A DNA stretch of 35,801 nt. It comes from Desulfovibrio sp. GTDB lineage: Bacteria > Desulfobacterota > Desulfovibrionia > Desulfovibrionales > Desulfovibrionaceae. The DNA is taken from contig JAFQNG010000041.1 in assembly GCA_017396005.1 (NCBI GenBank), positions 1 through 35,801 of the forward strand. The letters are read 5' to 3'. A program made the translations under genes and the position numbers. A model generated the notes under the pieces. That model had not been told where the DNA came from and made no database searches. It worked only from the letters and a program-made list of their open reading frames with translations. This document shows positions 1 through 35,801 of the stretch, piece after piece (position 1 is the stretch's first letter; every line of letters starts with the position of its first letter).

Positions 1-75
1 AACCCCATGAGAACGGGGAAAATAGCACTTGATCCGGTCAATCTGCTCTTGGGAAAGATAAAAAAGTTCTTTCAT
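1..75 (-). CDS. IS5-family-type transposase, N-terminal fragment (runs off the window)
   Basis: Only the first 25 codons are inside the window. They read MKELFYLSQEQIDRIKCYFP and continue RSHGV. This matches the usual opening of IS5-family DDE transposases, in which a short helix-rich segment (YWLT/S-EQM-RIKPYFP-SHG) precedes the DNA-binding region. A strong ribosome binding site, GGAGGG on the minus strand at 80-85, lies 4 nt ahead of the ATG, and a good promoter lies at 93-121. The catalytic part is outside the window, so whether the element is intact cannot be judged. The assignment rests on 25 residues. I recognise the pattern but could not place it in a subgroup. Confidence 0.7.
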   Translation of the reverse strand, partial: MKELFYLSQEQIDRIKCYFPRSHGV

Positions 76-92
76 TGTACCCTCCTTGGCTC

Positions 93-121
93 ACGATAAG
101 AACTTTTTTCCTTTTTGACAA
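93..121 (-). promoter_or_regulatory. Promoter of the IS transposase
   Basis: On the minus strand there is a TTGTCA -35 box (116-121) and a TATCGT -10 box (93-98) with an exact 17 bp spacer that is rich in A. The predicted start site is just upstream of the GGAGGG ribosome binding site. The promoter should belong to the element, so its outer end must lie at or beyond about 122. I could not identify the terminal inverted repeat between 122 and the end of the yjbQ-like gene at 186. Confidence 0.55.
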
Positions 122-185
122 TTAATGAGTCCTGAGCCTAAAGCTCGCTGTGCTTTCCTGCAAAAGTCGCCCGCGTTGCATATTA

Positions 186-590
186 TCAGTTTGCCGCGCC
201 GGGTAACCATTGCAGCCAGAGTTCTCTGCAGCGGGGGCCATCGCCCTCGCAGAGATAGACAGACTGCCAGCTCCCCAACATCAGCTGCCCCTCCTCCACC
301 AGCAGGAGGAGGGAGGGGCCGTGCAGGGTAGCTTTGATATGGGCGTCACTGTTACCTTCGGCATGGCGGTAGTCATCGTGCCGGGGTGCGAGTTGACTGA
401 AAAAGGCCAGCATGTCGCGGGCTACATCGGGATCTACCCCTTCATTGACAGTCAGACCACAGGTAGTGTGTGGACAGAACAGAGTCAGTGCACCACTGCG
501 CCAGCCTTTTTCTGTCAGAAAAGCACGCAATCGGGCAGTGATGTCGCACATTTCGCAACGGGTGCCGGTATGTATTTCAAGCTTGTACAC
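186..590 (-). CDS. YjbQ-family protein (UPF0047, secondary thiamine-phosphate synthase family)
   Basis: This is a 134-residue single-domain protein of the YjbQ/UPF0047 family, whose usual length is about 135-140. The characteristic HTTCGLTVNE block lies near residues 41-50, a second histidine-containing segment (DDYRHAEGNSDAHIKA) near 71-87, and the GSWQSVYLCEGDGPR block in the C-terminal third. Family members show weak thiamine-phosphate synthase activity in complementation tests; the physiological role is uncertain. The start is a GTG placed 2 nt after the stop of homoserine dehydrogenase, so translation is probably coupled to it. An AGGA sits about 10 nt upstream inside the hom 3' end. A later ATG exists but would remove conserved sequence. 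It is the last gene of the aminotransferase-hom-yjbQ operon. Confidence 0.85.
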   Translation of the reverse strand: MYKLEIHTGTRCEMCDITARLRAFLTEKGWRSGALTLFCPHTTCGLTVNEGVDPDVARDMLAFFSQLAPRHDDYRHAEGNSDAHIKATLHGPSLLLLVEEGQLMLGSWQSVYLCEGDGPRCRELWLQWLPGAAN

Positions 591-592
591 GA

Positions 593-1921
593 TTACAGTA
601 TCCTGTAATAGACAGGCGCTTCCTTGAGCAGGCCGGCATCCTCGGCTTTTTGCAGAGCAGTGCTCATGGCCTGAGCCGTGGTTTCATGCGTCATAAAAAC
701 CAGAGGTACTCCCTGGCCTTCGTCAGCCTTTTGTATCATCTGAGCTACGCTGATGCCTTCGGCGGCCATGCAGCCAGAGATATCTCGTAGTACGCCTGGT
801 GCGTCTTCCACCATAGTGCGCACATAGTAGCAGGAGCGCCATTCTTCTGATGGCACAATAAGAGCCTGAGGCAGATCGTTTTCTGCAAAACCAGTATTGT
901 TGGGGCGTTCATCGCGGGCTACGGCCATCAGATCTGCCAGCACAGCCCCGGCTGTGGGCAGATCGCCTGCTCCCTGGCCGTGGAAGAAGAGGGCCCCGGC
1001 GGCATTGGCGTTCACACGCACGGCATTATACACGCCGCCCACCCGTGCCAGCAGATAGGTATGGTGTACGAGCGCGGGAAAGACACCGGCTTCCAGTCGT
1101 GCCAGGCTGTCTTTTCCTTCATTGTCGTCCCGGAGAACTTCACGAACCTGACCAATGAGTTTGATACGATAGCCGAACTCACGCGCAAAGCGGATATCCT
1201 GTCGCGACAGGCCACGGATGCCCTGTACTGACAGAGCCGTATACGGATAGTGTACACCGTAAGCCAGACGAATGAGCAGCGTCAGCTTGTGGGCAGCGTC
1301 AAAGCCGTCAATGTCCAGTGTAGGGTCAGCCTCGGCATAGCCTTTTTCCTGCGCCTGCTTTAAGGCTATGTCAAAATCCAGCCCATTGGACGTCATTTCA
1401 GACAGAATGTAATTGCTAGTGCCGTTGAGGATGCCCATCAGGGACTGCACACGGTTACCGGCCAGGCTCTCCTTGAGAGCTTCCACAACGGGTACGGCCC
1501 CGGCCACGCTGGCCTCATAGCGCAGTATGCGTCCTTTTTGTGCGGCCTTCTGAAAGAGAGCCAGACCTTCTTCGGCCAGCAGGGCCTTGTTGGCCGTGAC
1601 CACATGCTTGCCCTTCTCAAGGGCACTGTCGATAAGCTCCCGGGCCTTGTCTATACCGCCCATGAGCTCCACTACAACGTCTATGGTCGGGTCATCCGTC
1701 AGGGCAGAAGGGTCTGTGGTCAGCTCAGCGCCTTGTGGAAGAGGCGTTTGACGGGTCTTGGTGGCATTGCGCACCAGTACCTTCTTGATGACAATATCCC
1801 GCCCGGTACGGCGGCGGATGAGGTGGGCATTTTCCTCCACCAGGCGGGCCAGTCCGCCACCCACGGTGCCGAAACCGGCCAAGCCCATAATCAGCGGTCT
1901 GCGTACAGTATTTTCAGACAT
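593..1921 (-). CDS. hom: Homoserine dehydrogenase
   Basis: The enzyme reduces L-aspartate-4-semialdehyde to L-homoserine with NAD(P)H, the branch point to threonine and methionine. The 442-residue protein has an N-terminal Rossmann fold with a GFGTVGGG nucleotide-binding loop, the catalytic core (NKALLA, the GILNGTSNYILSEM segment, and the DPTLDIDGFDAAHKL block with the catalytic Lys), and a C-terminal ACT domain (about residues 360-435), so feedback control by an amino acid, typically threonine, is likely. An in-frame GTG two codons earlier could also initiate. I prefer the ATG at 1921 because AGGGGG lies 5 nt upstream, inside the last codons of the aminotransferase gene. The stop of that gene ends 2 nt before this ATG, so the two are translationally coupled. 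Confidence 0.95.
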   Translation of the reverse strand: MSENTVRRPLIMGLAGFGTVGGGLARLVEENAHLIRRRTGRDIVIKKVLVRNATKTRQTPLPQGAELTTDPSALTDDPTIDVVVELMGGIDKARELIDSALEKGKHVVTANKALLAEEGLALFQKAAQKGRILRYEASVAGAVPVVEALKESLAGNRVQSLMGILNGTSNYILSEMTSNGLDFDIALKQAQEKGYAEADPTLDIDGFDAAHKLTLLIRLAYGVHYPYTALSVQGIRGLSRQDIRFAREFGYRIKLIGQVREVLRDDNEGKDSLARLEAGVFPALVHHTYLLARVGGVYNAVRVNANAAGALFFHGQGAGDLPTAGAVLADLMAVARDERPNNTGFAENDLPQALIVPSEEWRSCYYVRTMVEDAPGVLRDISGCMAAEGISVAQMIQKADEGQGVPLVFMTHETTAQAMSTALQKAEDAGLLKEAPVYYRIL

Positions 1922-1923
1922 GA

Positions 1924-3105
1924 TCACCCCCTGGGGCCGGATAAAAGCCGCCGGATGCTAGCCACCGCCTGTCTGGTGCGGTGCTCGTTTTCAATGAGGG
2001 CAAAGCGGACATATTCATCGCCGTAGTGGCCAAAGCCCAAGCCGGGAGATACTGCCACTTGAGCCTCGGTGAGCAGAAGCTTGGAAAATTCTACGGAACC
2101 CATTTTACGGAATTCTTCCGGGATACGTGCCCAGACAAACATGGTGGCCTTGGGTGCAGGCACCTCCCAGCCGATACGGTTGAGGCCTTCGATGAGCTTG
2201 TCGCGACGATCGCGATAGATATCGCGTATTTCGCTCACACATTCCTGAGGGCCGTTGAGGGCCACGGTGGCGGCTATCTGTATGGGTTGGAACATTCCAT
2301 AATCCATATAGCTCTTGATGCGGGCCAAGGCGTGAATAAGGCGCTTGTTGCCCACGCAGAAACCCACACGCCACCCGGGCATGGAATAGCTTTTGGAGAG
2401 GGTGTAGAATTCCACACCCACATCCTTGGCACCTGCCACCTGCAGGAAGCTGGGGGCCTCATAGCCATCAAAGACCAGGTCCGCATAAGCCAGATCATGG
2501 ACGACCCAAATTTTGTGTTCTTTGGCGAAATCCACTACACGGCGGAAGAACTCCAGATCGGTCACTTCCGTAGTAGGATTATGCGGGTAGCTGATGAAGA
2601 GCAGCTTGGGTTTGGGCCAGGCCTGGCGCATGGCCAGGGTCAGATCTTCAAAAAAATCACGGCCCGGGCCGATGGGCACCGTACGCATATCAGCCCCGGC
2701 AATAATGGGCGCGTACTGATGGATGGGGTAGGTAGGGTCCGGGGCCAGTACCACGTCTCCCGGGGCCAGCATGGCCAGAGCCAGATGGGTGAGCCCTTCC
2801 TTGGAACCCAGAGTGACTATGGCTTCGGATTCGGGGTCCAGATCCACGCCGAACTGACGGGCATAGCGGTCACAGACAGCCTTGCGCAGATTGGGGATGC
2901 CTCGAGACAGGGAATAGCGGTGGTTGACCGGCTTTTGTGCGGCTTCCACTAGCTTGTCCACCACATGGCTAGGTGTGGGGATATCAGGGTTGCCCATGCT
3001 GAAATCCACAATATCCACATTCTGTCGCCGCAGCTTCATTTTCAGTTCGCCCACTACGGCAAAAACATAGGGGGGCAGGCGTTGAATACGCGAAAACTCT
3101 TCCAT
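1924..3105 (-). CDS. Class I/II PLP aminotransferase, AlaC/LL-diaminopimelate aminotransferase type
   Basis: This is a 393-residue fold-type I aminotransferase. The PLP Lys is K238 in the motif [14 protein letters not shown]176 (SYPHNPTT) and D204 ([10 protein letters not shown]) hold the pyridoxal ring, and a C-terminal arginine binds the substrate carboxylate. The sequence style, [18 protein letters not shown] with [11 protein letters not shown], resembles AlaC/YfdZ alanine-synthesising transaminases and the DapL-related group. The substrate cannot be fixed from sequence. The gene is co-transcribed with homoserine dehydrogenase, so an aspartate-family role is equally possible. It is the first gene of a three-gene operon, and a candidate promoter lies at 3183-3212. 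The start is chosen as the first conserved Met. The AGATGCAAG upstream gives only a weak ribosome binding site. Confidence 0.9.
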
Positions 3106-3182
3106 CTTGCATCTCGCTTGTTTAGGACCCGGCTACCGCAGGAAGACGGCCGCGCACGGCAGCGCCCCGGGGTATGGCAGAC

Positions 3183-3212
3183 AACATAGCCAAGGGTGCG
3201 GCGTGTTGTAAA
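3183..3212 (-). promoter_or_regulatory. Candidate promoter for the aminotransferase-hom-yjbQ operon
   Basis: On the minus strand, TTTACA (3207-3212) and TATGTT (3183-3188) are separated by 18 bp in the 164 bp gap between glmS and the aminotransferase gene. The predicted leader is about 70 nt. I saw no amino-acid-run leader peptide and no clear attenuator in it. The call rests on box similarity only. Confidence 0.4.
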
Positions 3213-3269
3213 GGCGAAAACATGAGCAGCTATAGCCGACCACAAACCACAGGAGTACTGTACCGATTT

Positions 3270-5096
3270 TTATTCCACAGTCACACTCTTGGCCAGGTTT
3301 CTTGGCTGGTCTACATCCTTGCCGAGATAGTCAGCCATCTCATAGCTGAAGAGCTGCAGGGCTGGCAGAGCTGTAAAGGCAGAAAGCGGGGCAGGCAGAG
3401 ACGGAATGTCCCACCTGTCGTCCACATGCAGATCCACATGAGGATTGGTCAGTGCAATCACCTTGCCCTGTCTTGCCTGTACTTCAACAATGTTAGATTT
3501 GACCTTGGGAAAGAGGTCGTCATCCAGTGCCAGAGCAAAAGTAGGAAAGTCAGGGTCAATAAGGGCGATGGGGCCATGTTTCATCTCACCGGCCGAATAG
3601 CCTTCGGCATGGATGTAAGAAAGCTCCTTGAGCTTAAGCGCCCCTTCCAGAGCCAGGGCAAAACAGTGACCTCTGCCCAGGTAAAAAAAACTGGCCGCCT
3701 GCGCATAAATCCGCGAAAGCTGTCTGGCTCTTTCGTGCATGGACGGCAGAGCTTCTTCCAGCATGGCTGGAAGGTCATCAAGCAGGGCTATCTGCTTCTG
3801 GCAGGCAGAGGCATTCATCCTGGCAGAACGACCGGCCCAGTACAGGGCCATCATGGACAGCATAAGCATCTGGCTGCACATGGCCTTGGTGGAAGCCACG
3901 CTTATCTCTGGTCCGGCCTGGGTATAGATTATTGCAGAAGCCTCCCTTGCGATGGAAGAGCCTACTACATTGCACAGGCCAAGGACCGTCGTGCCCTGCT
4001 GGCGCGCCCGGCGCAGAGCCGCCAGAGTGTCGGCTGTTTCTCCGCTCTGGCTGATAACCAGCACCATATCATTCTTCCCGAGTAGCAGTCTTTCCCGATA
4101 GCGGAATTCAGAAGCTATCTCCACCTGAACAGGCACACCAGCCCAGTGCTCCAGTAAATGACGCCCCCAAAGCCCTGAGTGGTAGGATGTTCCGCAGGCA
4201 ACAATATGCAGACGTTCTGGTATGGGCAGACCATCCAGCTCCGGCAGGAGGATAGCCCTCTTACCCGGGGCTATGCGTCCGGTCAGTCCGTCACTGATAA
4301 CTCTGGGTTGCTCAAAGATTTCCTTGATCATGAAGTGTCGGTAACCACCTTTCTGTGCGGCTTGTATATCCCACTGTATGGTCTGCTCCTGACGAGTAAC
4401 AGGTTGCAGATCCTCAAGGCGCAGTATTTTGTAACTATTGGGCGTGGCCCGTATCAGTTCGCCATCTTCCAGAAAAATTACCTGACGGGTATACGGCAGA
4501 AAGGCAGGTATGTCTGAGGCCACAAAGTGTTCACCTGTGCCTACACCAAGGATGAGCGGGGCAGCCATACGCGCAGCGTAGATGACTTCGGGAGAGGCAG
4601 TTTCCATCAGACAAACGGCATAGGCCCCATGGGCTTCACGCAGCGCCGTCGCAAACGCCGACAGGATGTCCTGCCCTCCCCTGCGGTGATAGGAGATAAG
4701 ATTGACCAGTACCTCCGTGTCTGTTTCAGAGTGGAAACTATAACCGATGGCACTCAGGCGTGCCCTGATCTCCTGATAGTTTTCGATGATACCGTTATGC
4801 ACCAGAGCCAGTGTGCCGTCATTGCTTAGATGAGGATGCGCGTTACGCTCTGCAGGTATGCCGTGTGTAGCCCAGCGGGTATGCCCCATAGCACAGGTGG
4901 CGGTAGCCATGGGTTCCTGTGCCAGCTTTTCTTCTAGGGCTGCCAGTTTGCCCTTGGCCCGTACCACACACAGTCTGCCCTGCCATCCAAAGGCCACTCC
5001 GGCTGAATCATAGCCACGATACTCCAAGCGTCGCAGCCCTTCAACCACGACAGGAACTGCAGGCCTGTGCCCGGCATAACCGATGATTCCACACAT
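3270..5096 (-). CDS. glmS: Glutamine--fructose-6-phosphate aminotransferase (isomerizing)
   Basis: GlmS makes glucosamine-6-phosphate from fructose-6-phosphate and glutamine, the entry step to UDP-GlcNAc for peptidoglycan and LPS. The 608-residue length is standard. The nucleophile Cys2 follows the initiator Met (MCGIIGYAGH), the class II glutaminase domain covers about 1-220 (GHTRWATHG, HNGIIENY), and two SIS isomerase domains follow (ISQSGETADTLAALR; GRGHCFALALEGALKLKE), ending in the typical KSVTVE tail. The start is fixed because Cys2 must be N-terminal, and GGAG lies 7 nt upstream. The gene follows the ppiD-like gene by 22 bp and is probably co-transcribed with it. No glmS ribozyme is visible upstream, as expected outside Firmicutes. 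Confidence 0.98.
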   Translation of the reverse strand: MCGIIGYAGHRPAVPVVVEGLRRLEYRGYDSAGVAFGWQGRLCVVRAKGKLAALEEKLAQEPMATATCAMGHTRWATHGIPAERNAHPHLSNDGTLALVHNGIIENYQEIRARLSAIGYSFHSETDTEVLVNLISYHRRGGQDILSAFATALREAHGAYAVCLMETASPEVIYAARMAAPLILGVGTGEHFVASDIPAFLPYTRQVIFLEDGELIRATPNSYKILRLEDLQPVTRQEQTIQWDIQAAQKGGYRHFMIKEIFEQPRVISDGLTGRIAPGKRAILLPELDGLPIPERLHIVACGTSYHSGLWGRHLLEHWAGVPVQVEIASEFRYRERLLLGKNDMVLVISQSGETADTLAALRRARQQGTTVLGLCNVVGSSIAREASAIIYTQAGPEISVASTKAMCSQMLMLSMMALYWAGRSARMNASACQKQIALLDDLPAMLEEALPSMHERARQLSRIYAQAASFFYLGRGHCFALALEGALKLKELSYIHAEGYSAGEMKHGPIALIDPDFPTFALALDDDLFPKVKSNIVEVQARQGKVIALTNPHVDLHVDDRWDIPSLPAPLSAFTALPALQLFSYEMADYLGKDVDQPRNLAKSVTVE

Positions 5097-5118
5097 ATTT
5101 TTTCTCCGGCAGAGGGAG

Positions 5119-7047
5119 TTACATATTAACGCGTTCCACCTGCGCCATATTCAGCACTTCCACCTTGGCGCGGGAGAAAAGTTCCTGCATGAACAAGCGT
5201 GACAATCCTTCTGCACGTTCTGTCCTGGCGGCATTGTTCAGTATTTCTTCAAAACTTTTCCACTGTTCATCGTCCGCTGGTAACACTGACGCAATACGGC
5301 AAAGCAAAGCACCTTCGCCTGTCTTGGCACTGTTTACTGCATAGGCTACAGGCAGCCATGTTGCGGGCTTTGCGGTAAAGATGGCTCTGTTCAGGGAGTT
5401 TTCAGGCTCGAAGTCAGCCAGTATACCGCCGCGCTCTACCGATGGTACACTCCTTATGCCCCATTTGGCTATACTTCCTTCAGGCAGAGGGCCATCCTGC
5501 AACTCCTTGCGAATCGTGTCTGCCTTTTCCATTGCGGACTTGAGCGCCCTGTCGCTGCTAAGTCTGCTGATAATATCGGCTCTAACGTCTTCCAGCGGAC
5601 GTGTAGAGGCCGGTTTTACACTGCTGACGCGTACTATCATATAGCCGTCAGTACACTCTAGGGCGGTATCTACCGGCATTTTGTCTCCTGCCTCCATGAG
5701 GGCAGCAGCTCCGTCAGGTTTCAGGCCCAGTTTCTGCACGAGTTCATCCTGAGTGAGGAGGCCGCTTTGTCGTGCCTCCAACCCATGGGCAGCAGCACTT
5801 TCAGAAAGGGGTTTACCCAGAATATTATCCGCAATGAGTGTGTCGAGCACATCCTGCAGTTTCTCATTGCCCATCTCTTCTGCCATGGCAGTCCGAACCT
5901 CAGACTGTACGTCTTCAAAGGCTCGGATGCCGTTAGCTCGCTTATCATCTATTTTGATCAGATGAAAACCGAAAAAGCTGCGCACAGGCTCGGATATCTG
6001 ACCTGCCTGTAAGCTGAAAGCGGTATCTTCAAAAGGTTTGACAGTCTTGCCGCGTTCTATCCAGCCCAGTTCACCACCGGAGCCCGCAGCATTGGGGTCG
6101 TTATGAGCATCGGCTACAGCAGCAAAGGACTTGCCACTGTTGAGCTCCTTTTGTATGGCGGCAATGCGTTCACGAGCTTTTTTTTCTTCCTCCGGTGAGG
6201 CGTTTTCGACTAAAGGCACCAGAATATGCGAGGCTTTGACTGCTTCGTTTACAGTGAAGCGTTTTTTATTGTCTTCGTACCAGCGGCGGGCTTCTGCCAC
6301 ACTGATGCTTTCAGTTTTGACCAGCTTTTCGGGCTGTACCAGGATGTAGCTGATATCCGCGCGCTGGGGTACGGCAAAAGACTGCCTGTGTTCCTCATAA
6401 TATTTGTTCACCTCAGCCTCAGGGATAGCCGCTTCACTGCGAAAATCTGCCGCTGGCACAAAAATATAGTCCACTGCACGACGTTCCCGCAGAAAATTAT
6501 AGAGCTTACGGGCCTCATCAGGGGCCACCCAGGCAGGGGCACTGACTGCCGTAAAGAGCTTCTCACGCAATATCTGCTCGCTCATATCTTTTTCAAACTG
6601 TGCCGGGGTCATGCGCTGGGCTTCAAGCACACGTTTATAAGCCTGCGCATCGAATTTGCCCTGATCGTTCTGGAATGCCTTAATTTGCTCCACTGCCTGA
6701 CGCAACTCCATCGGGCTGACAGAAAAACCGAGTCGGGCGGCTTCCTGACGCAGCAGACTCTGCTGTATTAGGCTTTGGAGGACTTCCCGGCCGAGAGTTT
6801 TTTTCTGCTCGTTGAGCATTTCGCGAGTAAGGCCGGGAGTTCTGCGTAAAAGGCTCTCTTCAGCATTCTGATAGGCCATTTCGAACTGCTGAGCCAAAAT
6901 GGGTTCACCATTAACCTTGGCTACAATATTGGCAGGTGAACTGTCTGTAAAACTTCCTACCCCCCAGAAGACAAAGACCAGAATAATCAGTCCAAAGGCA
7001 AGTTTGACGCCAAATGACTGTGCGTTAGAACGAATAGAGTCGAGCAT
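5119..7047 (-). CDS. ppiD: PpiD/SurA-type peptidylprolyl isomerase, membrane-anchored periplasmic chaperone
   Basis: This is a 642-residue inner-membrane-anchored folding factor. The N-terminus MLDSIRSNAQSFGVKLAFGL carries a single membrane segment (about residues 12-32) typical of PpiD. A SurA-like chaperone domain (about 40-190) follows, including VNGEPILAQQFEMAYQN. A parvulin (PPIC) rotamase domain spans about 268-375 (KASHILV, GSGGELGWIERG, SFFGFHLIKI), and a second, degenerate parvulin-like region follows. PpiD acts near the Sec translocon on newly exported proteins. The ATG has GGAG five nt upstream. A perfect 6 bp hairpin, CCAGGC/GCCTGG, at 7074-7091 lies in the leader. The gene precedes glmS by 22 bp. 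The name is by domain architecture; orthology to E. coli ppiD is inferred. Confidence 0.9.
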   Translation of the reverse strand: MLDSIRSNAQSFGVKLAFGLIILVFVFWGVGSFTDSSPANIVAKVNGEPILAQQFEMAYQNAEESLLRRTPGLTREMLNEQKKTLGREVLQSLIQQSLLRQEAARLGFSVSPMELRQAVEQIKAFQNDQGKFDAQAYKRVLEAQRMTPAQFEKDMSEQILREKLFTAVSAPAWVAPDEARKLYNFLRERRAVDYIFVPAADFRSEAAIPEAEVNKYYEEHRQSFAVPQRADISYILVQPEKLVKTESISVAEARRWYEDNKKRFTVNEAVKASHILVPLVENASPEEEKKARERIAAIQKELNSGKSFAAVADAHNDPNAAGSGGELGWIERGKTVKPFEDTAFSLQAGQISEPVRSFFGFHLIKIDDKRANGIRAFEDVQSEVRTAMAEEMGNEKLQDVLDTLIADNILGKPLSESAAAHGLEARQSGLLTQDELVQKLGLKPDGAAALMEAGDKMPVDTALECTDGYMIVRVSSVKPASTRPLEDVRADIISRLSSDRALKSAMEKADTIRKELQDGPLPEGSIAKWGIRSVPSVERGGILADFEPENSLNRAIFTAKPATWLPVAYAVNSAKTGEGALLCRIASVLPADDEQWKSFEEILNNAARTERAEGLSRLFMQELFSRAKVEVLNMAQVERVNM

Positions 7048-7330
7048 GCATTCTCCATAGCCGCCGGATTACCCCAGGCTAGAACGCCTGGTCAGTTTGG
7101 CTGGCGCAAGTTATAAGCATATGTCGCTTTGTCCATAAACTCAAGGATTGAAGCCGGGGCGTTGGAAGGTACCCTGCAGACACGCAGCAGGGCCATGAAT
7201 GATAAGGCATCTGTACAGATAAAGCATATGGAGTGCAGGTGCAGTTTTTCTGCCCCTCCATATGCTCACATGCGACTGAAAGAAAAAACAACGTTAACTT
7301 GTGCCGCAGTTTCATGTGGATAAGGTGTGT
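7048..7330. other. Intergenic region between flgE and the ppiD-like gene
   Basis: These 283 bp hold no gene I can support. They contain the hairpin at 7224-7265, a short leader hairpin at 7074-7091 (CCAGGC, loop TAGAAC, GCCTGG), and by inference the promoter of the ppiD-glmS pair. No -35/-10 pair was convincing. A 78-codon minus-strand frame at 7079-7315 was rejected. Confidence 0.5.
7224..7265 (-). terminator. Hairpin downstream of flgE, possible terminator
   Basis: GCATATGGAG (7224-7233) pairs perfectly with CTCCATATGC (7256-7265), and an inner GCAG/CTGC helix closes around a run of five T. Read on the minus strand it lies about 65 nt after the flgE stop and is followed only by TTTAT, so intrinsic termination would be weak. 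Part of the stem is a perfect CATATG core, so a protein-binding site is the alternative. Confidence 0.4.
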
Positions 7331-8842
7331 TTATGAGCGCTTCAGCTCCATGGCCTTCTGCAGCATCTGGTCGGCTGTAGTCACCACCTTGCTGTTGGAC
7401 TGAAAGCCGCGCTGGGTTATGATCATGTTGACCATCTCGGCACTCAGATCCACATTAGACATTTCGATATTGTAGGAGCTGATAGATCCGAAATTCTCGC
7501 TTCCAGCCATGCCCATACGCATTTCACCCGCCTCAGCTGTGGCAGAAAAAAGATTTGCTCCTTCGCGGTGAAGACCATCTTCGCTGACAAAAGTACAGAC
7601 AGGTATCTGCCAGAGATTCATGGTCTGCCCGTTGGAGAAACGCCCCTCCACAGTACCGTCCTGATGAATATAGTAGGTACTCAGACCACCGGCTGCATAG
7701 CCGTTCTGGCTGTAATGCCCCAGGGATCCCCCATTGGCTGTAGTAGCCCAGCTGGTACGGCTGACCTCATCTCCTAGGTTGGGCAGGTTGTTGATATCGA
7801 TACCTACTGCATCGGCTGAGACTGCCTTCTGCCACCCGCTAGTGCCTTTCAGGCCGAAATCAAGACTGACAGCATTACCGTTCAGGCTGAGTTGTGGCTG
7901 ACCACTGTCTGTGACAGGGGCAACATGCCAATGGGCAAGGTCCTTGCTGCCTGCAACAGTGGGCGTGAAGGCCGAAATATTGCTCAGGCGCCCTGCAGAA
8001 TCAAAGTGCAGCACACCGCTCATGAGCAATCCCTCTCCAGCTGCTGCCGGGATAAGATTTCCGTCTGCATCATACCGGGGCGATGTTTCACCCGCCACCA
8101 GAAATTCCACCATGGAGCTGCCGCCAGGCGATGGTGCACCGTCAAAGTACGCTGTAACAGTCTGGGCACGGCCAGCTGCATCATAGAGTGTGATGCCCTG
8201 CGAATTATTGTAGGCGCTGCTCTTCAATGGCGGAGAGGCTGAAGCGTCGTAAAGACTGAGCAGACCAAAGTACGGATTAGCAGCATCACTGGTATTGTCC
8301 TGCGAAGGCTCAAGATTGAGTGTCAGCTCAACGGCACTGCTTGCTTTGGCCGGCATGGTGGCAAACTTGTTAATGACCACGCTGGACAATCCTCCTAGGC
8401 TGCCGTTAGTATTGTACTGATATCCGTTGAGAACCAGACCTGATGGCGTGCGCAGTACTCCCTGTTCATCTGCTCTGAAATCGCCCGCACGGGTGTAGAA
8501 TATATCACCGGTAGTTTCATCGCTGACCTGGAAGAACCCCTTACCATTGATGGCAAGATCTGTCCCCGTATTGCTGGACTCGAAAGCACCCTGATTAAAA
8601 AGAGTACGGATGCTGCCAACCTGCAGGCCCATACCCTTCTGACCAAGAGCTACCTTGGAGTCTTCCTGCGATTCCCAGCCACTGCCGAGATTGCCTTGAG
8701 AAGCATAGATCAGATCAGCATAAAGAATATTCTGCTGCTTGAAACCGATGGTGCTGACGTTGGCGATATTGTTGGTGGTTACCTGCATGCCTTGGCTGAG
8801 GCCTTTCATGCCGCTTGCACCAATGTATAAAGCAGAATTCAT
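7331..8842 (-). CDS. flgE: Flagellar hook protein FlgE
   Basis: FlgE polymerises into the extracellular hook that joins rod and filament. The 503-residue protein begins with the flagellar rod/hook N-terminal helix (MNSALYIGASGMKGLSQGMQ, then TNNIANVSTIGFKQ), has the FlgE-specific beta domain with GFFQVSDETTGDIFYTRAGDF, and closes with the conserved C-terminal helix (SNVDLSAEMVNMIITQRGFQ, then SNSKVVTTADQML). The open frame continues upstream to 8914, but that part overlaps a terminator. AGGAGAC lies 4 nt before the ATG at 8842, so this start is secure. Other flagellar genes are not in the window, making it an isolated hook gene. A sigma-54 promoter at 8924-8939 fits control as a middle/late flagellar gene. 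Confidence 0.93.
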   Translation of the reverse strand: MNSALYIGASGMKGLSQGMQVTTNNIANVSTIGFKQQNILYADLIYASQGNLGSGWESQEDSKVALGQKGMGLQVGSIRTLFNQGAFESSNTGTDLAINGKGFFQVSDETTGDIFYTRAGDFRADEQGVLRTPSGLVLNGYQYNTNGSLGGLSSVVINKFATMPAKASSAVELTLNLEPSQDNTSDAANPYFGLLSLYDASASPPLKSSAYNNSQGITLYDAAGRAQTVTAYFDGAPSPGGSSMVEFLVAGETSPRYDADGNLIPAAAGEGLLMSGVLHFDSAGRLSNISAFTPTVAGSKDLAHWHVAPVTDSGQPQLSLNGNAVSLDFGLKGTSGWQKAVSADAVGIDINNLPNLGDEVSRTSWATTANGGSLGHYSQNGYAAGGLSTYYIHQDGTVEGRFSNGQTMNLWQIPVCTFVSEDGLHREGANLFSATAEAGEMRMGMAGSENFGSISSYNIEMSNVDLSAEMVNMIITQRGFQSNSKVVTTADQMLQKAMELKRS

Positions 8843-8879
8843 ACGTGTCTCCTGGTTTGCCTGCACCGCAGCGGGCAAG

Positions 8880-8918
8880 CAAAAAAATGGGTGGGGAAAA
8901 AATTTCCTCCCCACCCAT
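8880..8918 (-). terminator. Rho-independent terminator of the aminotransferase gene
   Basis: On the minus strand ATGGGTGGGG (8909-8918) pairs with CCCCACCCAT (8887-8896), and seven T follow (8880-8886). It lies 35 bp after the stop of the aminotransferase at 8954 and 38 bp before the flgE start. The 10 bp GC-rich stem with its U-tract is a strong canonical terminator. The predicted sigma-54 start site for flgE falls inside its first arm. Confidence 0.9.
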
Positions 8919-8923
8919 AGTTA

Positions 8924-8939
8924 AGCAGGATTCGTGCCA
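8924..8939 (-). promoter_or_regulatory. Sigma-54 (RpoN) promoter, probably for flgE
   Basis: The minus strand reads TGGCACGAATCCTGCT, against the sigma-54 consensus TGGCACG-N4-TTGCW. The GG and GC dinucleotides have the required 10 bp between them, and only one core position (C for T before TGC) deviates. It sits 15 bp past the aminotransferase stop and about 80 bp before the flgE start. Sigma-54 control of hook genes is well established in other bacteria. The predicted transcription start, about 8912-8914, lies within the first arm of the terminator at 8880-8918. Confidence 0.65.
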
Positions 8940-8953
8940 GTCTGCCTTTTACC

Positions 8954-10144
8954 TCAGGCAAACCGTGCCCGCGCTTTGGCAAACCCCTCGGCTGCGTTGC
9001 GGATAACCTTTTCATCCACACAGAATGCCAGGCGGAAGTAGCCGGGGCAGCCGAAGCCTCTGCCGGGCACGGCCAGTACCCGCTCTTCCAGCAGAGCGTT
9101 AACAAAAGCCACATCATCACCGCCTGGTGCTTTGGGGAAGAAGTAAAATGCTCCGGCAGGCATCTGGAAGTCGTATCTCCCTGCCCGGAGTACTTCGGCC
9201 ATGGCCGTACGTCGTGATGCGTAAATACTCAGATCAACCTGACTGCCCAGGGTTTTGGCAACCACATGCTGACCAATGACCGGTGGATTGACGAAGCCCA
9301 GTATGCGGTTAGTCAGTGTCAGGCCGGCCATGAGTTCTTCCTTTTCAGCGAGATCAGGAGAGATTGCCAAATAACCCACACGTTCGCCAGGCAGTGAAAG
9401 GTTCTTGGAGAAGGAGCTTACAGCCACCGCATAGGGATAGAGCGGCAATACCGAGGGTACCTCTACCCCGTCGTAAGCCAGAAAGCGGTATGGCTCATCG
9501 GCTATCAGCCAGATGGGCCGTCCGTACTCACGGCTTTTTTTCTGCAGCAGGTCGCTCAGCCCTGTCAGATCTTCACGGCTGTAAACTACGCCGGTAGGAT
9601 TATGCGGTGAATTAATAAGCAGCACACGCGTTTTTGAAGTGATGGCCTCTTCCAGAGCGTCAAAATCAGGAGCAAAGGTGCCAGCTCTGCTCATGACAGA
9701 CTTGAAGACACCACCGTGATTGGCCACATAGAAGCCGTACTCCACAAAATAGGGAGCAAAGCTGATCAGCTCTTCTCCCGGGTTGAGCACGGCCCGTAGA
9801 AAAGCATTGAGCGCACCTGCTGCGCCGCAGCTCAGGATAACGTCTCCGGCAGTGAGGCGGACTCCTTGTTCATGGCTCAGGTGCTCAGCCAGTTGCTCCC
9901 GGAGCCAGGGAAAGCCGCCGTTAGGCATATAGCCGAAGGCAAAGGGTTCATGGGCGCGTTCGGCCATTTCCCGTAAGGCCTGCTCTACCTGAGGCGGTGC
10001 AGGAAGGTCGGGGTTGCCCAGGCTGAAGTCATAGACCCTGTCTGCGCCATACTGGGCTTTGAGCTGCCCCCCGGCCTCGAACATACGGCGAATCCAGGAA
10101 GAATTGCCCAGATATCCCTGAACATTACTGGATAAAATTGACAT
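8954..10144 (-). CDS. Class I/II PLP-dependent aminotransferase
   Basis: This is a 396-residue fold-type I aminotransferase of aspartate-aminotransferase-like architecture. The PLP Lys is K247 in SFSKNLSLPGERVGY. N182 (NSPHNPTG) and D216 (IADEPYRFLAYDG) contact the cofactor, and a GAAGALN loop near 107-113 binds the phosphate. The opening MSILSSNVQGYLGNSSWIRR is unlike the AlaC-type enzyme at 1924-3105, so these are not recent duplicates. The substrate cannot be assigned from sequence. AAGGAG lies 5 nt upstream of the ATG. The gene is monocistronic: it diverges from the lipoprotein gene and ends in a strong terminator. Confidence 0.88.
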   Translation of the reverse strand: MSILSSNVQGYLGNSSWIRRMFEAGGQLKAQYGADRVYDFSLGNPDLPAPPQVEQALREMAERAHEPFAFGYMPNGGFPWLREQLAEHLSHEQGVRLTAGDVILSCGAAGALNAFLRAVLNPGEELISFAPYFVEYGFYVANHGGVFKSVMSRAGTFAPDFDALEEAITSKTRVLLINSPHNPTGVVYSREDLTGLSDLLQKKSREYGRPIWLIADEPYRFLAYDGVEVPSVLPLYPYAVAVSSFSKNLSLPGERVGYLAISPDLAEKEELMAGLTLTNRILGFVNPPVIGQHVVAKTLGSQVDLSIYASRRTAMAEVLRAGRYDFQMPAGAFYFFPKAPGGDDVAFVNALLEERVLAVPGRGFGCPGYFRLAFCVDEKVIRNAAEGFAKARARFA

Positions 10145-10179
10145 AGATGCTCCTTACTATCTTGTCTGTACCGAAGTTA

Positions 10180-10208
10180 TTGTCTTTGTCGGTGTGATTG
10201 GTTATAGC
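10180..10208 (+). promoter_or_regulatory. Candidate promoter for the small lipoprotein gene
   Basis: TTGTCT (10180-10185) and TATAGC (10203-10208) are separated by 17 bp in the 98 bp divergent gap. The implied leader of about 28 nt contains the GGAGG ribosome binding site at 10233-10237. Confidence 0.4.
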
Positions 10209-10242
10209 TGATTCAGGTCGAGCAGACCATATGGAGGTCCGC

Positions 10243-10677
10243 ATGTTATTAAAAAAATCTGTCGGCATGTCCTGCATTGCGTTGTCAATGCTCTGTGTCA
10301 GCCTGCTGCTGCCCGCCTGCTCCTCCAGGGATGACTCTGTGGAGCCATCGGGCATGAGTATTTCTGTTACATTGCGCGATGTACACCGCTGTTCCCGTCT
10401 TTCACCTGAGATAGTGGTGGAAAGCGCACCTCAGGGCACCCGCTCCTATCAGGTGCGCCTGATTGAATATCGTGCCGATGGTGAACGTTTTCTCGGCGGA
10501 GGCTCCTGGGAGGAAGACGGTAGCGGTATCATCCCCGAAGGGGCACTGACACAGTACTATCGTGGCCCGTGCCCAGCACAGGGCCAAAGTGGTAAATACG
10601 GTTTTGTAGTAGCTGCTCACGGCAGCAATACTCTGCAGCCTCTTTCTGTACGGTTGTACCAGTTTACGCAGGAATAG
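10243..10677 (+). CDS. Small predicted lipoprotein of unknown function
   Basis: This is a 144-residue protein I do not recognise. MLLKKSVGMSCIALSMLCVS leads into LLLPACSS, a lipoprotein signal peptide with lipobox Cys26, so it should be lipid-anchored in the envelope. The mature part is polar with no repeats. Segments such as SYQVRLIEYRADGERFLGGGSW and the C-terminal VRLYQFTQ suggest a compact beta-sandwich, but that is inference. It contains two further Cys (in VHRCSRL and RGPCPAQ) that could form a disulfide. The start at 10243 is favoured over upstream in-frame starts because GGAGG lies 5 nt before it and the signal peptide then begins directly. Single-gene unit: own promoter candidate and a strong terminator at 10715-10747. 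Confidence 0.8.
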   Translation: MLLKKSVGMSCIALSMLCVSLLLPACSSRDDSVEPSGMSISVTLRDVHRCSRLSPEIVVESAPQGTRSYQVRLIEYRADGERFLGGGSWEEDGSGIIPEGALTQYYRGPCPAQGQSGKYGFVVAAHGSNTLQPLSVRLYQFTQE

Positions 10678-10714
10678 TCAGGAATAGTCTGTACGTCCAT
10701 GCCTGGTATACTCT

Positions 10715-10747
10715 GCCCTGCCTGCTTCTGCCGGCAGGGCGTTTTTT
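10715..10747 (+). terminator. Rho-independent terminator after the lipoprotein gene
   Basis: GCCCTGCC (10715-10722) pairs with GGCAGGGC (10733-10740), followed by G and six T. It lies 37 nt after the lipoprotein stop. Read on the minus strand there is no U-tract, so it serves the plus strand only. Confidence 0.88.
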
Positions 10748-10763
10748 ATGTGAACACGGTGTA

Positions 10764-11771
10764 CTAAAACTCGCTGAAGCCGAAAATACTGTGCCCATGT
10801 ATCTCGCAGCTGACCTCCTGACCGGGTGACAGCACACCCTCCGGTAGAGATGGAAACTGCAAATGGACCAGTACGGACTGTGCACCAGAGACAGGTGCAT
10901 GCACTTCGCGTACTGTACCGTGCAGTGTCAGCTGCGGTATGGTGCTGCGCATAAGGGCGATATCGCCGGCTTTGATTTTACTGAAAGCTGCCAGAGGAAA
11001 TTCCGCAGTGACGCGCAGGGGTGCCGAGCCCCGTCTTTCAGGTAGTAGAACCATCACCGTATCTTCTGACAGCAGCATCTGCCCCCTGTGTGCTGGTATG
11101 CCGGCAATGCGGCCGGATACCGGGGCCAGCAGTACGTTATTGTTCTGGGCTTGACAGGTGATCACATGTAGCCAGGCCTGTCCTCCCGTCGGAATAAGAC
11201 TGTCTGCCATTGTCAGTCTCTGCCCGGATATGCCCCCACGACCTGCTCTAGCCAGGCTTGAGGCTTCATATTCATCCCTGGCCAAGCCCTTTTCCATACC
11301 GGCAGTCTGTTCCCGCTGCACAGCAGATGCGTAAGCTTCTGTTCCTACTGCTGCCTTGCCGCCCTGCATGTCCATATCCCGTCGTTGCAGCTGGGCCTGT
11401 ACATGCTGCAGCACCTTGGCTTCATAAATCTTGCGCAAACGTTCTTCACGCTCACGTGCAGACTCCTGCAAGCCTTCCTGGCTCTGGCCATAGCGGGACA
11501 GCTCCTCATGGCCTTTCACACTGCGTATCCTTGCCAGCTGCTGTCCCTGCTGTACTTTCTGGCCGTCACGCACGTCGATGGATTCCAGTATACCCGGCGA
11601 ATGCGGGGTCATGACATATATGGTTCCTGCAATCATGGCCTTAAGGCTATAAGATCTGCCCATCTCCAGCCATAACCAGACAAGTGCCACGCCAAGGGAA
11701 ATTACCAGCATGACGGTTATGATCAAAGAAAATGGGCCTGATTTTTTGCCGGGTACGGTTGTGTTTGCCAT
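10764..11771 (-). CDS. HlyD-family membrane-fusion (periplasmic adaptor) protein
   Basis: This is a 335-residue adaptor of the HlyD/EmrA type. One N-terminal membrane segment lies at about residues 15-36. The first half of a barrel-sandwich (lipoyl-like) domain follows (TPHSPGILESIDVRDGQKVQ), then a long charged helical hairpin (about 90-185, SQEGLQESAREREERLRKIY and onward), the second half-barrel (LLAPVSGRIAGIPAHRGQML) and a beta-barrel region. Such proteins bridge an inner-membrane exporter to an outer-membrane channel. No ABC, MFS or TolC-type partner is nearby, so the transported substrate is unknown. AGGA sits 11 nt before the ATG. Upstream, a perfect palindrome ATGTATACAT (11807-11816) overlaps the likely promoter. 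Confidence 0.82.
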   Translation of the reverse strand: MANTTVPGKKSGPFSLIITVMLVISLGVALVWLWLEMGRSYSLKAMIAGTIYVMTPHSPGILESIDVRDGQKVQQGQQLARIRSVKGHEELSRYGQSQEGLQESAREREERLRKIYEAKVLQHVQAQLQRRDMDMQGGKAAVGTEAYASAVQREQTAGMEKGLARDEYEASSLARAGRGGISGQRLTMADSLIPTGGQAWLHVITCQAQNNNVLLAPVSGRIAGIPAHRGQMLLSEDTVMVLLPERRGSAPLRVTAEFPLAAFSKIKAGDIALMRSTIPQLTLHGTVREVHAPVSGAQSVLVHLQFPSLPEGVLSPGQEVSCEIHGHSIFGFSEF

Positions 11772-11806
11772 GGCAGAATCCTGTTACAAGTTTTTATGTC
11801 TGAAAA

Positions 11807-11816
11807 ATGTATACAT
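11807..11816. promoter_or_regulatory. Palindrome ATGTATACAT upstream of the HlyD-type gene
   Basis: This perfect 10 bp palindrome lies 35 bp before the HlyD-type start in an AT-rich 130 bp gap. It contains TATACA on the minus strand, a possible -10 box, with a poor -35 (TTTCCT at 18 bp). It may be a promoter, an operator, or both. Nothing else in the gap was recognisable. Confidence 0.3.
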
Positions 11817-11900
11817 ACACGTAATACTGTCAGGAAAATACAGATTGTTTGGACTTGTAAAGCAGGCCCTGTATACTGGTCAAGGTCTGACAGCAGCGCA

Positions 11901-13172
11901 CTATTTAAAAATACCTACGGCCCGTCCCTGCTTCAGGGCCACGCGTCCCAGTGGCAGTCCCTGCCACCATAGTGCAGCTTCCCGCCCACTCAGGCCGCAA
12001 TTCAGGCTCTGGCCGCTGAGCAGAGCTGTAATCTGCTTTGTATCTTCCAACACCAGAGATGTCTGAGTCTGCGCCGGGGGCATGAGAACACGTAATCGCG
12101 GTGCTGGGGTCAGGTGACCTCCATTAAGGCGCCCCAGCAGAGCCCCCTGCCAGACGAAATTCGGTGGAAGCATGCTGGTCTGCTGCGGGATGAAACGAAC
12201 ATGATCACCGAATACTGCTACCTGTCCCGAAGGCAGTAAGGACGGATCGCAGCAGGGGCCATCCAGCACAGACAGCGGTAGCGTATGACCCTTTATCTGT
12301 AGTGCGCCTGCTCCCTCCTCTGCAGTGCTAGGCAAGGATACTGTGGCACTGTTATCTGGCTTTCGCAGCAGAGCCAGATAAAAACCCTGAGCCTGAGATT
12401 TTTTTCCATCCACTCGCAGAGTGCCTTGGCTGCCTGGCAACTCTTCCCAGGCGAAACCCTCAAAAGGGCAAAGGTTTTCGCGTACAAGCCCCAGACTCTC
12501 TTCGGCAAAACGGACCTGCTCTTCGTTTTCGGCCACATTGGTAGTACAGGTAGAATATACCAGGCGTCCTCCCGGAGCCAGCAGTGTGGCAGCTCGTGCC
12601 AGGAGCCGGCGTTGTAGTGCCGTCAGGTTGTTGATCCTGTCTCCCTGCCAGAGCCTGAGCACACGGGGATGCTTTTCGGCTGTACCCCAGCCGGAACAGG
12701 GGGGATCAAGCAAAATAGCTTGCCATGATGCAGGGTACAATGGCAGGAACTCTCCACTATACGTACAGGTGCCTGCCTGCAGGAGGTTGCACTGATGCAG
12801 ATTGGCTCGCAGGGTAGCAAGGCGTGCGGGTGCAGGCTCATTACCCAGCACAAAGCCGTACGGCCCTACGAGCTGGGCCAGAAAGCCGGTCTTGCTGCCG
12901 GGGCTGGCGCACATGTCCAGCACAGCCTCGCCGTCTTTTACCCCTAGGGCCAGTGGTGGCAACATGGAAGAGCGGTCTTGTATATAGATATAGCCGAAAA
13001 AAGCTGCCAGAGACGAACCAAGAGGGCGTGGCTCATGTACAAGACGACGGCAGAGGGGAGAAAAAGGCTCAGGCTCAAAAACATAGCCCTGAGCGTGTAA
13101 AAGCGTCTCCACAAGCGGGATCTGCTCAGGCTGACAGACCAGACGGAAAGAACGGCAGTGCTGTTTACTCAT
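11901..13172 (-). CDS. rRNA cytosine-C5 methyltransferase, RsmF/NOL1-NOP2-Sun type
   Basis: This SAM-dependent m5C RNA methyltransferase has 423 residues. Motif I is DMCASPGSKT (86-95), motif IV DPPCSGWGT with Cys159, and motif VI YSTCT with the catalytic nucleophile Cys209, the two-cysteine arrangement of this family. The C-terminal region (about 290-423) has the PUA-like tail of RsmF/YebU, including GREAALWWQGLPLGRV. RsmF methylates 16S rRNA C1407 in E. coli; the target here is inferred. No Shine-Dalgarno sequence precedes the ATG. Instead a promoter -10 box lies 8 nt upstream, so the mRNA is probably leaderless. The gene is upstream of the HlyD-type gene (129 bp gap) and diverges from mtnA. 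Confidence 0.9.
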   Translation of the reverse strand: MSKQHCRSFRLVCQPEQIPLVETLLHAQGYVFEPEPFSPLCRRLVHEPRPLGSSLAAFFGYIYIQDRSSMLPPLALGVKDGEAVLDMCASPGSKTGFLAQLVGPYGFVLGNEPAPARLATLRANLHQCNLLQAGTCTYSGEFLPLYPASWQAILLDPPCSGWGTAEKHPRVLRLWQGDRINNLTALQRRLLARAATLLAPGGRLVYSTCTTNVAENEEQVRFAEESLGLVRENLCPFEGFAWEELPGSQGTLRVDGKKSQAQGFYLALLRKPDNSATVSLPSTAEEGAGALQIKGHTLPLSVLDGPCCDPSLLPSGQVAVFGDHVRFIPQQTSMLPPNFVWQGALLGRLNGGHLTPAPRLRVLMPPAQTQTSLVLEDTKQITALLSGQSLNCGLSGREAALWWQGLPLGRVALKQGRAVGIFK

Positions 13173-13180
13173 GATGCAGC

Positions 13181-13209
13181 AGTATAGGCGAGCTAGGGCA
13201 TAAAGTCAG
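13181..13209 (-). promoter_or_regulatory. Promoter of the RsmF-like gene, predicted to give a leaderless mRNA
   Basis: On the minus strand CTGACT (13204-13209), a 17 bp spacer and TATACT (13181-13186) are followed by only 8 nt before the ATG at 13172. The start site expected 7 nt after the -10 box is therefore within 1-2 nt of the start codon. There is no purine-rich ribosome binding site. Confidence 0.5.
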
Positions 13210-13335
13210 CCTTTTGCATGGCGGTTCTTCTGGGATATGCCTCAAATATTTTCCGTAAACTACGCAGCAGCGGCCTTCTCTGCTTTTGCCTTCCGCTGCA
13301 GAATGGGATATGCAGGCTGTACCAAAGGAGAGATC

Positions 13336-14385
13336 ATGCAGTCGCATATTCGTTTTGACACTGACGCCCTGGAACTGCATCTGCTGGACCAGCGCCTGCT
13401 GCCCATGGAAGAAAGCTACTGTGTCTGTCACAATGTGGCAGGCATTGTCCGCGCTCTGCAGGAGATGGTTGTGCGCGGGGCCCCGGCCATTGGCGTTACT
13501 GCTGCCTGGGGCTGCGTACTGGCCGTGCGAGAGGCCATTTTCGAAAGCCACTGGTCAGAGCGACTGGAGGCCCTCATGGAATCCATTGCTGCCGCTCGTC
13601 CTACGGCGGTCAATCTGCGCTGGGCTGTGGAGCGCATGCGCCGATGCCGCCAGCAGGCTGCCGATGCGGAGGCCGGCGACCTGCTGGAGCTCTTCATGGC
13701 CGAAGCCCGGGCTATACAGGATGAAGACGTGGCCGCCTGTAAAGCCATAGGACGCTTTGGCGCAGACTGTCTGGACGATGGAGACACTGTGCTGACCCAT
13801 TGCAATGCCGGCGCCCTGGCCACGGCAGGCTACGGTACTGCCTTGGGCGTCATTCGTGGCGCAGTGGAACAGGGAAAACGCATCCACGTCATTGCTGATG
13901 AAACACGCCCCTTCCTGCAAGGCGCACGCCTCACTGCCTGGGAGCTGCAACAGGATGCCATCCCGGTGACCGTGGCCTGTGACAATGCCTGTGCCCTGCT
14001 CATGCACAGGGGTATGATACAGAAGGTGGTAGTGGGGGCAGACCGCATTGCCGCCAACGGTGATGCTGCCAATAAGATAGGCACCTATGGTGTAGCCCTT
14101 CTGGCACACCATTTCCATATCCCCTTTTATGTGGCTGCGCCTCTGTCCACCCTTGATACGGCCACACCTGACGGCGCAGCCATCCCCATTGAAGAGCGTC
14201 CGGCGCAGGAGGTAACCTGCCTGACCGGCCAACCGGTAAGCCCTGACGGTGTGCCGGTGTACAACTTTGCCTTTGACGTGACACCGGCGCAATATATCAG
14301 CGGCATAATTACTGAAGCAGGTGTGCTTCATGCCCCGTACGGTCCGGCCATCGCCAGGGTCTTGCAGGAGGCCCGTCCAGCATGA
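13336..14385 (+). CDS. mtnA: S-methyl-5-thioribose-1-phosphate isomerase
   Basis: MtnA converts methylthioribose-1-phosphate to methylthioribulose-1-phosphate in 5'-methylthioadenosine salvage. The 349-residue length matches the family. Substrate-binding RGAPAIG lies at 47-53, and the catalytic pair is Cys156 ([18 protein letters not shown]) and Asp236 ([20 protein letters not shown]), close to B. subtilis Cys160/Asp240. The frame is open upstream to 13237, but AAAGGAG lies 5 nt before the ATG at 13336 and homologous sequence begins there. The leader contains a 7 bp hairpin, GCAGCGG (13267-13273) with CCGCTGC (13293-13299). The gene overlaps the next one by 4 bp (ATGA). Other mtn genes are not in the window. 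Confidence 0.95.
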
Positions 14386-16277
14386 CACGTATGCTTCTGC
14401 TGGCCGAAGGCGCAACAGCCGTCGAGCCTGAGACTGACGAACTGGTCGTGCACTGGGAAGGCCAGGCGGTGCCTGCAGGATATATTTCCCTGCCTTCCTG
14501 TATGGGGAAAGACCTGCTGCACATTAGGACAGAGCATGCTGCCTGGGCCTGGGATATGGCCCGGCTGAGAGTTGACGGGCAGGAGGTGCAGGAGCACCTC
14601 AAGGCCGGGGCAAGCCTTTCCATGTGGTGGTGTTCGCTGCTCTACGAGCGCCATCCCAAGATGACACCCCATCTTTATACCATCTATAAACTGCGCGCCC
14701 TGGAACGCCTGCTGGATGCGAAGGGGGTTACACATCTGCGTCTGGCAGGCGGGGACAGGCGTCTGCGTCACACCCTGTCCCGCCTGTGCTCAAGCTCGGG
14801 GCGCAAGTTTGTCTTCCTGGGCCCTGAACAGGTGTCCGTCAAGGGGGCATTTGTCAGACGTCTCTATGCGGCCTGCCCTGCCCCATTGCGTGCGGGCCTG
14901 CGCTATGTGCACTGGTGGTGGACAGTGCGCCGCAGACTGCCGCCCTGCCGCAGCCTGCCTCCTGCATCTGAGCAGCAGAAGACAGCCACCATTGCCACCT
15001 ATTTCCCCAATGTGGATATGGCGGCCCTCAAAGCAGGACGCTTCCGTTCCCGCTACTGGGAGAATCTGCACCATGCGCTTAACGAACAGGCTGCTCGGGA
15101 AGGGGCGGCCGGGCATTTCGTACGATGGCTTTTTATCCGCTTCCCCGCACCACAGCTGGATTTTGCACAATGTCTGGCCGCGCGTGACAGCTTTCGTCAG
15201 ACCGGTAAAGACGGTCTCTCCTTCCATTATCTGGAAGAATTTTTACAACATGGCGATCTTTGGGCGGCTCTCCGGCGTTTTGTCCGTCTGTGCCTGCGCT
15301 CCTGGCGCCTGCAAAAAACAGTGCTTGCGGCCTGCTGTTTTACAGGTTCGCACTTGAATTTTCAGGAATATGTCAAGGACGATTGGGCAGAATCCTTCCG
15401 AGGCTGGCGTGGACTGGAACGCTGCCTGCAATACCGAGCCTGTACGGCCTATGCACGTCTTGCAGGGCCGCAACGCTGGACACTGTTCCCGCTGGAAAAC
15501 TGTCCCTGGGAGCGCATGCTGAGCCATGCCATACATGAGACCGGGCACGGCCCGGTGCTGGGGGCCCAGCACTCCACCATCCGGCCTACGGATTTTCGCT
15601 ACTTTGATGATCCACGCGCCTTCATGACATCAGACTGCCTGGCCTTTCAGCCGGATGCCATTGGCGGCAATGGTGCCTCAGCCTGCAGTCAGTGGCTGGC
15701 AGCCGGTCTGCCACCGCAGCGCCTTATACCTGTTGAAGCTCTGCGCTACCTCTACCTGGCCTCCTCTGACCCTGCCCCGGCTCAGCGCTCTGCTGCGGGT
15801 GCTCCTAGCCTGCTGGTGCTGACCAGCTTTTTCAAGGATGAAACAGAAGCGCATCTGCGCCTGCTGGCGCAGACCGTAAAAGCTGGTCTCTTGCAGGGCT
15901 GGTCTGTTACCGTCAAGCCGCACCCCTATCTGCCGGTGGCAGAACATCTGCAGCAGCTGCTGGGCGCACAGGCCAAAGATATCACACTGGCTGACGGTCC
16001 CATGAGTGACTATCTGCGGTCGGGCGTAACGGTCTGGGGCTCCAACTCTACCACAGCAGCGCTGGAGGCTGCCATCAAAGGGCTGCCTGTCATGGTCATG
16101 GCCCCCACAGACGATTTTGACCTCTGCCCCATACAGGATGTGCCCGGCCTTGCCCGCACAGTCTGCCTTGACGACGTGCGCCGTGCCCTGCCGGGGCTCG
16201 TGCCCTTGGACATAACCGACGACTATCTGTACCTGGACGCTGCCCTGCCCCGCTGGCGGCACTGGCTGGGGGTATAG
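14382..16277 (+). CDS. Surface carbohydrate biosynthesis protein, TIGR04326-like
   Basis: This is a 631-residue protein. Its organisation resembles the TIGR04326 family, founded on a Leptospira O-antigen-locus protein. It has an N-terminal region with [12 protein letters not shown] and [10 protein letters not shown], a basic middle section, and a C-terminal glycosyltransferase-B-like half with [18 protein letters not shown], the phosphosugar-type motif VKPHPYLP, and [20 protein letters not shown]. The last resembles the nucleotide-sugar-binding side of CDP-glycerol/sialyl-type transferases. A role in surface glycan assembly is inferred and the activity is unknown. No signal peptide is present, so the protein is cytoplasmic. 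The ATG overlaps the mtnA stop (ATGA), with AGGAGG 10 nt upstream, which indicates coupled translation with mtnA. The family call is from memory of motifs. Confidence 0.65.
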
Positions 16278-16282
16278 TTAAG

Positions 16283-16312
16283 TTGAATCTTTGATCAATA
16301 TCCTGCTAGTAT
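16283..16312 (+). promoter_or_regulatory. Promoter before the HprK-PqqD fusion gene, predicted leaderless
   Basis: TTGAAT (16283-16288) and TAGTAT (16307-16312) are separated by 18 bp, and 7 nt remain to the ATG at 16320. The predicted start site coincides with the start codon. No Shine-Dalgarno sequence is visible. Confidence 0.5.
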
Positions 16313-16319
16313 TACTGCC

Positions 16320-17555
16320 ATGATCTGCCTCTCCTTTGCCCATCTGTCTCTGCCCGTATACCTGCGAGGCTGCACATCCCTGCCGCAGGAGATCCAGAAT
16401 TTTTTTGCAGCCTGGCCTTTCACGACAATACAGCCAGCAAGGGAGTATCCTCATGGTCCAAGCCTGACTATGGGTGCAGATGCCAAGGGTCGTGCTCTGT
16501 ATACCGTTGACGCGCCCTGGCTGCCCACACATTTTCAGGAAGACAGTCTGGCCTGTGCTCTGTGCAATCTCTCTATAGAAATGATCATCGCAGTATGCCG
16601 CGAGCACGGGCTGCTCTGCCTGCACGCGGCTGCGCTGCGTATGGGCAGGCATATGCCCCTCCTGCTGGGCAGCAATGGCGCGGGCAAGAGCAGCCTGGCG
16701 GCGCGCCTCATGGCCAACGGACATACAGGTTACGGTGACGACCTTGTGGGCATGAGCGGACAGGGCACTGCCCTTTCCTTCGGCATTGCCCCGCGTCTGC
16801 GCCTGCCCCTGCCGCCCTCCCCCACTCTGGCCGCTTTTGTCCATAGCTGCCAGGGCATCAGCGATGCCCGCTACTGCTACCTTGACCCGGCGTCCGTAGC
16901 TCTGGCCCGCCACGGAGAGGAAAAGCCTGTCAGTCACTGCATTCTTTTGCAGCGCCGTCAGGGGGCCGATGCCCGCTTACGCCCTCTCCCTCCACAGACA
17001 GCACTCCTGCGCTTGCTGCCGCGTTATATCATGCAGTGTGGAGAGGCCGCCCCTCTGCTGCAGCAGGCCGCGGCCCTGGCAGGGCGTCTGCCTGTGCTGC
17101 TCCTCCGCTATGACAGTGTGGATGCGGCGGCCGCCTGCCTGGAGCAGTATCTGGAGCTGTATGCTCCCATTGACCATGAAAACGCCCCCTGCATCGCGCT
17201 GTCAGAGGTCAGGCAAGCGGGTACCGGCCATGTGCCACTGCCGACAGGAAGAGGCGTCAGAAGGCGCCGTCCGGGAAAGGCCCCGGCACGTCAGCGCTGG
17301 CAGCAGCGCTCTGGTGTGCGCGTGCTCCGACACGGTAGGCAGCTTTTCCTGTCAGCCCCTGCCGGCAGTGCTCTGCATCGCCTTAATCCGCTGGGACAGG
17401 CCGTCTGGAGCCTGCTGGAAAGCCCTCTCAGCATGGCAGAAGCTGCAGGCTTGCTGGCCGAGGCCTTTCCAGGAACGGGCCGTGAACGCATCAGAAAGGA
17501 TACAGCCCGGCTGTTTCAGGACTTGTGCCTGGCCGGGCTGATTGTGGCTGTATAG
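16320..17555 (+). CDS. HPr-kinase-like / PqqD-like fusion protein
   Basis: This is a 411-residue two-domain protein. Residues about 90-290 resemble the HPr kinase/phosphorylase C-terminal fold. A P-loop GSNGAGKSS (117-125, Lys123) is preceded by LHAAALRM and followed by NGHTGYGDD (Asp140, Asp141), in the place of the GH-x-LVADD catalytic segment. A basic Arg-rich linker follows (about 305-330). Residues about 330-411 form a PqqD-like winged-helix domain (ALHRLNPLGQAVWSLLESP, then a C-terminal DLCLAGLI). PqqD domains bind leader peptides of ribosomal peptides and deliver them to modifying enzymes. HprK-related kinases with PqqD-type partners are known as small systems of unknown product. No peptide precursor, radical-SAM partner or HPr is nearby, and no function should be assumed. 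It is convergent with the DUF2333 gene. Confidence 0.78.
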   Translation: MICLSFAHLSLPVYLRGCTSLPQEIQNFFAAWPFTTIQPAREYPHGPSLTMGADAKGRALYTVDAPWLPTHFQEDSLACALCNLSIEMIIAVCREHGLLCLHAAALRMGRHMPLLLGSNGAGKSSLAARLMANGHTGYGDDLVGMSGQGTALSFGIAPRLRLPLPPSPTLAAFVHSCQGISDARYCYLDPASVALARHGEEKPVSHCILLQRRQGADARLRPLPPQTALLRLLPRYIMQCGEAAPLLQQAAALAGRLPVLLLRYDSVDAAAACLEQYLELYAPIDHENAPCIALSEVRQAGTGHVPLPTGRGVRRRRPGKAPARQRWQQRSGVRVLRHGRQLFLSAPAGSALHRLNPLGQAVWSLLESPLSMAEAAGLLAEAFPGTGRERIRKDTARLFQDLCLAGLIVAV

Positions 17556-17566
17556 CTGCTGACGAC

Positions 17567-18487
17567 TTACATGCGTATGCTGTCTCGCACGTCCTCCAGC
17601 CTGGCCTTGGCAAAAAGCAGGTAGGAGAGCACCAGCTCGCCCGAATTGACCGAAGATGTTATATAGAGTGGGTCATAGGTGCAGATGCGGTTGAGACAGT
17701 CCATGGCAGCGGCCAGATTTTCTTCATTGTTCTTGGCTTTAATCTCCGGGTAGAGCTCATAGAGGGTTCTGATGAAGTCGCGCAGTACAAGCACCATGCC
17801 TTGCACTTCGTAGATGCGGTTATCCAACTTGTAAAAAGGCAGACTCTGGGCGTCTTCCAACAGACCCAGGGCATAGCCCAGCAGATTTTCGCCGGTCACG
17901 GCCACAAAGGATGCGTAGAGATCGTCTGTACGACAGTTGTAAACTCCCTTGCCTGAATCCAGTGAAGCCTTGTACTCATCAAGCAGTTTCAGCCCCTTGG
18001 CATAGGTGCCTTCAGCAGAGGGAAAGATGAAGCTGCGCGGATCCATGACAAAGTTGTTGGTACGCGCGCGGTACAGGAATTCGCTCTCACGGTCACTGCC
18101 CCCAAGCTTGGCGATCTGGCTGGAATAGAGGTCGAGAAGGTACTTGGTGGCATTGTAGACGCCGTACTGCCGGTAGGCCCGGTTATCCAGTATATAGCGG
18201 TTGAAGATGATGTCATTGAAGGTCCAGCCAAAGGTGGAGTCCATCTCGCGTCGAAGCTGATGGGTTATGGCGTCCAGCAGTATCTTGCCTTTTTCGTTTT
18301 CGGTCAGCTTAGCCGTGTCTGTAGGCAGACTCACGCCTTGAGGAAAGGTAGTTCTATCCGTGGCAGCGTAGAGAGCCTGCAGGCCCCAGGCTGCCAGCAA
18401 AATGCCACATAAAAGACATACCTGAATGATCAGCGTCTTGAAGACTACGCGTGTTTTCAGCATGGTAGACAGTTCTGGCATTTTCAT
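17567..18487 (-). CDS. DUF2333 family membrane-anchored protein
   Basis: This 306-residue protein resembles DUF2333. An N-terminal membrane segment (about 17-40, FKTLIIQVCLLCGILLAAWG) is followed by a helical domain with the family-typical REMDSTFGWTFNDIIFNRYI and LDNRAYRQYGVY. The rest is soluble and helix-rich and probably faces the periplasm. No enzymatic motif is visible and the family has no established function. AAAGG lies 8 nt before the first ATG; a second ATG two codons later is less well spaced. The gene lies behind the terminator of ilvD, so it probably has its own promoter in the 90 bp between. I could not define that promoter. Confidence 0.78.
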   Translation of the reverse strand: MKMPELSTMLKTRVVFKTLIIQVCLLCGILLAAWGLQALYAATDRTTFPQGVSLPTDTAKLTENEKGKILLDAITHQLRREMDSTFGWTFNDIIFNRYILDNRAYRQYGVYNATKYLLDLYSSQIAKLGGSDRESEFLYRARTNNFVMDPRSFIFPSAEGTYAKGLKLLDEYKASLDSGKGVYNCRTDDLYASFVAVTGENLLGYALGLLEDAQSLPFYKLDNRIYEVQGMVLVLRDFIRTLYELYPEIKAKNNEENLAAAMDCLNRICTYDPLYITSSVNSGELVLSYLLFAKARLEDVRDSIRM

Positions 18488-18576
18488 GGGCTTTTCCTTT
18501 TCTGGTCACAAGGTGTATGCGATTATGCTGTCTGTATACATAAGACCATATGCCCCCAATGGAAGGGCCGTTCAAT

Positions 18577-18613
18577 AAAAAAGCTCCGGTCGGAAATCCA
18601 ACAGGAGCTTTTT
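18577..18613 (-). terminator. Rho-independent terminator of ilvD
   Basis: AAAAAAGCTCC (18577-18587) and GGAGCTTTTT (18604-18613) form a GC-capped stem. Read on the minus strand it is followed by six T. It sits 31 nt after the ilvD stop and separates ilvD from the DUF2333 gene. The symmetry would allow some function in both directions. Confidence 0.85.
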
Positions 18614-18643
18614 GCTGTAACCACAGGCAGACGCCCGCAGCGC

Positions 18644-20338
18644 TTATCTTGTCTGTATGTCTTCCTTGTAACGTCCGCCTGTGGCCGCAGAACTGACCAG
18701 CTTGGCGTAACGGCGCAGCACAGGATAGGGGCTCACCTTGACATGGGGCATATGGGCTGCACGGCGGCGGGCCAGCTCTTCTTCGTCTACTAGCAGGTCC
18801 AGCTTGCGGTTGGGGATGTCGATATGGATAATGTCACCCTCGCGTACCAGAGCAATGACGCCGCCGTCGGCTGCTTCAGGCGAAATATGCCCGATAGCTG
18901 CGCCATTTGTACCGCCGGAAAAACGCCCGTCAGTCAGCAGAGCCACATCCTTGCCCAGGCCCATTCCGGTAATAGCGGCTGTGGGCGAGAGCATTTCGCG
19001 CATGCCTGGCCCACCGCGCGGGCCTTCGTAGCGAATGACCACACCATCGCCGGGCTGAATCCTGCCGTCCAGAATGGCGCGCATGGCGTCTTCTTCGGTA
19101 TCGAAAACACGGGCTCGCACGTCACGGCACATCATTTCAGGAGCAACGGCCGATTGCTTGACCACTGCCCCCTCGGGGGCAAGAGTGCCACGCAATATGG
19201 CTATGCCGCCTTGCTTGGAATAAGCCTGCCCGATGGGGCGGATGACATCAGTGTTTTCAATACGGGCACCCAGGGCATTGAGGTTTTCCCCCACTGTTCT
19301 TCCGGTGACCGTAAGGCAGTCCTTATTGATGAGTTCCAGTTTGTCCAGCTCGGCCATGACTGCTGGTATGCCGCCGGCATTGTCCAGATCCACCATAAAA
19401 TGTTTGCCTGCCGGGGAAAGCTTGCAGAGATTGGGACTTTTGCGACTGAGCTCGTCAAAAATACCCAGGTCCATGTTCAGCCCAGCCTCGCCGAAAATGG
19501 CGGGCAGATGCAGTACGGTATTGGAAGAGCAGCCCAGGGCCATATCCACGGCCACAGCATTGGCCACAGCCTTGGGGGTCACAATATCCAGCGGGCGTAT
19601 ATTCTGCCTGAGCAGCTCCATGACCTGCATGCCCGCCTGTTTGGCCAGACGGGTGCGGGCAGCGCTCACCGCAGGGATGGTACCATTACCCGGCAGAGCC
19701 ACACCTATGGTCTCAGCCAGACAGTTCATGGAATTGGCCGTAAACATGCCCGCGCATGCCCCGCAGCCGGGACAAGCCCGTTCGGCCAGTCGTTCCAGGG
19801 CTTCTTCGCTCATGCTGCCACTGCGCACCTTGCCCACAGCCTCGAAAACTGTGATGAGGTCTCCTTTGTCCCCTCCTGCCAGATTGCCCGGCAGCATGGG
19901 GCCGCCTGAAACCAGCACTGAGGGCAGGTTCAGACGCATCATGGCCATCAGCATGCCCGGCACAGTCTTGTCGCAGTTGGGAATGAAAACCAGTGCGTCA
20001 AAAGCATGGGCCCTGGCCATGATTTCGATAGAGTCGGCAATGAATTCGCGCGAGGGCAGTGAAAAACGCATGCCCTCATGGTTCATGGCAATGCCATCGC
20101 AGACAGCGATAGCCGGAAATTCCAGGGGGGTTCCCCCAGCCATGCGTACCCCGGCCTTGACGGCGGCAGAAAGGGTATGCAGATGAATATGGCCCGGCAC
20201 CACCTCGTTGGCGGCATTGACCACACCGATGAGAGGGCGTTCCATTTCTTCCCGGGTCAGGCCCAGGGCATAGAGCAGAGAGCGGTGTGGAGCTTTCTCC
20301 AGCCCGCTTTTCATCTTGGAGCTGCGTTCGTCGTTCAT
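18644..20338 (-). CDS. ilvD: Dihydroxy-acid dehydratase
   Basis: IlvD dehydrates 2,3-dihydroxy-isovalerate and its methylvalerate analogue to the 2-oxo acids of valine and isoleucine synthesis. The 564-residue length is normal. Fe-S ligand candidates are Cys122 (NCDKTVPGM) and Cys195 ([19 protein letters not shown]). At the site where [2Fe-2S] enzymes carry a cysteine in TPCN, this protein has VPGH (residues 48-50 region), as in the oxygen-labile E. coli [4Fe-4S] enzyme. That suits an anaerobe. The start has AAGG about 8 nt upstream. A good promoter lies at 20389-20417 and a terminator at 18577-18613, so it is a single-gene unit. Confidence 0.97.
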
Positions 20339-20388
20339 GGCGGCAACCTTTTTTCGGTAAGAATGAGTAAGGGCCTGCGCCCCTGCCT

Positions 20389-20417
20389 GTCATACGGTGA
20401 AAGAAGGCGCGTGTAAA
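20389..20417 (-). promoter_or_regulatory. Promoter of ilvD
   Basis: On the minus strand TTTACA (20412-20417), a 17 bp spacer and TATGAC (20389-20394) lie about 50 bp before the ilvD start. The short leader has no room for a branched-chain leader peptide and attenuator. Confidence 0.5.
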
Positions 20418-20428
20418 TACAGGGCCGC

Positions 20429-20457
20429 TTGAGACAGAGGCCAAAAAGGGCTAGATT
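20429..20457 (+). promoter_or_regulatory. Candidate promoter abutting the flippase start codon
   Basis: TTGAGA (20429-20434), a 17 bp spacer and TAGATT (20452-20457) directly adjoin the ATG at 20458. If used, transcription would begin near the second ATG at 20464. The spacer also contains AAAAAGGG, which could instead be the ribosome binding site of a longer transcript. Confidence 0.35.
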
Positions 20458-21999
20458 ATGGTCATGGCAAGCCCTACCCCTACTCTGGCCCGTCGTTATG
20501 CCTTCAAACTTCTGGCCAATATGGCTTCTGTGCCCGTTTATCTGGTCATGGAGGCCATACTACCGCGCGCTCTGGGGCCGCAGATGTACGGCAACTACAG
20601 TTTTGCCACCTCGCTTTTTCAGCAGATGTCCGGCTTTCTTGATATGGGTACCTCCACCTGTTTCTACAATGCCCTTTCCCGCCGCCAGCATGAGACCGGC
20701 CTAGCTGCCTTCTATCTGCGCATCTGCCTGGCTGTGGCCTGCGTCTGCCTGCTTGCTGCCTTACTGATGCAGATACCTGACATAGGCTCGCGTATTATGC
20801 CCGGGGTGCCGCTGTGGCTGGCACCGCTGGCCGCTGGCTGGGCCTTCCTCACCTGGTGGGGCCGGGTGCTGCGCTCCATGAACGATGCCCTAGGGGCCAC
20901 AGTGGCTTCAGAAATGCTGCGAACGCTCATTTCACTCCTGTCAGTGTTGTTCTTGGGGGGCCTCTTCTGGCTGCAAGCCCTGGACATACACAGCCTCTTT
21001 GTTCAGCAGTACCTTATGCTCGGGGCCATGGCCGTGGGCTTCTGGATGGTGAGCCGTTGTCACTGGCGTGCGCAGGACGTGCTGTTTACCCTGCAACTGA
21101 GTCGTGCCCATTACAGGGTCTACAGCCGCGAATTCTTCAATTACAGCCATCCGCTCTTTGTGCAGGCCCTGCTCTCCTTTGTCATGCTTACGGCCGAGCG
21201 CTGGCTTCTGCAGTGCTTTGACGGCAGCGCCGAGCAGGGTTTTTTTGCCCTGTCGCAAAAGGTCAGCATGGCCTGCTTCCTCTTTGTCTCAGCCATGACC
21301 CCCCTGGTCATGCGGGAACTTTCCATCGCCTGGGGCGCACAGGACCGTGAGGCCATGGGCCGCCTTCTGACGCGTTTTGCCCCCCTGCTCTATGTAATAG
21401 CGGCCTATTTTTCCTGTTTTACCCTGGCTGAAGGCGCGGCTCTTGTGCATATCTTTGGTGGGGCAGACTTTGCTGCCGCCATCCTGCCGGTGCAGATCAT
21501 GGCCCTCTATCCTCTGCATCAGGCCTACGGGCAGCTGGCAGGTTCGGTTTTTCACGCCACGGGCCGCACTCGCATACTGCGTAACATCACAGCCTTGGAA
21601 TGCCTGTACGGTTTTGCGACAGCCTGGTTTCTGCTGGCCCCGTCTCCTTTCTGGGGACTTGACCTGGGGGCCACGGGCTTGGCCGTCAAGACCGTAGCAG
21701 TACAGTGTCTGACTGTTAACCTCTATCTCTGGCTGGCCTCGCGTTTCATTCCGATATGTTTTTGGCGTAATCTTGCACATCAAATCTGGAGTCTGGGCCT
21801 ATTGTTAGGCTTGGCCTTTGCCTGTCGTCAGCTTACTCTGACTCTTGATCTGGGAGGTGTGACCTCGTTTTGGCGTTTTCTTTCCTGCGGCCTTATCTAC
21901 AGCCTGGCTGTGGCTGCCTGCTGCCTCGCCTGGCCGCAGGTGCTGGGCCTTTCCCGTCAGGATATGCGCGAATTGCGCACACGCTTCAGCCGCCAATGA
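20458..21999 (+). CDS. Wzx-like oligosaccharide flippase / polysaccharide transporter
   Basis: This is a 513-residue polytopic membrane protein of the MATE/Wzx (MOP) superfamily with about 12-14 hydrophobic segments. The opening (RRYAFKLLANMASVPVYLVM, then LGPQMYGNYSFATS, GFLDMGTSTCFYNALSR) is typical of flippases that move lipid-linked oligosaccharides across the inner membrane. The glycan is unknown. The surface-carbohydrate-type gene at 14382-16277 is the only related neighbour. AAAAAGGG lies 7 nt before the ATG at 20458. A second in-frame ATG (20464) coincides with the predicted start site of a TTGAGA-17-TAGATT promoter (20429-20457), so leaderless initiation there is an alternative. It diverges from ilvD. 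I saw no terminator after it. Confidence 0.82.
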   Translation: MVMASPTPTLARRYAFKLLANMASVPVYLVMEAILPRALGPQMYGNYSFATSLFQQMSGFLDMGTSTCFYNALSRRQHETGLAAFYLRICLAVACVCLLAALLMQIPDIGSRIMPGVPLWLAPLAAGWAFLTWWGRVLRSMNDALGATVASEMLRTLISLLSVLFLGGLFWLQALDIHSLFVQQYLMLGAMAVGFWMVSRCHWRAQDVLFTLQLSRAHYRVYSREFFNYSHPLFVQALLSFVMLTAERWLLQCFDGSAEQGFFALSQKVSMACFLFVSAMTPLVMRELSIAWGAQDREAMGRLLTRFAPLLYVIAAYFSCFTLAEGAALVHIFGGADFAAAILPVQIMALYPLHQAYGQLAGSVFHATGRTRILRNITALECLYGFATAWFLLAPSPFWGLDLGATGLAVKTVAVQCLTVNLYLWLASRFIPICFWRNLAHQIWSLGLLLGLAFACRQLTLTLDLGGVTSFWRFLSCGLIYSLAVAACCLAWPQVLGLSRQDMRELRTRFSRQ

Positions 22000-22097
22000 C
22001 GTCTTGCTTGATGGGTTGACAGCATAGCTATCAAAGGGAAGTTTCCTCGCTCTGGCAAGGGGCACACTGTCCTCCTCGGGTACAGCCATGCACTTAC

Positions 22098-22129
22098 TTG
22101 CATTCTTGTCGTGCCAGGGCTAGTATAAT
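22098..22129 (+). promoter_or_regulatory. Promoter of the thiSGHF operon
   Basis: TTGCAT (22098-22103), a 17 bp spacer and TAGTAT (22121-22126) overlap a consensus TATAAT (22124-22129). The leader to thiS is only about 18-20 nt and contains GGGAG. No TPP riboswitch core was found in 22000-22150. Confidence 0.55.
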
Positions 22130-22151
22130 AGGTCTGTACAGGGAGAATATG

Positions 22152-22352
22152 ATGCAACTCATTGTCAACGGTGAACCAGAACTTTGCCCTGATGCCCTGA
22201 GTGTAGCTGAGCTCCTGCGTTTGTGTGGGCATGAGCCCGGCCATGTGGTAGTAGAAGTAAACGGCCGCATTGTGCCGGCTGCGGCTTTTGGCTCTACCAC
22301 TCTGCAGGACGGCGAGCAGGTGGAAATCGTACAGTTTGTGGGCGGCGGCTAG
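22152..22352 (+). CDS. thiS: Sulfur carrier protein ThiS
   Basis: ThiS carries sulfur as a C-terminal thiocarboxylate for thiazole synthesis. It is a 66-residue ubiquitin-like protein beginning [10 protein letters not shown] and ending in the obligatory Gly-Gly ([10 protein letters not shown]), with the family-typical [10 protein letters not shown] strand. Two adjacent ATGs are possible at 22149 and 22152. The second is preferred because GGGAG is then 6 nt away. First gene of thiS-thiG-thiH-thiF. Confidence 0.95.
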
Positions 22353-22365
22353 GCTAGGAGGATAT

Positions 22366-23136
22366 ATGTCTGATCCCTTTGTACTAGGCGGTGTTACCCT
22401 CAAAAGCCGCCTTTTTATTGGCACTGGCAAGTACAGTGCCGACAGTCTCATTCCTGCCGTGGCAGAGGCTAGTGGGGCTGAGGTCATTACTGTGGCCATG
22501 CGCCGTGTGGAAAAAGGCCAGCAGGGCATTATGGGGCACATACCTGGGCACATGCGTCTTCTGCCCAACACGTCTGGGGCGCGCACAGCTGAAGAGGCCG
22601 TACGCCTGGCCCGCTTGGCCCGTGCGGCCGGCTGCGGTAACTGGATCAAGATAGAAGTCATTGCTGACACACGGCATCTGCTGCCAGATGGCTACGAAAC
22701 CGCAAAAGCTACGGAAACATTGGTCAGCGAAGGTTTTGTGGTGCTGCCCTATATCAACCCCGATCTCTATGTGGCTCGTGCCTGCGCCGAGGCCGGGGCT
22801 GCGGCTGTCATGCCCCTGGGTGCGCCCATCGGCACCAACAGGGGCCTGCGTACCCGCGAAATGATAGCCATCCTCATTGAAGAGATGGATGTGCCCATTA
22901 TTGTGGATGCGGGTATCGGTCGACCCTCACAGGCCTGTGAAGCTATGGAAATGGGAGCTGCTGCCTGCCTGGTGAATACGGCCATTGCATCAGCTGATGA
23001 TCCGGTGCGCATGGGTGCCGCTTTCAGAGCGGCCGTGCAGGCTGGCCGTGACGCATGGCTGTCCGGGGCGGGTGCTGTCAGAGCATGTGGGGCTGGGGCC
23101 CAGCCATCCTCACCCCTGACGGGCTTCTTACGCTAG
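22366..23136 (+). CDS. thiG: Thiazole synthase ThiG
   Basis: ThiG condenses 1-deoxy-xylulose-5-phosphate, dehydroglycine and ThiS-thiocarboxylate to the thiazole phosphate of thiamine. The 256-residue TIM barrel has the Schiff-base Lys95 (GNWIKIEVI), LFIGTGKY near 16-23, and the phosphate-binding loops [11 protein letters not shown] and [15 protein letters not shown] sits 5 nt before the ATG at 22366. The frame is open upstream into thiS, but that part is not homologous. The gene lies 13 bp after thiS and 8 bp before thiH. Confidence 0.97.
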
Positions 23137-23144
23137 CAGGACCT

Positions 23145-24260
23145 ATGCAGAACTTTCAGGATTTTTTGCAGACTTGGCCTGCCCAACGCCGGTCCGCAGG
23201 TATTGCAGTTGCTACGACAGACAGAATACTGGCTGTGCTGGAAAAGGACAGTCTCACTCCACAGGATTTTTTGCTCCTGCTGTCTCCCTTGGCCCAGGAC
23301 TGTCTGGAAAGTATGGCACGCCGTGCCCATGACCTGACACTGCGTTATTTCGGCCGGGCTGTGAACATCTTCACCCCGTTCTATATCTCGGACGTCTGTA
23401 CCAATCAGTGCCGTTACTGTGGTTTCAATGCCAGAAATACACAGCCGCGCCGCCATCTTAATGCCGCAGAGATACTGGCCGAGGCCGGGGCCATTGCCGC
23501 ACAGGGCTTTCAGCATGTACTTTTGCTCACAGGGGACGCACGGCATCTCTCCTCACCCGAGTACATCGTCAGTGCGGTGCGGGATATAAAGCCTCTCTTC
23601 GCCTCAGTGGGCGTGGAAGTCTATGCCATGAACGAAGAGGAGTACCGCCTGCTGATTGATGCGGGTGTTGATTCCATGACCATGTTTCAGGAGACCTACA
23701 CGCCTGAACGCTACGCCTGGCTGCATCCGGCAGGCCCCAAGCGTGACTATGCTTGGAGACTGGCCGCGCCGGAACGCGCTGCCAGAGCTGGCATGCGCTC
23801 ACTGGGCATCGGTGCCCTGCTGGGGCTGGAGCCCTTTGAACAGGACGCCTTTGCTACAGGTCTGCACGCTTGGTGGCTGCAGCGCCATTGTCCTGGTGTG
23901 GAGCTGAGCGTATCCATCCCGCGTATCTGCCCGCACGAAGGCAGTTTTGTTGTGGAACATACTGTGGACGACAGGACTCTGGCCCAGTATGTCATGGCTC
24001 TGCGCTGTTTTCTGCCGCGCGCAGGTATTACCTGCTCCAGCCGTGAAAGTGCCTTCATGCGTGATCATCTGCTTGCTTTGGGCGTCACCCGTGTTTCGGC
24101 CGGGGTCTCTACGGCCGTGGGTGGTCGCGCTACTGAGGATTTGCACAATCCTGGTCAGTTTGAAATCTCCGACAGTCGTTCTCTCTTCCAGATGACGGCA
24201 GCACTGGCCGCCAGAGGTTATCAGGCTGTCATCAAGGACTGGGAAACGCCAATATTATAA
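23145..24260 (+). CDS. thiH: 2-iminoacetate (dehydroglycine) synthase ThiH
   Basis: ThiH is the radical-SAM tyrosine lyase that supplies dehydroglycine to ThiG, replacing the oxygen-dependent glycine oxidase ThiO. The 371-residue protein carries the cluster motif CTNQCRYCGF (Cys85, Cys89, Cys92), the GE-type segment LLLTGD, and the C-terminal ThiH/BATS-domain region. Its presence implies anaerobic thiazole synthesis. The start at 23145 is chosen for homology; AGGA lies 5 nt upstream. The longer frame to 23055 overlaps thiG. The next gene begins 16 bp downstream. Confidence 0.97.
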   Translation: MQNFQDFLQTWPAQRRSAGIAVATTDRILAVLEKDSLTPQDFLLLLSPLAQDCLESMARRAHDLTLRYFGRAVNIFTPFYISDVCTNQCRYCGFNARNTQPRRHLNAAEILAEAGAIAAQGFQHVLLLTGDARHLSSPEYIVSAVRDIKPLFASVGVEVYAMNEEEYRLLIDAGVDSMTMFQETYTPERYAWLHPAGPKRDYAWRLAAPERAARAGMRSLGIGALLGLEPFEQDAFATGLHAWWLQRHCPGVELSVSIPRICPHEGSFVVEHTVDDRTLAQYVMALRCFLPRAGITCSSRESAFMRDHLLALGVTRVSAGVSTAVGGRATEDLHNPGQFEISDSRSLFQMTAALAARGYQAVIKDWETPIL

Positions 24261-24276
24261 AGCATCCTGCACAGCC

Positions 24277-24897
24277 ATGTATAATACTCTGCATGCGGGT
24301 CTGACCCGTTACCTTACGCCGGAACAACTGAAGAAATTGCGCAGCGTCCGTGTGGGTATTGCCGGTGCCGGTGGTCTGGGCTCCAATGCGGCACTGATGC
24401 TGGCCCGCAGTGGCGTGGAAGACATGCTGCTTGTGGATGATGATGTGGTGGATGCCTCCAATCTCAACCGTCAGCAATACTGGCCACGACATGTTGGACG
24501 CCCCAAGGTGGAGGCCCTGGCCGAGCTGCTGCGCGAGCTCAACCCTGAAATACAGCTGGACATACGCCGTCTGCGTCTCAGTTCTTCCAATCTGCCGAAG
24601 ATAGCACCTCTCTGCCCCATTTGGGTAGAGGCCTTGGATGATTCTCTGAGCAAGGCCATGCTGGTGGAGGCTGCCATATTGAGCGGGGCGCGCATTGTCG
24701 CAGCCTCGGGTTTGGCCGGCTATGGTGGCCCTGACATGCACAAACGCCCTATGGGCGACCTGACCCTGGTAGGGGACTTCGTCACCGATGTGCAGACAGC
24801 CCCGCCTCTGGCTCCACGAGTGACACAGGCTGCGGCAATGCTGGCAGACACTGTGCTGGAGTTCATACTAGGCCCGGCCACACCGTCACAATCCTGA
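24277..24897 (+). CDS. thiF: ThiS adenylyltransferase ThiF (short form)
   Basis: ThiF adenylates the ThiS C-terminus before sulfur transfer. The 206-residue E1-like protein has the nucleotide loop GAGGLGSN (near 30-37), the VDDDVVDASNLNRQQYW segment with the catalytic Arg/Asp set, and the KV-EAL motif. It is shorter than E. coli ThiF (about 250) and lacks the CxxC zinc pairs and an obvious C-terminal catalytic cysteine. This short form is found in anaerobes. No ribosome binding site precedes the ATG, so translation probably relies on coupling across the 16 bp gap from thiH. It is last in the operon. Confidence 0.92.
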   Translation: MYNTLHAGLTRYLTPEQLKKLRSVRVGIAGAGGLGSNAALMLARSGVEDMLLVDDDVVDASNLNRQQYWPRHVGRPKVEALAELLRELNPEIQLDIRRLRLSSSNLPKIAPLCPIWVEALDDSLSKAMLVEAAILSGARIVAASGLAGYGGPDMHKRPMGDLTLVGDFVTDVQTAPPLAPRVTQAAAMLADTVLEFILGPATPSQS

Positions 24898-24913
24898 GCA
24901 GATTCCCCCCTAG

Positions 24914-24926
24914 TATAGCTGCTATA
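24914..24926. promoter_or_regulatory. Palindrome TATAGC-T-GCTATA ahead of the metal ATPase gene
   Basis: This 6+6 bp inverted repeat with a 1 bp centre lies 33 bp before the ATG at 24959, in the 61 bp gap after thiF. It overlaps several possible -10 boxes but no good -35 was found. A metalloregulator operator is possible. No regulator gene is adjacent. Confidence 0.3.
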
Positions 24927-24958
24927 GAGTGCATTCCGGCTGCAAAAAGGAGGCCAGT

Positions 24959-27010
24959 ATGAGAGACGCAAATCTGCTCCATATCCAGTGCTCCTGTGAA
25001 TGCTGCAGGAGTGAGGATGAATCGCTATGCGAAGAAGGGCACAGTGAATCCCCCAAGGGCGATATATCCTGGAAAAAACTCACCGTAGCAGGCCTGCTTG
25101 CGGTCTTGTCTGAATTGATCCACTTTTTGCAGGAAGGCGGTATTCTGCCTCCTTCATTTGTCATTGGCTTTCTGTCTCTTCTTTTCGCCCTCATTGCCAT
25201 AATACTGTCAGGCGTGGGTACTTACAAGGCTGGCTGGGATGCGGTGCGCAGGTTCGACCTCAATATGACAGCGCTGATGAGCGTGGCTGTTACATGCGCC
25301 GTGCTCATAGGGCATTTCTCCGAGGCAGCCATGGTTATGGTGCTCTTTACTGTTTCTGAATCGATAGAGGAAGGCGTACTGACAAGGGCCCGTACTTCCA
25401 TCAGAGAGTTGATCGTTCTTTCGCCGGAAAGAGCTACAGTTCTCCAGTCCGATGGGACATGGCAGGAAACAGACTGCCGAAAAATACCCATCGGTGCACT
25501 GCTGCGCGTGAAGCCAGGAGAACGCATCTGCCTTGATGGTGTGATACGAGAAGGGCAGTCGGCCGTGGATCAGTCACCTATCACAGGAGAGAGTATTCCT
25601 GTGGAGAAAGGCCCCGGTGATAGCGTTTTTGCCGGAACGATCAATACTTTCGGCAACTTCGACTTCGAAGTCACCGCAACATTCTCCGAGACAACTCTGG
25701 CCCGTATCATTCATGCGGTAGAAAATGCTCAGGTCAGCCGCGCCCCCATGCAACGTTTTGTGGATAGTTTTGCCCGTTGGTACACTCCCAGTATCTTTAT
25801 TATTTCCCTGCTCCTTGCCCTGCTGCCTCCCCTTATGCTGAGTGCGGGGTGGATACCCTCCATATATACTGCGCTGACTGTACTGATCATAGGTTGCCCA
25901 TGCGCGCTGGTTATTTCTACTCCAGTGACCATAGTAAGTGGCATAGCTGCAGCAACACGCATGGGGATACTTGTAAAGGGAGGGGCCTACCTCGAACAGG
26001 GGCGGCTTTTGCGTATACTGGCCCTGGACAAAACCGGCACACTCACTCATGGCAGGGCACTCCTTACTGACATCATTCCGATAAATGTATCTGAGAACGG
26101 TGAAACTCTTTGTCTTGCTATGGCAGCCAGTCTTGCGGCGCGCTCAGAGCATCCTGTTTCCCGTGCCATAGCTGAGGCCTCTGACGCCAAATCTGCCGAT
26201 GTTCGGGATTTCGTGACAGTGGTAGGCAAGGGAGTTCAGGGCGAGGTTTATGGTCGCCATATGTATCTCGGCAGTCTGCGTATGATGAAAGAACTTGGTT
26301 TTCTTGAAGGAGAGATCGGGGAAGGCCTTCGACAAAAGGCTGCAGAACTTGAAGGGCGGGGTAAGAGTATAGTGTTCTTCGCAGATGAAAATTGCGTGCT
26401 TGCACTTTTTGCCGTAGCTGATTCCATTCGGGAAAGTAGTGTGCAAGCCGTACGTGAGCTGCGCAGACTGGGAGTAAAGACAGTGATGCTCACCGGTGAC
26501 AACGAGCTCACGGCTCGTGCTGCAGCGGTGCAGGTCGGTGTAGACGAGTGGCGTTCCAACCTTCTTCCCGAAGAGAAATTGGCTTGCGTAAGCTCTCTTG
26601 TGGATGAGACTCGAGGCAGACCTTGTGAAGTCGGGAGACTGGGAGAATTTCAGAGGTTCAAAGTTGGTATGGTCGGGGATGGCATTAACGATGCTCCGGC
26701 ACTGGCCCAGGCGGATATAGGTTTCGCCATGGCAGGGTCGGGCACAGACACAGCCATGGCGACAGCTGATGTAGCCCTTATGGACGATGATCTGCGTAAG
26801 ATACCGAACTTCATCCGTCTGTCTCGCAGGGTCTATGGCATACTCATACAAAATATTGTCTTAGTTCTTGGCGTGAAGGCACTTTTTTTCGGATGTACCT
26901 TGGGCGGATATACCTCCATGTGGATGGCCGTGTTTGCAGACGTTGGGACAGCTATCATGGTAGTCGGCAACGGTCTTCGTGCCGGACGCTCCGTTACCAT
27001 GAGAAAGTAA
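24959..27010 (+). CDS. P1B-type metal-exporting ATPase (Zn/Cd/Pb type)
   Basis: This 683-residue ATPase exports soft divalent metals. The catalytic elements are TGES-type PITGES (about 198-203), the membrane metal site CPC (Cys313, Cys315), phosphorylated Asp357 in DKTGTL, the nucleotide-binding HP motif (SEHPVSRAI), and the hinge GDGINDAPALAQAD. An Asp in the last membrane segment (FADVGTAIMVVGNGLR) matches the Zn/Cd/Pb subgroup rather than Cu. The usual N-terminal HMA domain is absent. Instead the first 28 residues are Cys/His-rich (HIQCSCECCRSED, C24, H28), probably a metal-binding tail. AAAAAGGAGG lies 5 nt before the ATG at 24959, which rules out the longer GTG frame. It is convergent with hypF and has no visible terminator in the 27 bp gap. 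Confidence 0.93.
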   Translation: MRDANLLHIQCSCECCRSEDESLCEEGHSESPKGDISWKKLTVAGLLAVLSELIHFLQEGGILPPSFVIGFLSLLFALIAIILSGVGTYKAGWDAVRRFDLNMTALMSVAVTCAVLIGHFSEAAMVMVLFTVSESIEEGVLTRARTSIRELIVLSPERATVLQSDGTWQETDCRKIPIGALLRVKPGERICLDGVIREGQSAVDQSPITGESIPVEKGPGDSVFAGTINTFGNFDFEVTATFSETTLARIIHAVENAQVSRAPMQRFVDSFARWYTPSIFIISLLLALLPPLMLSAGWIPSIYTALTVLIIGCPCALVISTPVTIVSGIAAATRMGILVKGGAYLEQGRLLRILALDKTGTLTHGRALLTDIIPINVSENGETLCLAMAASLAARSEHPVSRAIAEASDAKSADVRDFVTVVGKGVQGEVYGRHMYLGSLRMMKELGFLEGEIGEGLRQKAAELEGRGKSIVFFADENCVLALFAVADSIRESSVQAVRELRRLGVKTVMLTGDNELTARAAAVQVGVDEWRSNLLPEEKLACVSSLVDETRGRPCEVGRLGEFQRFKVGMVGDGINDAPALAQADIGFAMAGSGTDTAMATADVALMDDDLRKIPNFIRLSRRVYGILIQNIVLVLGVKALFFGCTLGGYTSMWMAVFADVGTAIMVVGNGLRAGRSVTMRK

Positions 27011-27037
27011 AATATCCTGCAGCCCATGGTCAAATAC

Positions 27038-29470
27038 TCACGCCAGCAGCAGGCGCTGCCCCCAGACGGCCTGCCCCAGTGACAAACCGCCATCACCTGG
27101 CGGCAAGTCATGATGGGTCAAAGGTGTCAGGCCGTGGGCATACAAGGCTTCTGGCAGCAGTCGGGCCATGATGGAGTTTTGCATTACGCCACCGGAAAGG
27201 CCGATGTTGTTCAGACCATGCTCACGGGCTGTTACAGCACACATGTCTGCAAGGCCAGAGGCCAGAGCTACATGAAAACAGGCTGCCGTCAGGCCAGGGG
27301 GCTGTCCTGCCCCTTGCCCATGCAATACCTGCGCGAACAGGGATGTGCTGTCCAGCTGCCACACCGGTTTGTCCTGTGCATCAAACGTGTCTGGCTGTTC
27401 TGCGGAGAGCGATTGCAAAGACCAGTTAGGGGGGCTCTTCTCCGCGGTCATCATGTAAGGCAGAGCTGCTGTTTCCAGACGGATTGCAGCCTGCCCCTCA
27501 TAGCTGATGACCGTACACAGGCCCAACTGGGCAGCGACGGCATCAAAAAGACGTCCACAGCTGGATGTCGCCGGGCAGTTAATCCCCCGTGCCAGCATAA
27601 TGCGTACAGCAGCTTCGGCCTGCACAAAGTCATCATGCCAGGGGCATGGGGCCGCAGATATGGTATTTCTGTTTTGTTCCTGCAGTGCAAGAGCTATGCG
27701 CCAAGGCTCGCGAATAGCGGCTTCTCCACCGGGTAGGGCAAAGGGGCTCAGGCGTCCCAGCCGACGCCAGTACGGGCGGGAGAGATCCATCAACAGTAAT
27801 TCGCCGCCCCAGATGCTTTTGTCTGTTCCAAGGCCTGTACCGTCCAGACAAAGGACCAGAGCTGGCTCAAAGCAGTGATTTTCCGCCAGTACTGACGCGG
27901 CATGAGCAGCATGGTGCTGTAAATGCCAAAGAGGAAGAGCTTCCCGTGTGGCACGGGCTTCGGCATAACGGCTGGAAAGAAAATCAGGATGCAGATCACA
28001 GACGATAGCAGCAGGTCGTTTTTCCAGCAGGCTTTCCAGGCGTGCGAGGCTTTCTTCATAAAATGCCAGAGTAGCAGGATTTTCCAAATCACCAATATGC
28101 TGACCCACAAAGGCTTCTGCACCGTGTGCCAGACATATTGTGCTCTTGAGCTCGGCCCCGGCCCCCAGAACACAGGGAGCTGTTGCCATGGATGACGGCA
28201 GGTGCACAGGGCGGGGTACATAACCGCGTGCACGGCGGTAGAAAAAGGGTTCCACACTATCAGAAGAGGCCGTAATGCTGACGGTTCGTCCAGGCCGTAC
28301 ACCGAGAACACTGTCGTCAACACGGCACAGAATATCTCTGTCGTGCAGCAGCCAGGCATCAGCCAGATGGGGCAGGCGTTGCAAGGCTTCACGATTGCCT
28401 AGGCAGAGAGGCTCTCCATGGGGGTTGCCTGAGGTCATTACCAGCACCGGCGGCAGGCTGGTATGTCTGTCCAGCCAGTGGAACAAGGCCGCATGCAGAG
28501 GCGTGTAAGGTAGCATCAGACCCAGGCTGGTGACATCCGGGGCCAGATCTGAAGGCAGAAGACAGTCTTTCCGGCGCGGGCAAAGCACAATGGGTTTTTC
28601 TGGGCATTGCAGCAGAGCCTCATGCTCAGGGTTGAGATTGCACAGGACGCTGGCCGTAGCAAGGTTACCAACCATGAGGGCCAGTGCTTTATGCGGTCTG
28701 TCTTTGCGTTGCCTCAGACTCTGTATGGCATGGGCATTGCGGGCATCGCAAGCCAGCTGAAAGCCCCCCAGCCCTTTCAGGGCGAGAACGCCACCGCGCA
28801 ACAGGATATTCCCCGCCTGCTCCAGAGCGTGGACCTGATTTTCTGGACTGGGAGATGTCTGCCCTGCAGCGGCCGCCTTCCCGTTTACCAGCCAGAGATG
28901 TGGCCCGCAAACAGGGCAGGCAATGGGCTGAGCGTGAAAACGTCTGTCCAAAGGGTCAGAGTATTCGGCAGCGCATGCCGGGCAAAGGGGAAAGCAGCAC
29001 ATACTGGTCACAGCACGGTCATAGGGAATGGCGTAGGTAATGGTATAGCGCGGTCCGCAATTGGTGCAGTTGGTAAAGGCATAACCATAACGACGGTCAG
29101 TCGGGTCACGCATATCTTTCAGGCAGTCCTGGCATATACCCATATCTGGGCTGACCAGCACATTGTGCCCTGTCCTGCCCTGGCTTTGTACAATGCTGAA
29201 AGTTTTTTCATCGTCTAACAGGGGCAGGCTCTCCTCCTGTACGGCGGTCAGACGGGCCAGGGGAGGCAGTTCGTTGCGCAGGCGTTGTCCAAAACGCTCA
29301 ACTGCAAGTATGAAGCCCTGTACCTCTATGCGTACACCGTCTGACGTATTGCCTACTGAACCTGAAAGGCCCTCCTCATGGGCCAGCCTGTAGACAAAAG
29401 GGCGAAAGCCTACGCCCTGTACCTGCCCTGCGGCCACAATGGCCCGCCGTATCACATTATCTGCGTTCAT
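27038..29470 (-). CDS. hypF: Carbamoyltransferase HypF, [NiFe]-hydrogenase maturation
   Basis: HypF carbamoylates HypE, the source of the CN ligands of [NiFe] hydrogenases. The 810-residue protein has the full architecture: an acylphosphatase domain (about 8-95, GQVQGVGFRPFVYRLA), two zinc-finger modules from about 113 (CQDCLKDM-DPTDRRYGYAFTN and CxxC pairs through CPVCGPH), a YrdC-like domain with the KGLGGFQLACDA motif, and a Kae1-like carbamoyltransferase domain (FVGQHIGDL, LQHHAAHAASVLAE, IGLSGGVMQN). An in-frame TTG six codons upstream is excluded because a TATAAT box lies between it and the ATG. No ribosome binding site is present, so the mRNA is probably leaderless. No other hyp gene is in the window. 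Confidence 0.96.
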   Translation of the reverse strand: MNADNVIRRAIVAAGQVQGVGFRPFVYRLAHEEGLSGSVGNTSDGVRIEVQGFILAVERFGQRLRNELPPLARLTAVQEESLPLLDDEKTFSIVQSQGRTGHNVLVSPDMGICQDCLKDMRDPTDRRYGYAFTNCTNCGPRYTITYAIPYDRAVTSMCCFPLCPACAAEYSDPLDRRFHAQPIACPVCGPHLWLVNGKAAAAGQTSPSPENQVHALEQAGNILLRGGVLALKGLGGFQLACDARNAHAIQSLRQRKDRPHKALALMVGNLATASVLCNLNPEHEALLQCPEKPIVLCPRRKDCLLPSDLAPDVTSLGLMLPYTPLHAALFHWLDRHTSLPPVLVMTSGNPHGEPLCLGNREALQRLPHLADAWLLHDRDILCRVDDSVLGVRPGRTVSITASSDSVEPFFYRRARGYVPRPVHLPSSMATAPCVLGAGAELKSTICLAHGAEAFVGQHIGDLENPATLAFYEESLARLESLLEKRPAAIVCDLHPDFLSSRYAEARATREALPLWHLQHHAAHAASVLAENHCFEPALVLCLDGTGLGTDKSIWGGELLLMDLSRPYWRRLGRLSPFALPGGEAAIREPWRIALALQEQNRNTISAAPCPWHDDFVQAEAAVRIMLARGINCPATSSCGRLFDAVAAQLGLCTVISYEGQAAIRLETAALPYMMTAEKSPPNWSLQSLSAEQPDTFDAQDKPVWQLDSTSLFAQVLHGQGAGQPPGLTAACFHVALASGLADMCAVTAREHGLNNIGLSGGVMQNSIMARLLPEALYAHGLTPLTHHDLPPGDGGLSLGQAVWGQRLLLA

Positions 29471-29476
29471 ATGTAG

Positions 29477-29505
29477 ATTATAACGCAAAGCAACGGGTCT
29501 GCCAA
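29477..29505 (-). promoter_or_regulatory. Strong promoter of hypF, predicted leaderless
   Basis: On the minus strand TTGGCA (29500-29505) and a perfect TATAAT (29477-29482) have an exact 17 bp spacer. The A of the hypF ATG is at 29470, seven positions past the -10 box, where transcription should start. Confidence 0.7.
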
Positions 29506-29552
29506 ATGCGCATTACTACTCTTGCCGCTACTATGCCATTTCGCTATTCTCC

Positions 29553-29586
29553 CCTTGCCAGTGCCGGATGCCCCGGCATGGCAAGG
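29553..29586 (+). promoter_or_regulatory. Long hairpin covering the ribosome binding site of the XRE-cupin gene
   Basis: CCTTGCCA (29553-29560) pairs with TGGCAAGG (29579-29586), and TGCCGG (29562-29567) with CCGGCA (29573-29578). The result is a 14 bp stem with one bulged G (29561) and a 5 nt loop. The 3' arm includes the AAGG of the ribosome binding site AAGGAGGA (29583-29590), with the ATG at 29596. No U-tract follows, so it is not a terminator. It may block translation or be a DNA operator. Confidence 0.6.
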
Positions 29587-29595
29587 AGGAAGATC

Positions 29596-30174
29596 ATGCC
29601 TCAGGCCCCAGACATCGGTAGCCGTGTTCGTGCATTTCGGGAAGAAAAGGAGCTTCTGCTGGAAGATCTGTCCCTGCACACCAAGCTTAGCGTGGAATTT
29701 TTAGAAAAACTCGAGAAGAATGAGGTGTATCCCAGTATAGGCCCCATGCAGAAGGTGGCTCGCGCCTTGGGCGTCCGGCTCGGCACCTTTCTGGATGATC
29801 AGTTTACGCAGGATCCTATCAGAAACCGTATTGAGGAAGGTGCCTCCAGCGGCGACGACCCCATGCATAGCGGTTTGACTGTGCGGCCTACTTATGTCTA
29901 TCAGGCACTGGGCAAAGGCAAGACAGACCGTAATATGGAGCCCTTCTATATTGAGATTTTTCCTGATCCATCTGTGGAAGAGAAGACATCCTCCCATCAG
30001 GGAGAGGAATTCATTCTTGTGCTCAAGGGAAAGCTGCTGGTCATCTATGGTCATGAGCGGCATGTACTTTCGGCAGGTGAGACCATCTACTACAATTCCA
30101 TCGTGCCTCATTTCGTAGGCGCTGCAGATGACGCTCCTGTGACCATCCTAGCTGTGACCTATAATCCCCAGTAA
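29596..30174 (+). CDS. XRE-family transcriptional regulator with cupin domain
   Basis: This is a 192-residue regulator. The N-terminal helix-turn-helix of the XRE/Cro type spans about residues 8-62 (RVRAFREEKELLLEDLSLHT, then KLSVEFLEKLEKNE). A cupin_2 sensor domain follows at about 110-188 (HQGEEFILVLKGKLLVIYG, ETIYYNSIVPH). Regulators of this build often respond to small metabolites and commonly control the adjacent transport or acyl-CoA genes. Here the acyl-CoA synthetase gene starts 5 bp later and is the likely target. AAGGAGGA five nt before the ATG at 29596 fixes the start, and this site is sequestered in a long hairpin. Longer in-frame starts from 29506 would read through that hairpin. 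Confidence 0.9.
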   Translation: MPQAPDIGSRVRAFREEKELLLEDLSLHTKLSVEFLEKLEKNEVYPSIGPMQKVARALGVRLGTFLDDQFTQDPIRNRIEEGASSGDDPMHSGLTVRPTYVYQALGKGKTDRNMEPFYIEIFPDPSVEEKTSSHQGEEFILVLKGKLLVIYGHERHVLSAGETIYYNSIVPHFVGAADDAPVTILAVTYNPQ

Positions 30175-30179
30175 ACCAT

Positions 30180-31856
30180 ATGGAAGACAAAGTACGCAGC
30201 CGTCAGGCCCAGTTTGTTCTGCGGGAGTGGACCCTGGGCCAGGTTCTGGATCATACTGTGGCCCGTTTTCCCGACAGGGAAGCCCTGATTTATGCGGATC
30301 GCAATTATCGCCTTACCTGGCGGGAGTTCGGCGCAGCTGTGGACCGCCTGGCCAGAGGGCTTATGGCCCTGGGTGTACAAAAAGGCGAGAAAGTGGCCAT
30401 CTGGGCTACCAATGTGCCGGACTGGGTGGTACTGCAGTTCGCTACTGCCAGGATCGGGGCAGTATTACTGACAGTCAATACGAACTACCGGGAGCATGAG
30501 CTGCGCTATCTTCTGAGCCAGTCAGAATGCGAGAATCTTTTTCTCATCGACAGTCTGCGCGATCATGATTTTCTGGCCACTGTCTACAAAATTGTGCCGG
30601 AGCTGCGCGTGCACGGGCGCGGCCTGCTGCGTAATCCGGAACTGCCGCATCTCAAACGTGTCTGCTTCCTGGGAGCACAGAAGCATTTGGGCATGTACTC
30701 CATGCCCGAGATTCTGGCTCTTTCAGTCATGGTGGATGATGCTGCATATGCAGCCCGCCAGGCCATGCTGGACCCGCACGATGAGATCAACATGCAATAT
30801 ACATCGGGTACAACGGGCTTTCCTCGTGGCGTCATGCTGACCCATGTCAATGTGGGCCTTAATGGCTACTGGATAGGCCGCCATCAGCATTTTGATGAAA
30901 ACGACCGCGTTTGCCTGCCAGTACCGCTTTTTCACTGCTTTGGCTGTGTTCTGGGCGTATCGGCCTGTGTCAATCATGGTGCGGCCATGGTCATACTGGA
31001 GACGTTCAATCCGCTACATGTTCTCAAAGCTATTCATCAGGAGCGCTGTACTGCTGTCTACGGTGTGCCTACCATGTTTCTGGCAGAGCTTGAGCACAAA
31101 CATTTCGCCCGTTATGACATGTCCAGCCTGCGCACGGGCATCATGGCCGGCTCTGTCTGCCCAGAGCCGCTCATGCGCCGTGTGGTCGAGGATATGAATA
31201 TGCGTGAAATAACCATCTGCTATGGCCTGACCGAGGCATCGCCGGTAATGACGCAGTCTGATGTAAATGATCCCTTGAGTCTGCGCTGTGAAACTGTGGG
31301 GTGTGCCATGCCCGGGATTGAAGTGCGTGTAGCTGACCCGGAGACCTGTGAAGAGCTGCCGCGCGGGCAGGTAGGCGAAATCCTCTGCCGGGGCTATAAC
31401 GTCATGAAGGGGTACTACAAGATGCCCGAGGATACGACCCGGGCAATCAGCCCTGATGGCTGGCTGCACTCCGGTGACTTGGGGATTATGGACGAACATG
31501 GCTATCTGCGCATAACCGGCCGTATCAAGGATATGATCATACGCGGCGGTGAGAATGTCTATCCGCGAGAACTGGAAGAATTTCTCATGCAGATGCCTGA
31601 AGTGCTGGATGTGCAGGTGGTGGCAGTGCCCAGCCGTAAATACGGTGAGGAGGTTGGGGCCTTCATCATCCCTCGTGAGGGAGCAGCTCTTAATGTCGAG
31701 GCTGTACGCGCTTTTTGCAAGGGCAGGATTGCCTGGTTCAAGATCCCCCGCTATGTGGCTGTGGTCCAGGCTTTTCCACTTACAGCCAGTGGCAAGATAC
31801 AGAAATATAAATTGCGCGAAATGGCTGCCGGGCTCTGGCCTGAAGCCATGCGTTGA
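30180..31856 (+). CDS. Acyl-CoA synthetase (AMP-forming fatty-acid--CoA ligase family)
   Basis: This 558-residue member of the ANL superfamily activates a carboxylic acid via an acyl-adenylate and transfers it to CoA. Motif A3 is YTSGTTGFPRGVMLTH (near 207-222), A5 YGLTEASPV, A7 is SGDLG, A8 GRIKDMIIRGGENVYP, and the catalytic A10 Lys lies in TASGKIQKYKLRE near the end. It resembles medium/long-chain FadD-like synthetases rather than acetyl-CoA synthetase, but the chain length cannot be assigned. It begins 5 bp after the XRE-cupin stop with no clear ribosome binding site, so coupled translation is likely. A TATAAT at 30160-30165 inside the previous gene's 3' end could give a short second transcript. 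It ends in a terminator. Confidence 0.92.
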   Translation: MEDKVRSRQAQFVLREWTLGQVLDHTVARFPDREALIYADRNYRLTWREFGAAVDRLARGLMALGVQKGEKVAIWATNVPDWVVLQFATARIGAVLLTVNTNYREHELRYLLSQSECENLFLIDSLRDHDFLATVYKIVPELRVHGRGLLRNPELPHLKRVCFLGAQKHLGMYSMPEILALSVMVDDAAYAARQAMLDPHDEINMQYTSGTTGFPRGVMLTHVNVGLNGYWIGRHQHFDENDRVCLPVPLFHCFGCVLGVSACVNHGAAMVILETFNPLHVLKAIHQERCTAVYGVPTMFLAELEHKHFARYDMSSLRTGIMAGSVCPEPLMRRVVEDMNMREITICYGLTEASPVMTQSDVNDPLSLRCETVGCAMPGIEVRVADPETCEELPRGQVGEILCRGYNVMKGYYKMPEDTTRAISPDGWLHSGDLGIMDEHGYLRITGRIKDMIIRGGENVYPRELEEFLMQMPEVLDVQVVAVPSRKYGEEVGAFIIPREGAALNVEAVRAFCKGRIAWFKIPRYVAVVQAFPLTASGKIQKYKLREMAAGLWPEAMR

Positions 31857-31867
31857 CACTTCAGACA

Positions 31868-31889
31868 GCCCGGCCTTGCCGGGCCTTTT
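31868..31889 (+). terminator. Rho-independent terminator after the acyl-CoA synthetase gene
   Basis: GCCCGGC (31868-31874), loop CTT, GCCGGGC (31878-31884) and then CTTTT. The stem is strong and begins 12 nt after the stop; the U-tract is short. Confidence 0.8.
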
Positions 31890-31921
31890 CATAAAGCAGT
31901 AAACATAGATGGTTATAGATT

Positions 31922-32941
31922 ATGAAAGAGAATGATTTTTCTTTTAGCTCTTTTGAACAGCAGGGAACGCATCAGCCACAAACAGCCGGCGCATGTCACG
32001 GCACATGCCCACTGGCGCAGATTCCCGCACCGGTCTGGCAGGACATTTTTCGCCGGTCCTGGCGTAAGCGGCATCCTGTTCTGTTCTGGAGTATCTGCAT
32101 TGGTCTGGCTCTGCTGGCCTTGGGCGTCTTCCTTGGTGCTGATGAAGCAGACAGCCCTCTGGCTGGAGAACGTCTGGCTCTTGTAAGTGTACGTGGCAGT
32201 ATCATGGACGTACAGCCACTGCTCGACTGGATCAGCAAAGTAGAGCGTAATGAGGATGTCAGAGGTGTATTGCTGCGCATTGATTCGCCCGGAGGCGGAG
32301 CAGCAGCCTCGCAGGAGCTGTACAGCGCTCTGGCCCGCTTGGCCAGTAAAAAACCTGTAGTGACCAGTATGGGGTCGGTAGCAGCTTCAGGTGGCCTGAT
32401 GGTTGCCATGGCCGGACAGAAAATTTTTGCCAATGCGTCTACCGTCACAGGCTCCATTGGAGTACGTATGGATATTCCACAGCTTCAGGGTCTCATGGGT
32501 AAACTGGGCTTAGGACAGGAGACACTGGTTACCGCACCGTACAAGGACGCAGGCTCTTACATGCGCCCCCTTTCAGTGGAAGACAGGGCCTATTTTGAGC
32601 ATATTCTCAAGGATATGCACGAACAGTTTGTGGATATAGTGGCTGCAGGGCGTAATCTCCCGCGTGAAAAAGCGGTGGAGCTGGCTAACGGCAAGATTTT
32701 CACCGGTCGTGAGGCCCTGGAGCTGGGGCTCATCGACGCACTGGGTGGGCAGAACGCAGCCCTGACCTGGCTGGCAGAACAGAGCGGCGTACCTGCTGAC
32801 CGTCCCCTGCTGAAACGCCCCAGCAAGAAGAACTGGCTGGAAAAAAGCCTTGAAGCTTCTTTCGCTGCACTCTTCACTGCTCTATCGGGAATGGAAGGGG
32901 CGGCAGATGCGTCAGGGCCTTTTTTTCTATACCAGTTTTAG
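31922..32941 (+). CDS. sppA: Signal peptide peptidase SppA, short form
   Basis: SppA degrades cleaved signal peptides at the membrane. This is a 339-residue single-domain S49 peptidase, as in B. subtilis. A hydrophilic N-terminus of about 50 residues contains two Cys/His pairs (ACHGTC). One membrane segment follows (about 52-72), then the protease domain with DSPGGGA (121-127), nucleophile Ser156 (MGSVAASGG) and general base Lys208 (TAPYKDAGSYMRP). The 52-residue Ser-Lys spacing equals that of B. subtilis SppA (147/199). No ribosome binding site is visible before the ATG. It is preceded by the terminator at 31868-31889, so a promoter must lie in 31890-31921. It ends at the bidirectional terminator at 33049-33082. 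Confidence 0.93.
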   Translation: MKENDFSFSSFEQQGTHQPQTAGACHGTCPLAQIPAPVWQDIFRRSWRKRHPVLFWSICIGLALLALGVFLGADEADSPLAGERLALVSVRGSIMDVQPLLDWISKVERNEDVRGVLLRIDSPGGGAAASQELYSALARLASKKPVVTSMGSVAASGGLMVAMAGQKIFANASTVTGSIGVRMDIPQLQGLMGKLGLGQETLVTAPYKDAGSYMRPLSVEDRAYFEHILKDMHEQFVDIVAAGRNLPREKAVELANGKIFTGREALELGLIDALGGQNAALTWLAEQSGVPADRPLLKRPSKKNWLEKSLEASFAALFTALSGMEGAADASGPFFLYQF

Positions 32942-33048
32942 ATTTTAATAGGCTTTACATGCAACAATACAGTAAAAAATACCATTTTACAGTATAGTAT
33001 ATGTAAAAATAAAATCTAAATAAAATCTAGAATATATCACAAGTAAAT
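32939..33048. repeat. AT-rich intergenic stretch with short repeats
   Basis: An AT-rich stretch stands out from the GC-richer surroundings. AAATAAAATCT occurs twice in tandem (33007-33017, 33018-33028), with an inverted copy of its TAAAATCTA core at the sppA stop (32939-32947). TACAGTA repeats at 32968-32974 and 32988-32994, 20 bp apart. TTTACA and TGTAAA flank GTATAGTATA in 32987-33008. No gene is visible. Confidence 0.5.
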
Positions 33049-33082
33049 AAAAAGCAGGAAAGCTGTTGCTCTCCTGCTTTTT
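33049..33082 (+). terminator. Bidirectional terminator shared by sppA and the TrmH-type gene
   Basis: AAAAAGCAGGA (33049-33059) pairs with TCCTGCTTTTT (33072-33082), giving a stem flanked by A and T tracts. The plus strand continues with a T-rich stretch (TTTTTATATTTTATA). On the minus strand TTTTTATTTACTT follows. It can stop sppA from the left and the methyltransferase gene from the right. Confidence 0.85.
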
Positions 33083-33134
33083 ATATTTTATATTGCATGC
33101 AAAAGGGCAGAGTAAGAGACTTCTTGTAGTAAAT

Positions 33135-33956
33135 TTACTTAAAAATGTGCTTTTCTCTGGCCCAGATTTTTTTATGTGTGTTTTTTTGTTGGGATGCAGC
33201 CGTCAACCCCAGCAGTACGGCCCCTGCCTGGGCCACATTAAGAGAATCAAACGTCCGGGCCAGAGGGATGCGCAGCATAGCGGCACAGCGCTTGGCAACG
33301 CCAGGGCGCAGGCCTCGTTCTTCATTGCCCAGTACCAGGACGGCGGGTAGGCGTATGGTGTGCTGGAAGGCGTTCATGCTGTTGTTGCCACTTCCGGTAC
33401 CGTAGATGGTCAGACCAGCTTCTTCGGCGCTGTCCAAGGCATGACCAAGATTGGTCACCTGGGCTACAGGCAGCTTCTCCAGAGCTCCTGCGGCTGCACG
33501 CCGGGCTGCAGGGCCCAGGTAGGCGCTGTTGTGCCGGGGCAGGATGAGTCCGGCCCCACCAAGGGCGTAAAGGGTGCGACAAAGTGTGCCTACATTGCCT
33601 GGGTCCTGTACCTGGTCCAGAGCCAGCAGTAGTGGCAGCGGTGCCGTACTGACCGAGGCCAGCAGGCTGTTCAGCTCGCAGAAGCTGGTAGCGGCAAGGC
33701 GGGCGATGACCCCCTGGTGACCAACACCGTCTCGCCTGTGATGCGTGTTACGGCATAGGCGGTCAAGGGCGGGGCCGTCCAGAAGGCTGAAGCGTATGCC
33801 ATGTTGTCGGCAAAGCTGCTGTACAGTCTGCATTTCAGGAGATCGCAGGCCTTTTTTACAGAAGACAAGGTCTATACGTTGAGGCTCGCTTGTCAGCAGC
33901 TCAAGTACAGGTTTGAGCCCCGGCAGAAGCGGAGCTGTATCAAAATTATCAACCAT
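33135..33956 (-). CDS. TrmH/SpoU-family RNA 2'-O-methyltransferase (RlmB-like)
   Basis: This is a 273-residue SPOUT methyltransferase. The N-terminal substrate-binding domain (about 10-100) is followed by the trefoil-knot domain with motif 1 LDQVQDPGNVGTLCRTLYAL, motif 2 VLGNEERGL and motif 3 IPLARTFDSLNVAQAGAVLL. It is RlmB-like and probably methylates a 23S rRNA or tRNA ribose; the target cannot be told. GGAGG lies 5 nt before the ATG at 33956. The frame extends 51 codons further upstream with no homology and would overlap the promoter region of the divergent lytic transglycosylase gene. It ends in a Lys/His-rich tail (KNTHKKIWAREKHIFK). Confidence 0.92.
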   Translation of the reverse strand: MVDNFDTAPLLPGLKPVLELLTSEPQRIDLVFCKKGLRSPEMQTVQQLCRQHGIRFSLLDGPALDRLCRNTHHRRDGVGHQGVIARLAATSFCELNSLLASVSTAPLPLLLALDQVQDPGNVGTLCRTLYALGGAGLILPRHNSAYLGPAARRAAAGALEKLPVAQVTNLGHALDSAEEAGLTIYGTGSGNNSMNAFQHTIRLPAVLVLGNEERGLRPGVAKRCAAMLRIPLARTFDSLNVAQAGAVLLGLTAASQQKNTHKKIWAREKHIFK

Positions 33957-34072
33957 GGCTGCCTCCGTGCAGAGCAAAAGAATATGGCAGATGCGCTGAG
34001 CGCGGTGCGGACTGGCCCTGTGTACGCATCTTCGAGGTCGAAGGCAAGCCGGGCCGATATGAAGGAGTCTAC

Positions 34073-35446
34073 ATGGCGAAAGCTGTTCGTTTATTCCATC
34101 CGATAACAAGCTGTTTCCTGCTGATACTCTCCTGCCTCGTTTTTCTTGGCGGTTGCGGAGCTAAACAGGGAAATATGCGGGATAGTTCCGATGCATACTG
34201 GCTTCTGCCTGATGATGACGGGGCTTCACCCCTGACCTCTACTGAGCTGGCTGTGCTGGAAGATAAGGGAGAGATAGACAGGGATCTGCCACCTCATGTC
34301 AGGAAGGCCGTTGCCCGGCAATATAAGTATTTTTTGCGGCAGGGGCGCCGAACCATGAGTGTATTTTCAAGACGTGCTGAGCCTTATTTGGCCTATGCCC
34401 GGCAGGTTTTCCGTTCTTGCGGCATGCCGGAAGAGCTGGCCTATCTGGCCATTGTGGAAAGCGGTTATAAGGCAGAGGCCTTTTCTCATGCCGGGGCAGC
34501 CGGAGCTTGGCAGTTTATGAAGGGCACTGGAGAAGCCTACGGCCTGAAACAGGACTGGTGGCTGGATGAGCGCCTGGACACCTATGCGGCGACTGAAGCA
34601 GCTGCTACGTATCTGAAAAAACTTTATGGCGATTTCAAGGATTGGCCTACCGCCATAGCTGCCTATAATGCCGGTGAGGGTAAGATGCGTCGCGCCATGC
34701 GAGGCAGTAACAGCAGAAATTTCTTTGAAACTGTAAGCCGCAATCATTTGCTGGACGAAAAAAAACGTTTGCGGGACGAGACATGTCAGTATGTGCCGCG
34801 TTTTTTGGCTGTGACAAAAATTATGCGCAATCTTGGCCGACTGGGTTTTGAGCCCATAGCACCGGAGGCTGCGCCGCGTATTGTGCGTTTATCTGTGCGT
34901 CCCGGTACTGACCTTCGTGCCATGGCCATGGCCTGCGGGCTGAGCCAGCAGCAGTTTGACAGCCACAATCCCCATCACAAACAGGTTATTACCTGTACAG
35001 CGCGAACTACCAATATCTATTTGCCGGAGCAAATGTCCAAAAGAGGCATGGCCTATCTCAGCTCACCGCAGGCCGGTTCTTATGCAGGATGGCATGCCGC
35101 TACTGTGACTACATCGTCAGACTCCTGGGAGAAGATCAGCAGGCGAGCAAAAGTACCGGTCAAAACGCTCATGGCAGTGAACCCTGACAGGCCAAAGCTT
35201 AAGGTGGGGCATGTCGTGCTCGTTCCACGCTCGGTCAATATGTCTGCCAAGGCTGTAGCGGACGTGGCACTACAGCAGAGGGGTCGCCCAAAGGCAGGCA
35301 AAAATACCTATCGTGTGCAGAAGAGAGACAGTCTGTGGAACATTGCCCGTAAATACAATGTAAGTGTCGAAGACCTGAAGCGTTGGAACAGGATAGATGA
35401 AAAAAGTTTGCGCCCAGGTGCGACTCTCATCGTCGGTATGAAATAA
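34073..35446 (+). CDS. MltD-like membrane-bound lytic murein transglycosylase with LysM domains
   Basis: This 457-residue lipoprotein cleaves the glycan strand of peptidoglycan. The signal peptide ends in a lipobox, FLGGC, with lipidated Cys28. The GH23 goose-lysozyme-like domain spans about 105-240, with catalytic Glu129 (LAIVESGYKAEAFSHAGAAG, then AWQFM) and the TAIAAYNAGEG motif. A linker leads to two LysM peptidoglycan-binding modules near 345-395 (degenerate) and 410-457 (NTYRVQKRDSLWNIARKYNV). AAGGAG lies 5 nt before the ATG at 34073. The gene diverges from the TrmH-type gene; an imperfect palindrome CTTCGA-GG-TCGAAG (34030-34043) lies in the gap. It is followed by the promoter array at the window's edge, with no terminator seen. 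Confidence 0.92.
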   Translation: MAKAVRLFHPITSCFLLILSCLVFLGGCGAKQGNMRDSSDAYWLLPDDDGASPLTSTELAVLEDKGEIDRDLPPHVRKAVARQYKYFLRQGRRTMSVFSRRAEPYLAYARQVFRSCGMPEELAYLAIVESGYKAEAFSHAGAAGAWQFMKGTGEAYGLKQDWWLDERLDTYAATEAAATYLKKLYGDFKDWPTAIAAYNAGEGKMRRAMRGSNSRNFFETVSRNHLLDEKKRLRDETCQYVPRFLAVTKIMRNLGRLGFEPIAPEAAPRIVRLSVRPGTDLRAMAMACGLSQQQFDSHNPHHKQVITCTARTTNIYLPEQMSKRGMAYLSSPQAGSYAGWHAATVTTSSDSWEKISRRAKVPVKTLMAVNPDRPKLKVGHVVLVPRSVNMSAKAVADVALQQRGRPKAGKNTYRVQKRDSLWNIARKYNVSVEDLKRWNRIDEKSLRPGATLIVGMK

Positions 35447-35510
35447 GTCATATACTTCAATATGTTAGCAGATGTATAAATGAAGAAGCAAATTTTATTT
35501 CAGATTTTTG

Positions 35511-35539
35511 TTGACAGAGGAGATTAAAAAGCCTAGAAG
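35511..35539 (+). promoter_or_regulatory. Tandem promoter 1 of a probable rRNA operon
   Basis: A perfect TTGACA (35511-35516), an exact 17 bp spacer and TAGAAG (35534-35539) are preceded by an AT-rich stretch (35487-35510) that could act as an UP element. It is the first of four regularly spaced TTGACA boxes. Confidence 0.6.
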
Positions 35540-35594
35540 GCTGTTTCCGCCAATGAGGAAGTTTTAAGAAGCGTGAGGACGTGAAAAAAACTGC

Positions 35595-35623
35595 TTGACA
35601 TAGGTGGAGAAGAGGCGCATAAG
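35595..35623 (+). promoter_or_regulatory. Tandem promoter 2 of a probable rRNA operon
   Basis: TTGACA (35595-35600), a 17 bp spacer and CATAAG (35618-35623) follow the A-tract GTGAAAAAAACTGC. The -35 box lies 84 bp after that of promoter 1. Confidence 0.6.
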
Positions 35624-35687
35624 ACCGCTTCGCAAAGAGGTTTTTCAAACAGTTCGGACGAAAATTTCGAAGAGTGAAAAAAACCTG

Positions 35688-35716
35688 TTGACAAGAGAAG
35701 AGAAAGGGAGCATAAA
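35688..35716 (+). promoter_or_regulatory. Tandem promoter 3 of a probable rRNA operon
   Basis: TTGACA (35688-35693), a 17 bp spacer and CATAAA (35711-35716) follow GTGAAAAAAACCTG, nearly the same upstream element as promoter 2. The -35 box lies 93 bp after that of promoter 2. Confidence 0.62.
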
Positions 35717-35779
35717 GCTCCTCCGCGCCAACGAGTGGTGGGAAGTGAAAAGAAAATTTCACGAAGCACAAAAAACTTG

Positions 35780-35801
35780 TTGACACGGGAAACGAAAGGG
35801 T
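35780..35801 (+). promoter_or_regulatory. Tandem promoter 4, cut by the window edge
   Basis: TTGACA (35780-35785) follows CACAAAAAACTTG. The -10 box is outside the window. The -35 box lies 92 bp after that of promoter 3. The 355 bp after the lytic transglycosylase gene contain these promoters and no supported gene. Confidence 0.5.

Follow-up and report, generated by a model that had tools for sequence, protein, structure and literature searches.

The window analyzed here, a stretch of 35,801 nucleotides from Desulfovibrio sp. (contig JAFQNG010000041.1 of assembly GCA_017396005.1), harbors a gene encoding a 411-aa protein, termed P0001, in which an HprK-like kinase is joined to a PqqD (RRE) domain. 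Its neighbors are mtnA, a gene for a TIGR04326 carbohydrate protein termed P0002 (718 bits), DUF2333, ilvD, a gene for a flippase-type protein, and thiG/thiH/thiF. The features of the fusion gene are the following:

16320..17555, + strand: HprK-like kinase / PqqD (RRE) fusion P0001, 411 aa (open reading frame and domain profiles)
16623..16625, + strand: H102, aligned with the His preceding the HprK P-loop (alignment)
16668..16691, + strand: P-loop GSNGAGKS, residues 117-124 (alignment)
16737..16742, + strand: D140-D141, aligned with the HprK 'DD' pair (alignment)
16791..16814, + strand: family signature PRLRLPLP, residues 158-165 (family alignment)
17187..17354, + strand: Arg-rich linker of variable length, about residues 290-345 (sequence and the A4 family alignment)
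17355..17543, + strand: PqqD/RRE winged helix, residues 346-408 (PF05402 and profiles of structural relatives)

The fusion protein and its distribution

The PqqD-like domain and the Arg-rich linker of the original prediction are both present, the former with a PF05402 score of 33.9 bits over residues 346-408 against a cut-off of 23.4. PF05402 matches 19 of the 21 sequences in A4, the alignment and profile of P0001 homologs, at E<=1e-3. The N-terminal half falls short of every curated HprK cut-off, with 30.3 bits (E 2.2e-7) against 200 for TIGR04352 (HprK-related kinase A), 16.8 bits (E 0.005) against 33.3 for PF07475, 17.9 bits against 200 for TIGR04355 (GAK system HprK-related kinase B), and 13 bits against 240 for TIGR00679 (HPr kinase/phosphorylase). 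Yet TIGR04352 is matched by 20 of the 21 A4 members at E<=1e-3, and the A4 profile finds the solved HPr kinases 1jb1, 2qmh, and 3tqf at 1.7e-4 to 1.8e-4. In a gap-free alignment to 1jb1, H102, the G-x4-GKS motif, and D140-D141 stand in the HprK register, and A4 shows no variation at H102, G122, K123, D140, D141, or residues 158-163 (PRLRLP). Judged by its sequence, this half of P0001 is an HprK-like P-loop domain of divergent type, in line with the HprK-type assignment made originally.

The 20 window proteins that we scanned include no RiPP cyclase or peptidase (PF00733, the Asn-synthase-like cyclase, is absent), and a six-frame regular-expression search of the window for the leader described below gave no match. 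This agrees with the earlier statement that precursor and other RiPP genes are missing nearby, and ThiH (451 bits) is, as had been stated, the sole radical-SAM protein among the scanned proteins. An HlyD-like membrane-fusion protein is encoded at window positions 10764-11771, and a transporter was not found among the scanned neighboring proteins.

That the two halves belong to one real gene is borne out by full-length fused homologs, detected with a nine-row profile, in 32 of 288 genomes of the family, its own included, and in 5 of 44 genera; the fusion and leader searches of these 288 genomes scored part of the first-look candidates, such that misses are possible. P0001 alone, used as a query against the genome contigs, gave no match. 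Within a phylum sample of 297 genomes, the full fusion occurs in three: the window genome (G000), G126, and G558, the last from a different family. The other 29 matching genomes of this sample have partial matches only, either to the kinase or to the PqqD part. A collection of named organisms yielded 21 loci, including Desulfovibrio piger (two strains), Mailhella, and Desulfobulbus (two), together with the Alphaproteobacteria Falsigemmobacter, Devosia, a Rhodospirillaceae bacterium, and an unfused relative (L222). Among 289 alphaproteobacterial genomes, 23 match at E<=1e-20; some of these genes are fused, and others have a PqqD match directly after the kinase (G640, G719). Six plasmids, from Paracoccus (4) and Shinella (2), carry the fusion under the annotation 'PqqD family protein'. 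Of the 52 rows in a tree of the kinase region (midpoint-rooted for drawing only), those from Desulfovibrionaceae and Desulfobulbus share one side of a branch (100/99), and the one nearest to the window is that of G174 (L139; 100/99).

Several other origins and roles were considered and set aside. A phage origin is rejected, given that phages contain no match to the fusion and that viral contigs, searched with one degenerate pattern, contain no relative. An anti-phage role is rejected as well, with no PADLOC model matching at E<=0.01. In-frame TGA codons in G152, G159, and G212 are ordinary stops at the frame end and not selenocysteine codons. Membership of the GAK system is likewise rejected: weak HprK matches in G142 and G023 (L069, L070) fall outside the cluster of the fusion family, and L070 presumably resembles GAK genes.

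A Tat-type repeat protein encoded beside the fusion

Relatives of P0001 have a small gene upstream of the fusion, in the same orientation and no more than ~1.6 kb away; it was found in 32 of 33 loci (by regular expression in 30, by reading in L068, and by profile and reading in G174; genes in GC-rich loci were called by codon scores). The one locus lacking a linked partner is the window itself. The partner begins with a Tat-like signal containing a YxxP motif, followed by an A-x-A site and a Ser/Thr-Arg repeat tail. The consensus of 19 leaders, in which Y and P are invariant, is approximately RRxxLAGLAAAGxxYxAPxLxxxNEAxA; the L068 leader has no twin Arg. The tails are basic and of low complexity, as in RPSRRSRPSR, RYTRPTRYTRPT, and YSRDGRRHSRDG. 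Six loci (L066, L145, L146, L148, L150, and L156) contain two such genes in tandem.

Protein clustering of the 33 loci places the pair in several unrelated neighborhoods. It is followed by truB-rpsO-pnp in ten loci and by tuf-secE in four, with other genes elsewhere; one member of each set was verified by Pfam. The repeat gene and kinase stand directly upstream of truB-rpsO-pnp in L066 and L145-L153, and of tuf-secE in L140, L141, L143, and L144. Both sets are core translation genes and are probably highly expressed.

Searched with a profile of the leader, every one of the 32 fusion genomes of the family gives a best match at E<=8.7e-14. Across the 256 family genomes devoid of the fusion, the best leader match is 8.4e-5; weak matches (8.4e-5 to 0.0092) occur in 32 of them, and the remaining 224 have none at 0.01. 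Of the 32 fusion genomes, 16 contributed rows to the profile, and the leaders of two more are identical to a profile sequence. Neither applies to the remaining 14, although near copies occur among them, and YxxP is present in 14 of 14. In the 297 phylum genomes, the leader is found at E<=1e-4 in exactly G000, G126, and G558, the full-fusion genomes, of which G126 and G558 contributed rows to the profile. These genomes do not count as independent events, because the lineages are related and the profile rows derive mostly from fusion loci.

Each of the 16 alphaproteobacterial loci inspected likewise has a leader-type gene with the kinase (ten by a regular expression for an aromatic residue plus P; L218, L220, and L222; L216 by eye; Shinella and Paracoccus), and 11 of the 23 matching alphaproteobacterial genomes were looked at. 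At L222 (6841-7954), apparently three leader/repeat genes precede the unfused kinase, the first with a repeat frame that seems shifted, and a PqqD match lies ~30 kb away on the same contig. At L161 (7351-8843), separate PqqD-like and HprK-like genes have next to them a called peptide of 59 aa that begins with an RRRIL...VAPLVLL leader, perhaps one of the same general type with no repeat tail. Unlinked His/Pro/Arg-rich Tat-type proteins in the kinase-bearing genomes G070 (contig C78, L199) and G236 (contig C107, L200) were set aside, as they have no YxxP and few Ser; they possibly represent an unrelated metal-binding export protein.

The window genome has one strong leader match, located on a contig other than that of the fusion:

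4885-5250 of contig C84 of G000 (locus L196), + strand: proposed substrate gene, 121 aa (leader profile)

An AAGGAG sequence lies shortly upstream of its ATG, and a terminator-like hairpin follows the stop codon, the latter being weak evidence (1 found against 0.9 expected in shuffles). The product has the leader RRRVLLGALALTGMAYVAPVLLTPNEAEA and a tail of 77 residues, with 31 Arg, 16 Ser, a net charge of about +28, and seven SRPS units spaced 10-11 residues apart. The sister genome G174 has the repeat gene followed in order by the fusion, DUF2333, and grpE. In G000, the fusion and DUF2333 are on contig C6 and the repeat gene adjoins grpE (PF01025, 144 bits) on C84; therefore, the pair was apparently split by a rearrangement in which both halves were retained. 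The separation may also be a misassembly of the draft, which is fragmented (100 contigs, 85.6% complete).

The original prediction regarded P0001 as a self-contained peptide- or protein-phosphorylating module. The phosphorylating module stands, on sequence grounds, whereas 'self-contained' is unsupported, because the partner gene co-occurs with the fusion in every fusion genome of the family. An unlinked small peptide co-occurring with the fusion had been proposed as the object of a neighborhood comparison, and the leader gene, unlinked in G000, fits this proposal.

Predicted leader recognition, phosphorylation, and export

The best solved relatives of the fused RRE are those of lasso peptide systems, TfuB1 (3.1e-9) and TbiB1 (1.7e-7), followed by LppB (9.4e-5). 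In LppB, the Tyr of the leader YxxP is held by a hydrogen bond to D70, and the kink at Pro is fixed by N33 (PMC13381572). P0001 D394 aligns with D70 and N356 with N33. Among 20 family members, the Tyr-holding position is occupied by D in 17, E in 2, and G in 1 (L220), and the Pro-holding position by N in 12, D in 4, T in 3, and G in 1. The best leader match per fusion genome contains YxxP in 32 of 32 and RR in 31 of 32 cases, a count that is not fully independent, because leaders of this kind had served to build the profile. A control set of 20 different RR-type stretches, weakly matched by the leader profile in the family, has YxxP in none and [Y/W]xxP in one (L265, with W-x-x-P further along). 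The Falsigemmobacter leader has W-A-A-P in place of YxxP, consistent with the published [Y/W]xxP motif. The PqqD/RRE domain is thus predicted to bind a Y-x-x-P-x-[hydrophobic] motif that lies within a twin-arginine signal peptide.

Of the 584 Ser/Thr in 43 distinct tails, 383 directly precede an Arg, as compared to 157.6 ± 9.6 in shuffled tails (the highest of 500 shuffles being 181), a count that shows ordered units and not a level of significance, because the tails are related. It omits the alphaproteobacterial tails of the ten-locus regular-expression set, Shinella, Paracoccus, L222, and the unlinked extra copies in G205 and G157. Arg preceding Ser/Thr is at chance level (148 vs 157). Some tails depart from this pattern: the kinase-nearest proteins of L145-L148 and L150 have 2 or 3 [ST]R units, L220 has 3, the L142 tail contains Lys/His instead of Arg, and the L243 tail has hardly any Ser/Thr. 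In several alphaproteobacterial tails, Gly replaces Arg (PSGPSG, SGGSGG) and Ser is retained, suggesting that the hydroxyl is the target. The HprK-like domain would accordingly be expected to use ATP for phosphorylating repeat hydroxyls, probably those of Ser/Thr preceding Arg.

The fusion, its conserved catalytic residues, the leader YxxP, the order of the repeats, the co-occurrence across genomes, and TatC are all directly visible in the sequences. Together they favor, with a probability of roughly 0.72, a reading of P0001 as a peptide kinase that carries a substrate-recognition domain of its own and acts on the Tat-signal Ser/Thr-Arg repeat protein. The substrate in G000 would be the 121-aa C84 product, and in the relatives the product of the gene just upstream of the fusion.

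A less probable alternative, to which we give about one chance in five, is that the same leader protein is recognized for a chemistry other than phosphorylation of the repeat Ser/Thr, for example at a single site near the leader, as a polyphosphate chain on one Ser, or with phosphorylation as an intermediate step. Multi-site phosphorylation is a leap, because the known relatives act on a single Ser: the HprK-like BsfK phosphorylates Ser3 of its precursor with the aid of the RRE BsfB1 and is strictly regioselective (PMC10368454), and LppK places several phosphates on one Ser, S3, of LppA, the leader YxxP of which binds the RRE LppB (PMC13381572). The PRLRLPLP signature, for which phosphorylation of the repeats does not account, also speaks for another chemistry. 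Against it, the tails on reading share no single Ser position, and repeated Ser/Thr is their common feature.

That the kinase and the repeat protein are neighbors by inheritance only, with HPr, a sugar, or an unrelated protein as the true substrate, appears improbable. The two genes are indeed unlinked in the window, but both were retained after their separation in G000, the pair is kept in the unrelated neighborhoods described above as well as in Desulfobulbus and the 16 alphaproteobacterial loci, and the fused RRE has the YxxP-binding residues.

With respect to the export of the putative peptide kinase substrate, G000 encodes TatC (240 bits), and the leaders combine the twin Arg with A-x-A in their alignment. 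The Pfam TAT model matches one of 10 proteins scanned, below its cut-off. PF13471, the lasso B2 leader peptidase, exceeds its cut-off in one of the 32 fusion genomes, which is not G000, and reaches E<=1e-3 in two. Tat plus signal peptidase is the simplest export route suggested by these features; the modified protein would exit by Tat and be cut at A-x-A.

In Alphaproteobacteria, including Shinella and Paracoccus, the gene for an S8 subtilase-type protein precedes the repeat gene; this protein carries a Tat leader of the type described above (Y/WxxP) along with a Ser-rich stretch, and may itself be a substrate or a maturation protease:

L235 (Shinella), 3037-4374: S8 subtilase-type protein
L236, 2951-4219: S8 subtilase-type protein
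L216, 5280-6569: S8 subtilase-type protein (by eye only)

A sigma-factor gene lies on the other side in Shinella and Paracoccus, and Shinella has a weak zf-HC2 match (21.5 vs 22.2 bits) beside the repeat-gene locus.

Relation to known systems and to the upstream genes

A kinase, an RRE, and a YxxP precursor are already known from the Bsf lasso peptides (PMC10368454) and the linear polyphosphorylated peptides, or LPPs (PMC13381572). The LPP system (LppA/LppK/LppB/LppS/LppD/LppN) has, as do the fusion loci by sequence, an HprK-like kinase, an RRE, a linear precursor whose leader contains YxxP, and no cyclase, and a conserved Asp of the fusion family is the one aligned with LppB D70. LPPs differ in having a discrete RRE, whereas kinase and RRE are one protein here, and in having the leader YxxPxVLxHQxIxFETxxS as opposed to the Tat-type YxAPxLxxxNEAxA. 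They also have an SpI peptidase, a transporter, and an NTP transferase nearby, whereas our scan of 20 window proteins turned up neither an SpI peptidase nor an LppD-like transporter nor a nucleotidyltransferase. The LPP authors describe these products as restricted to Bacillota, in contrast to the Desulfovibrionaceae, Desulfobulbus, and Alphaproteobacteria that host the fusion. The core in our case consists of Ser/Thr-Arg repeats. Phosphorylated lasso peptides of the Bsf and paeninodin type share the HprK-like kinase with an RRE, the kinase motif H-G-G-G-K-S-D-D, and, in BsfA, a YxxPxL leader (PMC10368454, PMC8498205). A lasso peptide cluster is nonetheless rejected, as the B2 peptidase is missing in 31 of the 32 fusion genomes and the scanned window proteins lack a cyclase.

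New features are the single kinase-RRE protein, a leader that doubles as a signal of Tat type, a core of repeats offering many possible sites, the lack of other LPP or lasso genes seen beside the pair, and the occurrence in other phyla. Among the titles and abstracts listed by searches of the open-licence PMC literature, none describes the fusion kinase/repeat-protein pair.

Eukaryotic SR proteins have Arg-Ser repeat tails and dedicated SR protein kinases. The dedicated kinase and the Arg-Ser repeat tails are common to both cases, whereas the kinase folds are unrelated, and the substrate here appears to be exported while SR substrates are nuclear. By analogy, this suggests a bacterial counterpart of SR-repeat phosphorylation. 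A broader proposal, which we hold tentatively and at slightly below even odds, is that of a widespread SR-protein/SR-kinase analogue, in which an HprK-fold kinase with an RRE would phosphorylate many Ser/Thr-Arg units, the leader would serve both as RRE dock and as Tat signal, and a strongly basic peptide would become a near-neutral, exported phospho-polyampholyte at the cell surface. The role of the product as a phosphorylated Arg-Ser polyampholyte at the surface is a guess. Another short repeat protein with dedicated modifying enzymes is that of the His-Xaa-Ser system, the Hxs enzymes of which are radical SAM proteins; one of our repeat proteins scores 14.1 bits against 65 for NF038309 (HxsA3).

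An enzyme annotated in the plasmid records found only as a 'PqqD family protein' thus gains a definite candidate substrate, across Desulfovibrio (D. piger among them), Desulfobulbus, and Alphaproteobacteria. If the proposed activity is correct, then phosphorylated RiPP-like products occur outside lasso peptides and the LPPs of Bacillota, a Tat signal can accommodate an RRE motif such that one leader serves modification and export, and exported bacterial proteins carry multi-site Ser phosphorylation adjacent to Arg.

The tie to the surface carbohydrate gene in the original prediction, by which P0001 would be a functional partner of P0002, has a spacing of 42 bp on the same strand in its favor but is rejected by genome comparison as having next to no chance of being correct, because genus neighbors lacking the fusion retain the mtnA-P0002 pair, the fusion and P0002 lie on different contigs in G126 and G003, and, in a 149-genome sample with nine full-length fusions, a strong P0002 homolog accompanies three and a weak one is found in G035 (9.9e-5), with linkage in the window only. 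The mtnA and TIGR04326 genes (window 13237-16277) form a conserved pair in the genus, also present in L073, L074, L075, L076, and L078; it is an unusual couple, placing methionine salvage beside surface carbohydrate synthesis.
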